Source of the DNA: Thermococcus sp. 21S7
GTDB taxonomy: Archaea; Methanobacteriota_B; Thermococci; Thermococcales; Thermococcaceae
DNA length: 64,000 bases
Direction: 5' to 3'
NCBI RefSeq assembly: GCF_012027615.1
Contig: NZ_SNUT01000001.1
Coordinates: forward strand, 434,001 to 498,000
Below the pieces are notes generated by a model. The model searched no databases. It was not told the origin of the DNA and was given only the letters and a program-made list of their open reading frames with translations. Made by a program: the position numbers and the translations under genes. This document shows positions 1 through 64,000 of this stretch, piece by piece (position 1 is the first letter of the stretch; each line of letters begins with the position of its first letter).

Positions 1-769
1 TCTCAACTATCTCTCTGCCGGTGTCGTACGATCCGCCCGCGGCGAGGTGGTCCTTTCCGGCCGGCTCGAAGTCCACCTTGAAGTGCGCCCAGCGCATCGG
101 CCAGTCGACTCTCCACCGGAGCTTAACGTTGCCGTCCCTTATGTCCGTCTCGCCCTCACTACCGCAGTGGGGGCACTTGTAGGAGACCTTCCACTCGCCG
201 TCCCACGAAACGAACTCCGCCTCCTTCCTGCACTTTGGACAGTAAACCATAACCGGCTGCCAGTCCTCCTCAAGGGGCGGCTGCTTGGCCCTCTCGCGGT
301 ACTTGTCGAGTATGGCCTTTATCTCCTCGCGCTTGGCCAGGGCGAGCTTTATCTCCTCGGCGTACTCACCGGACTTGTACAGCTCGTAGGCGTGGAGGAA
401 GTCCACCTCTATGCCGAGCTTCGACACTTCCTCTTCGAATATGGCCATGAAGTGCTCCGCGTAGCTGTCGTGGCAGCCCCACGGGTCCGGAACCTCCCTA
501 ACCGGCCTCGTGAGGTGCTCCTTCCACTCGGGCGGGACGTTCTTCGGCACCTTCCTAAAGCGGTCGTAGTCGTCCCACATGTGGATGTGGCGAACCTTCT
601 TCCCCCTGTCCCTGAGGGCATGGCCGACTATATAGGCCGTGAAGAACTCCCTGAAGTTCCCTATATGAACGTACCCGCTCGGGGTTATTCCGCTCTCCAC
701 AACGTATTCATCCCTGTCGCCGCGCTCCCGGATAATCTTTTCAGCCATGTAGTCTGCCCAATGAACCAT
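1..769 (-). CDS. lysS: Lysyl-tRNA synthetase, class I (N-terminal part)
   Basis: Charges tRNA-Lys with lysine in the cytoplasm. The visible 256 residues show the class I signature HIGN at residues 35-38 of the Rossmann nucleotide-binding domain, followed by a Cys4 zinc-ribbon insert (CPKC ... CPHC). Class I LysRS is the usual form in Thermococcales. The start ATG at 769 follows GGTGGTGAG, and a TATA-like element (GCTTAAAAG) lies near 800-810. The gene continues past the left edge, so the KMSKS loop and anticodon-binding domain are not seen. It is divergent from the next gene. The identification is secure. Confidence 0.95.
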
Positions 770-900
770 TCTCACCACCGCGCTTAGGTCTGCGGAGGAG
801 CTTTTAAGCTTAAGCTTGGCATGGGAGACAACTTCAAGAGGGAAAATTTTATAAATTCTGATGGTAAAACTACAGATAAAAGTAACATGGAGGCATTCCC

Positions 901-1785
901 ATGGAGTTAGAGATGAGGAGGATGCAGGCGTTTTTCCCGGCGTCGCTGGAAATTCAGGAGGAGCTGCTCAAGGCGGGCTTCAGGGTACCCTACGACAAAG
1001 AGAGCGGGAGAAAAACACCGATTCCCGTGGTGGTGGGCTCTCGGGAGGAGAGGCGCGTCAGGAGGAGCCGCCTGCTGAAGGCCAAGGACTTTGAAAGCGA
1101 CGGCAAATTTGCCATGCTGCCCGGCGAAAGAACGTTCCTCAATATGGAGCTCACGGAAAGGGGCTTTCTAGTGCTCAGGCCAAAGCCGACCGAGTACCAC
1201 CTAGAGGAGATGGGCTTCGTCTCGGTCCCTCCCAGGGTCTGGGGGACGTGGGCGAGCTTTTCGCTCCCCTTTTCGGCGTACGATGAACTGGTGGATTTCC
1301 TGGGCGATTTCAGGAACGATAACGGAAACGGATTCTACACAGCCTCCAGGGGCTCCGGCGGAAGGATAGAGGTCTACGCCTACAAGGGAAGAAGCAGAAA
1401 AGACCTGGGAATTCCAGTTTTTGGCTACGCCCTCGGGCTCCACGGACTGACTCTGGCGGAGGAGTACTTAAGGGAGAAGGCCAAGGAGAACGGGGTTCCG
1501 GAGGAGAGGCTCCGCTACCTCAGGCTAGGCCTTAGAAAGAGGAGGGAAACCAAAGCGGGCCTCAAGGTTGGCCTTGTCTGGGAGAGCGGAAGACCGGTTG
1601 AGATAGCGCTCAAGCTCTCTACGACGGAGCCGAGGGTTAAAATCCAGGGGCTCTACGGCGAGCTGGTCGGCAAATCCAGGGGAGAGCTGGCGAGGACGGA
1701 TGACTGGTACGTCGTCGTCCACGCGGGCGATTTCATCACGGCTCTGGAGGCCGTCGGAAGGGCCTTCGGGGGCAACTCATATTAA
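901..1785 (+). CDS. Hypothetical protein, 294 aa
   Basis: I do not recognise a family. The protein is soluble, strongly charged and without signal peptide or membrane segment. The N-terminal third is basic ([10 protein letters not shown] near residues 50-60). A later part is rich in Gly/Tyr and a predicted helix-rich region follows around 180-220. A TATA box (ATTTTATAAATTC, 845-857) and the GGAGG just upstream of ATG 901 support the start. It is divergent from lysS and co-directional with the membrane-protein gene 32 bp downstream, so the two may be co-transcribed. Codon use is like the neighbours, so it is an ordinary resident gene. Confidence 0.8.
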
Positions 1786-1817
1786 CCCCAAACCCCTCTC
1801 ATTTTTTGGTGGAACGA

Positions 1818-2429
1818 ATGCTCCCAAGCTGGGGAATCTACGCCGGCACCGCCGCGGGGTTCATACTCGCCGCCATAGGCATCACGAAAAGGCTCGGGCC
1901 GGAATGGGCCTGGGTGAACAGGAAGATAATCCACTTCAGCATCGTTCCGGCCGTTCTGATGTTCTACTACGGGAAAATACCCGCCGAGGTCTTCAGCGGA
2001 GCGGCTTTCATTTTCGGCCTATTCCAGCTCTGGCCGCACCTCAAAAAGAGGGAGTTCTCGTGGTATCAGATAGAGCACAACTACGGCGAGGTTTTCTTCG
2101 CCTTCTCCGCCTCGGTCGTTCCGATGATTCTGTCGAAGGAGTACGCCACCGCCCTGCTACTGGCAATGGCAATAAGCGACGGGGTGACCGGGATAATCAG
2201 GCACTTCTACTTCAGGCGGCACGGCTTCAACGTGAAACTGAGAAAGCACTGGACTGGAAGCTTCGGCTACCTGACGACGGCGCTGGCTATAGCGTTTCTG
2301 CTGCTCGACACGGCAGCAATAGGAAAAATAGGATGGGCGGTCATCCTGACCCTGGCGGAATACCAGGGCTGGCTCGACGATAACCTGGCGGTGCCCCTGG
2401 TGGGGAGTCTTCTCTTTCTCCTCTACTGA
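1818..2429 (+). CDS. Phytol/dolichol-kinase-like integral membrane protein
   Basis: About 203 residues with six to seven hydrophobic segments. The pattern NRKIIHFS in the second segment and the later ISDGVTGIIRH...HWTGS block resemble the conserved motifs of the SEC59/DGK1/VTE5 family of CTP-dependent polyprenol, phytol or diacylglycerol kinases. This suggests phosphorylation of an isoprenoid alcohol for archaeal lipid or dolichol-phosphate metabolism; the substrate is inference. ATG 1818 is preceded by GGTGG at good spacing, so I prefer it over upstream TTG/GTG codons. Its 3' end overlaps the convergent DUF366 gene by 7 bp. Confidence 0.6.
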   Translation: MLPSWGIYAGTAAGFILAAIGITKRLGPEWAWVNRKIIHFSIVPAVLMFYYGKIPAEVFSGAAFIFGLFQLWPHLKKREFSWYQIEHNYGEVFFAFSASVVPMILSKEYATALLLAMAISDGVTGIIRHFYFRRHGFNVKLRKHWTGSFGYLTTALAIAFLLLDTAAIGKIGWAVILTLAEYQGWLDDNLAVPLVGSLLFLLY

Positions 2430-2989
2430 GCCCACCTGACCTTCAGGCTGTCCTTCTTCACCTTGTTGAACTCCTCCACGAGGGCCTTTCCGGTCTTCTC
2501 CATGAAGCCATCTACGTCCGTTATGCCGAGCTCCTTCAGGCCGATGGCATCTACGCCCTCCGGGATTCCTTTGGCCTCGACGTTTATCCCGAGGTGAATC
2601 TTGACGCTCACGGGGGAGACAGTTGCTATCGAGATGCTGAGCTTCCTTCCGTTCACGTAGATGTCGTCGCCCTTCCTGAGGGTTTTCACCCCGTACTCGC
2701 CGAGAACTTCGCAGAGCTTGGCTATGAAGAGCTTTTGTAGAGTTGAGGCGAAGAGGGCGTTGACGAGGTCAAAGACCTCGATTATGTAGTGAACCATGTC
2801 GTCGCTCTTGATTTCCTTGCTCTGGCGGAGGTCTTCAATGTCTATCATCTCTTCGACCTTGACGTCGCACTTTCCGCGGAAAACTACTAGCGAGTTCCCA
2901 AGGATTCCGAAGTTCCTGTAGGCCCAGTGGCTCTGAATGGCCGAGCCGTCGTAGTCTATGCGCCCCTCCTTCACGATGAGCAGCTCCAT
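2423..2989 (-). CDS. DUF366 family protein
   Basis: A 188-residue soluble protein of the archaeal DUF366 family, whose biochemical role is not known to me. The N-terminal segment (MELLIVKEGRIDYDG and the following SHWAYRNF) is typical of that family. It starts 5 bp after the stop of the HAD phosphatase gene, with GGGGTGAT as ribosome-binding site, so the two form a short operon. No metal-binding cluster or membrane segment is visible. Confidence 0.75.
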   Translation of the reverse strand: MELLIVKEGRIDYDGSAIQSHWAYRNFGILGNSLVVFRGKCDVKVEEMIDIEDLRQSKEIKSDDMVHYIIEVFDLVNALFASTLQKLFIAKLCEVLGEYGVKTLRKGDDIYVNGRKLSISIATVSPVSVKIHLGINVEAKGIPEGVDAIGLKELGITDVDGFMEKTGKALVEEFNKVKKDSLKVRWAQ

Positions 2990-2993
2990 GCTA

Positions 2994-3470
2994 TCACCCC
3001 ATCTTCTCTAGGAGTTTCTTCAACTCCTCAAAACTTTTGACGTCCCTCCACATATGGATGAACCGGATAGACGGGACGGTGGTTTTAACGTCTTCGATGT
3101 GTATATCCCTGTCGTCCAGGTAGATGACTCCCCCAACATCGTATCCCGAAAGTTCCAGCTCCCGGAGCGTTCTCGCTATCATATCGCCCTTGTTCGGGTG
3201 GTTCTCAATTTTTGGAAACCTGAAGTAGTCCCAAAGGCCAAAGCCCTCAAGGATCGGCCTGACCTTCTCCTCAACGTTCCAGCTCGCTATGCTCAGAACG
3301 AACCTGCCACTCGCCCATTCGAGGAATCCCCTGACTCCCGGAAAGAGATGGAGTTTCTCGCCTGTAGAATCAACCAGATAATCATCGTGGAACTCATAAG
3401 GCGGTGTAAGCCGGGATGCATCCTCGTGATCCCAGAGGGTACCATCGAGATCAAGAACTAACAGCTTCAT
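2994..3470 (-). CDS. HAD-superfamily phosphatase, MDP-1-like
   Basis: A 158-residue HAD phosphohydrolase. Motif I is DLDGTLW at residues 6-12 (nucleophile and acid/base aspartates), motif II is the Ser of SIASW, and the acidic motif IV is YLDDRDIH. The compact size without a large cap and the WDH after motif I resemble magnesium-dependent phosphatase 1, which acts on phosphoprotein or sugar/glycation substrates; the substrate here is unknown. A TATA element (GTTAAAACC) at about 3500-3508 and GGTGATGAA directly before ATG 3470 support the start. It leads the two-gene unit with DUF366 and faces away from the rRNA operon end. Confidence 0.75.
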   Translation of the reverse strand: MKLLVLDLDGTLWDHEDASRLTPPYEFHDDYLVDSTGEKLHLFPGVRGFLEWASGRFVLSIASWNVEEKVRPILEGFGLWDYFRFPKIENHPNKGDMIARTLRELELSGYDVGGVIYLDDRDIHIEDVKTTVPSIRFIHMWRDVKSFEELKKLLEKMG

Positions 3471-3579
3471 TTCATCACCAAGAAAAGCTCCGCTGGAGGG
3501 TTTTAACGGTTGCGGAAAAACATCATAACCGGGGGTTTAACACTGCGATGCAATCAAGACAGAAACGAGATTTAGGGCC

Positions 3580-3625
3580 AGGACCGTGCACAGGCCGATT
3601 GACCTATCAAATGCCCAGCCCCCCT
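3580..3625. repeat. 23S rRNA processing stem, 3' arm
   Basis: This arm is the near-perfect reverse complement of 6665-6710: both contain AGGACCGTGCACAGGCC, then CGATTGACC, then TGCCCAGCCCCC, with a small unpaired patch in the middle. In the precursor RNA the arms pair around the 23S rRNA. Archaeal rRNA is known to be cut at bulge-helix-bulge motifs in such stems by the splicing endonuclease, whose gene lies at 25260-25775. Confidence 0.85.
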
Positions 3626-3630
3626 TTCAG

Positions 3631-6659
<3,029 letters not shown>

Positions 6660-6664
6660 CTACT

Positions 6665-6710
6665 CAGGGGGCTGGGCATTTTTTGGGTCAATCGGCCTGT
6701 GCACGGTCCT
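6665..6710. repeat. 23S rRNA processing stem, 5' arm
   Basis: Pairs with 3580-3625. It lies between tRNA-Ala and the 23S 5' end. The internal mismatch (TATCAA against CAAAAA in the same RNA sense) gives the expected bulged region for splicing-endonuclease cutting. Confidence 0.85.
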
Positions 6711-6779
6711 CATCGTGACCCCTGTTCGGGGCCTAGGACCCTTCCACCCCGAGCGGTGCTCGGGATGTGCACCTCTTCG

Positions 6780-6856
6780 TGGTGGACCGGCCGGGATTCG
6801 AACCCGGGGCCTTCGGCTTGCAAAGCCGACGCTCTCCCAGGCTGAGCTACCGGCCC
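6780..6856 (-). tRNA. tRNA-Ala (anticodon TGC)
   Basis: Cloverleaf on the minus strand in the 16S-23S spacer. The acceptor begins GGGCCGG and pairs with CCGGTCC, giving the G3:U70 wobble pair that identifies alanine tRNA. The T arm contains GGTTCGAATCC and the anticodon loop is TTTGCAA. The 3' CCA is encoded. Ala-TGC in this spacer is the normal archaeal arrangement. Confidence 0.97.
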
Positions 6857-6862
6857 ACGGAT

Positions 6863-6898
6863 GGCAGGCCCGACATCCCTTAGACCCCCCGGACGGAT
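6863..6898. repeat. 16S rRNA processing stem, 3' arm
   Basis: Reverse complement of 8446-8481: GGCAGGCCCGACATCCC and CCCCGGACGGAT are shared, with a short internal mismatch (TTAGA against GACTAAA) as expected for a bulge-helix-bulge cut site around the 16S rRNA. Confidence 0.85.
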
Positions 6899-6904
6899 TT
6901 TCCG

Positions 6905-8395
<1,491 letters not shown>

Positions 8396-8445
8396 TGAGC
8401 AAGGAGTACGGCCGGTGGGACTTCCCTCAAGGGGAAGTACCAAAT

Positions 8446-8481
8446 ATCCGTCCGGGGTTTAGTCGGGATGTCGGGCCTGCC
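8446..8481. repeat. 16S rRNA processing stem, 5' arm
   Basis: Pairs with 6863-6898 and encloses the 16S rRNA in the primary transcript. It lies just upstream of the 16S 5' end. Confidence 0.85.
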
Positions 8482-8716
8482 TTACCCCCGAGGGGTCCGC
8501 CTTTCGGCGTTTCCTCGGGAGCGCACCTTTTTGTGACCCGGGCTGGAGGGCGGGGTTCATGAGTGGGTGCTTTGCACCCTGTCCCCCCGACGCCGCCGTC
8601 TTGGCGCCCGGGTTTTGTCGCGCCCTGTTCGGGCGCTCCACCCAATAGGGGTGAACCCCCACAGTGAAAAATTTTTGCAAAACCTTTTCCGGGCCGTATT
8701 TTTGAAAAAGAAGCTG
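8482..8716 (-). promoter_or_regulatory. rRNA leader and probable promoter region
   Basis: The part next to the 16S stem is GC-rich leader. Further upstream the composition becomes AT-rich and contains GGAAAAGGTTTTGCAAAAATT on the minus strand, the best candidate for a BRE/TATA-type rRNA promoter. The 13-mer TGCAAAAATTTTT occurs here (8667-8679) and again at 8762-8774. I could not assign one clear TATA box, so promoter placement is tentative. Confidence 0.4.
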
Positions 8717-8987
8717 TCAAAAAGCGCCGATAAAATGCACAAAATTAGACATAAAAATGTCAAAAATTTTTGCACGGTCAGAGGAGAAAAAGAACAGGAG
8801 CAGCAATCCCGAGACAACGGAAACGAAGACACCCACGTTAACTGCATCCTCGGAACTTAACCCACGACCCCCTCCCACCAGCCATCCAGCACTACCAACC
8901 ACAAGGAAAGAAACCACCATAATAAAACCCAGCTCCGAAAAACGTCAGAAATATCAAAAGAGCAACGAGAGAGGAGATTCGAACCAT
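8717..8987 (-). pseudogene. Small membrane protein gene with a frameshift
   Basis: From ATG 8987, just after the prs stop and GGGGAG, a frame reads a hydrophobic N-terminus and stops after 31 codons. Dropping one base in the TTTT run at about 8923-8926 joins it to a second open frame (8920 to 8717) that continues with two further hydrophobic segments. Together this gives about 89 residues with three membrane spans. This is either a decayed gene, a sequencing error in the T run, or a chance pair of frames. Family unknown. It lies directly upstream of the rRNA operon, so its 3' end overlaps the likely rRNA promoter area. Confidence 0.4.
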
Positions 8988-8994
8988 TCTCCCC

Positions 8995-9834
8995 TCACAG
9001 CCCAAGTATCTCGGGCACAACGCTTATCTTCGAGACCGGTGTGGGTATCGTGTTGGTGACCGCCAGCTCGTCAACCGCCTTGCTTACGCGCTCTATCGCA
9101 CCCTCGGCAAAGACGCCGTGAGTGGCCGCGACGAAAACTTTCCCTGCCCCCATCTCCCTGAGCAGGTTCGCCGCCCTGATCATGGTCCCGCCCGTGCTTA
9201 TGATGTCATCAACTATGAGCACGTTCTTTCCTCTAACGTCCACATTCACCGGCTTCATCTGAACTTCGGTCGGGGATATGCGAACCTTGTGGAAGTGGCT
9301 GTACTCAAGGCCGAGCCTCTCCGCAACGACCCTGGCCCTCTCAAGTGCGCCTTTGTCGGGGGCGAGAACAACGCCCTCGCCGAGCTTCTCCCCGAAGTAG
9401 TCCGCAATGACCCCTGCGGGGGAGAGGTTGACGGCTTTCCCCTGGAAGAACCTGAGGGTCTCCGGGTTGTGGAGGTCGAAGACGTAGAGTTCATCGTAGT
9501 AGACGGAGAGAGCCCTCATAACGGCTCTCACGCTCACAGGCTCGCCGTCCTTCGTGACCCTATCCTGTCTTGAGTAGGCAAGGTACGGAACAACCGCCCT
9601 GAGCTTCTGAACCCCCCTCTCGCGCAGGGCGTCCGCCATGAGGATCAGCTCAATCAGATGTTCGTCCTGTGGGGCGAAAGTTGACTGCACAACTGTGACG
9701 TTCTTCGAGGAACCCATGATTCTGACGTACTTCTCACCGTCTGGGAACCTCTTTATTTCAGCATCGAGGACCTCGCCGCCGAGGGCCTTTATCTCATCCT
9801 CCAGATGCTTGGCACCGCTTCCAATCACGAACAT
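8995..9834 (-). CDS. prs: Ribose-phosphate pyrophosphokinase
   Basis: Makes 5-phosphoribosyl-1-pyrophosphate from ribose 5-phosphate and ATP, for nucleotide, His and Trp synthesis. About 279 residues, the short archaeal form. Visible motifs are the ATP/regulatory flexible region YSRQDR near residue 90, the metal site FDLHNPE, and the PRPP loop [13 protein letters not shown] near residues 210-222. ATG 9834 follows GGGGTGGTG, which I prefer over GTG 9843. It is followed by the frameshifted small membrane gene and preceded by the DUF1614 gene. Confidence 0.96.
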
Positions 9835-9890
9835 GAGCACCACCCCTTTTTGCCGTTGGAATGTTCAATTCACGGCTTATAAACCCACCG

Positions 9891-10595
9891 TCATACCAGA
9901 AGGACGGCAATAATCCCGGCGAGGAATATGCCGTCGAAGGTTCCCGCTCCCCCAATGCTTACCATCGGAGCGCCGAGCTTCCTGATACGGTTCCAGTTCA
10001 TCAGGTCGGCTCCTATGAGGACTCCCATCGTTCCGCTGACGTAGGCGACCAGCGTGGGATTTCCGTCGCCGAGGAGCCAGCCGAGGATTATGGCTATCAG
10101 AGGCGGGAGGAAGACCGGCATCGCTATGCCGAGACCCCTGACGGGTCGGGCAAAGGCGTGGCTGAAGAGGGCCGCTACGAGGGTCGCTAGGGCCGTGTTG
10201 AAGAGCAGCCCAAATTGACCGAGGTAGAGGAGCCTGAAGACCTCGTACAGAACGATGCTGATTGGAACCAGCGCCCCGCCGACGTTTATAGCTATTATCA
10301 CCCTCCTCTCCTCCCAGTCAAAGTACGGAACTGGATAGGAGATGCCGAAGAAGCGGACCTCTCTAAGGGCAACGACGGGCTCGTACGAGACTTCCTCAGC
10401 CACTGGGATGTTGATGAAGCTCCCGAGGAGGGAGAAGAGGAAGAGCGCGTAGGCCACCTCCGGGGGTATTCCGAGCTTCTCAAAGGCGGCCATGACTATG
10501 CTTGAAAAAACTACAAAAACCGCCAGGAAGATGAGGAATATCAGAAGGAGAACCGGAAGCGAAACGGGCGGGATTATGAAGCGCCTCTTATTCAT
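9891..10595 (-). CDS. DUF1614 family membrane protein
   Basis: About 234 residues with seven or so hydrophobic segments. The conserved INVGGALVPI and the C-terminal GGAGTFDGIFLAGI block are typical of DUF1614, a family of unknown function found in archaea and some bacteria. The start ATG 10595 lies inside the end of the upstream ASCH gene (8 bp overlap, ATGAATAA), showing translational coupling; longer in-frame starts would run back through that gene. Transport is possible but nothing shows it. Confidence 0.75.
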   Translation of the reverse strand: MNKRRFIIPPVSLPVLLLIFLIFLAVFVVFSSIVMAAFEKLGIPPEVAYALFLFSLLGSFINIPVAEEVSYEPVVALREVRFFGISYPVPYFDWEERRVIIAINVGGALVPISIVLYEVFRLLYLGQFGLLFNTALATLVAALFSHAFARPVRGLGIAMPVFLPPLIAIILGWLLGDGNPTLVAYVSGTMGVLIGADLMNWNRIRKLGAPMVSIGGAGTFDGIFLAGIIAVLLV

Positions 10596-10965
10596 CCTCC
10601 ACCACCACGTTGGCCCAGACCTGGGCGCCCCTAGGGATGCGGACCTTCCTCGGCCCATTGAATTTCTTCGCGTTGCGGAAGACCCAGGCGTAGAGGGGTT
10701 TGCCCCCGGAGTATTCCCTCAGGAAGTCAACGTCGACGAGGTGCTTGTCCCCATGTCGGGCCAGCTCCTCAGGGGTAAACGGGCCGAGGACGTCAACGAG
10801 TTCGGCACTGCCCACGGCCCTGCCGCCGCTGAGGATGAGAACCTCGCCCCTAACCCTCGTCCGGGACTTCCTAATCTCCCAGACCTTTTTTCCCTCAGCT
10901 ATGAGGGTTGCGAAGGGTTCGCGAACTATCAAACCCCTTTTGAGGCTTGAATCCTCGGCGCACAT
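10588..10965 (-). CDS. ASCH domain protein
   Basis: A 125-residue ASCH (PUA-like beta-barrel) protein, a fold linked to RNA binding, RNA modification or translation control. Visible family features are the early [22 protein letters not shown] stretch (Pro, Lys and Trp-Glu-Ile-Arg positions) and the later [15 protein letters not shown] 10965 sits about 27 bp from the centre of a strong TATA box at 10988-10997, so the message is probably leaderless; this is why I reject the longer in-frame extension to 11037. Confidence 0.8.
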
Positions 10966-10987
10966 CAGTATGGTGACGAAAGTGAAG

Positions 10988-10997
10988 TATATAAAAT
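10988..10997 (-). promoter_or_regulatory. TATA box of the ASCH-DUF1614 unit
   Basis: Minus-strand ATTTTATATACTT. Its distance to ATG 10965 predicts initiation at or next to the start codon. Confidence 0.6.
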
Positions 10998-11100
10998 CTA
11001 CGCCCGGATTTCCGAAGCGAGCCGGATGGGTTTCCAAAAAGAACCGTCAATGAAAAACTTTAAGTCCACCTCACCGAACCCATTGGAGGAGGTATCACCG

Positions 11101-11736
11101 ATGAGGATTATCTGGTACGGACACGCGTGCTTCTGGGTCGAGACGAAGGGTGTGAGACTGCTCATCGACCCGTACCCGGATGTTGACGACGACAGAATCG
11201 GCGAGGTGGACTACATCCTGATAACACACGAGCACGTTGACCACTACGGAAAGGTCGAGCTGCTCTCAAGGCTCCGCGACGCGACCGTCATAGGGCCGAA
11301 GCCCGTCTACCTGATGGCCATCAGCGACGGGGTGACGAAGGTAAGGGAGATAGAGGAGGGGCAGACGATAGGGCTGGAAAACGGCGTTAAGGTCACCGCC
11401 GTTTACATGGAGCACCCCTCAAGCCAGTATCCCGTCGGCTATATCATAGAGGGCGACAAGACCCTTTTCCACACCGGCGACACGTATTCAACGCCGACCC
11501 TCCAGAGGCTCAGGGGAAAGATAGACGTGCTCCTGGTGCCCATCAGCGGCCGATCAACCGCCAACGAGCGCGAGGCGGTACAGATAATAGAAGACATAAG
11601 ACCCCGGGTGGTAATCCCGATGCACTACGGGGTCTACGGCACGGGAAGCGTCGAGAAGCTCCAGGACGAGCTGAAGAAGAAGCGCATATGGGTAATGGTC
11701 CGCCCCATGGAGCCCTACGAGGAGCTCACCCTCTAG
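11101..11736 (+). CDS. UPF0173 metallo-beta-lactamase-fold hydrolase
   Basis: A 211-residue metal-dependent hydrolase of the UPF0173 family. Motifs: WYGHACF near the N-terminus, LIDPYP, the metal site THEHVDHYG, the later HTGDTYS, and IPMHYG near the C-terminus. The family fold binds two metal ions; its natural substrate is not established. GGAGG lies 8 nt before ATG 11101 and a BRE/TATA-like GAAAAACTTTAAG is upstream at about 11050-11062. It is followed after 11 bp by radB on the same strand. Confidence 0.88.
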
Positions 11737-11747
11737 CGGTGGGACTG

Positions 11748-12413
11748 ATGCTCACCACGGGGGTGAAATCACTCGACGAGCTTCTCGGCGGGGGAATAGC
11801 CGAGGGAGTGCTGACCCAGATTTACGGCCCCTACGCCACAGGAAAGACAACGCTCGCCGTGCAGGCCGGCCTCCTGAGTCCCGGAAAGGTCGCCTACGTT
11901 GACACTGAGGGGGGCTTTTCTCCGGAGAGGTTGAGTCAGATGGCCGAATCTCGGGGGCTGAATCCGGAGGAGGTCCTCCAGAGGTTCCTCCTCTTCACGC
12001 CCTTTGACTTCAAGGAGCAGAGGCGCACCATCGGGAGCCTGAAGCGGGTCGTTGATGGTTCCTTTTCCCTCGTGGTCGTTGATTCCATAACGGCCCACTA
12101 CCGCGTCGAGGAGCAGAGGAAAAACCTCACCGCCGAACTCGGCAAACAGCTCCAGGTTCTCCTCTGGATAGCCAGGAGGAACCGCATTCCGGTGATAGTC
12201 ATCAACCAGGTGCACTTCGACAGCAGGGCCGAGAGGATGAAGCCCGTCGCCGGACACACCCTCAACTACCGGACTAAGGATATCCTCCGGCTCGACAAGC
12301 TCAATACGCCCGGAATGAGGGTGGCTGTCCTAGAAAGGCACAGGTTCAGACCGGAGGGTGGAATGGTTTACCTCAAGATTACGGAGAAGGGGATAGAGGA
12401 CGCGGGCGAATGA
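11748..12413 (+). CDS. radB: DNA repair and recombination protein RadB
   Basis: Euryarchaeal RadA paralogue of 221 residues made only of the RecA-type ATPase core, lacking the N-terminal HhH domain. Walker A is GPYATGKT near residues 27-34, Walker B is LVVVDSI near 106-112, followed by the INQVHFD loop region. RadB helps RadA in homologous recombination and binds DNA and ATP with weak hydrolysis. ATG 11748 follows GGTGGGA. It may be transcribed with the upstream hydrolase. The 3' end overlaps the convergent ATPase gene by 35 bp. Confidence 0.93.
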   Translation: MLTTGVKSLDELLGGGIAEGVLTQIYGPYATGKTTLAVQAGLLSPGKVAYVDTEGGFSPERLSQMAESRGLNPEEVLQRFLLFTPFDFKEQRRTIGSLKRVVDGSFSLVVVDSITAHYRVEEQRKNLTAELGKQLQVLLWIARRNRIPVIVINQVHFDSRAERMKPVAGHTLNYRTKDILRLDKLNTPGMRVAVLERHRFRPEGGMVYLKITEKGIEDAGE

Positions 12414-13788
12414 CGTCGTTGAGATCAAAGGCGAGGAAGCCCTCTTCCCTTAGTTCCTCCCTACCCTCAAGCTCCCTCGCTATAATGCCGAACCGGTAAT
12501 CCCCTTTGAGCGGGAGGAGTTCCGCCTTCCTCTCAAGGGACCTCAAAACCTTCCCCGCGTCCCTCAGGCTCAGGTCCTTCCACTTCACCTCGAAGAGAAT
12601 AATGTTCTTCCGGTCGTAGGCGACCACGTCTATCTCTTCTCCCCTGTGCCACCACCTGCCAACGCGCTCGGGCCTGAAGCCGAGGTCGAGCCCTCTCACG
12701 AAGTCCAGGGCTATTCTCTCGTAGGTTTTGCCAACGAAGGCGGGAAACTCAGTTTTAAAGCGATCAAAGACCCTTCCGGGGTCCTCCTCAAGGGCGGTGT
12801 AGTTGTGGTAAATGAAGCGGAACCAGAAGTTGAAGAATTCGTCGCTTATGCGATAGGCCACCTTCCTCGTCTTCAGCGGGTTCTCGGTGACGGGAACTTC
12901 CCTCCTCAGGTACTCATAGTGGTTCGTTAGCTCGCTGAGGTACTTGCCGACAGTGAGGAGCTTCATACCCGTTTTGTCGCTTATCTCCTTGGGCGTAACG
13001 TGGCCGAGACTGACCGCTTCGAGGATTGAGAAGTGAGCGCGGTAGAACCTGCCGAACTCCAGCTTGAGGACATTCAAGCCCTCCTCCCTCAGCGGGGCGA
13101 ACTCGTCAAAGAACAGCGCCTTCAGGGCTTTGAGGGAATCTCCCTGGTAGTAGCGCGGGACGTAGAGGAGGTACCGGGGCATTCCGCCCAAGGCAGAATA
13201 AAGCTCAATAAAGTCACTCGGCGGAACATCAACATGGGAGTGCACGAAGTCGAAGGCAGTCCAGAAGTCAAAGGGCCTGAGCTTAACCCACTCGTCCACC
13301 CTGCCGAAGAGGGGCTCTTTTCTATCCATGAAGATGCGCTTAATCATGCCGACGTACGAGCCAACCGCGATGAGCATGAGGTTTGAAGTTTCCTTTTTCT
13401 CGTCCCAGAGCCTCTGGAGGGATGAGAAGAAAGAAGGTTTAACCGTCCTGAAGTTCTGGAACTCGTCGAAGACCACAACCAGTTTCCTCTCCCGCGAGAA
13501 GTCGAGCAGGAACTCCACAAGCTCCTCAAGGGAGCCGAACTTTAGCTTCAAGTATGAAGGGAGGTAATTGGAAAGCTTCTCCTCAATCTCGCGCGACCAC
13601 TCCTCAAGAAGAAGGGCCTCGTCCTTTTCGCCCACGAAAAAGTAGAGGCCAAGCTTATCACTCAGGAACTCCCTGGCCAGGGCAGTCTTCCCAACCCTCC
13701 TCCTACCGTAAATAACGAGAAAGCTTGAGCCCGGAAAGGAGTAAACCTCGTTGAGCTTCTCAAGCTCGCGCTCCCTGTCGTAGAACAT
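12379..13788 (-). CDS. Archaeal P-loop ATPase with DUF234 domain
   Basis: About 469 residues. The ATPase module has Walker A YGRRRVGKTA near residue 30 and Walker B VVVFDEFQNF near 108. A winged-helix segment (VTPKEISDKTGMKLLTVGKYL) follows around 275-300. The C-terminal DUF234 region ends in EIDVVA...LFEVKW, which resembles the D...ExK pattern of PD-(D/E)XK nucleases. The family belongs to the MNS clade of STAND-like ATPases, frequent in hyperthermophilic archaea; the function is not settled. ATG 13788 is preceded by GGTGGG. A palindromic element sits in the promoter (13803-13823). Confidence 0.85.
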   Translation of the reverse strand: MFYDRERELEKLNEVYSFPGSSFLVIYGRRRVGKTALAREFLSDKLGLYFFVGEKDEALLLEEWSREIEEKLSNYLPSYLKLKFGSLEELVEFLLDFSRERKLVVVFDEFQNFRTVKPSFFSSLQRLWDEKKETSNLMLIAVGSYVGMIKRIFMDRKEPLFGRVDEWVKLRPFDFWTAFDFVHSHVDVPPSDFIELYSALGGMPRYLLYVPRYYQGDSLKALKALFFDEFAPLREEGLNVLKLEFGRFYRAHFSILEAVSLGHVTPKEISDKTGMKLLTVGKYLSELTNHYEYLRREVPVTENPLKTRKVAYRISDEFFNFWFRFIYHNYTALEEDPGRVFDRFKTEFPAFVGKTYERIALDFVRGLDLGFRPERVGRWWHRGEEIDVVAYDRKNIILFEVKWKDLSLRDAGKVLRSLERKAELLPLKGDYRFGIIARELEGREELREEGFLAFDLNDVIRPRPLSPSP

Positions 13789-13802
13789 ATTACCCACCCA
13801 GT

Positions 13803-13823
13803 ATATTACCAAACAAGTAATAT
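13803..13823 (-). promoter_or_regulatory. Palindromic operator at the DUF234-ATPase promoter
   Basis: Perfect 7-bp inverted repeat ATATTAC-N7-GTAATAT between the TATA-like CTTAAATATT and the start codon. The half-site ATATTACC recurs at 13787-13794, overlapping the start. The position next to the TATA box suggests a repressor site. Confidence 0.55.
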
Positions 13824-13925
13824 TTAAGGGTTGCGGGGAATCAAAGCTAAGACCAACAAGCTCGGCACTCCTCAAGCTACGAACGTTACCAAAAGTTTTT
13901 GAGAGCTATCTTCAAACACCCGCAT

Positions 13926-14107
13926 ATGAACTACCCGGAAACCGAAAGAAGGCGCCGGAGAAAAGGGCTCAACCTACCAATCCTCCCCGGAGGTAGGGGT
14001 TTATCCCCTGAGGAAATCGAAGAGACCATAAGCCTCGGCCAGGGTAGTGAGATAGTGGAGGAGGTAAGACTGACCTCCTCCCCGCCCTGAAGGGCGAGGC
14101 TTTCAAA
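13926..14107 (+). mobile_element. Probable decayed IS200/IS605 (TnpB-type) right end
   Basis: A 356-bp gene-free gap holds a short basic open frame (13926-14090) that ends inside two consecutive stem-loops: GGAGGAGGT/ACCTCCTCC (14057-14065 with 14073-14081) and CGCCCT-GA-AGGGCG (14083-14096), followed by AGGCTTTCAA. Stem-loops of this kind (CCCCGCCCTGAAGGGCGAGG then CTTTC) are what I know from the right ends of IS605/IS1341-type elements after tnpB. No transposase or full tnpB remains, so this is a relic or solo end. Confidence 0.5.
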
Positions 14108-14144
14108 AGAAAAATGTAAAGAAAACGGGGAGGAGGGAGCGCCT

Positions 14145-15560
14145 TCAAATCCTCTCGTAAACCTCCTGCGTAATCCTCAGCACTGCCCTGTAGAGCTTCT
14201 CCGTGATTATGCCCTCCTCGTAGTGCTCGGTCAGCTTCTCCTTGTCTATTATCTCCTTCTTGCCGTCCGGCCACTTGACGATGTCCACCTCAAGGTCGAT
14301 GTAGCGCGCCCTGTCGGGGTATATCTCCACCGGCGTGTTGATGTTGTAGTACTCGCCCTTGAGGTTGCCGTTGCGGTCGTAGTAGCGGTGCACGAACCAC
14401 CACTTTCCGGACTCAATCTCTGTCACGACGTAGTCCCCGAACTCTATGGGGATGTCCAAGCCGTCGTAGAACTTGCCGGGCTTTAGGTGGCGCTTGAAGG
14501 TTATCTTCAGCGGGTTCATCGAAACCTCGGTTATCTCGCCCGGCCCTATCTTTATCCTCTGCCCGTCAGGCTTGTAGTGCTCAAGGCTGAAGAGCCACCC
14601 CTTTCTGGGCCCCTTGTTGGATATAAGGGCTTCCCAAAAGCCCGCCTTTACCTTTTCCCTCTGGCCGGGAACCTTCGAGAGGATTCCCTCAGCTATCTCC
14701 ACCGCAAAGCTCAGCTCCGGGTCGTAGGCCTTCAGCTGGTGGTGGCCCTCAACGGTCGGAACGACTTTGTTCCTTATCTCGTCGAGCTTTCTCTTCGCAC
14801 CCCCGCCGAACTCAACCTCGTATATGTTCCTCCCCTCTATTATGAGGGAGGGAGCGGTGTAGGAGTCGGCCTTCTTGAGCCTGTCGGCCAGTTTGGACAG
14901 GTGTATTATCTCGTCCCGGAGGGTGTTCCAGTCCTTATAAGCTGCGGCCGTCCTCCAGAGGATTCCCCACTCGCCCAGGTCTATGCTGAGTCCGAGGATG
15001 CGGAGCCTTTCGCGCTCGCTCTGCTCCCTTATCTTCCTGGATATCTTGACGTGCCTCTGCGCCCCTATCGGCTTCGGAATGAGAACCGCGTAGTCGCCCG
15101 GAATCGTGAGGACAACGCTCAGCTGGGGGAGGAGGTTGTGCTTCTTAACCTGAACGAGAACCTCATCGCCCTCCATCGCGCGCGGCAGTTCGCTGGCGAC
15201 CACGGTCCCGATGGCGCTTCCTATGTCTATGTAGACGTAGCGCTCGTCCCTTTTGACCACCATCCCCTTGTAGATGCCATAGAGCTGGTAGGGGAGCTTC
15301 CTAAAGAAAACGTCTATAAGTTCGTCCTCAAGAACCGCCTTAACCTCCTCAACCTTCGTCCCAACGAGGATTACCCCGTGGTGGTCCTTCTTGTCGTAAA
15401 CATCCACATCAAACTCGTCGTAGGTCTTTTCGAGGTTGAAGCGCTCGACGATTCTGTTGCTGGGCTGCGAGATTCCGAAGCCCCTGTCGAGGAAGAGCTT
15501 TGTAAGGGCCGTGCTGTAGATGCCCCTAACTCGAACTGAAACTCCTGTGCCTGTAGACAC
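14145..15560 (-). CDS. fau-1: FAU-1 RNA-binding protein / ribonuclease
   Basis: About 471 residues, homologous to Pyrococcus FAU-1, an AU-rich-RNA-binding protein with RNase E/G-like N-terminal S1/FAU domain and C-terminal DUF402 domain. The N-terminal [20 protein letters not shown], the S1-like [17 protein letters not shown], and the DUF402 segment ([10 protein letters not shown]...[11 protein letters not shown]) are visible. It is implicated in RNA processing, including rRNA. I chose GTG 15560, preceded by GGGGTGGTGAAG, giving the V/M-S-T start found in homologues. It overlaps the end of the upstream gene by 35 bp. Confidence 0.9.
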
Positions 15561-16272
15561 CTTCACCACCCCTCATCTTCTTTTCCACCACTCCGATGAG
15601 CGTGAGCCCCTCAAGTATATCCTCGGCGTCCTCGACGCCGCTGAGCTTCTCAACGTTTCTCGCCTCAACCCAGAGCAGTCCCCTGGAGTGCCAGTCTCTC
15701 AGAGCCTCTTCAACCTTATGCACATCGCCGGGATGAGTGTAAAGCCTGAGCAGGAAAACCTTTAGGATTTCAAACTCGGCCTCAAGTTTCTTAACTTTTC
15801 CCAGCTCCCCCATTATACCAACGGGTACCTTTTTCTCCTTTTCGCCCTCGGCCAAGAGGCTCAGCCCCTCGATCTCAGTCGAGAGCTCACCGAGCGCCTT
15901 CCTGACGGCGTAGTCGTAGACCCTGTGGAACTGGACGAGCCTGTCAAGGGCCGTTGAGAGCTTTATCCTCGCCCCGTAGTCGTGCTCCTTGACGAGAAGG
16001 GAGAGTATCTCCTCAAGGCGAAACTTCATCTGGTACTCATTGCGGTACAGCTCCTTCGCGCCCTCCTCGATATGACCGCCGAAGCTCCCCATCTCACGGT
16101 ACAGAGATGACGCTATCTCAAGCTTCTCCCTCGATATGTTGTAAAGGGACTTCACCCTCTCCAGAAGAGCCTCCCCGTCCCGTTCCTCGTAGATGGTTGG
16201 AAACTGCCGCTCAAAAGTGGAGTGAAGCGACTCAAGGTGTGAAAGTTGGGCCTTGACCTCCTCAACGTTCAT
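15526..16272 (-). CDS. Hypothetical helical protein upstream of fau-1
   Basis: About 248 residues, mostly predicted alpha-helix with coiled-coil-like stretches in the first two thirds. The C-terminal part (residues ~190-245, [12 protein letters not shown] ... [19 protein letters not shown]) looks like a winged-helix module ending in a beta-hairpin. I do not recognise the family. Its 3' end overlaps fau-1, so the pair is translationally coupled; a role in RNA or translation is only a guess from context. The promoter lies in the divergent gap with moaA. Confidence 0.7.
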
Positions 16273-16399
16273 GCGGAAAACCCCCTAAGCTTAATCTTGC
16301 GCCTCCCCCTACTTGTAGTTTTCGATGAAGCCTGGTTAAACAAAAACGCTTACCCAAAACCTTTTTTTAAGCCGGAAAACTAATCACCCCGGTGGTTGA

Positions 16400-17326
16400 A
16401 TGACCCTTTACGACCGTTTTGGCCGGCCAGTAACGAACCTCAGGATTTCGCTCACCCATGACTGCAACTTCCGCTGCTTCTTCTGCCACAGGGAGGGACA
16501 GCACTTCAACGCGAGGCTCGAACTGAGGCCGGAGGAGATAGAGAGAATCGTTAGGATAGCCTCGCGCCTTGGAATAAGTAAGGTCAAGCTCACCGGCGGC
16601 GAGCCGACGGTAAGGGACGATATAATCAAGATAGTCGGGCGAATCAAGCCGTACGTGGTGGACTTAAGCATGACGACCAACGGAAGTCGCTTAAAGGAGC
16701 TGGCAGAGCCCCTTGCAAAAGCCGGCCTCGACCGGGTGAACGTCTCGCTCCACAGCCTGAGGCCGGAGGTTTACAGGAGAATCACGGGCGTCGACATGCT
16801 CGACGTCGTTATCGAGGGCATCGAGGAGGCCGTGAAGCACCTCAGCCCCGTGAAGCTCAACATGACTGTGATGAGGGGCCTTAACGATGACGAGGTATGG
16901 GACATGGTCGACTTTGCAGCGAAGACCGGGACGATCCTCCAGCTCATAGAGCTCGAAGCCCCAAGGGAGTTCACGGAGACGAGGTTCTTCAGAAAGTACT
17001 TCTACCCCCTCAAACCGGTTGAGAAAAAGCTTGAGGAAATGGCCGTTGAAATCCGCGAGAGGCGGATGCACAGGCGGAAGAAGTACTTCATCCCCACCGA
17101 CTACGGAATAGCCGAGGTCGAGGTCGTCAGGGCGATGCACAACACGGTCTTCTGCGCCAACTGTACGAGGCTGAGGGTCACCTCCGACGGCAAGTTCAAA
17201 ACATGCCTTCTGAAGAAGAACGACCTGATAGACTTCGCCACGGCGCTGAGGAACGGGGCGAGCGATGCCGAACTCGTCGAGATATTCAAACAGGCCGTTC
17301 TCATGCGCGAACCTTACTGGAAGTGA
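16400..17326 (+). CDS. moaA: GTP 3',8-cyclase MoaA
   Basis: Radical-SAM enzyme of the first step of molybdopterin/tungstopterin cofactor synthesis, turning GTP into 3',8-cyclo-GTP. The N-terminal cluster motif is CNFRCFFC at residues 16-23 (Cys-x3-Cys-x2-Cys), the SAM-binding GGEPTVRDD follows, and the C-terminal second 4Fe-4S site is [18 protein letters not shown]. Length 308 is normal. TATA-like CCTTTTTTTAAGCC (16359-16372) and GGTGGTTGA before ATG 16400 support the start. Thermococcales rely on tungsten enzymes, which fits. Confidence 0.95.
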
Positions 17327-17334
17327 GTTTTTAA

Positions 17335-18375
<1,041 letters not shown>

Positions 18376-18574
18376 GACCCTTAAACTTGATGTTGCATCA
18401 CAATACAACTCTTTTACTCAGGCTTCTTCTGGTTAAAAATGGCGGTGAAACTAAACTCTGAAAAAATTTATCCCCCCTAAAAAAGGAAGGACACTTAATT
18501 ATAATAGGCAGTAAAACCTATAAGGGCAAAGTGTGTATTGACTATTGCAGAACTATAATAGGAGTGGAACTACC

Positions 18575-18703
18575 ATGCGATGGAAGTCTCTACTCGCAGT
18601 CCTGTTGGGACTGCTAATAGTAGGAGTAACGGCAGGAAGCGCGGCGGCAGTGGGAATCAACAATGATTCGAAGCACTTAAGCGAAACTCAAAATAACCGC
18701 TGA
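18575..18703 (+). CDS. Short secreted peptide or truncated exported protein
   Basis: A 42-codon frame with GGAGTGG 8 nt before ATG 18575. Residues 1-25 are a clear signal peptide (MRWKSLLAVL..., a hydrophobic core, then AGSAAA cleavage box), of the type found on Thermococcus exported proteins. Only about 17 hydrophilic residues follow before a TGA. It is either a very small secreted peptide or the 5' remnant of a longer gene. AT-rich promoter-like sequence (GAAAAAATTTATCC) lies near 18459-18472. Confidence 0.45.
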   Translation: MRWKSLLAVLLGLLIVGVTAGSAAAVGINNDSKHLSETQNNR

Positions 18704-18739
18704 GCATCTAGACAGTAAAACTGCTCGAAGGTGATGAAC

Positions 18740-19369
18740 ATGCCAAGCAGGTGTTCGCTGGCAATTTTCCTCCTTCTTATTTTTTCCATCGGTGCCAGCG
18801 CCCAAATGTGCGAACACTACAAAGATGCCGCTGAGGAGGCCCAGAAAAATGGCGACATACGCACGGCCACCCTGCTCACAGGCACGTACCTCCATGAGAT
18901 TCGCTTCCACTCAAAGGCCGCCCTTAACGCCCTTTCACATGGGGACTTTGACATCTTCAACTTCACGATGGGTGAGCTCTACAGCGACCTTGTGAACCTT
19001 GGGTTTGCGTTAGACCTAATCGCGGAACTTGTGTTTCCAGAAGAATATGGGAATAATATGACCGTAACCAGCATGACCGAAACGGGGTCGTGTGCTGACT
19101 TTGTGAATAAAGCGCGGGATGCTGTCTTATCCGGCCAAGGGAACCTCTCTGCCGTTAGAGAAGGCCTTATACTAATCCACGATTTTGCCAACCAATGGAT
19201 AACCGGTGATGCTAATTCCCCAGCTCTCAAAAATAACTCCACGTATGTTCATCATTTCGCCAACAGGTGGGTCTTTTCTGGATCCCTTGTCAGCAGGGCA
19301 TTCCTTCAGGCGAACGGGAGACTTGAAGAGGAATGTGAACTTCTCGCCCACAGAATTGATGGAGGCTAA
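18740..19369 (+). CDS. Hypothetical secreted protein
   Basis: About 209 residues. The N-terminus (residues 1-21) is a signal peptide ending in GASA, so the product is exported. The mature part is helical, with four cysteines (two near CEHY and SCADF, one near the C-terminus in EECELLA), possible disulphides, and NxT/NxS sites that could be N-glycosylated. No family recognised. ATG 18740 follows GGTGAT at ideal spacing. It is convergent with rfcL and close to the signal-peptide mini-ORF. Confidence 0.65.
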   Translation: MPSRCSLAIFLLLIFSIGASAQMCEHYKDAAEEAQKNGDIRTATLLTGTYLHEIRFHSKAALNALSHGDFDIFNFTMGELYSDLVNLGFALDLIAELVFPEEYGNNMTVTSMTETGSCADFVNKARDAVLSGQGNLSAVREGLILIHDFANQWITGDANSPALKNNSTYVHHFANRWVFSGSLVSRAFLQANGRLEEECELLAHRIDGG

Positions 19370-19401
19370 GATTATGCAAATCATTCCAGATATGCACTCA
19401 A

Positions 19402-19417
19402 GAGGGCCAAAGCCCTC
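19402..19417. terminator. Hairpin between convergent genes
   Basis: GAGGGC-CAAA-GCCCTC, a perfect 6-bp stem with a 4-nt loop, in the 150-bp gap between the secreted-protein gene and rfcL. No T run follows, so a role in transcript ending is only possible. Confidence 0.3.
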
Positions 19418-19519
19418 AATAGCGAGACGCACTTCACCGTTTTCTCACCGAATCTTATATATTCCGCAGAATACAAAAACACCAAAAATTTGTATTGCAA
19501 AGAATATAAAATCTGGCCA

Positions 19520-21016
19520 TCACTTCTTCCCCAAAAAGTCGAACAGCGTCGCCTGCTTGCCCTTCTTCTTGGGCTTGTCTATCTTTCCGGACTCCTTCGG
19601 CTCTTCCACACTCTCCATCTCTTTCTCGGCCTTCTCAAGTTCCTCCTCGCTTATCTCTTCCTCCGCCTCTTCTCCGACCTCTTCCTCTTCCGCGGGCTCA
19701 ACCTCTTCCCCGGGCTCCTTCCCAGCGGCAACCCTCACGTGCTCCTCCAGCTCCCCGCGCTCCTTGAGCCTCTTCTCGATGTTCATGCTCTTGCCCCATA
19801 TCGTCCTGGCCTTCTCCTTGTCCCCGACTATGAACTCGACCTCCTTGAGGTCAAGGTCGAGGTAAACGACGAAGTGCGCCGCCATGTCCGGGTTGTACTC
19901 GAATATCGCCTTCAGGACGTTGAGTGTCTCCAGAGCCTCCAGCTTCGCCATGTGCATCTCGCTCATTATCTTCTTGAGTACCGAATCCCTCAGTCCCCTC
20001 TCAGCTTTGCTCTCCGTGAGGAGCTTTATGGTCTTGGGCGGGTAAATCCTCACGAAGCCCTTCTTTTTGACGCCCGCAACGGCAACCCCCGCGGTCATCA
20101 TGTCGGTGGCGTACTTCCAGAGGCCGTAGTTTCCGGTTCTCTGCGCCCGACCTAGGTATATGTCGGCCCTGCTGAGCGCCTCATAGGCCCTCGCTATGTC
20201 CTCGGGCTTGTAGTAGACGTAGGGGAGGTTCTCGTCTATCCACTGGAGGAGTTCATGGGGGAACATGTCAACGCCGAGCGTTGCCATCCTGGCTTTCTTC
20301 GCGTTGTCCGTGGCAAAAATCTGCGCCAGAGCCTGGAAGACGCTCTTTTCCGTGTCGCGGTAGGCGAGAACGTCGGCGGCATCCTCTATCCCGCCGGACA
20401 CGACCGTCTGGAGGTCGTTGATAGCGGCCCTCAGATCACCGTTGGCGCGCTTGGCTATCTCGTAGAGAACCTCTTTCGGAACCGTCAGACCCTCCGCGTG
20501 GAGGATTCTCACGAGCCCCTTTATGATGTCCCTCTGGGTCAGGCGCTTGTACTCGACTATCTGGGCCTTGTTCCTTACCTCCCTCGGAACCTCCCAGTAG
20601 CGGTTGGCGCTCATTATTATCGGATTTCTGGCCCGGCCTATCAGCTTCGCTATCTCCCTCGCCCCGCTCGGCTCCATGTTGTCTGCCTCATCGAGGAATA
20701 TGAGCTTCCTCCGCTTTCCGAGGATGTCGAGGGTGTAGGCGGCCTGAACGTAGCGCTCTACCTTCTCGTATGTCCTCTCGTCGCTGGCGTTGAGTTCGAT
20801 TATTTCGAAGCCGTACTCCCTGGCTATGGCGTAGACCGTCGCCGTCTTGCCTGTTCCCGGAGGACCGGCCAGAATCAGCGCCTTCTTCTTCGGTGGGCTG
20901 CCCTGGAGCCACGCCTCTATCCACGCCTTCACCTGCCCCAGGGCCTTTGTCTGGTTTATAAGCTCCCCGAGGCGTCTCGGCCGGTACTTCTCAACCCAAG
21001 GAACGTCCCGCGGCAT
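19520..21016 (-). CDS. rfcL: Replication factor C large subunit
   Basis: Part of the clamp loader that opens PCNA at primer-template junctions. About 498 residues. [14 protein letters not shown] starts the RFC box region, Walker A is [11 protein letters not shown] near residues 45-55, the DEAD-type Walker B is [10 protein letters not shown], and sensor 1 is IIMSANRYW. After a long acidic linker the C-terminus ends in [11 protein letters not shown], a PIP box that binds PCNA. ATG 21016 gives the expected [13 protein letters not shown] start; the gene begins right after and next to the rfcS stop, so the two are coupled. Confidence 0.95.
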
Positions 21017-21021
21017 GGTCA

Positions 21022-23310
21022 TCACTTACCCATCAGGGTGAACTGGGCCAGCAGGGCCTCAAGCTGTATCATCTCGTTCGCCCCTTCCACGAGCCTGAAG
21101 TTGTACTCTCCAATCTTGTCAGCCAAGGCAACTTTCCTGTCCTCGGGTATCGTCAGGTTGAAGACCTCCTTGTGCATCTGGATGAGAACGTCCTCGCCGC
21201 TCAGTCCCTGCTTGAGGAGAATCTCCCTGAGCTTCTCCCTCGCCTTCAGGAAGTTGCCCTCCAGAGCCAGCTGCATCATCTGTCTGACATCCTCCGGCCT
21301 TGCCCTGCTGGCAACGAGGAAGACGTTCTCATCGGTTATCTTGGTGTCGAGGGCGGCAGCAGCCTGCAGGACGTTGATTGCCCTTCTCAAATCACCCTCC
21401 GCAACGTAGAGGAGCGCCTGAAGTCCATCCTCTGTGAGGTCAAGCCCTTCGTTCTCGGCGATGTAGAGGATGCGCTTCGCTATGTCCTCGTTGTTGAGGG
21501 GCCTGAAGCGGAAGATTGCACACCTCGACTGTATCGGCTCGATTATCTTGGAGGAGTAGTTACAGCTGAGGATAAACCTCACGTTGTTGGAGAACATCTC
21601 CATCGTTCTCCTCAAAGCCTGCTGGGCGTCCTGCGTTAGGGCGTCAGCCTCGTCGAGGAAGATTATCTTGAAGCTCGCCCCGCCTATCGGCTTCGTGCGA
21701 GCAAACTCCTTGACTTTCTCCCTAATCACGTTTATTCCGCGCTCGTCGGAGTTGTGAAGCAGAACCGGAATTTCACCGGCGAAGAACATCTCGTTGCCCG
21801 GAACGCTGACGTCGTAGACGAAGTCGTTGTATTCAACGAGCTCGACCTTCCTAACGGTTAGGGCGTGTAAATCCGTCTCGGCAAGCTTTCTAAGCGTTTC
21901 AAGTATTCTTCTGCCTTTCTCGTCGAGCTTGCCCTTGTTGACCATTCCGAGGACCTTTCTCAGTGTTGCCTTCCTAACGCGCTTCTTGCCCTCGTAGAGC
22001 TGGTGCCTGAACTCGTAACGCCAGTTGCCCTCGATGGCGTTCTCTATTGCCATAAGCATCCTAGCTATCGGCTCCGCAGGAAGGAGCTCAGCCTTGCTCC
22101 ACTTCATTCCACCCTTCCAGATTAGCCTCGCCTCCCTCTCGAAGAGGCTCGCATCTATTCCAGAAACCCTCGCGAGCCAGACGGTGTCTATGAGCAAATC
22201 CTTTGAAACTGAGGAAACCCTGATTACACTACCCCATTCTCCTGTTCCGTCACCGTCGGCAATGCCTTTCAGGAAGGCTATTCTCTCCGGAACAGGAAAC
22301 TCAAAGACAAATCCGGGGATTCTTTTGTTCACGGCCCTTCTGCCGTTCCCGTCGTAAAAGCTGTCTTCAAAGAACCTCGCCAGCTGGGTGTTGAGGAACC
22401 TGAGCTGGTGCGCGCTCTTCCTTGAGCGGTCGAAGGCGGAACCAACGTCGTTCTCATAGAGGCTTATCCCAAGGTTCTCGGCGAATGCCCTAACGCGGTT
22501 TATCAGCTCGTCTTCGTGATTTCCGAGGGTGTAGATGACCTGACCGGAGGTCTTACCCTTGAATCCCACCGCTCCTTCAGCGGCATAAAGGCCGAGCATG
22601 TAGGAGAGCTCCTCACCGACGGGAAGGTTCTCAAAGGCCCTCGTCCTCGCGCTCTCCTTAATCCTGTATTCGCTCAGGTCAAGAACGTCGAGGAAGCCCT
22701 CAAGGTTGGCCGTGAAGCTGAGGAGGATTGTACCTTCCGTAAGCTCACTCGCCTTCACAGTTTCGAGTCCGTTCTCGGTGAGCACCATAACGGAGTGGTT
22801 TCCGGTGAGTTCGAGCTTTCCACCGCCTTCGAGGTGAACACGGAGTATAACCGGAACGCGGTGGCGGATTATTTTGCTCACCCTGGCCCACTTGACGCGG
22901 TAGTTCTCGTCAACCGTAAGGACTTCAAGGTTTGGAGCATCTTTGTAGGCAACATCACCGTCGTTCCCGTCGAAGTAGATTTTGTCAAGCTCGGCAAACG
23001 TCGTCCTGATGATTCTTCCGTTGAGCCTCACGAGTATCGGGGTGTCCTTGGAAACGGAGGCATTCAGCTCAAGGAAATTGTGTTTCCAGTGCTCTCCAAA
23101 GAGTTCTCGCGCTAAGGCCAGCGCACTGGTCGTCTTTCCCGTACCAGGAGGCCCCGCGAATAAAAGATGGGGCATCGAACCGGTTTTAGCGTAGTGCTTG
23201 AGCCTTCTGACGATGTGAGCCTGACCAACGATGTCGTTGAGCCGTTGAGGCCTGTATTTCTCAACCCAGGGCTTCTCAAGGATTTTAACTTCCTTAACTT
23301 CCTCAGACAT
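21022..23310 (-). CDS. rfcS: Replication factor C small subunit with intein
   Basis: Encodes a 762-residue precursor. The extein parts (84 plus 242 residues) make the usual 326-residue Rfc[18 protein letters not shown], Walker [12 protein letters not shown] at 51-61, Walker [11 protein letters not shown], sensor [10 protein letters not shown] and the SRC motif (QSRCAIFRF). The intein interrupts the conserved LNA/SDERG motif just after Walker A and must be spliced out before the protein can work in the clamp loader. ATG 23310 follows GGGTGAT; longer in-frame starts upstream have no homology support. The stop overlaps the rfcL start region. Confidence 0.95.
21751..23058 (-). mobile_element. Intein in RfcS with LAGLIDADG homing endonuclease
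   Basis: 436 codons in frame. The N-terminal splice residue is Ser ([12 protein letters not shown]), block B is LTGNHSVMV, the two dodecapeptide motifs are [10 protein letters not shown] and [10 protein letters not shown], and the C-terminus is VPVLLHN followed by Ser +1 of the extein. Removal rejoins ELNA to SDERGINV. The presence of acidic residues in both dodecapeptides suggests the homing endonuclease may still be active. Confidence 0.93.
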
Positions 23311-23355
23311 AGCCATCACCCTACCTAAAGGCTTATGAGCCTTATGAGGTATTAA

Positions 23356-23490
23356 GCCTTTTGCCATGATCCGCTTGAACACGCCTCGATACCCACGCTG
23401 GCATACCTCGCACTCTCGTCGAATCCCACGGGAGACAGCGTCGCCCTCGCCCTGCTCCTCCTGGCGGTAATGGTTCTTAGGCTGCACTAA
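23356..23490 (+). pseudogene. Possible C-terminal relic of a membrane permease
   Basis: An open frame of 44 codons without a start codon, ending in a very hydrophobic segment ([17 protein letters not shown], then TAA). It looks like the last transmembrane helix of an ABC-type permease whose front is gone. It lies in the divergent gap between rfcS and kbl. Weak evidence; chance cannot be excluded. Confidence 0.25.
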
Positions 23491-23545
23491 CTGGGGCACT
23501 GCAAAACTTTTATACCTCGATGTCCAAGAATCACCGGTGGTTCTC

Positions 23546-24733
23546 ATGGCGAAGCTCGACTGGATTAGGGAAGAGCTCAAGGAGCTCAAGGAGAAAGGCC
23601 TTTACGTAACCATAAGAAAGCTTGAAAGCTCCCAGGGCCCCTGGGTCGTCGTTGACGGAAAGCGCGTTCTCAACATGTGTTCGAACAACTACCTCGGCCT
23701 GGCCGCACATCCCAAGATAAAGGAGGCCGCGATAAGGGCCATCCTCGACTACGGCGTCGGTGCCGGAGCGGTTAGGACCATCGCCGGCACCATGGAGCTC
23801 CACGTGGAGCTTGAGGAGAAGCTCGCCAAGTTCAAGAAGAGGGAGGCAGCCATACTCTTCCAGAGCGGCTACAACGCCAACCTCGGCGCTTTAAGTGCTC
23901 TGCTCACCAAGAAGGACAACGGTGTGTTCATCAGCGAGGAGCTCAACCACGCGAGCATCATAGACGGAATGCGCCTCAGCGGCGCCCCGAAGGTCATCTA
24001 CAAGCACCTTGATATGGAGGACCTCAAGAAGCGCCTCGAAGAGAACAAGGACAAGGAGAAGAAGATAATCGTCAGCGACGGTGTCTTCTCGATGGACGGT
24101 GACCTCGCCCCGCTGCCGGAGATGGCGGAGCTGGCCGAGCAGTACGATGCCATGCTCTACATAGACGACGCCCACGGTGAGGGTGTCCTCGGAGACAGCG
24201 GAAGGGGTATAGTCGACCACTTCAAGCTCCACGACCGCGTTGACTTCGAGATGGGTACGCTGAGCAAGGCCTTCGGTGTCATCGGCGGCTACGTGGCCGG
24301 ACCGGAGGAGGCCATCGACTACCTCCGCCAGCGCGGAAGGCCGTTCCTCTTCTCAAGCGCCCCGAACCCGCCCGACGTCGCCGCGGCCATAGCTTCCGTC
24401 GAGATACTCCAGCACAGCGACGAGTTAGTGAGAAAGCTCTGGGACAACACCCACTTCCTCCAGAACGGGCTGAGGGACCTCGGCTACGACCTCGGCAACA
24501 CCAAGCACCCGATCACCCCGGTCATGCTCTATGACGAGAAGACCGCCCAGGAGTTCTCAAGGAGGCTCTACGACGAGTACAACATCTTCGCTCAGGCCAT
24601 AGTCTACCCGACCGTCCCGCTCGGAACCGCAAGGATAAGGCTCGAACCTTCAGCGGCCCACAGCAAGGAGGACCTCCAGTACGTGCTGGATGCCTTCGAG
24701 GACCTCGGAAAGAAGACCGGGTTCCTGAAGTGA
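23546..24733 (+). CDS. kbl: 2-amino-3-ketobutyrate CoA ligase (glycine C-acetyltransferase)
   Basis: PLP enzyme of the alpha-oxoamine synthase family, 395 residues. With threonine dehydrogenase it turns threonine into glycine and acetyl-CoA. Visible are [10 protein letters not shown] near residue 45, [10 protein letters not shown] with the PLP-contacting Asp and His, and the PLP lysine in MGTLSKAFG near residue 240. The substrate could also be that of a sister enzyme (8-amino-7-oxononanoate synthase), but the length and YPTVP...ARIR end fit KBL. GGTGG precedes ATG 23546. Strongly biased codons suggest high expression. Confidence 0.9.
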
Positions 24734-24800
24734 TTTTTTTCTTTTCTCCTTCAGTCAATAAACACTAAAAAAACAGTAATCAAACCAAGATGGATACAAT

Positions 24801-25079
24801 TTAAGTGAAATCAATCCCTTCTTTATGGTCAATCTCGATTTCCTCCAAGAATCCTGGTGGGTACTCCCAACTGTAAATTTCAAAATATAGATGATTGCCA
24901 CACTTCGGACATTCACCGTCATACTCGATAATCCGTTGTACTTCCGGACCCATATCTTTAATTTCAGTAGTTTGTTCATCAGCAATCCACGCATCAACTT
25001 CAAAGGTGTTCCCACATTTTAAGCACTTAACAGGCACCTTAATGGATAATATCTTACACTCAACGAAACTACTACTCAT
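24801..25079 (-). CDS. Small zinc-ribbon protein
   Basis: 92 residues with two CxxC knuckles (CLKCGNTFE and CPKCGNHLYFE) separated by about 35 residues, a zinc-ribbon arrangement. The rest is acidic. Function unknown; such proteins may bind RNA polymerase, nucleic acid or other proteins. Codon use and base composition are clearly more AT-rich than the neighbours (kbl, endA), suggesting later acquisition. ATG 25079 is preferred. The short palindrome AAGAGGA-T-TCCTCTT lies just upstream of it on the minus strand. Confidence 0.65.
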   Translation of the reverse strand: MSSSFVECKILSIKVPVKCLKCGNTFEVDAWIADEQTTEIKDMGPEVQRIIEYDGECPKCGNHLYFEIYSWEYPPGFLEEIEIDHKEGIDFT

Positions 25080-25259
25080 TGTCACTGGAGAAGAGGAATC
25101 CTCTTTTTTGAATTTTATTATGTATCTCTATCATGCCGAGGACATTCCACTTCCAACTTTAACGTAATCATGCCACAATCACCCATATAACTAAAGTAAG
25201 TAGTCCTAATAAAGATTTCGAATTTCAGATATCAAGTGACTCCGCTCGGTTAAAACTGT

Positions 25260-25775
25260 TCAGAACTTCACCCACTCAACCTTGTAGTACACCACGTCGT
25301 TGTCCTCATCGACGACGGCCATCACCATGTTCTTCCTGACGCCGTGGGCAACCCTCACGCGGGCGGTGATGTCGTTCGGGGAAAAGCGGAGGTTCTCGGG
25401 AACCACCCATATCAGCCACTGGGAGTGTTCGTCCATTCCGCGCCTGTAAACGCGGAAGTGGGAGCCGAACTTGAGGGCGGACTTCACCGTGTACCCTCTG
25501 TCGCGCAGGTCGGTGTAGACGAGGAGCTTTATGTCGAACTGGTCGTCCCTCTTCCTCCCGAGTTCGACCAAATCCTGAAAAGAAAGTTCTTTTTCGCCGT
25601 TGAAAACCCGTATCTTGCCCTTCTCCATCAGATAAGCCGCCTCTATGAGCGAGAGGAAGAGCTTCCCGTTCACGACCTCGCCGAAATACCTCTTGTTGTA
25701 GAACTGGTTTATCGCCTTTTCGCGCTCGCTGAAGACCCTGTCCCCGCTGAGCTGGAAGATTATCGGCTCCTTCAA
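25260..25775 (-). CDS. endA: tRNA-splicing endonuclease EndA
   Basis: Cuts tRNA introns and bulge-helix-bulge motifs in pre-rRNA. About 171 residues, homodimeric short form. The catalytic triad is visible: Tyr in FRVYRRG, His in DEHSQWLIW and Lys in ARVAHGVRKN. I chose TTG 25775, which overlaps the rimI stop (TTGA) and follows GGGTGG; this gives an M-K-E-P start as in related proteins. GTG 25790 is the alternative. It forms an operon with rimI. Its likely rRNA substrates are the processing stems of the rRNA operon in this window. Confidence 0.93.
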   Translation of the reverse strand: MKEPIIFQLSGDRVFSEREKAINQFYNKRYFGEVVNGKLFLSLIEAAYLMEKGKIRVFNGEKELSFQDLVELGRKRDDQFDIKLLVYTDLRDRGYTVKSALKFGSHFRVYRRGMDEHSQWLIWVVPENLRFSPNDITARVRVAHGVRKNMVMAVVDEDNDVVYYKVEWVKF

Positions 25776-26275
25776 TTCCTTCCACCCCACTCGTCGGCCG
25801 GCATCAGCATGTAGTAGGCATCCTCCCCGTCGGAGTAGTAGCCGATTATGCGTTTGATGCGCCTGAAACCGAAGCGCTCGTAGAGCTTTATGGCCTTTTC
25901 GTTGCTCACGCGAACCTCCAGACCGATGTAGCGGGCGCCCTTCTTTATGAGTCTTTCGATGACCTCACTCAGCATGGCCGAACCGATGCCGCTGCCCCTG
26001 TACTCGGGGTCAACGGCGATGCTCATTATATGTCCCTCCAGGTCGGGACGGAGGTATGCCATCACGTAGCCGATGACCCTCCCGCGGTACTCGGCCACCA
26101 GGAAAGTATCGGGGTTGTTCTCAAGGAAGACCAGAAAAACGCCACGCGGGTACTGCTCCCGGAACGAGAGCCGCTCTATCCTGACAACGTCGGGTATGTC
26201 GAACAGCTTCGCAGGCCTTATAACGACTAACGCCAGGGGAATCCTCCCGCCGGCTTCCCTCACGGACACGCTCAT
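25772..26275 (-). CDS. rimI: N-alpha-acetyltransferase (RimI/Ard1 type)
   Basis: GNAT-fold enzyme of 167 residues that acetylates protein N-termini with acetyl-CoA. The acetyl-CoA loop (motif A) is SIAVDPEYRGSGIGSAML near residues 92-109, and motif B is NEKAIKLYERFGF. Archaeal members act broadly on N-terminal Ser/Ala residues. A TATA-like CTTAAAAG about 26 bp before ATG 26275 suggests a leaderless message. It is co-transcribed with endA. Confidence 0.88.
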   Translation of the reverse strand: MSVSVREAGGRIPLALVVIRPAKLFDIPDVVRIERLSFREQYPRGVFLVFLENNPDTFLVAEYRGRVIGYVMAYLRPDLEGHIMSIAVDPEYRGSGIGSAMLSEVIERLIKKGARYIGLEVRVSNEKAIKLYERFGFRRIKRIIGYYSDGEDAYYMLMPADEWGGRN

Positions 26276-26340
26276 GTTATAGACTACGCGCCAAGGCTTT
26301 TAAGGCTTGAGGGGGAATTCATCCTGGGTGGCCACCCCGC

Positions 26341-26393
26341 GTGATGAGCACTCTCGAACCTGACGGCGGGATGATGACCGGATTCCTGGCTGA
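26341..26393 (+). ncRNA. C/D box guide sRNA
   Basis: All four boxes are present with canonical spacing: C box GTGATGA (26341-26347), 12-nt guide, D' box CTGA (26360-26363), a 7-nt spacer, C' box ATGATGA (26371-26377), 12-nt guide, D box CTGA (26390-26393). It directs 2'-O-methylation with fibrillarin, Nop5 and L7Ae. The D guide pairs over 10 Watson-Crick bp plus one G-U with 23S rRNA at window 4250-4260; the N+5 rule predicts methylation of the G complementary to position 4256. The D' guide target is unclear. A TATA-like CTTTTAAGG at about 26297-26305 could be its promoter. Confidence 0.85.
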
Positions 26394-26461
26394 TTCTCCC
26401 CCCTACTTTCCGGAGTAAAGTTTAAAGCCCCCGAAAACTAAGTCAACCGGTGGGTGATGTT

Positions 26462-28231
26462 ATGCGCATAGCCGAAGACCTCAACAGCCCGGTTGGAATC
26501 GTGACCGGTGAAGCCACGGTCAACTCATTCCAGTTCTACGCTCATCCCGATAGCGACCTCAAGTTTGGAGACTTCGTCGTTGCAAGGCTGTGCAAGGAGG
26601 CGAAGGACAGGAACTGCCGCTGGGGAGACGACGTTGAGTGGGTTATAGGCACCATCAGAGGGATTAAAAACATCAACTGGCTCCTCAGTGAGGGTAAGAG
26701 CACCTTCGCGAGCCTTGACCTCGACCTGCGCGAGTACGGGGAGAGCATAGGCGAGAACGAGGCGCTGATAGTCACAGTTCATGTGCTGGGGAGGATAGAG
26801 TTCAGGGGCGAGGGGGCAGAGATAGTTCCCAACCGCGTCCCGGTTCCCAACGGAAACAAGGTTTACACAGCCAGCTCCGACCTCCTCAGGGCAATCTACT
26901 ACGGTGGGGAGGGCTTCATCGAGGTTGGAACCCTGCTTCTGAGGGACGACGTGCCGATATACCTCAACGCCGACGAACTGGTTTCGAGGCACTTCGCGGT
27001 TTTAGCCGTTACCGGAGCGGGCAAGAGCAACACCGTTTCGGTCATGCTCTGGAAGATGGTGGAAGAGCTGAGGGGAACGGTCGTCGTCCTCGACCCCCAC
27101 GGCGATTACATGCGCCTGAGCCTTCCCAACACGGGCACAAAGTACGTCAACCTCATCGAGGCGAGAATCCAGCCCGAGACGATGGACGGCGAGGAGCTGG
27201 CCGACCTCATGGAGATAGGGAGCAACGCAACCATACAGCGCTCCTACCTGCTGCGAGCCTGGGACACCGTTCTCCACGAGAACCCCAACCTTGGTGGGAG
27301 GGAGATAGTCAAGGCCGTCCTCGACCTGCTCCAGAACTGGGTAACCAACGCGGGGGGAAGCTACTGGGACCCCCACGCAAACAAGTACCGCGACCTCGGC
27401 GAGATAAAGGCCGCCGAGAGGGAAACGATAACGAGGCTCACGATGAAGATATCCCGCTTCCTGAGGAACTACGGCCATCTGCTCTCAAGCGAAGACATAG
27501 TGGCATCCATCAGGGCGGGAATGGTGAACGTCATAGACCTCGGCCCCCTGGACGAAGGCCAGATGAAGCTCGTCGCCGCGAAACTCCTCGAAAAGATGTT
27601 CGAAACCAGAATGGACTACGAGAAGGCCAGGAAGAGGCTAGAATACCTCAAGAGAAAGTACGGAAGCAGAATCTCGGCCGTTTCGGAAGAGGTGGAGGAG
27701 CTTGAGAAGTTCATCCGCTCAGTCGAGGCGAGCTATCCGGCCCTCTCGGAACCTATACTCATAATAGTAGAAGAGGCTCACATCTTCGCACCCCACGGCG
27801 AGAAGGGCGGAACCGTGAGGATACTCGGAAGGATAGCCAGGGAGGGCAGGAAGTTCGGCGTCGGCATGGGACTCGTATCCCAGAGGCCGAGCAGGCTCAA
27901 CGAGGACGTGCTGAGCCAGACGAACACGAAAATCATAATGCGCATCGTAAACCCAAACGACCAGAACTACGTTATAAAAGCCAGCGAACAGCTGAGCGGG
28001 GAGCTGATGGGGGACATAGCCGGCCTCGGCAAGGGTGAAGCGGTGATAGTTGGCCAGGCCATAAGTCTGCCGGCGCTGGTGAAGGTCTACAACTTCAAGG
28101 CCCTCGGCGGCGACTACGGGGGCGAGGACATAGGCGTCGTGAGGCGCTGGAAGGAAAGGGCGGAGCGCGAGAAAGCCGAGGAGAAGAAGGAGGAGCTCTA
28201 CGAGGAGGAGGGCATAGAGCTGGACTTCTGA
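26462..28231 (+). CDS. herA: DNA helicase/translocase HerA
   Basis: Hexameric FtsK/HerA-type ATPase that works with NurA, Mre11 and Rad50 to resect DNA ends. 589 residues: N-terminal HAS beta-barrel (about 1-100), Walker [11 protein letters not shown] near residues 182-191, Walker [11 protein letters not shown] near 436-445, and an arginine-rich region with [22 protein letters not shown] 26462 follows GGTGGGTGAT, and GTAAAGTTTAAAG (26415-26427) is the likely TATA region. It is the first gene of the resection operon, here followed by a toxin-antitoxin pair instead of mre11. Confidence 0.95.
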
Positions 28232-28249
28232 GGCTGGGAGGTGAGGATT

Positions 28250-28453
28250 ATGGAAGATGCTTACAGGCTGTTTGAAATGCTCCCTGACGACCTCAAGAGG
28301 GAGGTTCTGGATTACATAGAATTCCTCCTGGAAAGAAGGAGCTCAAGGAGGGGGAAAGGTCTCAAAATGGAGTGGAAGGGGGCCCTGAGGGAGCTGAGAA
28401 ACGAGTACACATCGGTGGAACTCCAGCACAAGGCGATTGAATGGTGGGGCTGA
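28250..28453 (+). CDS. VapB-type antitoxin (DUF2281-like)
   Basis: 67 residues with YRLFEMLPDDLKREVLDYIEFLLERRS, the helical pattern of small DUF2281/VapB-type antitoxins, then a basic stretch and a C-terminal tail likely to wrap the toxin. GGGAGGTGA precedes ATG 28250. Its stop overlaps the start of the PIN toxin gene (TGATG). Inserted between herA and mre11. Confidence 0.75.
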   Translation: MEDAYRLFEMLPDDLKREVLDYIEFLLERRSSRRGKGLKMEWKGALRELRNEYTSVELQHKAIEWWG

Positions 28454-28884
28454 TGTTCCTGGTGGACACCAACGTATTCCTAGAAGTTCTCCTGGAACAG
28501 GCAAACTCAAAGGTTGCGGAGGAGTTCCTCAAGAAAACGCCGCCGGAGCTCGTTCACGTATCGGATTTCACCCTGTACTCAATAGGTATCATAATGACCC
28601 GGGCGGGAAAGGAGGAGGCCTTTCCAGGGTTCGTTGAAGACATAATCATGAACGGCGGTTTCACAATTCTGAGGCTGCCCCCGCTGGAATTCAGAGGACT
28701 CGTTGATGCTATGAAAAGGTTCAACCTGGATTTCGACGACGCCTACCAGTACAGGCTTGCGGAGCTGTACAACCTGAGGATAGTCAGCTTCGATGCCGAC
28801 TTCGATGGGACAGAACTTGGCAGGATAACCCCGGAACAGGCCATCAAAACCGTCAATACATTCGGAGAGCCCAAAGGAGGGTAA
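28453..28884 (+). CDS. VapC-type PIN-domain toxin
   Basis: 143 residues of a PIN-domain ribonuclease. Acidic active-site positions are visible: Asp in FLVDTNVFLE, the Glu in the central helix region, Asp-Asp in FDDAYQYRLAE and Asp in SFDADFDG. VapC toxins cut RNA, often tRNA, and are held in check by the antitoxin encoded just before. Start ATG 28453 overlaps the antitoxin stop. mre11 begins only 4 bp after its stop, so it is fully embedded in the resection operon and must be co-transcribed with it. Confidence 0.85.
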   Translation: MFLVDTNVFLEVLLEQANSKVAEEFLKKTPPELVHVSDFTLYSIGIIMTRAGKEEAFPGFVEDIIMNGGFTILRLPPLEFRGLVDAMKRFNLDFDDAYQYRLAELYNLRIVSFDADFDGTELGRITPEQAIKTVNTFGEPKGG

Positions 28885-28888
28885 AGCC

Positions 28889-30229
28889 ATGAAGTTCGCC
28901 CACATGGCCGATGTCCACCTCGGCTTCGAGCAGTACCGCCTTCCCTACCGCGCCGAGGAGTTTGCCCAGGCATTCAGGGAGGCGATGGAGAGGGCCGTAG
29001 CGGAGGAAGTGGACTTCATTCTCATAGCCGGCGACCTGTTCCACTCAAGCCGGCCCAGTCCAGAGACCATAAAGACCGCGATAGAAATACTGGAAAAACC
29101 GAGGGAAGCCGGAATTCCAGTCTTTGCGATAGAGGGAAACCACGACAGAACGCAGAGGAAGGTCTCCGCGTACCATCTCCTTGAGGGGCTCGATCTGCTC
29201 CACCTCGTCGGTCTGAGGGACGAGAAGGTTGAGAACGAATACCTGACGAGCGAGCAGCTTGGGGGCAAATACCTCGTTAAGGGCGTCTTTGAGAGGGGCG
29301 GAAAGACCGTCGAGATTCACGGACTAAAGTACATGAGCGCCGCCTGGCTTGAGCGCAACCATCTTGAGAAAATCTTCAAGCCGGAGGGAGACGCCATCCT
29401 GATGCTCCACCAGGGGATAAAGGAACTCATAGAGAGGATGAGGGGGGTAATCCCCGAGAGCCAGCGCGACTACTTCGAGCTGAGGATGGAAGACCTGCCA
29501 AAGGGTTACGTCTACTACGCGCTCGGCCACATCCACAGAAGCTTTGAGACCAGCTACGACATAGGGACGCTGGTCTATCCGGGATCGCTCCAGCGCTGGG
29601 ATTTCGGGGACTACGAGCTCAGGTACCGCTGGAACGGGAGGAGCTTCATCCCGGAAGCGGGCACCAGGAAGGGCTTCTACATAGTCGAGGACTTTAAGCC
29701 GAGGTTCATCGAGCTGAGGGTGAGGCCCTTCATAGACATTAAAATGAAAGCCAACGAGGAAACCGCCAAGATGGAACTGAAGCGCCTCAGGGGCAAGATA
29801 CCGCGAGAGGCCTTCGTGAGGCTCGACCTGCGCTGGGAAAGGCCCTACGACGTTTCACACTTCCAGGGGATTCTGGAGGTTAGGTACCTCTACCTGAGAA
29901 CGCGCTTCGAGAGGAGGCTGAAAACTACCGCCGGCGGAGAGGTGCCCAAGCCGGCGGAGTACTTCACCCCAGCGGAGCTGAGGGCGATAGAACTGACCGG
30001 CGAGAAGAAGTTCGATGCCCTAGATGCCGTCGTCGAGCTGTTCCTTGGCGGGTGGGAGAAGAAGCCGGAAGCCAAAGAGGAGAAGCGCGAAGAGCCTGTT
30101 CCAGCCAAGGAGGAAAAACCCCTGAAGAAAGAGGAGAAGCCCGAAAAGGCTCAGAAGGCGAAGAAACCCGGACCGAAGGGCAAGCCGGGGAGCATTCTCG
30201 CCTGGATCGGTGGTGGAGATGAAGATTGA
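28889..30229 (+). CDS. mre11: DNA double-strand break repair nuclease Mre11
   Basis: Manganese-dependent nuclease of the Mre11-Rad50 complex. 446 residues. Phosphoesterase motifs: ADVHLG at 7-12, GDLFHSS near 48-54, GNHDRT near 84-89, the HQG motif and GHIHR near 212-216. After the capping domain comes a long Lys/Glu/Pro-rich linker (about 380-430) and a short hydrophobic end GSILAWIGGG that may be a protein-binding tail. It overlaps rad50 by 11 bp, ensuring coupled synthesis. Confidence 0.96.
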   Translation: MKFAHMADVHLGFEQYRLPYRAEEFAQAFREAMERAVAEEVDFILIAGDLFHSSRPSPETIKTAIEILEKPREAGIPVFAIEGNHDRTQRKVSAYHLLEGLDLLHLVGLRDEKVENEYLTSEQLGGKYLVKGVFERGGKTVEIHGLKYMSAAWLERNHLEKIFKPEGDAILMLHQGIKELIERMRGVIPESQRDYFELRMEDLPKGYVYYALGHIHRSFETSYDIGTLVYPGSLQRWDFGDYELRYRWNGRSFIPEAGTRKGFYIVEDFKPRFIELRVRPFIDIKMKANEETAKMELKRLRGKIPREAFVRLDLRWERPYDVSHFQGILEVRYLYLRTRFERRLKTTAGGEVPKPAEYFTPAELRAIELTGEKKFDALDAVVELFLGGWEKKPEAKEEKREEPVPAKEEKPLKKEEKPEKAQKAKKPGPKGKPGSILAWIGGGDED

Positions 30230-32876
30230 AAAGCTCATAATCAAGGACTTCCGCTCCCACGGGCTGACGAAGGTTAACTTCACGAGCGGGATAAACCTCA
30301 TAATCGGTCAGAACGGCTCAGGAAAGAGCTCCCTCCTCGATGCGCTCCTCGTCGGCCTCTACTGGCCGAGCAAGCCCAAAGACCTCAGAAAGGAGGACAT
30401 ACTCAGGGTGGACGGAAAGTCCACGGAGATAACGGTCTTCTTCGAGAAGGACGGCATCAAATACCAGCTCCACAGGAACATAACCCGGGGAATGGCCTTC
30501 GCCAAGTACCACGACGGAAGCTCCTGGAAGCACGCCACGGAGACGAGCCAAAAAGCTGTAAGGGACTGGATGGAGAAGCTCGTTCCGTACGACGTCTTCC
30601 TCAACGCGATTTACATAAGGCAGGGGGAGATCGATGCCATCCTTGAGAGCGACGAGAGCAGGGAAAAGGTCGTTCGCCAGGTTCTCGGCCTCGACAGGTA
30701 CGAAAACGCCTACAAAAATCTCCTCGAAGTGAGAAAGGAAATCGAACGCAGGATAAAATCGACGGAGGACTACCTGAAGAGCACGGAAAACCTCGACGAG
30801 CTGATTGGAGAGATGGAGAGGGAGCTCTCAAACGCCCTCAAAGAGATAAGCAAGCTCTCACCCCAGATTCCAAAGCTGGAGAAGGAACTGGAGGGAGTGG
30901 AGAGAAAGCTCGGGGAGCTCGATGCCCTGGAGAAGGAGATAAACTCCCTCAGACTTGAGGTCAAGGAGAGGGAAGGGAACCGAAAGCGGCTTGAGACGAA
31001 GCTGGAGGGACTTGAGAAACGCATAGCCGAGAGCAAACAAAGATTGAGTGAGCTGGAGGAGTGGGTGAAGGAGTTCCGTAAGTTAAAGGAGAAAGCCGAG
31101 TCCTACCTGAAGCTCTCGAACTTCAGAAAGCGCTATGTGGACGAGAAGGCCAGAAACGAGAAGCTCGCCGAGAACTACAGGGCACAGATTTCGGCGATAG
31201 AGGAGCGCCTCGCCGAGCTGAGCGAACTGGAGAAGCGCCTCAAGTATCTGGAGAAAGAGAGGGACAGGCTCGAAAGGAAACTCAAAGGGCTCGAAAAGGA
31301 CGCCCGGACATACGAGGATGCTAAATCCACCTTGTCGCAGCTGGAAGGCCTCAGAAAACGCCTCGAACTTTCCAGGGAGGAGATAGAAAAGCTCTCCGCA
31401 GAGATCGAGGCTGCAAAGAAGAGGAAGGAGGAGATACAAGTAGAGCTAAACGAGATAAACGAGGAGCGCGGTGGACTGAAAAACCTGGTCAAGGAGAGGA
31501 ACAGGGCTATAATGGAGCTGAAGAAGGCCAAAGGCAGATGTCCGGTCTGCGGCAGAGAGCTGACCGAGGAGCACCGGAATGAGATAATCGAGAAGTACCG
31601 GGCGGAACTTAAGGAGGTCTCCCTATCCCTGAAGGAACTCGACGAGAGGGAGAGGAAGCTCAGGAGCGAGCTCGTCAAAATAGAGAAGGTTCTGAAGAGG
31701 GAGCGCGAGCTCATAAGGCAGAAGGAGCTCCTCGACCAGATAGCCGGCCTTGAAGAGAAGCTGAAGGAATACGACCTTGAGGGACTCAGGAAAAAGGCGG
31801 AGGAATACGAGGGAGTGAAGAGCGAACTGAGCAAGCTGGAAGGTGAGCTGGAGAGTGCGAAAGCCGAGCTTGAGAAGGCACAGACCCTCGAAAAGAAGAG
31901 GGCACTCGCCGAGGGGAAACTCAAGTCGATCGAGGAGAAGCTGAGAAAGCTCGATGAAGAGCTTGAGGAGATGGGCTTCTCCGAGATGGAGGAACTCGAC
32001 GGAAAGCTTGCCGAGCTTGAACCGTCCTACAAGCGCTACCTCGAACTGAAGAACTCCGAGAAAGAGTTCGAGAGGGAGAAGAATAACCTAGAGAGGCTCA
32101 GGCTGGAGCTTGAGGAGGTAAAACGCAGCCTGGAGGCCGAGATCAGAGCCCTGAACGCGCTGATGGATGAGCTGACAGAGAAGGAGAGGCTTTACAGCAG
32201 GGAGGAGCACGAAAAGACCCGGGAAGCCTTCGCCTCGCTCAGAGAGGAGCTGGCCGGAAAGAAGGCCCGGCTAGATGCTTTGGAGAAGAAGCGCGACGAT
32301 ACCATGGAAAACCTCCGGAAGCTCAAGGAGGAGAAAGACCGGAGAAAGGAGAAGGCAAAGGAACTTGAGGAGCTCAAGAAAGCCCGCGAGAGGGTCCAGG
32401 AACTCAGGGAGAAGGTGAGGCGCTACAAGGCCATGCTCAAGGAGGGGGCACTGGCGAAGGTCGGCGAGATAGCCAGTGAGATATTCGAAGAGCTGACCGA
32501 GGAGAAGTACTCCGGGGTTACCGTGAAGGCGGAGGAGAACAGGATAAGGCTCGGGGTGCTCTACAACGGCAGGGAATACGGCCTCGGCTTCCTCAGCGGT
32601 GGGGAGAGGATAGCCCTCGGCTTGGCCTTCAGGCTGGCGCTCTCGCTCTATCTCGCGGGTGAGATAAGCCTGCTCATCCTGGACGAGCCAACGCCCTACC
32701 TCGACGACGAGAGGAGGAGAAGGCTCGTCGACATAATGCAGCGCTACCTGAGGAAGATACCGCAGGTCATAGTCGTTTCGCACGATGAAGAGCTGAAAGA
32801 TGCCGCCGACAGGGTGATACGGGTGAGCCTTGAGAACGGCGTCTCGGTGGTCAAAGAGGTCGAGCTGGGGGTGTGA
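30219..32876 (+). CDS. rad50: DNA double-strand break repair ATPase Rad50
   Basis: SMC-like ATPase partner of Mre11. 885 residues: N-terminal Walker [10 protein letters not shown] near residue 32, Q-loop [11 protein letters not shown] near 133-143, long antiparallel coiled coils, zinc hook CPVC at 441-444 at the tip, ABC signature [12 protein letters not shown] and Walker [14 protein letters not shown] near the C-terminus. ATG 30219 follows GGTGGTGG inside the mre11 end. The length and all motifs are normal. Confidence 0.96.
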
Positions 32877-32878
32877 CG

Positions 32879-34198
32879 ATGGGGTACAGGCTCATAGACA
32901 GGGCCAGCGTTGACAGGATAAAACGGATGCTCCAGAGGGGCTACGCCGAGGCGCAGGAGAAGCTGAAAACCATAGAGTGGCGCGAGCTGCCGGAGAGGAG
33001 GGGGAGCAGGGTCTACGCCATCGATGGGAGCCAGGGGAAGCAGAGGCTCAGCGGAACGATTTTCTACGTCGTCTCAAGTTACGCCTTCGGCAACGGCCCG
33101 GCATACAGGCTGGTCTACACCAACGCCATGCTCTACAACCAGGGCATATCCGACCAGATAATCCGCCTCCAGATGGAGACCCTTGAGAACAAGCTGGGTT
33201 TTCTGGCGGCGAATATTGGCAGTGTCGACTACGTCATGATGGACGGAACGCTGACCGGCTCGCTCACTAGGCCGCCCGTTTATCCGGAGAGCGTGAGGGG
33301 GATAACGACCATAAAGAGCGCCCTCGGGGACGAGCGCCTTGAGGAGCTTATAGAGCGCTTCATTGAGGAGCTAAGGGAGCACTACGAGGAGATGGAAAGA
33401 AAACTAACGAGGGACGGCAGGATAAACGGCGACGTGATCCTGGCCGACAGGGTTCTTGAAGAGTATGCCGAGTACTACAGGGCCATGGAAGGGAAGGAGA
33501 TCGTCAACTACGACGGCGCATTCAGGGAAATCAGGAAAGCCCTCAAGGAGGAAGACACCGTAAAGGCCACGGAGATACTCGAAAATCTTGAGGAGTACGC
33601 CGAGAGCAAGCGCCTCTCCCTAGACGACGCCAGAAACGCCGTCCACGTCGTTCTCGGCTACTTGGAGTACCTGTACTCGCTTGAAAAGCTCCTGGGAAGC
33701 GGCCAGTTCGATCTCGTCTACGTCGCCAAGAGCTTCTACAACAGAAAGCTGACCCAAAAGCTCGGGATAGACATCGTTGACGTGCCATACCTCGACGCAT
33801 ACCTCAGAAAGACCTACGGCGAGGAGAGGGCGGGCTACTACGTAATAACCCAGGGAGGGAAGGCCATAAGCCACAGGATGCCCAAGGTTCTGAGGAAACA
33901 CTTCCCCAAGGTTGAGCACTTCATAGAAAACGGCGTTCCAATGACCTACATCCGCACCATGAAGGGCGGCGTCATATACCTCCTCCAGAGCAACAGGGAG
34001 ATAGATGACGACCTGCTGGCGGAGATACTCTGGCACGAGAGGAACGGCTACTTCAGGCCGCTCCAGAGGGCCCACGAGGGAGTGAAAATCGAGAAGAAAG
34101 CCTTCGAGGCAGAGCTGAAGGCGCTGCTCAACATAATAAAGGCGGAAAGTCCAGAGCTGAGGGTCTTCCTGAAGTACGGAAGGTCACCCCTTGAGTAG
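32879..34198 (+). CDS. nurA: 5'-3' nuclease NurA
   Basis: Nuclease that acts with HerA in DNA-end resection. 439 residues, RNase H-like core. Active-site acidic motif AIDGSQG near residues 48-54, and MMDGTLTGS near 120 as second acidic motif. ATG 32879 follows the rad50 stop by 2 bp with GGGGGTG as ribosome-binding site. It is the last gene of the operon; a new TATA element follows for the ABC transporter. Confidence 0.94.
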
Positions 34199-34230
34199 TC
34201 GAAAGATTTAAACGCCTGGACAAATAATCC

Positions 34231-35253
34231 ATGGCCATGAGAAAATGGCTCCCCGCCCTGCTGACCCTTTCAATCATAGCCGGCTTCCTCGGCGTCTACG
34301 TGGGCTCGGTTAACCTGAACCCCTCGGACGTAACGGCCAGCGTGGCCTACGGGATAAAATCAGTCCTATCCGGGATATTTCCGTTCATAAAACCCGGGGA
34401 GAGGCCGAAGGCCTTCATCATCGTGTGGGAGCTTCGTCTTCCAAGGGTCCTGCTGGCATATCTGGTCGGACTTTCCCTCGCCTCGGCGGGCGTTGCCAGC
34501 CAGGCACTCTTCAGGAACCCATTGGCTGACCCGTACATAATCGGAGTGAGCGCTGGGGCGGGAATAGGCGCCGCTTTTGCGGCCATCTACGCACCCGCGC
34601 ACATGGGCTCCTTCGCCCTGGTCTCCGCCCTGCTCTCGGTTCTGGTGGTCTACACGGTCTCGAAGGTCGACGGCCACGTTCCAGTTGACACGCTCCTCCT
34701 GGCGGGCATAGCCTACGGCTTTCTGGCGAGCGCGGTAACGTGGTACCTCATCATAAGCCAGGGGGAAAGGGCGCACGTAACGTGGATGTGGCTCATGGGA
34801 ACGTTCAACGGCGCCGGCTGGGGCGACGTTGGCGAGATGTTCATCGTTGCAGTCCTCGGTGTCGGCTTCCTGGCCTGGAAGTGGAGGGAGCTGAACCTGA
34901 TACTCTTCGGGGAGGAGAGCATAGCCCTCGGTCTGGACGTTCACCTGTACCGGAAGCTCTTCATTGGAGCGATAGCGGTTCTAACCGCTTTCTCCGTCTC
35001 CACCGCAGGGATAATCGGCTTCATCGGCCTCGTCAGTCCGCACATAATGCGTCTCCTCCTGGGCCCGAACCACAGGGAGCTCACGCCGGCGAGCGCCCTG
35101 TTCGGAGGCGTTCTCCTCGTCTTCGCAGACCTGCTGGCGAGGACGCTGGCAAAGCCCACCGAACTCCCCGTCGGCATCATAACCGCCCTCATGGGGGCGC
35201 CCTTCTTCCTCTACCTCCTGATGAAGCACAAGAGGGGTGAGCTGTACTCATGA
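34231..35253 (+). CDS. FecCD-type ABC transporter permease
   Basis: 340 residues with about ten membrane helices, of the BtuC/FecCD family that imports iron-siderophore, haem or cobalamin. Family motifs include RLPRVLLAYLVGLSLASAGVASQALFRNPLADPYIIG and the C-terminal GLVSPHIMRLLLGPNHR coupling region. A TATA box GATTTAAAC centred about 34209 places initiation at the ATG, so the message is probably leaderless. It overlaps the ATPase gene by 4 bp. No substrate-binding protein gene is next to it. Substrate unknown. Confidence 0.9.
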   Translation: MAMRKWLPALLTLSIIAGFLGVYVGSVNLNPSDVTASVAYGIKSVLSGIFPFIKPGERPKAFIIVWELRLPRVLLAYLVGLSLASAGVASQALFRNPLADPYIIGVSAGAGIGAAFAAIYAPAHMGSFALVSALLSVLVVYTVSKVDGHVPVDTLLLAGIAYGFLASAVTWYLIISQGERAHVTWMWLMGTFNGAGWGDVGEMFIVAVLGVGFLAWKWRELNLILFGEESIALGLDVHLYRKLFIGAIAVLTAFSVSTAGIIGFIGLVSPHIMRLLLGPNHRELTPASALFGGVLLVFADLLARTLAKPTELPVGIITALMGAPFFLYLLMKHKRGELYS

Positions 35254-35972
35254 GAACTCTTGAGGTCAGGGTTTCCTTCGCCTACGGCGAGAAGGAAGTA
35301 TTGAAGGGCGTTGAGTTCACCGCCGAGAAGGGTGAACTGCTAGCCATAATCGGACCGAACGGGGCCGGAAAGTCAACCCTCCTCAAGTGCATGGTGGGGA
35401 TTCTGCGGCCGAAGGGCCACGTGAGGTTCAACGGGACTAACCTGCTCGAACTGAAGCCCAAGAACAGGGCGAGGCTCATAACCTACGTCCCGCAGAGCTC
35501 CTTCCCCGAGTTCGCCTTCACCATCGAGGAGTTCGTTGAGATGGGTGCCTACGCAACCAGGGGCAACGTTGAGGCGGCTTTAAAGCGCGTCGACCTCTGG
35601 GAGCGCAGGAAAGAGCCAGTTACGAACCTGAGCGGCGGCGAGTACCAGCTGGCCCTCGTGGCCAGGGCGCTTGCGCAGGGGAGCGAGGCGATACTCCTGG
35701 ATGAGCCGACGAGCCACCTGGATATAAACCACTCCCTCATGGTGATGGAGCTGCTGAAGGGCCTCAAGGAGGAGAAGATAATCGTGGCCGTTCTCCACGA
35801 CCTTAACCTGGCCCTCCGCTATGCGGACAGGCTTATCCTTCTGAACGAAGGAGAGAAGTACTGGGAGGGGAAGCCGGCGGAGCTGGAACCCAGGATCGTC
35901 GAGGAAGTCTACGGTGTGAGGGCAAAGATAGCCGAGGTCGATGGCCACAGGGTTCTCCTAGCGGGGATTTGA
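35250..35972 (+). CDS. ABC transporter ATPase (FecE/BtuD family)
   Basis: 240-residue nucleotide-binding subunit for the permease upstream. Walker A GPNGAGKST near 36-44, Q-loop VPQSS, signature NLSGGEYQLALVARAL, Walker B AILLDEPTSHLD, H-loop LHDLNLALRY. The C-terminal EVDGHRVLL tail is repeated in decayed form 1.7 kb downstream at 37602-37709. ATG 35250 overlaps the permease stop, so the pair is translated together. Confidence 0.92.
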   Translation: MRTLEVRVSFAYGEKEVLKGVEFTAEKGELLAIIGPNGAGKSTLLKCMVGILRPKGHVRFNGTNLLELKPKNRARLITYVPQSSFPEFAFTIEEFVEMGAYATRGNVEAALKRVDLWERRKEPVTNLSGGEYQLALVARALAQGSEAILLDEPTSHLDINHSLMVMELLKGLKEEKIIVAVLHDLNLALRYADRLILLNEGEKYWEGKPAELEPRIVEEVYGVRAKIAEVDGHRVLLAGI

Positions 35973-36124
35973 AAGCGGACAAATAAATGGCCGGAATGTG
36001 GTCGTATATTCTTTTTCTTCTCCGTTACTCAGGCTCCAAATGAACGAAAGGCCCATCAGGTTTTCCAAACTTTAAGAGTAAATCTTATAAGTTCATATTG
36101 AGCAATTAATACGTGAGATTTGCC

Positions 36125-37561
36125 ATGGTGAGAAAGAAACCCCTGTTAGTGGTCTTACTGCTGATTCTCCTGGGAGGAACCACAGCAGGGGCCCTAGACT
36201 ACACGGCAGGCAACGAAGACTCAGTAACAAGGATACTCGGCTACGACGTCTACAAAATCGAAGGCTCAGGCAACTACATCATCTACTACCCCCTACCCAA
36301 CGGAAGCGTTAAAGTTCTGAAGAATGGAAAAGCCGGCGGTTTCTTCCCAACCTTCGTCAAAGTACCCAGGCACGAGTGGATAAAGGAACTCTCAACTGCC
36401 GAAAAAGCCCTCTACGCCCCACCAACTCCCCTAATACTCTACATCACGGAGGACGGAAAGCTGGGAGTGAAAAGCATAACTTCAAGCAGAATCAAGCTCG
36501 AAAGCGAAAAGACGCTGAACCTGAAGGGGGACTATCAGATTCAGGCAAAGGGCTCATGTCCAAGGGGCTGGATAGACTTTGGAGGAAGGTACTGCCTCAA
36601 CCCCCAGTGGGACCTGTACTTTGACAGAAGAGCAAAGGCAAAAACCTTCGACGAATGGGTCTCAGTAATGGGATTGAAAATTGAGAACAAGGCCGCAGAG
36701 AGAGTTAACTACAACTGGCTTTTACATCTCAGTGAGAGCACCTACAGCTACTGGACAGTTGGAATTGACGTGGGACCCTTCACAGTACTCAGCACGGCAA
36801 TAGGAGAACACTTCAGAGGGTGGGGACTGAAAGTTGGATACTACAGCGACGGAAATCTCCCAATCAATTCCGATGACTGGGAGAGGTATCTCAACATCAG
36901 GGTGGAGTATATAGTAGCCCACGCCAAAGTTCCGGCATACGACAAGGTTACGAGGAAGTACATCGACATTCAGATAGCGCAGACGTACCTAATGAAAATC
37001 CACAGCACAGGAGAGTATAAAATCGTGGAGTCAAACGATGGCCGCAAGCTTACCACAGAGTCCTCCGGAAGCAATCCCCCCAAAATTACCGCAACTCCAA
37101 ACATATGGGCAATTCCAAAGGACTGTGAGTGGAATAGAACCCTGATACCTCCCCGCACATCAAAACTTGCCATATCCGTGTGGCAAACCCAAAGCGATAG
37201 CTTTAAATCAAGCTCCAGCTTCAGCATTCCAATTGGTTCCTTGGCGGGCAGGTACCTAGCCAATACAAATCCCCAGCTGGGAAAACTCGCCAACGCTTTG
37301 AGCATCACAATTGGATTCCACAAGTACAACAATGCCAAGTCAGAAGTGGCGTACACGTTGAGCGTGGATAGCAGGAAGAGCTGCTATGCTATGTACAGTG
37401 TTCTGGGAGTTAATGTCGGCACGAGTGGAGCAAAGACAAAGGTAAACGTCCCACTGGTGTTCGGCGTCATAACCGACGGCAAGGTACCTTCACCACCGTG
37501 CAACCCGAGAACAGGTGTATGCGTGGACTCCACGAACCCATGGGGAAGAGAAGGAGACTAA
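36125..37561 (+). CDS. Hypothetical secreted protein, 478 aa
   Basis: Signal peptide at residues 1-24 (KK then a leucine-rich core, TTAGA cleavage). The mature part is rich in beta-strand-like and Tyr/Trp/Ser segments, with six to eight cysteines including a C-terminal CNPRTGVC pair, and several NxT/S sites. I do not recognise the family. ATG 36125 lies about 35 bp after TATA-like CTTATAAG (36087-36094). Codon use is less biased than in the ABC genes. It sits between an intact ABC ATPase gene and the relic of another, so it may have come in by recombination. Confidence 0.7.
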   Translation: MVRKKPLLVVLLLILLGGTTAGALDYTAGNEDSVTRILGYDVYKIEGSGNYIIYYPLPNGSVKVLKNGKAGGFFPTFVKVPRHEWIKELSTAEKALYAPPTPLILYITEDGKLGVKSITSSRIKLESEKTLNLKGDYQIQAKGSCPRGWIDFGGRYCLNPQWDLYFDRRAKAKTFDEWVSVMGLKIENKAAERVNYNWLLHLSESTYSYWTVGIDVGPFTVLSTAIGEHFRGWGLKVGYYSDGNLPINSDDWERYLNIRVEYIVAHAKVPAYDKVTRKYIDIQIAQTYLMKIHSTGEYKIVESNDGRKLTTESSGSNPPKITATPNIWAIPKDCEWNRTLIPPRTSKLAISVWQTQSDSFKSSSSFSIPIGSLAGRYLANTNPQLGKLANALSITIGFHKYNNAKSEVAYTLSVDSRKSCYAMYSVLGVNVGTSGAKTKVNVPLVFGVITDGKVPSPPCNPRTGVCVDSTNPWGREGD

Positions 37562-37601
37562 ATCTCCATTCCCTACTATTTTTAGGGTGCAGAAGCACCG
37601 G

Positions 37602-37709
37602 TAGAGACGGCCCAAGGAGGCTAGAACCCTGGATAACTGAAGACATCTACAGGGAAAGGCCAAGATAACGGAGGTAGATGGTCACAGAGTCATTCTAGCA
37701 AGGGTCTAG
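37602..37709 (+). pseudogene. Relic of an ABC ATPase C-terminus
   Basis: Reading GGC CCA AGG AGG CTA GAA CCC onward, with one missing base near 37660, gives a tail matching the intact FecE-type ATPase end at 35880-35970: LEP-I-E--Y, then KI-EVDGHRV-LA and a stop TAG at 37707. By my count 18 of 29 residues agree. Nucleotide differences are many, so it is an old paralogue rather than a fresh copy. No other part of an ABC gene remains. Confidence 0.7.
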
Positions 37710-37755
37710 CAAAGGTTTAAAACGTCGGGTGAGAAGATGGGTCAGGGGTGAGAGA

Positions 37756-38358
37756 ATGGAAACGAAGAAAACCGGCACCACCACCGTGGGAATAAAGGCC
37801 AAGGACGGCGTGGTTCTGGCCGCTGATACGCAGGCTTCCCTCGACCACATGGTCGAGACCCTCAACATCAGGAAGATAGTCCCAATCACCGACAGGATAG
37901 CGATAACCACCGCGGGAAGCGTTGGCGACGTTCAGGCACTGGCGAGAATGCTTGAGGCTGAAGCCAGATACTACCAGTTCACCTGGAACAGGCCCATGAG
38001 CACCAAGGCCATGGCGAACCTGCTCAGCAACATCCTCAACGAGAACAAGTGGTTCCCCTACCTCGTCCAGATAATCATAGGCGGCTACGTTGACGAGCCG
38101 ACCTTAGCGAACCTCGACCCTATGGGCGGCCTTATCTTCGACGACTACACCGCGACCGGCTCGGGAAGCCCCTTCGCCATAGCCGTCCTTGAGGATGGCT
38201 TCAAGAAGGACATGAGCGTCGAAGAGGCAAGGGAGCTCGCGGTTAGGGCCGTCAGGACGGCCGGAAAGAGGGACGTCTACACCGGCGACCGGAAGGTTCA
38301 GGTCGTCGTCATAACGAGGGACGGCATGAAGGAGGAGTTCGTCGAGTTCAAGGGGTGA
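37756..38358 (+). CDS. psmB: Proteasome beta subunit
   Basis: Catalytic subunit of the 20S proteasome. A 7-residue propeptide (METKKTG) precedes the active-site Thr1 ([11 protein letters not shown]). Asp17 (AADTQAS) and Lys33 (NIRKI) are at their expected places and a GSGSPFA segment holds the catalytic Ser region, so the subunit should be active. Thermococcales have two beta paralogues; which one this is cannot be told with certainty. ATG 37756 follows GGGGTGAGAG; TATA GGTTTAAAAC lies at about 37714-37723, just after the ABC relic. Confidence 0.95.
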
Positions 38359-38412
38359 ACCGTTCAACGGTTGCACCAAAGCCCTTTTTAATTCTCTTTT
38401 CGAGTTTGTAAC

Positions 38413-39504
38413 ATGCGGAATCTCCCAGAAAAGTCCGCGGTTCTCGGGCTGGTAGTCCTGCTAATCTTGGCGCTCTACGCAGCGGAGAGGCTAACAGTCA
38501 ACCCGAGCGCGGTTCTCGGAGAGGTAAACGGGATACTCGACCAGGTTCAGGAGATAAGGAACCTCACATTCAAAGAGAGGCCGAAGATAGTCGTCCTCAC
38601 GAAGAGCGAGGCTCTAGCTAAATGGAAGCCCGGCAAAGCGGACATCGAGAGGATGAAAATAGAAGAGCTGATCTACAAGATGACCCTTCTCCTCCCCCCG
38701 GATTATCAGTACATCAAAAAAGAAACGGAGCGGAGCGCGGGATGGATAGCCGCGACGGTGGGGGATACCATCTACATCATCCAGGAGAACTTCATGTCCG
38801 ACCAGGACACCGCCAGGAGAACGATGGCCCACGAGAGCGTCCACGTGCTCCAGAAGCAGTGGTTCGACGCGAAGTACGGCGCCGACACCTACGACGGCAC
38901 CATAGCGGTCCAGTCCCTCATCGAGGGCGACGCAGACCTCGTCGCCGACCTCTACTGTGAGAGGAACGGGATACCGATTCACAAGATACGCTCGCTGAGC
39001 GGGAATCCCCTAACCGACCTCCACATCTTCCCCTATGTCTTCGGCGACAGATTTGTGAGGTACCTCTACGAGAAAGGCGGCTGGGGGCTCGTTAACGAGG
39101 CGTACAGCCGCTATCCGGTCTCGGCGCAGCAGGTCATGCACCCGGAGCTGTACCTCGAAAACGTTACCCCCCTCAACGTCACCCTGAGCGCACCGCCGAA
39201 CTCACGGATTCTCAAGGAAGACAGACTCGGCGAGTACTACGTCTACCTCCTCCTCAGGGACGCTGCGAAGCTTGAGGACGAGACCGCCTGGAACGTCTCG
39301 ATTGCGTGGCGCGGGGATAGGCTTCTCCTAACCCAGAACGCGACGGGTTATCTCCTCCAGTGGAAGGTCGTCTTCTCAAGCGAGAACGCCGCGAAGACCT
39401 TTGGGGAAACCGTTTCCAAGCTCGCGGAGGGCAACACCTACGCGAACTACACGATAAGGATTGAAAGGAACTCCGTTCTCCTGATCGCCGAAAGGAGGGA
39501 ATAA
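38413..39504 (+). CDS. Membrane-anchored zinc-peptidase-like protein
   Basis: 363 residues. One N-terminal transmembrane segment (residues 8-24, AVLGLVVLLILALYAAE) anchors it with the rest outside. The centre has AHESVHVLQ, an HExxH zinc motif, followed about 35 residues later by IEGDADLVADLY, which can supply the third zinc ligand as in gluzincins. A metalloprotease role is inferred from this. Several N-glycosylation sites are present. TATA-like CCTTTTTAATTC lies 25 bp before ATG 38413, so it may be leaderless. thrC follows at once. Confidence 0.7.
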   Translation: MRNLPEKSAVLGLVVLLILALYAAERLTVNPSAVLGEVNGILDQVQEIRNLTFKERPKIVVLTKSEALAKWKPGKADIERMKIEELIYKMTLLLPPDYQYIKKETERSAGWIAATVGDTIYIIQENFMSDQDTARRTMAHESVHVLQKQWFDAKYGADTYDGTIAVQSLIEGDADLVADLYCERNGIPIHKIRSLSGNPLTDLHIFPYVFGDRFVRYLYEKGGWGLVNEAYSRYPVSAQQVMHPELYLENVTPLNVTLSAPPNSRILKEDRLGEYYVYLLLRDAAKLEDETAWNVSIAWRGDRLLLTQNATGYLLQWKVVFSSENAAKTFGETVSKLAEGNTYANYTIRIERNSVLLIAERRE

Positions 39505-39505
39505 A

Positions 39506-40645
39506 ATGAAGCTCGTCTGCCCCATCTGCGGAAAGACCTACGACGAACCGGTTCAGAGGTGTGAATGCGGCAAGCCCTTGGAGTTCGAAAGGTTCACCGG
39601 CGAACCGTACATAGGAAAGAGCGTCTGGGAGCGGTTCTGGGACTTCTGGCCGGTGGAACCGGCACTGGAGCTCTCCCTCGGCGAGGGCGACACGCCCCTT
39701 GTGAAGTCGGGGCTCGGCAAAGAGCTTGGAGTGAAGCTCTACCTCAAGAACGAGACGGTAAACCCGACGTGGAGCTTCAAGGACAGGGGCACTTTTCTGG
39801 CGATGAGCCATGCCCTAAAGGCCGGCTACAAAACCGTTGGAACCGTCTCCACAGGAAACATGGCGGCGAGCGTTTCGGCCTACGCTTCCCGTTTCGGGTT
39901 GAAGGCGAAGATTCTCGTCTCCGAGAGCGCGAGCGACGAGAAGCTGAAGGCAGTTTCGGTTTATGGCGGCGAGGTCATCAGGGTTCACGGCGACTACGGG
40001 AGGCTCTACTTCGAGAGCCTGAAGTTGGGGGAAAGGCTCGGGGTCTACTTCATGAACTCGGACAACCCCTTCAGAATCGAGGGCTACAAGGGCATAGCCT
40101 TCGAGATAGCCGAGGAGATAAGCCCGGACTACGTTCTGATTCCGACCAGCTCGGGCGGGCTCTTCCGGGGAATAGCCAAAGGCTTCATCGAGCTCCACGA
40201 GAGCGGGCTCATCGATGACCTCCCAACCCTCATAGCGGTTCAGGCGGAGGGCTGTTCGCCGATATACAGGGCTTTTAGGGAAGGTAAAGCAAAAATCGAG
40301 CGTTTTGAGAGCCCCAAGACCATAGCTAAGGCCATAGCCAACCCGTATCCGCCGAGCGGGAACGTGGTTCTGAAACTCCTGAGGGACTTCGGCTGGAAAT
40401 GTGTATCCGTTTCCGACGATGAGATACTCGAAGCTCAGAGAAAGCTCGCCGGCGAAGGCCTCTTCGTCCAGCCGGCGAGTGCTACAGGCATAGCGGCGCT
40501 GAAGAGGCTCGACCTTCCAAGCGGGGCCAAGGTCGTCTCGATACTCACCGGTTCGGGCTTGAGAACCCTCAGGCGCACCTCGAAGGGAGAAATTACGGAG
40601 TGCCCGCTCGAAGGGCTTGAAAACTGCATCAGAAACGATTCATAA
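39506..40645 (+). CDS. thrC: Threonine synthase
   Basis: PLP enzyme converting O-phosphohomoserine to threonine. 379 residues. N-terminal zinc-ribbon CPICGKTYDE...CECG, then the fold-II PLP motif NPTWSFKDRGT with the Schiff-base Lys, the phosphate loop TSSGGLFRG and the substrate segment STGNMAASVSAY. GGAGGG precedes ATG 39506. It overlaps the convergent small membrane gene by 17 bp. Context with the peptidase-like gene seems incidental. Cysteate synthase is a paralogous alternative but less likely. Confidence 0.9.
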   Translation: MKLVCPICGKTYDEPVQRCECGKPLEFERFTGEPYIGKSVWERFWDFWPVEPALELSLGEGDTPLVKSGLGKELGVKLYLKNETVNPTWSFKDRGTFLAMSHALKAGYKTVGTVSTGNMAASVSAYASRFGLKAKILVSESASDEKLKAVSVYGGEVIRVHGDYGRLYFESLKLGERLGVYFMNSDNPFRIEGYKGIAFEIAEEISPDYVLIPTSSGGLFRGIAKGFIELHESGLIDDLPTLIAVQAEGCSPIYRAFREGKAKIERFESPKTIAKAIANPYPPSGNVVLKLLRDFGWKCVSVSDDEILEAQRKLAGEGLFVQPASATGIAALKRLDLPSGAKVVSILTGSGLRTLRRTSKGEITECPLEGLENCIRNDS

Positions 40646-40901
40646 AGAAACGCTTTGCCCGCTGCCTGTTCCCCTCATTTTTCTCTGACAGCAGGTCAGG
40701 ATTCTCCGCGAATAGGAGCTCATAGAGGCGCTTCAAGAGGAGCATGGCCGCAGCATAAAGCCACACAAAGAACGCGGCGATACCGTTGGTGAAATAGCTC
40801 CAGAAGAGTAGCGTTCCGGCCATAATGCCAAATGATAGGGCAATCATGAGCCTAAGTAGGAGCGCATAGCCGTAACGCTCCATCAACAGCCCAAAGTCCA
40901 C
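40629..40901 (-). CDS. Small membrane protein, ~90 aa
   Basis: Two hydrophobic helices (LRLMIALSFGIMAGTLLFW and AAFFVWLYAAAMLLL) and a basic, glutamate-rich tail. Family unknown. GTG 40901 follows GGTGAGTG; ATG 40883 is an alternative start. The promoter has a TATA box (GCTTATAAAC, about 40935-40944) overlapped by a perfect palindrome, implying regulated expression. Confidence 0.55.
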   Translation of the reverse strand: MDFGLLMERYGYALLLRLMIALSFGIMAGTLLFWSYFTNGIAAFFVWLYAAAMLLLKRLYELLFAENPDLLSEKNEGNRQRAKRFFMNRF

Positions 40902-40911
40902 ACCACTCACC

Positions 40912-40937
40912 AAACATTTACAATGGTGTAAATGTTT
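40912..40937 (-). promoter_or_regulatory. Perfect palindromic operator
   Basis: AAACATTTAC, six bases AATGGT, then GTAAATGTTT: a perfect 10-bp inverted repeat running from the TATA box of the small membrane gene down to its predicted start site. Binding there would block TFB/RNA polymerase. Confidence 0.6.
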
Positions 40938-41035
40938 ATAAGCCTTACTCCCGACGAAAGTTCAGAAAGAAATGGTAAGCCGTAAAACCCGGCAAAGCGT
41001 ATAAATGGAAAGGATGTAGCAACACCGGTGATACC

Positions 41036-41827
41036 ATGCTGATTGGAGCCGCGGTTATGCCCCACGGAAACCCCGTCCTGGAGCCGGAAGACAATGAGAC
41101 GAGAAGACTCGCGGAGGTTCTCAGGAAGATCGGCGAGGAATTCAAGGGGGCTGAAGCCTACGTCCTCATAAGCCCGCACAACGTCCGGATGAGCGACCAC
41201 CTCGGCGTGGTCATGGCGGAACATCTCGTCTCGTGGCTCGGCTTCGAGGGCAAAGAGCTTCCCGGAGAATGGGAGACCGAGAGAGACCTCGCGGGGAAAA
41301 TCTACGAGTCGGCGAAGGGTGCCGGCCTGCCCGTTGCTGACCTGAACTTCGCCGCACTGAGCGGTGAGTACTCGCGCTGGCCGCTGAGCTGGGGCGAGCT
41401 CATACCCCTGCAGTTCCTCGAAAAGAAGCCGCTCGTTCTTCTGACGCCGGCCAGAAACGTGTCCAGAGAAGCCCTCGTTCGCTTCGGCGAGATTATCGCG
41501 GAGGTCATAGAGGGGAGCGGGAAGCGGGTGGCCTTCATAGCCAGCGCCGACCACGGGCACGGACACGATGAAAAGGGCCCGTACGGGAAGGTGAAGGAGA
41601 GCGAGGAGTACGACAGGCTCGTCATGGAGATTCTCTCTGAAAACAGGCTGGAGAGGCTCATGGAAATCCCCGAAGAGCTCGTGAGAAAAGCCCTGGTGGA
41701 CAGCTACTGGCAGCTCCTCGTCCTCTACGGCCTCCTGAAGAAGGTTCCAATGGAGATAAGGGAAACCGCCTATGCCTGCCCGACCTACTTCGGCATGGCC
41801 GGAGCGCTGTGGGTGATGAAAGCTTGA
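41036..41827 (+). CDS. LigB-family (class III extradiol dioxygenase-like) protein
   Basis: 263 residues of the LigB fold. Possible iron-binding His residues are in VMPHGN near the start, ISPHNVRMSDH, and FIASADHGHGHD. True members split aromatic rings with Fe(II), but archaeal homologues include proteins of other or unknown function such as the Memo family, so substrate is open. TATA GTATAAATGG (about 40998-41007) and GGTGATACC before ATG 41036 support the start. Confidence 0.75.
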   Translation: MLIGAAVMPHGNPVLEPEDNETRRLAEVLRKIGEEFKGAEAYVLISPHNVRMSDHLGVVMAEHLVSWLGFEGKELPGEWETERDLAGKIYESAKGAGLPVADLNFAALSGEYSRWPLSWGELIPLQFLEKKPLVLLTPARNVSREALVRFGEIIAEVIEGSGKRVAFIASADHGHGHDEKGPYGKVKESEEYDRLVMEILSENRLERLMEIPEELVRKALVDSYWQLLVLYGLLKKVPMEIRETAYACPTYFGMAGALWVMKA

Positions 41828-41846
41828 ATGCAACTTATTCATCTTT

Positions 41847-41863
41847 GTGTATTGGAAATACGC
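41847..41863 (+). promoter_or_regulatory. Operator copy 1, DUF4143-ATPase promoter
   Basis: GTGTATTGGAAATACGC, an imperfect palindrome just upstream of the TATA element CTTTTTAAATT. Same sequence family as copy 2, centre 34 bp away. Confidence 0.6.
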
Positions 41864-41880
41864 AAACTTTTTAAATTATT

Positions 41881-41897
41881 GTGTATTGGAGATACAC
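41881..41897 (+). promoter_or_regulatory. Operator copy 2, DUF4143-ATPase promoter
   Basis: GTGTATTGGAGATACAC, a perfect 6-bp inverted repeat around TGGAG. It lies between the TATA element (about 41866-41876) and the ATG at 41898, covering the expected start site. Confidence 0.65.
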
Positions 41898-43175
41898 ATG
41901 ATTTCGCTGATAGAGATTACCGAGGAATACCTCGGCTCCCTCAGGTTTGTCGAGGAAATACCCAGAGAAGTTGAGTTGCCCGTGGGAAGGGACATAAAGG
42001 CCATAATCGGACCCAGAAGGGTAGGGAAAACGTTCCTGCTTCTCAAGAAGGCCGAATCCATCAAAGACCGCCAAAACGTTCTCTACCTTCCCTTCGATGA
42101 ACCGGAGCTGAGAAGACTAACTGCCCGGAAGCTGGCGGAAAGAGTCAGGCGAGAATTCCCCGAAGGCGAGGTGGTTCTTTTCCTCGACGAAGTTCAGGAA
42201 TGGGCGGAATGGGACGTCAAGCTTAGGTGGCTTCACGACGTTGGAGATTTCGATGTATACATCTCGGGCTCCTCCTCCACCCTTATGTCCTCCGAGATAC
42301 CCTCACGCCTGAGGGGAAGGCACGTCTCAAGGCTGATCCTCCCGCTATCATTCAGGGAAATCGCGGGGGAGTCAGGAAAAACCTTCCGGGAAAGGGGGAA
42401 ACTCCAGGCGGTTCTGAAAGATTACATAAAGTGGGGAGGTTTCCCAGAGGTATGGACGACCAGATCAAGGGAGAAGATTATTTCAATACTCGAAACCATG
42501 TTCTACAGGGACATGGTGAAGCGCTTTGCCTTCAGGGATGTCAAAGAATTTCAGGAGGCCTTCTACCACATACTTTCCCTCTACGGCGGCTACTTCACGT
42601 ACCGCTCCCTCCAGAGGGCCCTGAAGGGCCTCGGCGTCGATGCAAACCTGAAGACAGTCATGAACTACCTCAGGGCAATGGAGGAATCCTTCCTCGTTTT
42701 CCAGCTCCCAATATTCTCACCCTCAACGAGGGAGATGATGATAAAACCCAGAAAGCTGTATCTCGTTGACACTGCCTTTGCCTCCCTCTTTTTCAAAGGA
42801 CATGATGAAGGGAGAAAACTGGAGAACCTGGTGTTCATAGAGCTGTTGAGGGAGAAGAGCTACTGGAACCAGTCGCTCGATATCTCCTACTACTCTGACG
42901 GAAAGAACGAGGTCGACTTTGTTGTGCGGGAGGGTCCTCACATAAGGGAGCTCATCCAGGTGACCTACGAACTGAACGCCGCCAACTACGAGAGGGAGGT
43001 TAAAGGGCTAATTAGAACTGCCAAGAGACTCGAAGTGAGTAAACTCACTATAGTCACGATGGAGGATGAAGAACTGCTTAAAGAAGGAAACCTAACGGTG
43101 GAGGTTCTTCCAATTTGGAAGTTCCTCCTCAGAGGACATCGAAGCTTACCTCAAGCAGCCCCTTGCTCCTCCTAA
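41898..43175 (+). CDS. AAA+ ATPase with DUF4143 domain
   Basis: 425 residues. Walker [10 protein letters not shown] near residues 38-46, Walker [12 protein letters not shown] near 93-103, then [12 protein letters not shown] sensor. A helix-turn-helix-like segment ([25 protein letters not shown]) sits near residue 240-265. The DUF4143 end has [13 protein letters not shown]...LIQVTY, a PD-(D/E)XK-like fold with a degenerate ExK. Function unknown; such ATPases are scattered in archaea with patchy distribution. ATG 41898 lies 27 bp from the TATA centre, so it is probably leaderless. The end overlaps AlaX by 47 bp. Confidence 0.85.
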
Positions 43176-43590
43176 AGCGGACCTTTCTGATTTTTATCTC
43201 ACCGATTTCTCCTGTCGTCGCGGTGTGCTCCTTGTTGCACGCGTTGACGTTCCAGCCCTCTATGACGACGACCCGGAGGGTTCTCACCTCCGGCGGAATC
43301 GGGAAGAGGTCGTACATATCCCCTCCGAAGCGCTCCTCGGCTTCCTCTCGCGGAAGCTCGTAAACCTGAACCGGTGCGTTTTCCTTTACCTTCTCGTTGG
43401 TGAGGCGCTCTATCTCGGCGACTTCCTCCGGCGTTGGCTTCCTGTCGAACTTGACGGTTAATCTCCCGTGGTTCCCATCAACGTAAACACTCGCAGTCCA
43501 CTTGGCGTTTTCGCCCAGAACCTTGACGACGGCGCCCTTAACCACGTGCAGGGCAGTGTGGGTTCTAACCTCAACCGACGGCATAGGCAT
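43129..43590 (-). CDS. alaX: Alanyl-tRNA editing protein AlaX (short form)
   Basis: Free-standing editing domain that removes Ser or Gly from tRNA-Ala. 153 residues. Zinc ligands: HTALH near residues 11-15 and CNKEH near 117-121. It corresponds to the AlaX-S type, lacking the N-terminal Gly-rich domain of AlaX-M. ATG 43590 or the second ATG 43584 (MPMPSVEV) are both possible starts. The 3' end overlaps the convergent ATPase gene. Confidence 0.9.
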
Positions 43591-43828
43591 CGTTTCATCT
43601 TCTCGGAGGGATTATTAACTGTTGCGGGACGTTGGGATAGTCCGGAAGGTTATTAATCCCACAGGTAAATTCAAACGGAGATTATTCAGCGGCGCTTGAA
43701 GGTTTTTCAGTTCACTGGTGTCCCAACCGAATAATTCACGCGTTGAGCTTGCACCATTAAACAAAAACCGTTATAAATGCCAAAAACGATACACCAGTGC
43801 CGAATTAACAACTTTTGAGGTGGTCAAC

Positions 43829-45172
43829 ATGGCCGAAAAGAAGAGAAAGAGGGTTCTGATTTTGGGCGCCGCCGGAAGGGACTTCCACAACTTCAACACA
43901 TTCTTCAGGGACAACCCCGACTACGAGGTCGTTGCCTTCACCGCCACTCAGATTCCGGACATCGAGGGAAGGGTCTACCCGCCCGAGCTCGCCGGTGAGC
44001 TCTACCCGAACGGAATTCCGATCTGGAGCGAGGACGACCTTGAGAAGATCATCAAGGAGCACGACATCGACGTTGTCGTCTTCGCCTACTCCGACGTTCC
44101 GCACGAGCACGTCATGCACCTCGCGAGCAGGGCCCACTCAGCTGGTGCCGACTTCTGGCTCCTCGGCCCGAAGAGCACCATGCTCAAGTCCAGCAAGCCG
44201 GTCATAGCGGTCACCGCCGTCAGAACCGGTTGCGGAAAGAGCCAGACCAGCAGGAAGGTCGCCCAGATCCTCCAGGAGATGGGCTACAAGGTCGTCGCGA
44301 TAAGGCACCCAATGCCCTACGGCGACCTCAGGAAGCAGATCGTCCAGCGCTTCGCCAGCTACGAGGACCTCGACAAGCACGAGTGCACCATCGAGGAGCG
44401 CGAGGAGTACGAGCCCTACATCGACAGGGGCATGGTCGTCTACGCGGGCGTTGACTACGAGAAGATTCTCCGCGAGGCCGAGAAGGAGGCCGACATCATC
44501 CTCTGGGACGGCGGAAACAACGACTTCCCGTTCTACGAGCCCGACCTCTGGATAGTCGTCACCGACCCGCACAGGCCCGGCCACGAGCTCAAGTACCACC
44601 CCGGTGAGACCAACTTCCGCGCTGCAGACGTCATAATCATCAACAAGATCGACACCGCCAACCGTGATGACATCCAGAAGGTCCGCGAGAGCATCGAGAA
44701 GGTCAACCCGAACGCCGTCATCATCGACGGTGCCTCACCGCTCTACGTCGACCAGCCGGAGCTCATCAAGGGCAAGCGCGTTCTCGTCGTTGAGGACGGT
44801 CCGACCCTCACCCACGGCGGCATGAAGTACGGAGCCGGTTACATCGCCGCCAAGAAGTACGGAGCTAAGGAAATAATCGACCCGAGGCCCTACGCCGTCG
44901 GCTCGATCATCGACACCTACAAGAAGTACAGCCACCTCGACGTCATCCTGCCGGCAATGGGCTACGGCGAGAAGCAGATCAGGGAGCTTGAGGAGACTAT
45001 CAACCGCGCAGATGCCGACGTCGTCATCATGGGTACCCCCATCGACCTCCGCCGCGTCATGAAGCTCAACAAGCCGGCCGTCAGGGTCAGGTACGAGCTT
45101 GAGGAGATCGGCGAGCCGAAGCTCAGGGACGTCCTCAAGGAGTTCGTCGAGAAGCACGTCAAGAAGGAGTGA
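43829..45172 (+). CDS. Cyclic 2,3-diphosphoglycerate synthetase-like GTPase
   Basis: 447 residues. N-terminal Rossmann-like part (RVLILGAAGRDFHNFNTFFRD), then P-loop TAVRTGCGKSQTSRK near residues 131-145 and NKID-type INKIDTANRDD. The family includes the enzyme that makes cyclic 2,3-diphosphoglycerate in methanogens, but Thermococcales are not known for this solute, so the role here may differ. TATA CGTTATAAATGC (43769-43780) and GAGGTGGT before ATG 43829. Codon use is very strongly biased to C/G-ending codons, as in kbl, which indicates high expression. Confidence 0.8.
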   Translation: MAEKKRKRVLILGAAGRDFHNFNTFFRDNPDYEVVAFTATQIPDIEGRVYPPELAGELYPNGIPIWSEDDLEKIIKEHDIDVVVFAYSDVPHEHVMHLASRAHSAGADFWLLGPKSTMLKSSKPVIAVTAVRTGCGKSQTSRKVAQILQEMGYKVVAIRHPMPYGDLRKQIVQRFASYEDLDKHECTIEEREEYEPYIDRGMVVYAGVDYEKILREAEKEADIILWDGGNNDFPFYEPDLWIVVTDPHRPGHELKYHPGETNFRAADVIIINKIDTANRDDIQKVRESIEKVNPNAVIIDGASPLYVDQPELIKGKRVLVVEDGPTLTHGGMKYGAGYIAAKKYGAKEIIDPRPYAVGSIIDTYKKYSHLDVILPAMGYGEKQIRELEETINRADADVVIMGTPIDLRRVMKLNKPAVRVRYELEEIGEPKLRDVLKEFVEKHVKKE

Positions 45173-45182
45173 TCCTTCTTTT

Positions 45183-45941
45183 TCATTCTCTTCTTCTCAG
45201 AACCAGCCAGACGTCGTTTCCCTCGAACCCACAGCGCCGGTAAAGCGCCTCCGGGTTCGTTCTGTTGTCAAGCTCGCCCGAAACCGTCGTGAAGACCGCC
45301 AGACTCTGCAACCTGCGAAGGAGTTCGAACACCACGGCCTTTCCAAGGCCCATCCCGCGGTAAGAGGGGTGAACCTGTATCCATTCCAGCGAGCCCTCGC
45401 CGATGGAGCGGTCAAGGTCGGCTATTCCAAGGGCAACGGGCTCATCGCCCTCAAGAATCCAGAGCCAGAGCGACCGGTCGAAAGCGGGACTTAACGTCCA
45501 CGATCTGACTTCACTGGAACTCACGTTGATGTCCTCGTAGCAGAGGTTTATGAAATCCGCCACTTTACTGGCCTCAGCAGGTACGTCCACATCACCGAAT
45601 GAAAAGCCTGCCGACAGGAACGGTTCTTCAAGAGCCGCACCTCGGTGGACGAGCCTGAAGTATCTCTCAACATAAAATTCCTCCAGGTCGAGAGTCCTGG
45701 CAAGTCCCGCGTGCAGGAGCGCGAAATCCAGCCCATCAATATCCGGGGGAACGCCGTTCAAGTCCCAGTAGACGTAGAGGCCTCTGCCCTTCCTGGCTTC
45801 TAGATGGACGACTTCCCCTCCGCGAACGTCTATGGAGGTCTCCATTCCGTCAAGCATCGCCAGGGTCTTCCAGAGGGCGTTTGGAAGCGTTCCAGCCGGG
45901 TCCCTGAGGTACAGTTCGGTTAGTGCAGTTTTAAAGTCCAT
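45183..45941 (-). CDS. GNAT-family N-acetyltransferase
   Basis: 252 residues. The C-terminal half is a GNAT domain: IQVHPSYRGMGLGKAVV is the acetyl-CoA loop and NPEALYRRCGF the final motif. The N-terminal half (about 1-120) is a further domain without recognised family, perhaps a degenerate second GNAT. Substrate unknown. ATG 45941 with upstream GGTGCAC-free AT-rich promoter; it is convergent with the GTPase gene, ending 10 bp from its stop. Confidence 0.8.
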   Translation of the reverse strand: MDFKTALTELYLRDPAGTLPNALWKTLAMLDGMETSIDVRGGEVVHLEARKGRGLYVYWDLNGVPPDIDGLDFALLHAGLARTLDLEEFYVERYFRLVHRGAALEEPFLSAGFSFGDVDVPAEASKVADFINLCYEDINVSSSEVRSWTLSPAFDRSLWLWILEGDEPVALGIADLDRSIGEGSLEWIQVHPSYRGMGLGKAVVFELLRRLQSLAVFTTVSGELDNRTNPEALYRRCGFEGNDVWLVLRRRE

Positions 45942-46024
45942 GGGAGCAATACTCCCGAAGAAATTTAAACTTTGGGTTACGGAAAGCTTTTTTATCGCGG
46001 GACGTCACATAGGTAGGTGGTCGT

Positions 46025-46273
46025 ATGGGAGATGCAGTCATCTTTGGGACAGTATGGGCGCTCGGCATGTTCCTAATGGCACTCCAGTTGCTCGCCCTTG
46101 TGTGGGTCATCTACGACGTCCTCACAAAGCAGAAGAGAATGTCGGACGTTGAAAAGGTCATCTGGATAGTCCTAGCGTTCCTCTTCACGATACTGGGAGC
46201 GCTGGTGTACTACCTGCTCGTCAAGAGAAATGGCAAATACGAGGAGAACCGCGAGGAGCCGCCCGTCTACTGA
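46025..46273 (+). CDS. Small membrane protein, PLDc_N-like
   Basis: 82 residues with two membrane helices (LGMFLMALQLLALVWVIYDV and KVIWIVLAFLFTILGALVYYLLV) and a polar tail. The VEKVIWIV...LGALVYYLLV pattern is that of the phospholipase D-nuclease N-terminal domain, a membrane anchor found alone in many small proteins. GGTAGGTGG precedes ATG 46025. No known partner. Confidence 0.75.
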   Translation: MGDAVIFGTVWALGMFLMALQLLALVWVIYDVLTKQKRMSDVEKVIWIVLAFLFTILGALVYYLLVKRNGKYEENREEPPVY

Positions 46274-46352
46274 TCAGGGACCAAATGCAATGCAGGAAAT
46301 CCTTATATAGACCGGAAATGAGATGGAACCACTGAAGGCGGGAGGGGCCGTA

Positions 46353-46850
46353 ATGAACGAAACCGTCAGCAAAACGGACGCTTTTTTGAAAAACAATGGT
46401 GTCTGGGAAGGGGAGTTTTCAAACTACGTTAACCAGATGGAAGGAATCACACAGCGCGGGAAGATGATAATCGAGGTTGAAGCCACTCCGGGGGGCACTA
46501 TAATCCAGAGGAACTTCTTTGTGAGACCAGACGGAACAAAGAGCGATTACGTAGGGATTGCACGGATGAGACTCGATGGGAACCGGCTGTTATGGGTAGG
46601 GGAAGAGGCCGAAGACCCGAACACTGCCGAGGAAATCAGGAACCATTCCTTTGAGGGTATCGTTACCGAAGATCAGATATACATAGTGGAACTCTACGAG
46701 GCAGTTGGAAAGGACGGAACCATCGAACGCAGGCGCAACACCACCCACTACTACTTCCTGAGCGATAAAGAAGCCGTGATGACCGGCAGCGTCTACGTAA
46801 ACGATGAGCTACTCGTGTTCGCGAGTACAAGGCTGAGGAGAGTGAGGTAA
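46353..46850 (+). CDS. Hypothetical beta-rich protein
   Basis: 165 residues, soluble, with alternating polar and hydrophobic residues suggesting a lipocalin-like or other beta-barrel (GVWEGEFSNYV ... RGKMIIEVEATPGGTIIQRNFFV ... THYYFLSDKEAVMTG). No catalytic motif recognised. GGGAGGGG precedes ATG 46353 and TATA CCTTATATAG lies near 46301-46310. Confidence 0.65.
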   Translation: MNETVSKTDAFLKNNGVWEGEFSNYVNQMEGITQRGKMIIEVEATPGGTIIQRNFFVRPDGTKSDYVGIARMRLDGNRLLWVGEEAEDPNTAEEIRNHSFEGIVTEDQIYIVELYEAVGKDGTIERRRNTTHYYFLSDKEAVMTGSVYVNDELLVFASTRLRRVR

Positions 46851-47056
46851 CCAGAGCGGATACCCGTCCACACCCGCCGCTGACAACCACCGGAAGCCTT
46901 TTAGGGATAACGTCCAAGTTATTCTGCCCGGGGAGTGCCGCCGAAGGCGGAGCCGATGAACTTGGGCGGGTTATTACCCCCTTTTCACGGCGTTTCTGAG
47001 AAGTTGTGACGCAACTACGTCCGCCTTCCAGTATTATATCCTCCGGGAGGAGGGAA

Positions 47057-47474
47057 ATGGACCTTCATGAATACCTAATGCTGGGAGAATATGTTATAAT
47101 CGCGTAAAAGTTGATGGGATCTACGACCATTTAGCCATTACAAACAAAAGAATTATCCTGTTCAGAACATCCAAATCAGGCCTTTTACGGAGAAAATCTA
47201 CTGAAATTAATTCCCTAAAGTCATACCCCCTAAAAGGTGTTAAAGAGATCTCCATTCAGATAACACATAACACCTTTTCACTGTATTATATCGAATGCGT
47301 GCGATGAATGAGAATCGTGATTTGGTCTTCAGCCTCAGAATAGACCCAAAAATTGGTAGAACTGACTTACGCACTGTTTATGCCATACTCTGGACGACGT
47401 TTGAAAGCATCTTCACACAGTACGAGACAGAGCCAACGATCGAACTAACAACATTCCATCTCGTGGATATTTAG
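47057..47474 (+). pseudogene. Broken PH-domain-like gene
   Basis: Starts ATG 47057 after GGGAGGAGGG and reads MDLHEYLMLGEYVIIA, then stops. Shifting frame at about 47101 gives VKVDGIYDHLAITNKRIILF and further to a TGA near 47306; a second shift there gives NENRDLVFSLRIDPK...TTFESIFTQYE to the TAG at 47472. The joined product of about 138 residues resembles a bacterial/archaeal PH-like domain protein. Two frameshifts indicate decay. AT-rich. Confidence 0.6.
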
Positions 47475-47485
47475 TTTATAAATTC

Positions 47486-47504
47486 TGAGAACTCACACTT
47501 CTCA
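47486..47504 (+). promoter_or_regulatory. Operator copy 1, second DUF4143-ATPase promoter
   Basis: TGAGAACTCACACTTCTCA, palindrome with 6-bp perfect outer arms, located just upstream of the TATA box CCTTTATAAATCC (47506-47518). Confidence 0.65.
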
Positions 47505-47518
47505 ACCTTTATAAATCC

Positions 47519-47537
47519 TTGAGAACTAACAGTTCTC
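47519..47537 (+). promoter_or_regulatory. Operator copy 2, second DUF4143-ATPase promoter
   Basis: GAGAACT-AAC-AGTTCTC (47521-47537), a perfect 7-bp inverted repeat directly downstream of the TATA box and upstream of ATG 47548. Centre 34 bp from copy 1. Confidence 0.7.
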
Positions 47538-47547
47538 GGGTGTTAGT

Positions 47548-48726
47548 ATGAAGCTTGGGGATTTGAGCTACATGAACCCCTGGTGGGAAGGAAAAGAAGA
47601 CTACCACGCGAGACGCTGGAGAGAGCAGAGAATCCATTGGTGGCCTAAATGGGCTGATGAGCTCTCACTCGAACCGTTCTCGCTCAACTTCGTCCTCGGC
47701 CCGAGGCAGGTGGGAAAGACGACGGGGATAAAACTCCTCATCCAGGAACTCCTGAAAGAAAATCCACCGGAGTCGGTTCTATACATCAACGTTGAGATTC
47801 TTCCAGACTACAGAACCCTCTCAGCCTTGATAAGGGAGTTCCAGGAACTAAAGGAGAATGAGGGCATCAAAAGGGGATACATCTTCCTGGATGAAGCCTC
47901 ATCACTTGAAGGCTGGTGGAGAGGGGTTAAGCCGCTCATCGATGCGGGTCTCTTGGAGAACGACGTGGTCACGGTTACGGGATCAAGTTCTCTGAGGGTG
48001 AAGAGAGACATAGAGATGTTCCCGGGAAGAAGGGGAAAAGGGATAACTCTTGAAGTCATGCCACTATCTTTCAGGGAATACGTTGGGGTTATGGATCTGA
48101 AAAGACCGGAACTTCACAGGGAAAAGACGCTGAGACTATTTGAAGAGTACCTGAAAACCGGTGGTTTCCCGGGATCAATCAACGGCCTTCCCATGGACGA
48201 TCTTCTTGGGGCTTACATAGGGGAACTCGTCCGTTTCGGAAAGAGCCTTGAGATAGCCAGAGAAACCATGGCGGCAGTAATCCGAAGCGCCCCTTCGGCA
48301 ACGAGCTTTAGGGCATTAGCTAAAGCCACCTCGGGCTACTCCTACAAGGTGGTGCAGGACTACATCGAGTTCTTTAGGGAGCTGTATGTGCTCGGGATAG
48401 CGTACCTCAGACAGGGAGAGCAGGTGCTCTACAAGCGGGAGAAGAAGTTCTTCTTTAGGGATCCGCTTTTGGCGAGGCTCTTCTCCGCCTGGAGCGGTAC
48501 CCAATTAAGAGAGGAGGCCCTCTACGAATGGCTCGTCCAAGAGCACCTATACCGGAGGTTCGGTGAAGTTTACTATTATAGAAACTCCTATGAGGTTGAT
48601 GCGATAGTAGGTGACTTGAAAGTTGAGGTAAAGGCAGGGAAAGCCCACAGGAAGTATCCAAAAAACGTTAATGTGCTCGAAAAGGAAGATGTGCCCTTTT
48701 TCCTCCTTGACGCTACTCCCCCATAA
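47548..48726 (+). CDS. AAA+ ATPase with DUF4143 domain, second
   Basis: 392 residues. Walker A LGPRQVGKTTG near residue 50-60, Walker B YIFLDEASSLEGWW near 110, VTGSSSLRVKRD sensor. A winged-helix-like segment TSFRALAKATSGYSYKVVQDYI is near 250-272. The nuclease-like end has YYYRNSYEVDAIVGDLKVEVKAG, with intact Asp and ExK, so it may be a catalytically able PD-(D/E)XK fold. Related to the ATPase at 41898-43175 but diverged. The end overlaps YjbQ by 14 bp. Function unknown. Confidence 0.85.
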   Translation: MKLGDLSYMNPWWEGKEDYHARRWREQRIHWWPKWADELSLEPFSLNFVLGPRQVGKTTGIKLLIQELLKENPPESVLYINVEILPDYRTLSALIREFQELKENEGIKRGYIFLDEASSLEGWWRGVKPLIDAGLLENDVVTVTGSSSLRVKRDIEMFPGRRGKGITLEVMPLSFREYVGVMDLKRPELHREKTLRLFEEYLKTGGFPGSINGLPMDDLLGAYIGELVRFGKSLEIARETMAAVIRSAPSATSFRALAKATSGYSYKVVQDYIEFFRELYVLGIAYLRQGEQVLYKREKKFFFRDPLLARLFSAWSGTQLREEALYEWLVQEHLYRRFGEVYYYRNSYEVDAIVGDLKVEVKAGKAHRKYPKNVNVLEKEDVPFFLLDATPP

Positions 48727-49126
48727 CCTGCACTATAACGCGCCTGTGCCTCGGTATCACGTCCAGCTCGACGAAGAAAATCTGCTGCCAGGTTCCGCGA
48801 ACGAGCCTGCCGTCAACGACGGGGAAGCACTTGCTCGCCCCGAGGAGCGTAGCGCGGAGGTGGCTGTGGGCGTTGTCGTCTATCCTGTCGTGGAGGTAGC
48901 CTTTGCCTTTGGGAACAAACTCCTCCAGTGCTCGCTTGAAGTCCTCCAGAAGACCGGATTCATGCTCTATCGTGACTATCGCACCCGTTGCCCCTGGAAC
49001 GAAGACCAGAACCTGTCCGTTTTCTATTCCAGACTCCTCAACGATTCCCTCAACCTCGCGGGTTATGTCGACCAGGTCAATCTCCCCCTTCGTTTGAAAC
49101 CTCAGTTCCCTCGTGAGAACCTTCAT
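48713..49126 (-). CDS. yjbQ: YjbQ family (UPF0047) protein
   Basis: 137 residues. Conserved HDRIDDNAHSHLRATLLG with metal-binding His residues and VRGTWQQIFFVELD at the end are typical of YjbQ. Some family members show low thiamine-phosphate synthase activity, which fits the co-oriented ThiR regulator gene in this operon. GGGTGG precedes ATG 49126. The start overlaps the VanZ-like gene by 50 bp, so the three genes are one unit. Confidence 0.88.
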   Translation of the reverse strand: MKVLTRELRFQTKGEIDLVDITREVEGIVEESGIENGQVLVFVPGATGAIVTIEHESGLLEDFKRALEEFVPKGKGYLHDRIDDNAHSHLRATLLGASKCFPVVDGRLVRGTWQQIFFVELDVIPRHRRVIVQVMGE

Positions 49127-49406
49127 ACAACCACCCCGCGATGAGTCCGAGGGTGAAGCCTATTAGGTTTGCGGCCATGTCGGCGAAGGAAAAGGTTCTC
49201 CCGGGGACGAAGAGCTGGAGGAACTCCATGAGGAAGGGCAGGGGCAGCAGGTAGGGCCACAAGCGCCATCCAAGAAAACCCAGAGCGGCAAATTCCACCA
49301 AATGCGCCAGTTTATCCCCGTTGGCCACGGGCGACGACGGAACCCTCGGGGTCAGGTTCAGAAACAGAAGGAGGAGCACGTAGAGGAGAAGAAGCCTTCG
49401 CCTCAA
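49077..49406 (-). CDS. VanZ-like membrane protein
   Basis: 109 residues with four hydrophobic stretches. DKLAHLVEFAALGFLGWRL and FLQLFVPGRTFSFADMAANLIGFTLG match the VanZ/teicoplanin-resistance-like family (acidic and His residues in membrane helices). Archaeal function unknown. TTG 49406 overlaps the thiR stop (TTGA) and has GGTGGGG upstream, so it is translated with thiR. Confidence 0.8.
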   Translation of the reverse strand: MRRRLLLLYVLLLLFLNLTPRVPSSPVANGDKLAHLVEFAALGFLGWRLWPYLLPLPFLMEFLQLFVPGRTFSFADMAANLIGFTLGLIAGWLYEGSHEGTEVSNEGGD

Positions 49407-50293
49407 AGGTTCCCCACCAGCCTCTTGAGCTTCTCAACGACGTCGAAGGGGGTCTCACCGAATATATAGACCAGCGGTTCGACCCCAAGACCGCCCACGT
49501 CAACGACCGCGTCGTAAGAGTCGCGCCTGAAGACATCGGCTATAGCCCTCACGGCCTCCTCTTCGCTCAGCCCACCGGTTTTAACCCTTCCAACCTTGAA
49601 CCCCGCCGCAGTCAGGGCGGATTCTATGTCCGGGCCGTGCCTGATGTTGAGAACGCTCCGTACCTCCGGTCTAATCTCTGCCAGCATAACGAGGATTCTC
49701 GCGGTGAACTCACTGGCCCCGAACTCGGGCGGCAGCGCAAAGGCCTTTCCCTTGACGGCGGTTATCCTTCCCGGAATCGCCGCAACGTCCTCGATGTCGC
49801 GCGGGGACGGGAGGGCATAGGCAAAGTTGCTCCGCACCTCTGGGATGAGCTCCGGGAACTTCTCATTTCTGATCAGCTCGTTGAGCGCCATGTTTAGAAC
49901 CTCAAGAATCTCCCCCCTAACTGGACGCACGGCAAAGAGCGACCTGCAGGAGTCCTCGCTCACACCAGCGTACTCGGCGTAGAAGGGGCACAGGAAGCCG
50001 CTCTGGAAAAGCTCAAAAATCCTTCTCGCCACGAGAAGAACGGCGTCCTCACGGCGTCCCCCAAAGAGGATGAAGTTGGACACTTCGCTGGCGATATCCT
50101 CCAGCTTCCGGGCCACCTCCTCCGGGGGAACCTTGTACCTGCCGGATAGGTACTTGCTGACCATCGCCTGGGTTATGCCGAGGTGCCCAGCGATCTGGGA
50201 CTGCTTCATGCCCTCACGGTAGAGCCTCTCCGCTATCTTGGCCCTCAGAAAAGGCATCAGCTCCTCGGCTATGTAAACGCTGGGAGTCCTCAT
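49403..50293 (-). CDS. thiR: ThiR-type transcription regulator (HTH + ThiN domain)
   Basis: 296 residues. The N-terminal helix-turn-helix (GMKQSQIAGHLGITQAMVSKYLSGR, about residues 28-52) is followed by a ThiN domain (about 120-296) with SNFAYALPSPRDIEDVAAIPGRI and GASEFTARIL, known from thiamine-phosphate synthase. Archaeal regulators of this layout sense thiamine phosphate and control thiamine genes. It heads the operon with VanZ-like and YjbQ genes. TATA CTTTAAACC lies at about 50334-50343. ATG 50293 follows GGGTGGT. Confidence 0.85.
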   Translation of the reverse strand: MRTPSVYIAEELMPFLRAKIAERLYREGMKQSQIAGHLGITQAMVSKYLSGRYKVPPEEVARKLEDIASEVSNFILFGGRREDAVLLVARRIFELFQSGFLCPFYAEYAGVSEDSCRSLFAVRPVRGEILEVLNMALNELIRNEKFPELIPEVRSNFAYALPSPRDIEDVAAIPGRITAVKGKAFALPPEFGASEFTARILVMLAEIRPEVRSVLNIRHGPDIESALTAAGFKVGRVKTGGLSEEEAVRAIADVFRRDSYDAVVDVGGLGVEPLVYIFGETPFDVVEKLKRLVGNL

Positions 50294-50379
50294 GCTACCA
50301 CCCTAAAACCAAGTTATTGAAACTCCGAACCGAGGTTTAAAGCGTTACCGTCAACAATTTCATGTCAAAAAACGTTTAA

Positions 50380-51348
<969 letters not shown>

Positions 51349-51804
51349 ATGGCCGAGCTTAAGGTTACCGCCATCAGAGAGGGAACCGTCATAGACCACA
51401 TCCCGGCCGGAAAGGGGCTGAAGGTCATCGAGATACTCCGCCTCAACAGGCCGAACGGAGGCGTTCTCCTTCTCGCCTCGAACGTCCACAGCGGGAAGCT
51501 CGGGAGGAAGGACATCGTCAAGATAGAGGGCAAGTTCCTGAGCGAGGAGGAGGTCAACAAGATAGCCCTCATCGCCCCAACCGCTACCGTCAACATAGTG
51601 CGGGACTACAGGGTGGCCGAGAAGTTCAAGGTCGAGATTCCGGACGAGATAACCGGAATTCTCCGCTGTGCCAATCCAAACTGCGTCAGCAACCACGAGT
51701 ACACCGTTTCAAAGTTCTACGTCGTCTCAAGGGAGCCCCTCAAGGTGCGCTGCCACTACTGCGAAAGGACGATGGAAGAAGAGGACATACTGGGCAACCT
51801 CTAA
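51349..51804 (+). CDS. pyrI: Aspartate carbamoyltransferase regulatory subunit
   Basis: Allosteric subunit that binds CTP/ATP and links catalytic trimers. 151 residues. The N-terminal nucleotide-binding domain includes VIDHIPAGKGLKVIEIL, and the C-terminal zinc site has CANPNC and CHYC (four Cys ligands). It starts immediately after the pyrB stop. Normal length. Confidence 0.96.
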   Translation: MAELKVTAIREGTVIDHIPAGKGLKVIEILRLNRPNGGVLLLASNVHSGKLGRKDIVKIEGKFLSEEEVNKIALIAPTATVNIVRDYRVAEKFKVEIPDEITGILRCANPNCVSNHEYTVSKFYVVSREPLKVRCHYCERTMEEEDILGNL

Positions 51805-51823
51805 CCCTCTTTCCAATTTTCCA

Positions 51824-52420
51824 TCATTCCAGCAGGTGGGGAACCCTTCTAAGCACCGGGATCGTGGCGGCCAGGCCCATGAAGACGTCAATGGCGCTCT
51901 GAATGGCGTTCGGGAGCCCAATGGCGACCCAGAAAGGAACACCAGTCCAACTCTCGACAGCCTGGATCACCTGCTCCCTTGGAAGGCCGAGCCATATCTC
52001 AAGGGCAACGTAGTAGTTGAGGGCCAGCATGAGGGGTATCCTTATCGCGATTCCGGCGAGGTAGGCAACCACCGCAAACAGAAGGAGCCTCTGCCTCGCC
52101 CCATCGCCAAGCTCAAAGCGCGTGAGTCTCCTGGCCGCTTCAAAGCCCACGATGACAGAGAGGGTGGCGAGGGACTTCATCATGGCCCCGAGCCAGCTGG
52201 CCGATGATATCACGCTGAGGCCAGCAAAGAGCAGCAGAACTGCGGTTAATCCCCCGGCGAACCCAGTGAGGAGGTAGACCATCACTATCGGAACCGCCAC
52301 GAGGTCTATCTTCATTCCCCACACGGTGGGCATCTCTATAGGCATCACATCAAAGAGCAGCGAGAGTCCCAGCATCATGCCGATTAGAGCTATCTCCCTC
52401 GAACTCATCCTCACCCTCAT
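51824..52420 (-). CDS. ECF transporter S component
   Basis: About 198 residues with five to six membrane helices, REIALIGMMLGLSLLFDVMPIEMPTV at the start and a later GIAIRIPLMLALNYYVALE segment, of the energy-coupling-factor substrate-binding family. It gives vitamin or metal specificity to a shared ECF module that is not encoded here. ATG 52444 lies inside the TATA box (TTTATAAAA, about 52444-52453) and cannot be the start; I use ATG 52420 (ATG 52408 is also possible). The substrate is unknown; riboflavin and thiamine are candidates. Confidence 0.7.
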   Translation of the reverse strand: MRVRMSSREIALIGMMLGLSLLFDVMPIEMPTVWGMKIDLVAVPIVMVYLLTGFAGGLTAVLLLFAGLSVISSASWLGAMMKSLATLSVIVGFEAARRLTRFELGDGARQRLLLFAVVAYLAGIAIRIPLMLALNYYVALEIWLGLPREQVIQAVESWTGVPFWVAIGLPNAIQSAIDVFMGLAATIPVLRRVPHLLE

Positions 52421-52528
52421 CACCGGAGGGAGTTTGTTCCACATTTTATAAATTTTTGTTCGTATTTTGGAATAAACCTCCCGCCGAGAACCTTAAAAGT
52501 CCGCCCCTTGAGGTAGAAAGGAGGAACC

Positions 52529-53326
52529 ATGTTCACGGTCGGGGAGATATCGGAGCTGGTGGGGGAGATAAGGCGTGAGAATGGCTTTCCTGAGAGCCCG
52601 TTCAGGATAGACGAGGTTCGCTACGACCCCGAGGGCGATAAGCTCTTCATAATCGCCCACGACAGAACGGACAAGAGCGTCATCATAGGCAACAGCTTCG
52701 TCATCGGAAAGCTCCGCGAGAGGCTTGGAGTTAGGCAGGTCACCGTCTACTCAAACCTCGACCTGGAGATAAAGCGGAGGAAGCTTGAGGAGGCCGAAAA
52801 ACTTCTCTCCAAAGAGCTTGAGTTCCTTCTCCCGATAATCGAGGCGGAGAGGAGGTTCCCCCCAAGGAGGTGGCCGGAAGTCCGAGGAAACCTCAAAACG
52901 CTCGTCTTCATGAGCTTCAACGCGAAAGCCCTGCTCGGCTTTGCTGAAAGGCTGAACCTTCCCCACGAGGCCGTTGGAATCCGGTACGCGTTCCCAAGGC
53001 TGAAGTACGAGCCGATAGAAGCCGGGCCGGAGGAACTGTTCTTCCCGGACGAGAGGAAACTTATCGGGATTGCGGAGGATCGTGGGGCAAAGCTCGTTCT
53101 GGCGGATTTTCCCTTCGGTCTGAGATTCGAGAGGGAAATCGCCCTTCTCAACCCATTCCGGCTGCTGCACATAGGCTTCTTCGAGCTGAAGTACCTCTTT
53201 GGCTTTGAGAGGCCCGTGGTGTACGACAAAAAAGCCTTAATTCGGTTCATCACAGACTTAACCTACGAGGGGCTTATGGAATCGACTGACGGGGCCAATC
53301 TAATCTGGAGGATGTGGAGAAGATGA
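52529..53326 (+). CDS. Hypothetical protein, 265 aa
   Basis: Soluble, no recognised family. The N-terminal part (1-90) is alpha/beta, with YDPEGDKLFIIAHDRTDKSVIIG and a lysine/glutamate-rich helix; the later part is richer in Arg, Pro and Phe. ATG 52529 follows GGAGGAACC. It overlaps the kinase-like gene by 4 bp (ATGA), which indicates coupled translation and perhaps a shared role. Confidence 0.7.
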   Translation: MFTVGEISELVGEIRRENGFPESPFRIDEVRYDPEGDKLFIIAHDRTDKSVIIGNSFVIGKLRERLGVRQVTVYSNLDLEIKRRKLEEAEKLLSKELEFLLPIIEAERRFPPRRWPEVRGNLKTLVFMSFNAKALLGFAERLNLPHEAVGIRYAFPRLKYEPIEAGPEELFFPDERKLIGIAEDRGAKLVLADFPFGLRFEREIALLNPFRLLHIGFFELKYLFGFERPVVYDKKALIRFITDLTYEGLMESTDGANLIWRMWRR

Positions 53327-53901
53327 TAGTCGGTGTCGTTGGAAAGATAGCCGCCGGAAAGACGACGATTGCAAAGTTCTTCGAAGAGAGGGGATTCTGC
53401 AGGGTTTCCTGCAGCGACCCGCTGATAGACCTGCTCACCCACAACGTCTCGGACTACTCGTGGATTCCCGAGCTGCCCGAGAAGGCCGAGCCAACGCGCG
53501 AGAGGCTGATAGAATTCGGGAAGTACCTAAAGGATAAGTACGGCGAAGAGGTACTCATAAGGCTCGCCGTCGACAAGATGAGGCACTGTAAGAACATCGT
53601 CATAGACGGCGTCCGCTCGCGGGAGGAAATCGAGGCGATAAAAAGGCTCAGTGGAAAGGTCATCTACGTCGAGGCAAGGCCGGAGATAAGGTTCGAGCGC
53701 TTGATGAAGAGGAAGGCCAGCAAGGACAAGGGCATCAAGAGCTTCAAGGACTTCAAGGCCATGGACGACGCCGAGGAGCGGTTATATCACACGAGCGAGC
53801 TGAAGGGTTTAGCTGACTACGTGATAACCAACGAGGGAACGCTGGAGGGGCTGAGGGAGAAGGTGGAGGCGATAATTGAAGAGGTCACGGGGAATGTTTA
53901 A
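53323..53901 (+). CDS. P-loop nucleotide kinase-like protein
   Basis: 192 residues. Walker A VGKIAAGKTT at residues 6-15, followed by a SCSDPLID segment and a conserved DGVRSREEIEAIKR, like the dephospho-CoA kinase/UPF0200 group of small kinases. The natural substrate is not known. ATG 53323 overlaps the stop of the preceding gene. Confidence 0.75.
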   Translation: MIVGVVGKIAAGKTTIAKFFEERGFCRVSCSDPLIDLLTHNVSDYSWIPELPEKAEPTRERLIEFGKYLKDKYGEEVLIRLAVDKMRHCKNIVIDGVRSREEIEAIKRLSGKVIYVEARPEIRFERLMKRKASKDKGIKSFKDFKAMDDAEERLYHTSELKGLADYVITNEGTLEGLREKVEAIIEEVTGNV

Positions 53902-53935
53902 TAGGGAGTTACACCAAGGAATATTGGGTGGAAGT

Positions 53936-54133
53936 ATGGAGGAGATTATAGAGGCCGTGTATGAGAACGGCGTCCTGAAGCCCCTGAAAAAGCCCCACTT
54001 GCGCGAGCATGAGAGGGTGAAGATAAAGATTATCTGGAGAGGCATAGACGAACTCCTCGACTCCATGGTCATCAGGAAGGTTGAAAAGATCGACCACAAG
54101 CGCCTGAAGGAGGCGTATTATGAGTCGCTCTGA
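53936..54133 (+). CDS. AF2212-type antitoxin (DUF104)
   Basis: 65 residues. The start EEIIEAVYENGVLKPLKKPHLREHERVKIKI is the signature of DUF104 antitoxins, which form a beta-rich domain and partner with PIN toxins. GGGTGG precedes ATG 53936. It overlaps the toxin gene by 14 bp. Confidence 0.88.
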   Translation: MEEIIEAVYENGVLKPLKKPHLREHERVKIKIIWRGIDELLDSMVIRKVEKIDHKRLKEAYYESL

Positions 54134-54581
54134 GGTCTTTGTGGATTCATCAGTTTTCGTTGGTCTGCACCTTGGGGATCCAAGGGCAAAGGCGCTCGTC
54201 AAGAAAGCCATAGATGAAGGACATACTCTGGTCACGAACCCTGTAGTGTTTTCAGAGACAGTTTACAAGGTCATGTTTACCCTTGCCATTCAAGACGGCC
54301 TTAAAGGGGCCTATGACCTCAAAAAGCATTTGAAAGACTACACTTTCGTGTATGGAAGGGTCAAGACAGCCCTTGAGGAACTCAGCGAGGCAGGGTTTTT
54401 AAAAATCGTCCCCCTAAGCGAAAACACAATAAAACTCGCGCCTCAAATTGGAAAGGACCACGAACTCTTACCAAACGATTCTCTCATCGCCGCAACGTGC
54501 AAGGAGCATGGAATCGAGCTGATCCTGACGTTTGATTCTGACTTCGAGAGGGTTCCATTCCTGAAAACCTTTGAGGGATGA
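54120..54581 (+). CDS. VapC-type PIN-domain toxin, second
   Basis: 153 residues. PIN residues: Asp in VFVDSSVFVG, Glu in FSETVYKV, Asp in LLPNDSLIAATCKEHG and Asp pairs in FDSDFERV. Probably an RNA-cutting toxin neutralised by the preceding antitoxin. ATG 54120 overlaps the antitoxin gene. It also touches the next gene (TudS-like), which may share its transcript. Confidence 0.87.
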   Translation: MSRSEVFVDSSVFVGLHLGDPRAKALVKKAIDEGHTLVTNPVVFSETVYKVMFTLAIQDGLKGAYDLKKHLKDYTFVYGRVKTALEELSEAGFLKIVPLSENTIKLAPQIGKDHELLPNDSLIAATCKEHGIELILTFDSDFERVPFLKTFEG

Positions 54582-54583
54582 CC

Positions 54584-55171
54584 ATGAAGCTCCTCATCAT
54601 CGCCCCCTGCCTGTTGAGTCCGTTCTACGTCTACCGCGGGGCAAAGGGGAAGGAGTACGAGACGGCGAGGCTCCTGAGGGAACTGATTGGAGAGCTCGAC
54701 GAGGACTGGCAGGTGTTGGCCTATCCGTGCCCCGAATACGAGCTGATTGGCTGGCCGAGGGCGCCAGCGAGCAGGGAGGTTTTTGAGAGGCTCGGCATGC
54801 GCGAGAGGGCAGAGACAATAGCGGACTTCATCGGAAGGATTTTAACAGAAGAAAAGCCGGAAAGGGTCGTTTTCATAGGCGTTAAAGGTTCACCGACCTG
54901 CGGAGTCTTCCACACGAGCTCAAGCGACCCGAAGAGCTATCCCTACTCGGCCATGCAGGAGTTCTTCTACCTGAGCAAGGAGGAGAGACTGGGCCGATCA
55001 AAGGAAATCGTTGACGGACAAGACTTCAGGCTGGTGAACCTGCCCGGAATACTCTTCGAGATACTCATGGCGCGGTTTCCGGAGGGAACCTACATCGAGT
55101 TCGACAAGGATGCCATCGAGGGGAGCATGAAAAGGGTTAAAGCGATTCTCGCCGAATTAGGGGCCAGATGA
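54584..55171 (+). CDS. TudS/DUF523-related putative desulfidase
   Basis: 195 residues. Cys9 (APCLL), Cys49 (YPCPEYE) and Cys106 (GSPTCGV) match in order and spacing the three cysteines that bind a 4Fe-4S cluster in thiouracil desulfidase (TudS). The family is annotated as TudS-related or DUF523-like; substrate here unknown. ATG 54584 follows GAGGGATG; ATG 54578 overlaps the toxin stop. Possibly co-transcribed with the toxin-antitoxin pair. Confidence 0.7.
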   Translation: MKLLIIAPCLLSPFYVYRGAKGKEYETARLLRELIGELDEDWQVLAYPCPEYELIGWPRAPASREVFERLGMRERAETIADFIGRILTEEKPERVVFIGVKGSPTCGVFHTSSSDPKSYPYSAMQEFFYLSKEERLGRSKEIVDGQDFRLVNLPGILFEILMARFPEGTYIEFDKDAIEGSMKRVKAILAELGAR

Positions 55172-55177
55172 TGCACC

Positions 55178-55744
55178 ATGATGTGGTACACGCACGTGGT
55201 TTTTGGAGTTCTCTTCTACCTGATAGCGGTTCTCTTCGGCGCGCCGATGAGCTTTCTGGACATCGGTATGGCCGCCTTCGGCGCCCTGATGCCCGACATA
55301 GATCACCCCAAGTCGTACATCTCGACCAAGCTGCCCGGCGGAACGGTCATGCCTCGGTTCGTGGAGCACAGGGGCGCTACCCATACGATAGAGGCCGCCC
55401 TGCTAATAACCGCCCTCGTTGGCGGCCTGGCGTACTGGATAACGAAGGGCTACTGGCCTGCGGTGGCGTTCTTCATCGGCTACATCTCGCACCTCTTCGC
55501 AGATACGCTGACGGTTTCAGGCATCAAGTGGAGCCGCTTCTCAAAATTCCACCCGCGGGGGAAGATAAGAACCGGAACCAAGGGCGAGGGGCTGGTCTTA
55601 ATCCTCGCCACCTTCACCACGGTGATGCTCTTCGCCTACATCCTCATGCCGGAGGAAACGAGCAAGAACCTCGGCTGGGCCATGCTGATAGCCCTGATGG
55701 CGACCTTCACGATAATAGGGAAGAAACTGAAGAGGTTGAAATAA
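55178..55744 (+). CDS. DUF457/YdjM-type membrane-bound hydrolase-like protein
   Basis: 188 residues with about four membrane helices. GALMPDIDHPKSYIS and EHRGATHTI supply Asp and His residues typical of the membrane-bound metal-dependent hydrolase family (YdjM/YbcI), and GYISHLFADTLTVSGI a third His/Asp set. Biological role not established. ATG 55178 starts 6 bp after the previous gene. Confidence 0.83.
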   Translation: MMWYTHVVFGVLFYLIAVLFGAPMSFLDIGMAAFGALMPDIDHPKSYISTKLPGGTVMPRFVEHRGATHTIEAALLITALVGGLAYWITKGYWPAVAFFIGYISHLFADTLTVSGIKWSRFSKFHPRGKIRTGTKGEGLVLILATFTTVMLFAYILMPEETSKNLGWAMLIALMATFTIIGKKLKRLK

Positions 55745-55771
55745 TAGTAGAATCCCCTGAGGGAGACTGGA

Positions 55772-56812
55772 TTAAGAATTCCTGTACAAAATGTCCCCAC
55801 AAACGGTAATCTCTTTTGTATTTATTTCCTTCCAAGAAATTGCATGATAACAATACCCGTTTTTTAGTATTAGATAATCTTCATCTAAAAAGTCAAGCAA
55901 AACGCCATCTATAACTGTCCCATCTCTTGTGAAGACTTTTATCCACGGGGTAGATATGTCATTTTCTTTCACTTTCAATTTCCAAAGAAGAGAAGTTAAA
56001 TTTGATTCAATCTTGCTGGTTATATATCCAATTACAAAAAATTCCACAGCAAACACAATAAATATCCAAATTTTGACGGTATCTGAGACACTGCTCAAGC
56101 TAATGTCGAACTGAGAGAGAAGAGAAAGCATCATAGCAATTAACATTAAAGAAGTTTTGAGTTTGTCATTCCACGTATTCACCAATAAAGATCTCCGGAA
56201 AAGAATAATTGTTAGTGCGGTAATTCCACAAGAAACTAAAAAGAGTAACTCCCCACTCCATTGAACAACTTGAAGCTTGGCAACATAATAAGCAAAAAAC
56301 GTTCCGACAAATCCAAATGCTGAAAAAACATAGATTAAATATGAAGAGCCTCCAGCAATTTTAAGACCATCAAAATTAAGGTTTTGGGGTATTTTCTTCT
56401 TTATGATACTAAACTGTGAGAAAACAAACCCCCAGAACAAAAAAATCAACCAGGAAAAGTATACTACAACCACTAAAAGTCCATAATAAAAATCGAGTAC
56501 TCTTTTCTCAATACTAACAAAGCTTATCCATAGAAGGTACAAGAGAAACAATTTAGAGACCGACCACAAGCTGTATGCCTTTAAAACATTAGTTGGAACA
56601 ATTAACGTCATTATATTCCTCACCTGTTTTTTGGTTTCGGCAAAAAGAGAATAGATGTTACAATAAGAAAGCAAGTGTCTTTGAAGTCGGGACCTCTTTG
56701 ATAAGTTGAATAACTCAATTCTATTTTTTATGCTATCCCATACCACCAAGACAAAAGATAATACAGCACCAATCGCTCCAAGGAGTTGAGAGAGCGAATT
56801 GAGATTCACCAT
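55772..56812 (-). CDS. AT-rich integral membrane protein, unknown
   Basis: About 346 residues with roughly eight to nine hydrophobic segments and a soluble C-terminal domain (about 280-346, FTRDGTVIDGVLLDFLDEDYLILKNG) that looks like a small beta-barrel. No family recognised. Base composition and codon use (many ATA, TTT, AAA, GAT codons) are very different from flanking GC-rich genes, suggesting recent transfer. TATA AAATTTAAGATTTC is centred near 56850, so ATG 56839 would lie upstream of transcription start; ATG 56812 after GGGGG is preferred. Confidence 0.65.
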   Translation of the reverse strand: MVNLNSLSQLLGAIGAVLSFVLVVWDSIKNRIELFNLSKRSRLQRHLLSYCNIYSLFAETKKQVRNIMTLIVPTNVLKAYSLWSVSKLFLLYLLWISFVSIEKRVLDFYYGLLVVVVYFSWLIFLFWGFVFSQFSIIKKKIPQNLNFDGLKIAGGSSYLIYVFSAFGFVGTFFAYYVAKLQVVQWSGELLFLVSCGITALTIILFRRSLLVNTWNDKLKTSLMLIAMMLSLLSQFDISLSSVSDTVKIWIFIVFAVEFFVIGYITSKIESNLTSLLWKLKVKENDISTPWIKVFTRDGTVIDGVLLDFLDEDYLILKNGYCYHAISWKEINTKEITVCGDILYRNS

Positions 56813-56875
56813 GGCCCCCAATACTAATTTTTGTCCCATTGAAATCTTAAATTTTGTGCAAGAGATTATCCAGTA

Positions 56876-58225
56876 TTAAATCCTCTCAATCGCCTCCCTC
56901 ACCAGCCTCTCCGCCTTCTCCATGAGCTCCTTAGCCCTCTCTTCGGTGTGGGCTTCCAGAGTTATGCGCATTATCGGCTCGGTTCCACTCGGGCGGAAGA
57001 GAATCCACCAGTCCCCATTTTCAATCCTGACCCCGTCTATGTCTATGAGCCTCTCGTAGTCGAAGCTCTGGAGTGCTTCCCTCGCTATAATCTCCATCGC
57101 CTTCCCCTTCTTCTCGTTGGGGCAGGGTATCTTCGCCCTCAGCGTGACGTAGCGCGGAACTTCCTTTGCCAGCTCGCTCAGCGGACCGAGTTTATCAATC
57201 ATCTCAAGGACGAGAGCACCGGCGAAGATTCCGTCGGGGGTGAGGTTCCACTCGGGCATTATCCACGTTCCGCTCGGCTCGCCGCCGAAGACCCCGCCGT
57301 GCTTAGCTAATTCGTCAGCGACGGCAACGTCCCCGACGCGCGTCCTTATCACCTCGCCGCCGAGGGGTCTGACGTAGTCATCGAGGGCGAAGCCCGCATC
57401 GACCGTCGTCACGATTTTGCCCCTTCCGAACTTCCTGAGCATGTAGCCGGCTATGAGGCTGAGCATGACCTCGTACTCGATGAAGTTGCCCTCATCATCC
57501 ACAACTCCAATCCTGTCGGCGTCGCCGTCGTGGGCTATGCCGACGTCGGCCTTCATGACCCTAACAGTCCTCGCCAGCCCAGAAAGGCTCTCCGCGTTCG
57601 GCTCAAGCTCCCTGACGAAGAAACCGCTGGGGTGAGAGTTAAGGCTTATCACGCGGTTGCCCATCTCCCTCTGGAGGTAGGGGCTTAGAATGGAGCCGGC
57701 CCCGTTGCCCGAATCGATAACGACCGTGTAAGAACCGTCCAAGTGAACCATCCCAAGGGCTTTCCTTATGTACTCCTCCCTTGGGTCAGCCTTTCTGAGC
57801 GTTCCAATTTCATTCCATGGGGCTTTTTTGAAGTTCCCGGATTCCAGAACAGCCTCAAGCCTGTTCTCCATCTCGGGGGTGTAGGCCATTCCGTTGTTCT
57901 GCCAGACTTTTATGCCGTTGTACTCGGGCGGGTTGTGGCTTGCCGTGATAGTGACGCCGGCATCGGCACCGTAGAGCTTGATGGCGAAGCCGGTCAGGGG
58001 CGTGGGCGCGAGGCCGATGTCTATTACGTCTATTCCAGCCGACAGGAGTCCGCTCACCAGGGCCCTCTTCAGCATCTCGCCGCTCGTCCTCGTGTCCATG
58101 CCGACGACGACCGTTCCCCCGCCGAGGCAAGTCCCCAGTGCCCTGCCGACGCTTAAGGCTAGCTCCGGGGTTAGCTTGTCATTGACGATCTCTCGAATCC
58201 CGCTGGTTCCAAAGTACCTTCCCAT
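56876..58225 (-). CDS. glmM: Phosphoglucosamine/phosphohexomutase
   Basis: 449-residue alpha-D-phosphohexomutase. Domain [18 protein letters not shown], phosphoserine loop [11 protein letters not shown] near residues 93-103, metal loop DGDADR near 240, sugar loop GGEPSGT near 325, phosphate-binding [10 protein letters not shown] near 410. It makes glucosamine-1-phosphate for UDP-GlcNAc; a phosphomannomutase function is the alternative. ATG 58225 follows GGTGGT; the longer upstream in-frame extension has no support. Confidence 0.88.
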
Positions 58226-58286
58226 GGGCACCACCTGGCTAAAGACGTATATATGATGGGCGAATATAATCCTTTGGGTGATGGCC

Positions 58287-58697
58287 ATGGATGAGAACCT
58301 CCCCTACGCCAAGGGAGCACTCATGTTTTCTCTCATAGCCGTCGCGGTACTAACCTTCGCGGGCCTCTACTTCGACGTGAGGATTACACTGATTTCCCTG
58401 CCCCTGCTCGTCTTCCTCGCGGTTATCTTCATAGGCTGGAGCGCCAACCGGTGCCTGAACAAGGGGGAGATGAGAAGGGCCATAGCTGCGACCCTCGTAG
58501 CGACGTTCATCGTCCTCGTCCTGGGAAGCGACTACATTACGGTGCCCTCCGAGCTGAGAAACTACCTCCTCGGCGTTCTCTCAACGATAATAGGCTTCTA
58601 CTTCGGCTACCGTGGCAGGGAGACGGAAGAGGAGAGGATGGAGCGCATAATCCGCGGCCTCGGGGTCAACATCCCAGGAAACGAAAAAGAGGGCTGA
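58287..58697 (+). CDS. Small membrane protein, 136 aa
   Basis: Four hydrophobic helices ([66 protein letters not shown]) and a basic/acidic cytosolic tail. No family recognised. ATG 58287 follows GGGTGAT. Divergent from glmM with about 60 bp between. The tail is overlapped in antisense by the next minus-strand gene. Confidence 0.6.
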
Positions 58698-59167
58698 GGC
58701 CCTCCGGGGCCCCAGCATTTTGAGCGTCCACAGGCGGAACAGGCAGAAAAGGAAAGGTCAGAAAGACCAGACAAAGGTCCGGACTGCTTCTTCTCCAGCC
58801 GGTATATCCCAACCGAGACCGTATAGCTCTCAACGTTCACGGGAGCCTTGTAGTCAATCCTGACCTGGAACGGTTGCGTTGAACCGTAGATTAGCTCGTC
58901 GGTCTCGGACTCGGTCAGGACGTTGCCCTTCTCGTCGAGGATGGTTATCTTCTCCACGGTTCCCTCGCTCCGGGCGGTTATCTTGTACTTGCCAGGCTCA
59001 AGGACGTGGCTGAGGTAAAAGACGTCCCCGCTGACGGTCTCATTCTTGACCTCGACCGGAACCTTCGTGTAGGCGGTATCGTAGTAGTACTGCATCCCGA
59101 AGATTGCCGCGACTCCGATGAAGAGGAGCAGGAAGAAGCCAACCAAGAGTTTCTTGAGCAGTCCCAT
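58607..59167 (-). CDS. Membrane-anchored protein with over-long C-terminus
   Basis: 186 codons. N-terminal membrane anchor (LLKKLLVGFFLLLFIGVAAIFGM) and a beta-rich domain (about 30-130) that ends near YRLEKKQSG. After that, the composition changes to Ser/Pro/Cys/Gly and the frame runs in antisense over the last 91 bp of the neighbouring gene. The natural stop may have been lost, or a frameshift lies near 58770-58800. It is in a same-strand cluster with two secreted proteins. Confidence 0.5.
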   Translation of the reverse strand: MGLLKKLLVGFFLLLFIGVAAIFGMQYYYDTAYTKVPVEVKNETVSGDVFYLSHVLEPGKYKITARSEGTVEKITILDEKGNVLTESETDELIYGSTQPFQVRIDYKAPVNVESYTVSVGIYRLEKKQSGPLSGLSDLSFSACSACGRSKCWGPGGPQPSFSFPGMLTPRPRIMRSILSSSVSLPR

Positions 59168-59171
59168 TTTC

Positions 59172-59876
59172 TCACCTCCCTCCAGTTTTAGAAACCGTCA
59201 CCAGTCCCGGGAGTTCTCCAGAGGTAACCTCCCCGCTCTGGAGCCGTATTATATCCTCGGAGGACATCGAGAGAGTCACCGTCCCGTTCTCGGTTAGGTA
59301 GGTTATCGAAACGGTCTCCACCCAGGGGGCGTCCTCCAGGACGACGAAGGCCATCGCGAAGTAGTCCTTCCAGAAGCCCTCCCCGTCGGCGAGGTACTCC
59401 AGGGTTACCGAAGCCGTCTCGTTGGTCAGTTCAACGCTTTGAACCCTCGCATCGAACAGGGTGAGGTCGCTCTCGATCCTGAATTCGGGCCTCCTGATGT
59501 CTTCAAACTCGGCGTTCTCAAAGTCCCCATTCATCACTGTCAGTGCCAGCAGTGGTTCGCCTAGATAGTACGCCTCCACGCGGACCCTCCTGGCGTGGCT
59601 TGAGGAGTAGGTCAACTCGGCAACGTCGTAGAGCATCGCGGTGAGGTTGTCATCGACGGCGGGGATGCTCATCCTGACCAAAGCGTCCTCCCCGGAGAGG
59701 GAGACCCGAACCTCCGTGGCGCCGAGGGCCTTAACCTCGTCCTGCAGCGATGAAACCTCTCCCGAAGAACTTCCGCCATCAAGGCCCGGAATGCCCTCCG
59801 GAACCTCGACCTCTCCGCTGATGTAGAGGTAAGCCCCCACGAGCAGGAGAATCAGGAGAACGGCCCAGCCCTTCAT
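59172..59876 (-). CDS. Hypothetical membrane-anchored extracytoplasmic protein
   Basis: 234 residues. One N-terminal transmembrane segment (WAVLLILLLVGAYLYIS) followed by a Ser/Gly linker and a beta-rich domain with several NxT/S sites, no catalytic motif known to me. Its start overlaps the stop of the upstream gene by 4 bp (ATGA). Begins 5 bp before the next member of the cluster on the minus strand. Probably acts on the cell surface with the two neighbours. Confidence 0.65.
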   Translation of the reverse strand: MKGWAVLLILLLVGAYLYISGEVEVPEGIPGLDGGSSSGEVSSLQDEVKALGATEVRVSLSGEDALVRMSIPAVDDNLTAMLYDVAELTYSSSHARRVRVEAYYLGEPLLALTVMNGDFENAEFEDIRRPEFRIESDLTLFDARVQSVELTNETASVTLEYLADGEGFWKDYFAMAFVVLEDAPWVETVSITYLTENGTVTLSMSSEDIIRLQSGEVTSGELPGLVTVSKTGGR

Positions 59877-61408
59877 ATCCTTCCCTCCTCGAAGAGCTTG
59901 TTCAGGTAGAGCCTTATCCTGGCCTCCTGGTCCTTGTAGGGGCCCTTGGACTGGGCGTTGAGGGTCTGAATCTTCCGGTCCTGGCTCGTCTCCTCCATGA
60001 CGTCGTCTATCGTTCTCCTGATGATGTCCCTGTACTTCATGCCGAGCTTTTTGTAGTACTCTGCCCTCTCCACCGTCTTCCGGAACTCCCAGCCGTAGTC
60101 CTGGGCGACCGACTTCTTGACGGCTATTCCCAGGGACTGGATGATGAACTCCACGGGCCTCGTTTCCGGACCCGTGGGAATCGAGTTCTTCGCCGGCGAG
60201 AGCTTGAGCTCCCTCTCCTCGATGCCGCTCATGTCATTGTACAGCGACGCGCTCCTACCGTCAACGTGAAGGTCGAGGGCGGTCTTCCTCACCGCGTCCT
60301 CTCCCTGGAAGAGCTCGCTGTCCTTGTAGGCCTTGACGTAGTCCTTGAAGAGTCCGAGGGGAGAAACGCCGTACTTCTCCAGCAGGCCGTCGAGAGCCTC
60401 TAGGCTTGAGTCAACGGTCTTGTCGAGGATGTATTTGTTGCCGTAGTACTTCAGCTTGAAGCTCAGGGCGGTGCCCTTGGCACTTCCGCCCTTGTTGATG
60501 ACCCTGACCAGCTCGCCCTCAGGGGTCTTGACCCGCACCACCTCTATGTTCCCGCCGCTCAGTCCCTCAAGCTTCCCCAGCGTTTCCTCCATCCTGGCCT
60601 TAGCCTCGGGGCTGAGCACCACGTTAGGCCTCTCAAGGCCGGAACCGCCCTTTTTGGTCCCGCCCGTTCCAGTCGTGGTTGTCGTGGTCACGTTTTCCGA
60701 GCCCCCCGAGGGAGCACCGGGGCCGCTGGTTAGAGGTATCGAAACCATGTTTCCGGGAATCGTGTCGAGGTAGTGGTTGATTAGGGTCGGAAGGGCCACT
60801 TCAATGTCGCAGGCGGAATCGTCGTAGTACCACCCCTTGGCGAGGATAAGGTACGGACCCTCCATGACGATGTACCTAACCGTGACCTGGAGCCTAGGCG
60901 ACTCATCTGGATGGGCCTCAACCCAGCTCTCGCAGCTCGCCGAGATGCACTCGTGGGTTATGACCTCCCTGAAGAGGGCCCACTTGGAGTCGGACGAACC
61001 TCCGGCCTCGTCGACCGTGTAGCGGTAATGAGTCGCCACGTAGGGATTCCCGTCGAGGTCATTCCCAACCTCGTCCCTGTCCTCGTGGGAGCGCCAATCC
61101 GCCAGGGTCTCCTCGTAATAACTCCTTTCAGCGCTCGCATCCGTGAAGTAGCCCATCCAGAGGTCAACCTCGTAGGTGGCGTTGAGCTTGCCCCTATCCC
61201 TGCAGACGAAGGCGAAGTCGGCCAGGCTCGGCACATCAGCGCTCCCCATCATCGTGCCCCAGCCTTTTAACTTCAGGTTGAGCGAGAGCAGTTCGGAATC
61301 GCTCGGGGGCGAGCGCACGTACGGTTCCACGGCCTCACCGTAGACCAGCATCGAACCGAAGAGAATGCCCACCACCATGAGCGCTGTGAAAAGCCTAAGT
61401 ACACTCAT
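59873..61408 (-). CDS. Hypothetical secreted protein, 511 aa
   Basis: Signal peptide at about 1-25 (LFTALMVVGILFGSMLVYG, E). An N-terminal domain with cysteines (CRDRG, HECISASCESW, SACDIE) is followed by a Gly/Thr linker (TTTTTTGTGGTKKGGSG near 245-260) and a helical, charged C-terminal half. Secreted or surface-attached; family unknown. It heads the three-gene cluster with 59172-59876 and 58607-59167. ATG 61408 starts the frame. Confidence 0.7.
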   Translation of the reverse strand: MSVLRLFTALMVVGILFGSMLVYGEAVEPYVRSPPSDSELLSLNLKLKGWGTMMGSADVPSLADFAFVCRDRGKLNATYEVDLWMGYFTDASAERSYYEETLADWRSHEDRDEVGNDLDGNPYVATHYRYTVDEAGGSSDSKWALFREVITHECISASCESWVEAHPDESPRLQVTVRYIVMEGPYLILAKGWYYDDSACDIEVALPTLINHYLDTIPGNMVSIPLTSGPGAPSGGSENVTTTTTTGTGGTKKGGSGLERPNVVLSPEAKARMEETLGKLEGLSGGNIEVVRVKTPEGELVRVINKGGSAKGTALSFKLKYYGNKYILDKTVDSSLEALDGLLEKYGVSPLGLFKDYVKAYKDSELFQGEDAVRKTALDLHVDGRSASLYNDMSGIEERELKLSPAKNSIPTGPETRPVEFIIQSLGIAVKKSVAQDYGWEFRKTVERAEYYKKLGMKYRDIIRRTIDDVMEETSQDRKIQTLNAQSKGPYKDQEARIRLYLNKLFEEGRI

Positions 61409-61588
61409 GCCATCATCTCCAAAACCGCCCGGAACGCGGGCTTTTCCTTTCCAACCATAGTTCCACTTCCAGTACCACCCATCTCGCGGAAAAGAAACGC
61501 GGGAGGGGGTCGTATTTTAACAAGTTACACGTTTTTAGGTAATAAGCCTTTCGGAGAAAAAGATTCGGAAAAAGGAGGAATAACTGCA

Positions 61589-62365
61589 TCAGAGGCGAAG
61601 GTTATTCGCCAGTTCGACCAGCTTCCTCGCCCTTTCGAGGGAGACCTCGTTTTCAACTTTTCCATCGCGCTTGATCCACGTGCCCACTATGAAGGCATCG
61701 GCGTGCTCCCAGAGTTCCGGGAGGTTGTCGTGGGAGGTGCCCGAACCCACCACCACTGGCACCGGCGAGGTTCTCTTAGCCAGGGCGAGCTTTTCCACAT
61801 CGACTGGCTTGCCGGTTGCCCTGCCGCTGACGACTATCGCATCAGCCAATCCGCGCTCGACGGTGTCCAGTATCGCGTCCTCGAAGTCGAAGAAATGAAC
61901 CGCATGCTTGACGTGGACGTCGGCGAAGACCTTTATTTTGCTCGGGAGGAGCTTCCTTAGCTTAGCGAGCTCGTGGGCGATGCCCTCTATGAGGCCCTGG
62001 TCTGTGTAGGCTATACCGCTCAGCACGTTCACCCTTATGAAGTCCGCCTTCACCGCGTAGGCTATGGAATAGGCGGCGATTCCATCGTTGCGGAGGACGT
62101 TTATCCCGAGGGGAAGGCTCACTTCGTCGCGGATTGCCTTGGCGACCGCTGTGAAAGCCGCGACGGTCGTCTTGTCCACGTACTTCGGGAAGGGAACGTC
62201 GCCGAAGTTCTCCACCATTATCGCATCGAAACCCGCCTCTTCAAGGGTTCGCGCATCCCTGATGGCGAACTCGATCACGGCATCGAAGTTCCCGTCGTAA
62301 AGGTAGGAGCCTGGAAGGGGCTTCAGGTGAACCATGCCTATGAGGGGTTTCCTCTCAAATTCCAT
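61589..62365 (-). CDS. BtpA/SgcQ family TIM-barrel protein
   Basis: 258 residues, TIM barrel of the BtpA family. Features: MVHLKPLPGSY at the start, DAIMVENFGDVPFPK, LGINVLRNDG, IRVNVLSGIAYTDQG, and the end phosphate-binding VVVGSGTSHDNL and ADAFIVGTWIKRDGK. Bacterial BtpA was linked to photosystem I assembly but the archaeal role is unclear; a sugar-phosphate or nucleoside-related enzyme has been suggested. ATG 62365. Confidence 0.87.
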   Translation of the reverse strand: MEFERKPLIGMVHLKPLPGSYLYDGNFDAVIEFAIRDARTLEEAGFDAIMVENFGDVPFPKYVDKTTVAAFTAVAKAIRDEVSLPLGINVLRNDGIAAYSIAYAVKADFIRVNVLSGIAYTDQGLIEGIAHELAKLRKLLPSKIKVFADVHVKHAVHFFDFEDAILDTVERGLADAIVVSGRATGKPVDVEKLALAKRTSPVPVVVGSGTSHDNLPELWEHADAFIVGTWIKRDGKVENEVSLERARKLVELANNLRL

Positions 62366-62479
62366 AACACCACCAATCCAGGGAAGGCCCGCCGGTAGTT
62401 AAGGGTTTTGGATAGAAATGTCCAAAGTAGTGCATTGATGCAAAGCCTTATATAACCCGCGGTTGAAGTAAGGAACATC

Positions 62480-64000
62480 ATGGTGAGGCGGAAATACATC
62501 GCCTTTCTCACGCTAACACTGCTCTCCCTCCTCCTTACCTCCGTCGTCCTTGGACCAGCCCTCATTGAGGCTCCCCCCGAAACCAAAAGCATCGAGGAGA
62601 TACTCTCTCCGAAGCTTCCGCCCGGGAACGGGACCAACGAAACCGGGCCACCGGCGGAGGTTCCCGCTTCGCTTCACTTCGTTCTCCTCGTGACGGGGGC
62701 GGCCCACACCCACTACCTCAGGCTCAACGTGTACACCGACTACACCGACGGAAGGTGGAGAACGGGAAACGCCACGAGGGTTCCGAGCAACGCCCTCGCC
62801 CCACCGGAGATAAAAGTCCCCCACCACACCGAGAGGGACAGGGTAACCGTCGTCTCATTCCTCCCCCTCAGCGGAAACCTCTTCACCTCCCTTTACACGA
62901 CCCGCGTTGACGGCGCCGGGGCGGAGGCGATTCCGGAGTACAACCTCTTCAGAACAGGCATGAACGTGACGGCCTACTCATTCTCGGCGGTGAGCTACAC
63001 CTTCGACCTGCCCCACCTGCTCAACCTTACAGCGGGGAACCAAACGGAGTATCTCTCGGCCCCCAACGACACTCAGCTCGCGGCCCTGGCGAGGGGCATC
63101 ACCCTGGGAGCAGGTTCGGACTACGAGAGGGCACTGAGGATAGCGAGGTACCTGGCCAACAACTGCAGGCACGTGAAGAACGTCACGCCCCCGGCCAACA
63201 CGGATAGGCTGAAGTGGTTCCTGTTCGAGTCCAAAGCGGGCAGCTCCTACGATTTCGCCTCGGCCTTCGTCGTGCTGGCGAGGCTGAGCGGCCTCCCCGC
63301 GAGGCTCGTCGAGGGGGTTTACATCGATGCGGTTCCCCAGACCCAGGTCGTGACCGAAAGGAACAGACACTTTTGGGCAGAGGTTTACTTCAAGAATGGG
63401 GGCTGGCTGGTCTTCGACCCGCTGCACCCCGACCCAAACGTTTACACCCCGTTCGAGCTCGATGTCTCGCCTCCGAAGATGACCCTCGACCCGGGCTCCC
63501 AGGGAACGGTTACGGTGAAGTTCGAGAGGGTCGCGAGCGGGACGAACTCAAGCGTTGTCGTGGAGGTTCCATCCATTGGAAGGATAGCGCTCATCAACGG
63601 GTCGGGGATATACAACCTGACGGTGGGCCCATTTAAGGAACCCGGCCACTACCCGGTCATTGTCAGGGCGTTTACTGGGGCCGGAACACCGCTGTCCGTG
63701 CTCCGTCTCACGGCGGTCACGGTTCCGGGGGCGATAACGGTTATCCCCGAACAGGCGGCGGTTGGCCTCCTCAAGGGCGGCCAGGCTGTCCTCGGCCTTT
63801 CGGTTCGGGGTGCGGCCCGGGATGTAAGACTCGAAACAACCTCCCCGCTGGTCGAGACGTGGTTCTGGTGGGGGATGCCGGGAGGTGAGAGAGGGATATA
63901 CCTCAGGCTGGCTTCGCCCCCCAGGTATCCCCCCGGCTGGCACGTCGTGAACATGACCGTTGCGGGCGGGGCGGAGAGATACCGCCTGTACATCCCCGTT
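62480..64000 (+). CDS. Transglutaminase-fold extracytoplasmic protein (5' part)
   Basis: 507 codons visible; the frame is open to the right edge. Signal peptide/anchor (residues 5-24), a Pro/Thr-rich linker, a beta domain, then a transglutaminase-like core: GSSYDFASAFVVLARLSGLPARLVEG, RNRHFWAEVYF and WLVFDPLHP. The His and Asp of the triad are present, but the position usually held by the nucleophilic Cys reads Ser. Later residues look like Ig-like or CARDB beta modules. TATA CCTTATATAAC (about 62444-62454) is 26 bp before ATG 62480, so likely leaderless. Confidence 0.75.
   Translation, partial: MVRRKYIAFLTLTLLSLLLTSVVLGPALIEAPPETKSIEEILSPKLPPGNGTNETGPPAEVPASLHFVLLVTGAAHTHYLRLNVYTDYTDGRWRTGNATRVPSNALAPPEIKVPHHTERDRVTVVSFLPLSGNLFTSLYTTRVDGAGAEAIPEYNLFRTGMNVTAYSFSAVSYTFDLPHLLNLTAGNQTEYLSAPNDTQLAALARGITLGAGSDYERALRIARYLANNCRHVKNVTPPANTDRLKWFLFESKAGSSYDFASAFVVLARLSGLPARLVEGVYIDAVPQTQVVTERNRHFWAEVYFKNGGWLVFDPLHPDPNVYTPFELDVSPPKMTLDPGSQGTVTVKFERVASGTNSSVVVEVPSIGRIALINGSGIYNLTVGPFKEPGHYPVIVRAFTGAGTPLSVLRLTAVTVPGAITVIPEQAAVGLLKGGQAVLGLSVRGAARDVRLETTSPLVETWFWWGMPGGERGIYLRLASPPRYPPGWHVVNMTVAGGAERYRLYIPV

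Follow-up and report, generated by a model that had tools for sequence, protein, structure and literature searches.

An sR5-family C/D box sRNA upstream of herA in Thermococcus sp. 21S7 with two predicted target sites in 23S rRNA

The sRNA locus between rimI and herA

The window analyzed here, a 64-kb stretch (64,000 nucleotides) of the Thermococcus sp. 21S7 genome, carries on its minus strand an archaeal 16S-tRNA-Ala-23S operon preceded by an H/ACA RNA (Pab19). On the same strand, at 21022-23589, is an 855-aa ORF for the replication factor C small subunit, whose translation appears to include an intein, with a homing-endonuclease-like insert in the P-loop domain. The subject of this study is a small RNA gene on the plus strand, with rimI (minus strand) upstream and herA and mre11 downstream (Table 1).

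Table 1. Coordinates in the window of the sR5 sRNA, its parts, its surroundings, and its predicted targets in 23S rRNA.
Feature	Positions	Strand	Remarks
TATA-like element of the sRNA's own putative promoter, AAGGCTTTTAAGG (TTTTAA)	26298..26303	+	43 nt before box C
Perfect 12-bp palindrome, GGGTGGCCACCC	26326..26337		Adjoins the sRNA on its 5′ side, where transcription is expected to begin
C/D box sRNA, Rfam sR5 (RF01304)	26338..26394	+	cmscan, 48.7 bits
Box C, GTGATGA	26341..26347	+	From the sequence
D′ guide, GCACTCTCGAAC	26348..26359	+	12 nt; pairs over 10 bp with 23S, window 4282-4291
Box D′, CTGA	26360..26363	+	From the sequence
D′-C′ spacer	26364..26370	+	7 nt
Box C′, ATGATGA	26371..26377	+	From the sequence
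D guide, CCGGATTCCTGG	26378..26389	+	12 nt; pairs over 10 bp plus a G-U with 23S, window 4250-4260
Box D, CTGA	26390..26393	+	From the sequence
TATA-like element of herA	26420..26426	+	Downstream of the sRNA; from the sequence
herA	26462..28231	+	NCBIfam NF040819, 980 bits (cut-off 970); neighboring gene, separate from the sRNA
D-guide target in 23S rRNA	4250..4260	-	Predicted 2′-O-methyl G, complement of 4256
D′-guide target in 23S rRNA, overlooked earlier	4282..4291	-	Predicted 2′-O-methyl G, complement of 4289

The initial annotation had called a C/D box sRNA with two 12-nt guides from the letters alone, and had proposed a search with Rfam-type models. All boxes and both guides were located where it had placed them, and an Rfam scan of the window returned five matches, among them an end-to-end match to sR5 that covered model positions 1-53 of 53 with a score above the 40-bit gathering threshold (E of 4e-8 on the scale of the window). 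The arrangement is that of archaeal C/D RNAs, that is, boxes C (RUGAUGA), D′ (CUGA), C′ (RUGAUGA), and D (CUGA) in this order, with guides of ~12 nt, and box C read RTGATGA in every homologue that matched the D guide. Genes for fibrillarin, Nop, and L7Ae-family proteins were present in the genome. Judged from its sequence, the feature is a real, correctly recognized, and ordinary member of the catalogued family sR5.

An element of the TATA type also precedes the genus-1 homologues, in which TTTTAA or TTAAAA was located 31-45 nt upstream of box C. According to the review by Breuer et al. (PMC7994747), only about 20% of archaeal C/D sRNAs have a TATA-like motif of their own, placing sR5 in the minority. 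The palindrome that follows lies 26-29 nt downstream of the TATA element and was present in 23 of the 36 same-genus sR5 loci (in one as GGGTGCCACCC). Each carrier checked had a single copy of it, and a genome in which sR5 is missing (G015) had none. The palindrome can form a 5′ hairpin whose loop is GGCC, and changes in its outer pairs are partly compensated (G017, G028, and G032); such a hairpin might cap the 5′ end of the transcript, or the palindrome might serve as an operator.

The sRNA had also been described as standing before herA, which holds here and in 35 other genomes, such that the herA neighborhood is kept in 36, but not as a rule, since sR5 is located away from herA in Pyrococcus-like and several Thermococcus genomes. 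As regards herA itself, HerA of the window type (26462-28231; compared in L179-L198) was absent from many Thermococcaceae. In these, the best HerA was only ~45% identical and located elsewhere, which looks like the exchange of two HerA lineages between species.

Two guide-target pairings in the 23S rRNA

The pairing of the D guide with 23S rRNA was reproduced as first described, with 10 Watson-Crick pairs (4250-4259), one G-U (4260), and the N+5 position opposite 4256, and had a duplex energy of -18.1 kcal/mol at 37 °C. The predicted G corresponds to 23S position 2404 and aligns to A2309 of Escherichia coli (alignment with E. coli rrlB). The guide was nearly invariant across the six Thermococcaceae genera, all of which had CGGATTCCTG between boxes C′ and D, and the target CAGGAATCCG was identical in every 23S gene read. 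The near-invariance in six genera, together with the Rfam match, backs the earlier prediction of this site.

For the D′ guide, the best-scoring site in the organism's own 16S and 23S rRNA was the 23S segment UAUCGAGGGUGC (window 4282-4291, minus strand). This duplex comprises 10 bp, nine Watson-Crick and one G-U, with N+5 opposite 4289 and an energy of -16.8 kcal/mol at 37 °C. The predicted G is 23S position 2371, which aligns to E. coli G2276 in the same alignment. Other D′ sites in the 16S and 23S rRNA of this genome were lower-scoring and not common to different genera. Both guides thus form duplexes of ~9 bp or more that cover N+5, and in the 23S rRNA the D′ site precedes the D site by 33 nt, within the 100 nt of one rRNA that defines a double guide.

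The D′ guides of other genera were GCGCCATCGATG (genus g3), GCGCCATCCGATA, GCGCTTCCGATC, or GTGCCCTTGATC, and the homologous 23S segments were UAUCGGGGGCGC, UAUCGGAGGCGC, or UAUCAGGGGCGC. Although guide and target both differ, the homologous site was the best or near-best D′ match in g1, g3, g4, and g5. Specifically, four of the 12 guide-target pairs were altered on both sides: A-U to G-C, C-G to U-A, U-A to C-G, and, at N+5, C-G to U-A, the last in g5. In three g3 genomes a 13-nt D′ guide would pair over all 12 target bases (in one with a terminal G-U), provided that one A is bulged. When each guide was assigned to the target of its own clade, this assignment ranked second of 24 permutations; the top-ranked permutation swaps g3 and g4, and some g3 and g4 targets are identical.

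As an observation in its own right, four g3 loci (L004, L015, L018, and L030) have 13-nt D′ guides that fit the 12-nt target only with a bulged A, a possible exception to the usual assumption of no bulges in N+5 counting.

The initial annotation had pointed to another stretch for the D′ guide, noting that its first seven bases, GCACTCT, occur at 4239-4245, with pairing that stops short of N+5. The seven identical bases are present and would favor this rRNA, adjacent to the D site, as the D′ target. However, the duplex has an energy of -12.7 kcal/mol versus -16.8 at 4282-4291, does not cover N+5, and loses its match in g3, g4, and g5, where the guide differs while the rRNA stretch is nearly constant. 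The observation therefore stood but the lead to a target did not; as a target the stretch is already refuted and barely conceivable, and the comparison across genera marks the match as a coincidence.

Short motifs such as RTGATGA and CTGA could also arise as a chance run of boxes without function, and shuffling indicated how readily a guide finds a match. The D score was reached somewhere in 16S and 23S by 124 of 4000 shuffled D guides, and a match of a single guide alone is weak evidence. Chance is untenable because the features are conserved across genera, and the Rfam match above the cut-off and the guide-target co-variation within a six-genus conservation have already refuted a functionless run, whose probability is vanishingly small. 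A narrower role for chance would have the D guide act alone, with the D′ match at 4282-4291 being accidental. The score of the D′ guide at its true site was reached by 287 of 4000 shuffled D′ guides, the D′ guide of one g2 genome is unrelated to the homologous 23S site, and in most g1 genomes the two D′ guide bases that adjoin the box at the end of the guide are unpaired with the target. Against this stand the top or near-top rank that the homologous site has in four genera whose guides differ and the four pairs altered on both sides, while only 1 of 4000 shuffles brought both matches within 100 nt of each other, so that an sRNA with a single working guide is quite improbable.

A different kind of alternative is that the element acts in cis, as an L7Ae-responsive k-turn in the herA leader and not as a free guide RNA. 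The sRNA is located close to herA, which starts 69 nt downstream of the end of box D, and in T. kodakarensis some of the k-turns at 5′ positions may act as cis-regulators (PMC4247193). Nevertheless, both the neighborhood and the spacing between box D and herA vary, Pyrococcus and several Thermococcus genomes have homologues far away from herA, a TATA-like element belonging to herA itself stands between the sRNA and that gene, and the guides and boxes are the most conserved parts, which together render a cis-acting leader very improbable. Overall, the complementarities and their co-variation identify sR5 as a double guide for two 23S G residues (2371 and 2404) at which methylation is predicted.

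Distribution and loss in the Thermococcaceae

A search with the pattern of box C′, D guide, and box D (nCGGATTCCTG), allowing up to two mismatches, recovered sR5 in 62 of 94 Thermococcaceae genomes, representing all six genera, while a control pattern read backward had no match in the 94. None of 21 genomes from elsewhere in the phylum had sR5. A scan of all species returned 12 Thermococcales records and a single Acidobacteria record, the latter looking like a chance match.

No sR5 copy within two mismatches was present in 19 of 74 good genomes, and in genomes lacking it the rRNA targets were unchanged wherever the 23S was read, for which reasons sR5 is probably dispensable. The gap between rimI and herA is devoid of sR5 in two genomes (G015, L171, and G035, L173), and upstream of herA in a third (G056, L172) there is a decayed remnant in which the D′ guide (GCCCTCTCGAAC) and box D′ survive while boxes C and C′ are gone. 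A search of the genomes without sR5 for a substitute guide, using GGATTCCTGN{0,3}CTGA, gave a few matches and no substitute; those inspected (all except two) were without a C′-D box frame and mostly coding-like.

Proposed action and relation to known sRNAs

The reading that we favor, and consider very probably correct, is that sR5 is a double-guide C/D sRNA with its own TATA-type promoter and guides methylation of the two 23S G residues complementary to 4256 and 4289. What the sequences show are the boxes, both complementarities together with the way these are conserved and co-vary, and the partner-protein genes; transcription, particle assembly, and methylation are inferred. The RNA would be transcribed from its own promoter between rimI and herA and would form two k-turn motifs (C/D and C′/D′) to be bound by L7Ae, after which Nop5 and fibrillarin would join, giving a methylation particle. 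In it, the D guide would base-pair with one 23S hairpin, at its loop and 3′ side, and the D′ guide with the 3′ strand of the next hairpin upstream; fibrillarin, by the N+5 rule, would methylate the 2′-O of two G residues separated by 33 nt. We take the equivalents of E. coli A2309 and G2276 to lie in helices 84 and 81, respectively, of 23S domain V. Given that the D′ site is within a helix, the D′ guide would invade the hairpin stem, and it resembles the displaced strand. Counting against this reading, the D′ target is a strand of a stable rRNA hairpin, which must be open for D′ pairing to occur. The same holds for the lack of sR5 in 19 of 74 good genomes, the two unpaired D′ guide bases in most g1 genomes, and the second rank of the clade-matched assignment.

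Double guides have been proposed to act also as folding chaperones (Dennis et al., PMC4644070), and by analogy such a role is possible for sR5. Both guides would then hold open the two neighboring hairpins of 23S domain V until the particle leaves, an extension that we regard as doubtful. If it were true, lineages that lack sR5 yet have the same targets would have acquired a replacement or come to depend on it less, for example through a lower growth temperature.

What is new here is the second (D′) target, which co-varies with its guide, and a corrected view of the D′ lead, although the sR5 target assignment may be listed already in Gaspin et al. 2000 or snoRNAdb. The result is of modest weight, adding a double-guide target assignment with comparative evidence to a catalogued archaeal sRNA. 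Furthermore, closely related Thermococcus genomes with and without sR5, having identical rRNA targets, offer a natural comparison for the effect of two ribosomal methylations. Transcriptomes of related species have confirmed RNAs of this kind, with T. kodakarensis yielding 54 C/D box RNAs (PMC4247193) and T. onnurineus yielding snoRNAs of the Rfam type (PMC5316973).

Compared with the Rfam family, the RNA shares the sR5 boxes, the nCGGATTCCTGG-type D guide seen in all Thermococcaceae genera read, and an end-to-end match over the gathering score. It differs from the g3 members of sR5 in the D′ guide, which is GCACTCTCGAAC here and GCGCCATCGATG in g3, tracking the local 23S change, and in the D′-C′ spacer, which is 7 nt here versus 3-4 nt in g3. 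The sR7 family (RF01310) has the same C/D box layout, but its model scored 21.3 bits, under the cut-off of 37, and the guides are unrelated. About half of 489 archaeal C/D sRNAs have been placed in the double-guide class, with two sites within 100 nt (2015, PMC4644070), and sR5 shares with these two guides to 23S within that distance and an N+5 position inside the duplex. Nothing essential sets it apart from the class, as the D′ duplex of nine Watson-Crick pairs and one G-U falls inside the relaxed double-guide rule.

Follow-up and report, generated by a model that had tools for sequence, protein, structure and literature searches.

The 64,000-nucleotide window analysed (contig NZ_SNUT01000001.1 of Thermococcus sp. 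21S7, positions 434,001 to 498,000) carries two ATPase genes on the forward strand, here called ATPase 1 (41898..43175, 425 aa) and ATPase 2 (47548..48726, 392 aa, with its ATG at 47548). The first product comprises an AAA_14 domain (residues 32-155), a winged helix (about 212-276) and a PD-(D/E)XK-like DUF4143 C-terminus, and the second an AAA_14 domain (residues 47-178), a winged helix (about 234-303) and a C-terminal nuclease-like segment. The catalytic pattern of PD-(D/E)XK nucleases is D...(E/Q)xK, and the nuclease-like motif reads EVD...EVK in ATPase 2. ATPase 1 and its wider group have EVD...QVT in place of EVD...ExK; D340 does not vary in this group, and Q354 hardly does. Both proteins exceeded the curated cut-off of AAA_14 (PF13173; 27 bits), scoring 105.7 bits (ATPase 1) and 88.2 bits (ATPase 2). 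The preliminary description of this DNA had placed both genes in DUF4143 (PF13635; cut-off 28.1 bits), an assignment that held for ATPase 1 (68.7 bits) but not for ATPase 2, which at 24.2 bits (E 3.2e-5) is, judging from its sequence, a divergent relative of DUF4143 and not a member.

The two proteins also matched the PADLOC profile of PDC-S01 (PDLC04787), both over most of the length of the profile, ATPase 1 at residues 31-412 (E 7.6e-90) and ATPase 2 at residues 48-354 (E 2.2e-31). PDC-S01 is a published, unvalidated putative defence candidate made of a single gene, in which an AAA-type ATPase is fused to a PD-(D/E)XK-like domain (PMC12988326), and the two ATPases share its protein family and single-gene make-up as far as the portion of that report considered here describes them. 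The same portion places PDC-S01 fourth in frequency among the defence (candidate) systems of prokaryotes, counts about 29,000 bacterial relatives in its survey and states that most such defence candidates still await experimental validation; it describes the family by means of homology, prevalence and embedding, and within that portion operators and self-regulation are not mentioned (PMC12988326). Our literature searches found no account of DUF4143/COG1373 or PDC-S01 operators. Some bacterial relatives lie within defence loci, namely between HsdR and a DNA methyltransferase in Treponema (L431), between two Eco57I-type methylases in Prevotella (L478) and between cas3 and cas4 in Arcobacter (L468).

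AlphaFold models (mean pLDDT 89.6 for ATPase 1 and 85.3 for ATPase 2) predicted a winged helix in both proteins, with pLDDT of about 88-95 across the segment, in keeping with the helix-turn-helix-like segment proposed earlier. In ATPase 1 this segment (residues 212-276, encoded by 42531..42725 on the forward strand) is composed of helices at 215-226, 235-244 and 251-263 and a wing strand at 267-270. A search of PDB sequences with the ATPases gave no useful match, and Foldseek against the PDB retrieved AAA+/STAND proteins with winged helices, including DNA-bound Orc1/Cdc6, NRC resistosomes and Avs proteins, at low full-length TM-scores of about 0.2-0.4. The predicted fold, an AAA+ core followed by a winged helix, is like that of archaeal Orc1/Cdc6 and STAND NTPases, although, besides the low TM-scores, the candidate sites of the ATPases are those of their own promoters and no origin binding is implied.

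Each gene is preceded by a pair of candidate operator palindromes, read directly from the sequence and measured. In the promoter of ATPase 1 these are TGTGTATTGGAAATACGCA (41846..41864, centre 41855), a motif that recurs in ATPase 1 orthologs, and TGTGTATTGGAGATACACA (41880..41898, centre 41889), which ends on the A of the start codon (41898); the TATA element TTTTTAAAT (about 41868..41876, forward strand) lies between them, at a position relative to the start codon that would fit a leaderless archaeal promoter. In the promoter of ATPase 2, the palindromes TGAGAACTCACACTTCTCA (47486..47504, centre 47495) and TGAGAACTAACAGTTCTCG (47520..47538, centre 47529) enclose the TATA box TTTATAAAT (47508..47516, forward strand). 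Both palindromes of either promoter are 19 bp long with centres exactly 34 bp apart, which reproduces the shared geometry reported in the preliminary description, as well as its observation that the operator sequences of the two loci are unrelated.

Promoters were scored as two 18-position palindromes plus their mutual identity, at every centre distance from 12 to 70 bp, for 173 distinct AAA_14 ATPases from Thermococcaceae and for 865 shuffled promoters with the same dinucleotides. The pairs described above were the top-scoring ones of their promoters, with 22.0 against 17.0 for the next best in ATPase 1 and 21.5 against 16.5 in ATPase 2. The best spacing fell at 33-35 bp in 134 of the 173 ATPase promoters versus 49 of the 865 shuffles, so that the spacing first seen at two loci is kept family-wide and the preliminary interpretation is not refuted on this count. 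Scores of at least 19 were reached by 117/173 ATPase promoters and by 4/865 shuffles; among these, 102 of the ATPase promoters and none of the shuffles had the pair at 33-35 bp. When 1.66 Mb of the host genome was scanned without bias, six pairs at 33-35 bp scored at least 20, four of them in AAA_14 ATPase promoters and the other two at sites where related genomes have an AAA_14 ATPase that the host lacks. A third palindrome of the same sequence, present in 22 promoters, continued the 33-35 bp lattice in every case. Within each clade the palindromes hold a fixed register to the start codon, normally enclosing the TATA, and the last palindrome mostly ends at or immediately before the start codon. 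Because the L002/L215 and L216-L220 clades keep a spacing of 34 bp with the TATA downstream of the palindrome array, this spacing is not imposed by the core promoter. The same downstream placement was considered for the ATPase 1 orthologs L211, L213 and L258 and rejected, a third, degenerate palindrome being found to abut the start codon. Three loci of another family of the same class carry TACTCATTnnnAATGAGTA pairs at 33 bp, likewise with the TATA between.

Among the strong AAA_14 ATPases of the host genome, five of eight have a palindrome pair. Across the wider sample, the L006 and L009 clades carry one palindrome only, and no clear pair was found at the promoters of the L001, L007 and L184 clades. 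The 33-bp pairs of the L009/L012, L001/L037 and L184/L192 clades are products of repeated TATA boxes or unrelated repeats and were discarded as operators. The host also contains palindrome arrays with 32-bp spacing and no adjoining AAA_14 ATPase at C2:111640-111730 (three copies of GAAAGTGCACTTTC) and at C1:372250-372310 (two copies of GAGTTACCAAAATTGGCAACTC).

Whereas the operator spacing is common to the family, the palindrome sequence is kept within an ortholog clade and is unrelated between clades. About 30 orthologs of ATPase 2, which are 76-92% identical and come from several genera, keep both the spacing and the motif TGAGAACT (TGAGAAnnn...TTCTCA), and TGAGAA is retained in L375/L376 (62-66% identical). 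Paralogs of this group at 45-51% identity carry TTTGCAnT...TGCAAA instead, likewise at 34 bp. The helix SYKVVQDY pairs with TGAGAA down to 62% identity and the helix SPHTARDY with TTTGCA. The palindromes of other clades have the motifs TGTGTATT, TGTTTCCC, TGGTACAG, TGTTTTAT and TTGTACTG, and also TGGTAAAG, TTTACCAG, TTTGTGGTT and TTGGTCGT. With at most one mismatch over 16 fixed positions, the operators of ATPase 1 and ATPase 2 occurred only at their own promoters in the 1.86 Mb, of a 2.37-Mb host genome, covered by the search. In L287 (G036), a second TGAGAAC pair with a TATA between lies at about 1090-1145, past the 3' end of the ATPase 2 ortholog, where it adjoins the end of a YjbQ-like gene.

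Operator similarity was compared with protein similarity per domain among 21-57 non-redundant ATPases, depending on the redundancy threshold, using a joint regression on the identities of the AAA core, the linker, the HTH (the winged-helix segment, residues 212-276 of ATPase 1) and the C-terminus. Operator similarity had a single strong predictor at each threshold, namely HTH identity (coefficient 0.46-0.66, permutation p = 0.0005, the floor of the test), in agreement with the covariation anticipated in the preliminary description. The AAA core and the C-terminus had no predictive value in this regression, and the linker contributed in the largest set only (0.23, p = 0.003). A 60-residue sliding window gave high coefficients at 187-294, with the peak at 187-282 on the winged-helix segment; almost everywhere outside this region the values were near zero or negative, the exception being a modest increase (up to 0.23) at 31-126. 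In the subset of pairs below 45% identity, every segment correlated only weakly with the operator, the HTH rank correlation being 0.08-0.18. A 15-residue residual-correlation scan gave several peaks beyond the recognition helix and did not cleanly localise the specificity. Operator and HTH share the inheritance of the gene, and the regression controls for the remaining domains; wHTH domains are also able to bind proteins.

ATPase 1 lies between an upstream gene (41036-41827) and an AlaX-like gene, a site at which it was present in 6 of the 30 loci compared. In many genomes these two flanking genes are directly adjacent, and in L438, L442, L443, L446, L460 and L464 the site (41827-43129) holds a VapB-like antitoxin gene or nothing. 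As a location for defence or toxin-antitoxin genes the site is variable, and the patchy presence of ATPase 1 there, together with the strong PDC-S01 match, lends weight to the earlier suggestion of a defence-like family. An ATPase 1-type operator pair stands just after the upstream gene in G021 (L454), where the ATPase is absent; no copy of ATPase 1 was detectable in this genome. The host has scars of the same kind at C3:100917-101001 and C6:82866-82930, where the operator pairs are those of ATPase clades found elsewhere and where, compared with gene-bearing genomes, the ATPase is missing between the operator and the downstream flank; at the C6 site the last part of the ATPase ORF persists. 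The three orphan operators, namely the two host scars and L454, show gene loss and not mobility. The mobile character also suggested for the family has weak support, these scars recording repeated gene loss and no mobility machinery having been seen. In L240, similar stretches of about 190 bp lie on either side of the ATPase gene (102-288 and about 1745-1931), and since both match host C6:82.67-82.86 kb, the gene seems to be flanked by direct repeats of this length.

Because the private paired sites track its DNA-reading domain, each AAA_14/DUF4143 (PDC-S01) ATPase very probably controls the transcription of its own gene, acting through its wHTH on a private operator. Sequence comparison demonstrated the geometry, the clade-private sequences, their uniqueness to the own promoter and the tracking of the operator by the wHTH, all of which favour the self-regulation by locus-specific factors that had been put forward. 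The internal winged helix, with the ATPase core before it and the PD-(D/E)XK-like C-terminus after it, would bind the palindromes of its own promoter, presumably as one dimer per palindrome. Two or three palindromes on a lattice of about 34 bp suggest that the protein, once bound, probably forms oligomers along the DNA, and two or three dimers would then touch along the lattice, covering BRE/TATA and the start. Since BRE/TATA and the transcription start lie between the last two palindromes in most clades, a bound protein should keep TBP/TFB and RNA polymerase off the promoter. Given autoregulation, it is likely that the control is autorepression, holding a candidate defence nuclease at a low level. 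Self-repression of a putative nuclease, coupled to a nucleotide switch, could provide a low, releasable store, and private codes may permit the independent control of several paralogs per genome.

Self-activation or a bistable switch, with the ATPase bound to its own sites, would accord with the L002/L215 and L216-L220 palindromes, all of which occupy an activator-like place upstream of the TATA, but the sites enclose TATA and start in most clades, and we consider this reading unlikely. It is very improbable that the operators are instead recognised by independent, unlinked transcription factors, each serving a single ATPase gene. Thermococcales do have many small HTH regulators, but every clade would then need a dedicated regulator inherited together with each ATPase. 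No regulator gene adjoins ATPase 1 or ATPase 2, and the motif, which is private to the promoter of the ATPase, tracks the wHTH segment of the ATPase itself. The palindromes could also be targets of the ATPase-nuclease for a non-regulatory use, such as mobility, nicking or the anchoring of a defence complex, their promoter placement being secondary. The PD-(D/E)XK-like C-terminus, seen in the present sequences and described in the portion of the PDC-S01 report considered (PMC12988326), would suit such a use, as would the coming and going of the gene at fixed sites with operators left behind and the similar stretches around the gene in L240. Against it, the palindromes stand 5' of the gene in a clade-specific fixed register to the start codon, normally around the TATA, and 95 of the 97 loci scanned have no further palindrome copy past the 3' end of the gene; we give this reading little credence. 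It is exceedingly improbable that the palindromes act as RNA hairpins or arise as an artefact of AT-rich promoter composition, for although the downstream palindrome is possibly transcribed in part, the upstream one precedes TATA and start and would be outside the transcript, and the shuffles that reached the score never did so at 33-35 bp.

Autorepression of the ATPases would be similar in outline to the type II toxin-antitoxin operons and the controller (C) proteins of restriction-modification systems, in which palindromic promoter operators keep the expression of a potentially host-harming module low. The ATPases differ in that neither an antitoxin nor a C protein is encoded separately; the putative effector contains the putative DNA reader as one of its own domains. 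Many archaeal ATPases of the ATPase_2 family (PF01637), in the host genome and in the genus, also have private palindromic promoter repeats; these differ from the AAA_14 operators in being spaced by 15-16 bp (long form) or 18-19 bp (short form) and in lying between the TATA and the start codon. Examples are the promoters L072, L075, L082, L383 and L407, and the centre of the repeat is often GGTG or GGGG.

Plasmid-borne relatives served as the bacterial sample. The first set comprised 15 distinct loci, including one from an archaeon; five of the 15 had their best spacing at 39-40 bp, and two Bacteroides loci had theirs at 33 or 66 bp. In six fresh loci, taken once this spacing had been proposed, it was 39-40 bp in three, with shuffle p values of 0.005 (L475), 0.07 (L476) and 0.195 (L477). 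The relatives named for this spacing are L434, L435, L469, L472, L475, L476 and L477. A 39-40 bp spacing in bacterial PDC-S01 relatives is thus suggested by these sequences and not established. We advance only tentatively the wider proposal that PDC-S01 ATPases make up a large group of self-repressing sensor-effectors insulated from one another and bound as oligomers to private palindrome lattices, in which infection would bring about ATP-dependent release and so lift the repression of the gene, with a plan extending to bacterial relatives at 39-40 bp.

Since orphan operators remain where the gene has gone, private operators mark the sites of lost genes. A private operator also predicts the DNA bound by each PDC-S01 protein and would allow ligand or virus triggers to be read out simply in vitro, and the dozens of natural wHTH-operator pairs derived from one fold may serve as material for reading a recognition code.
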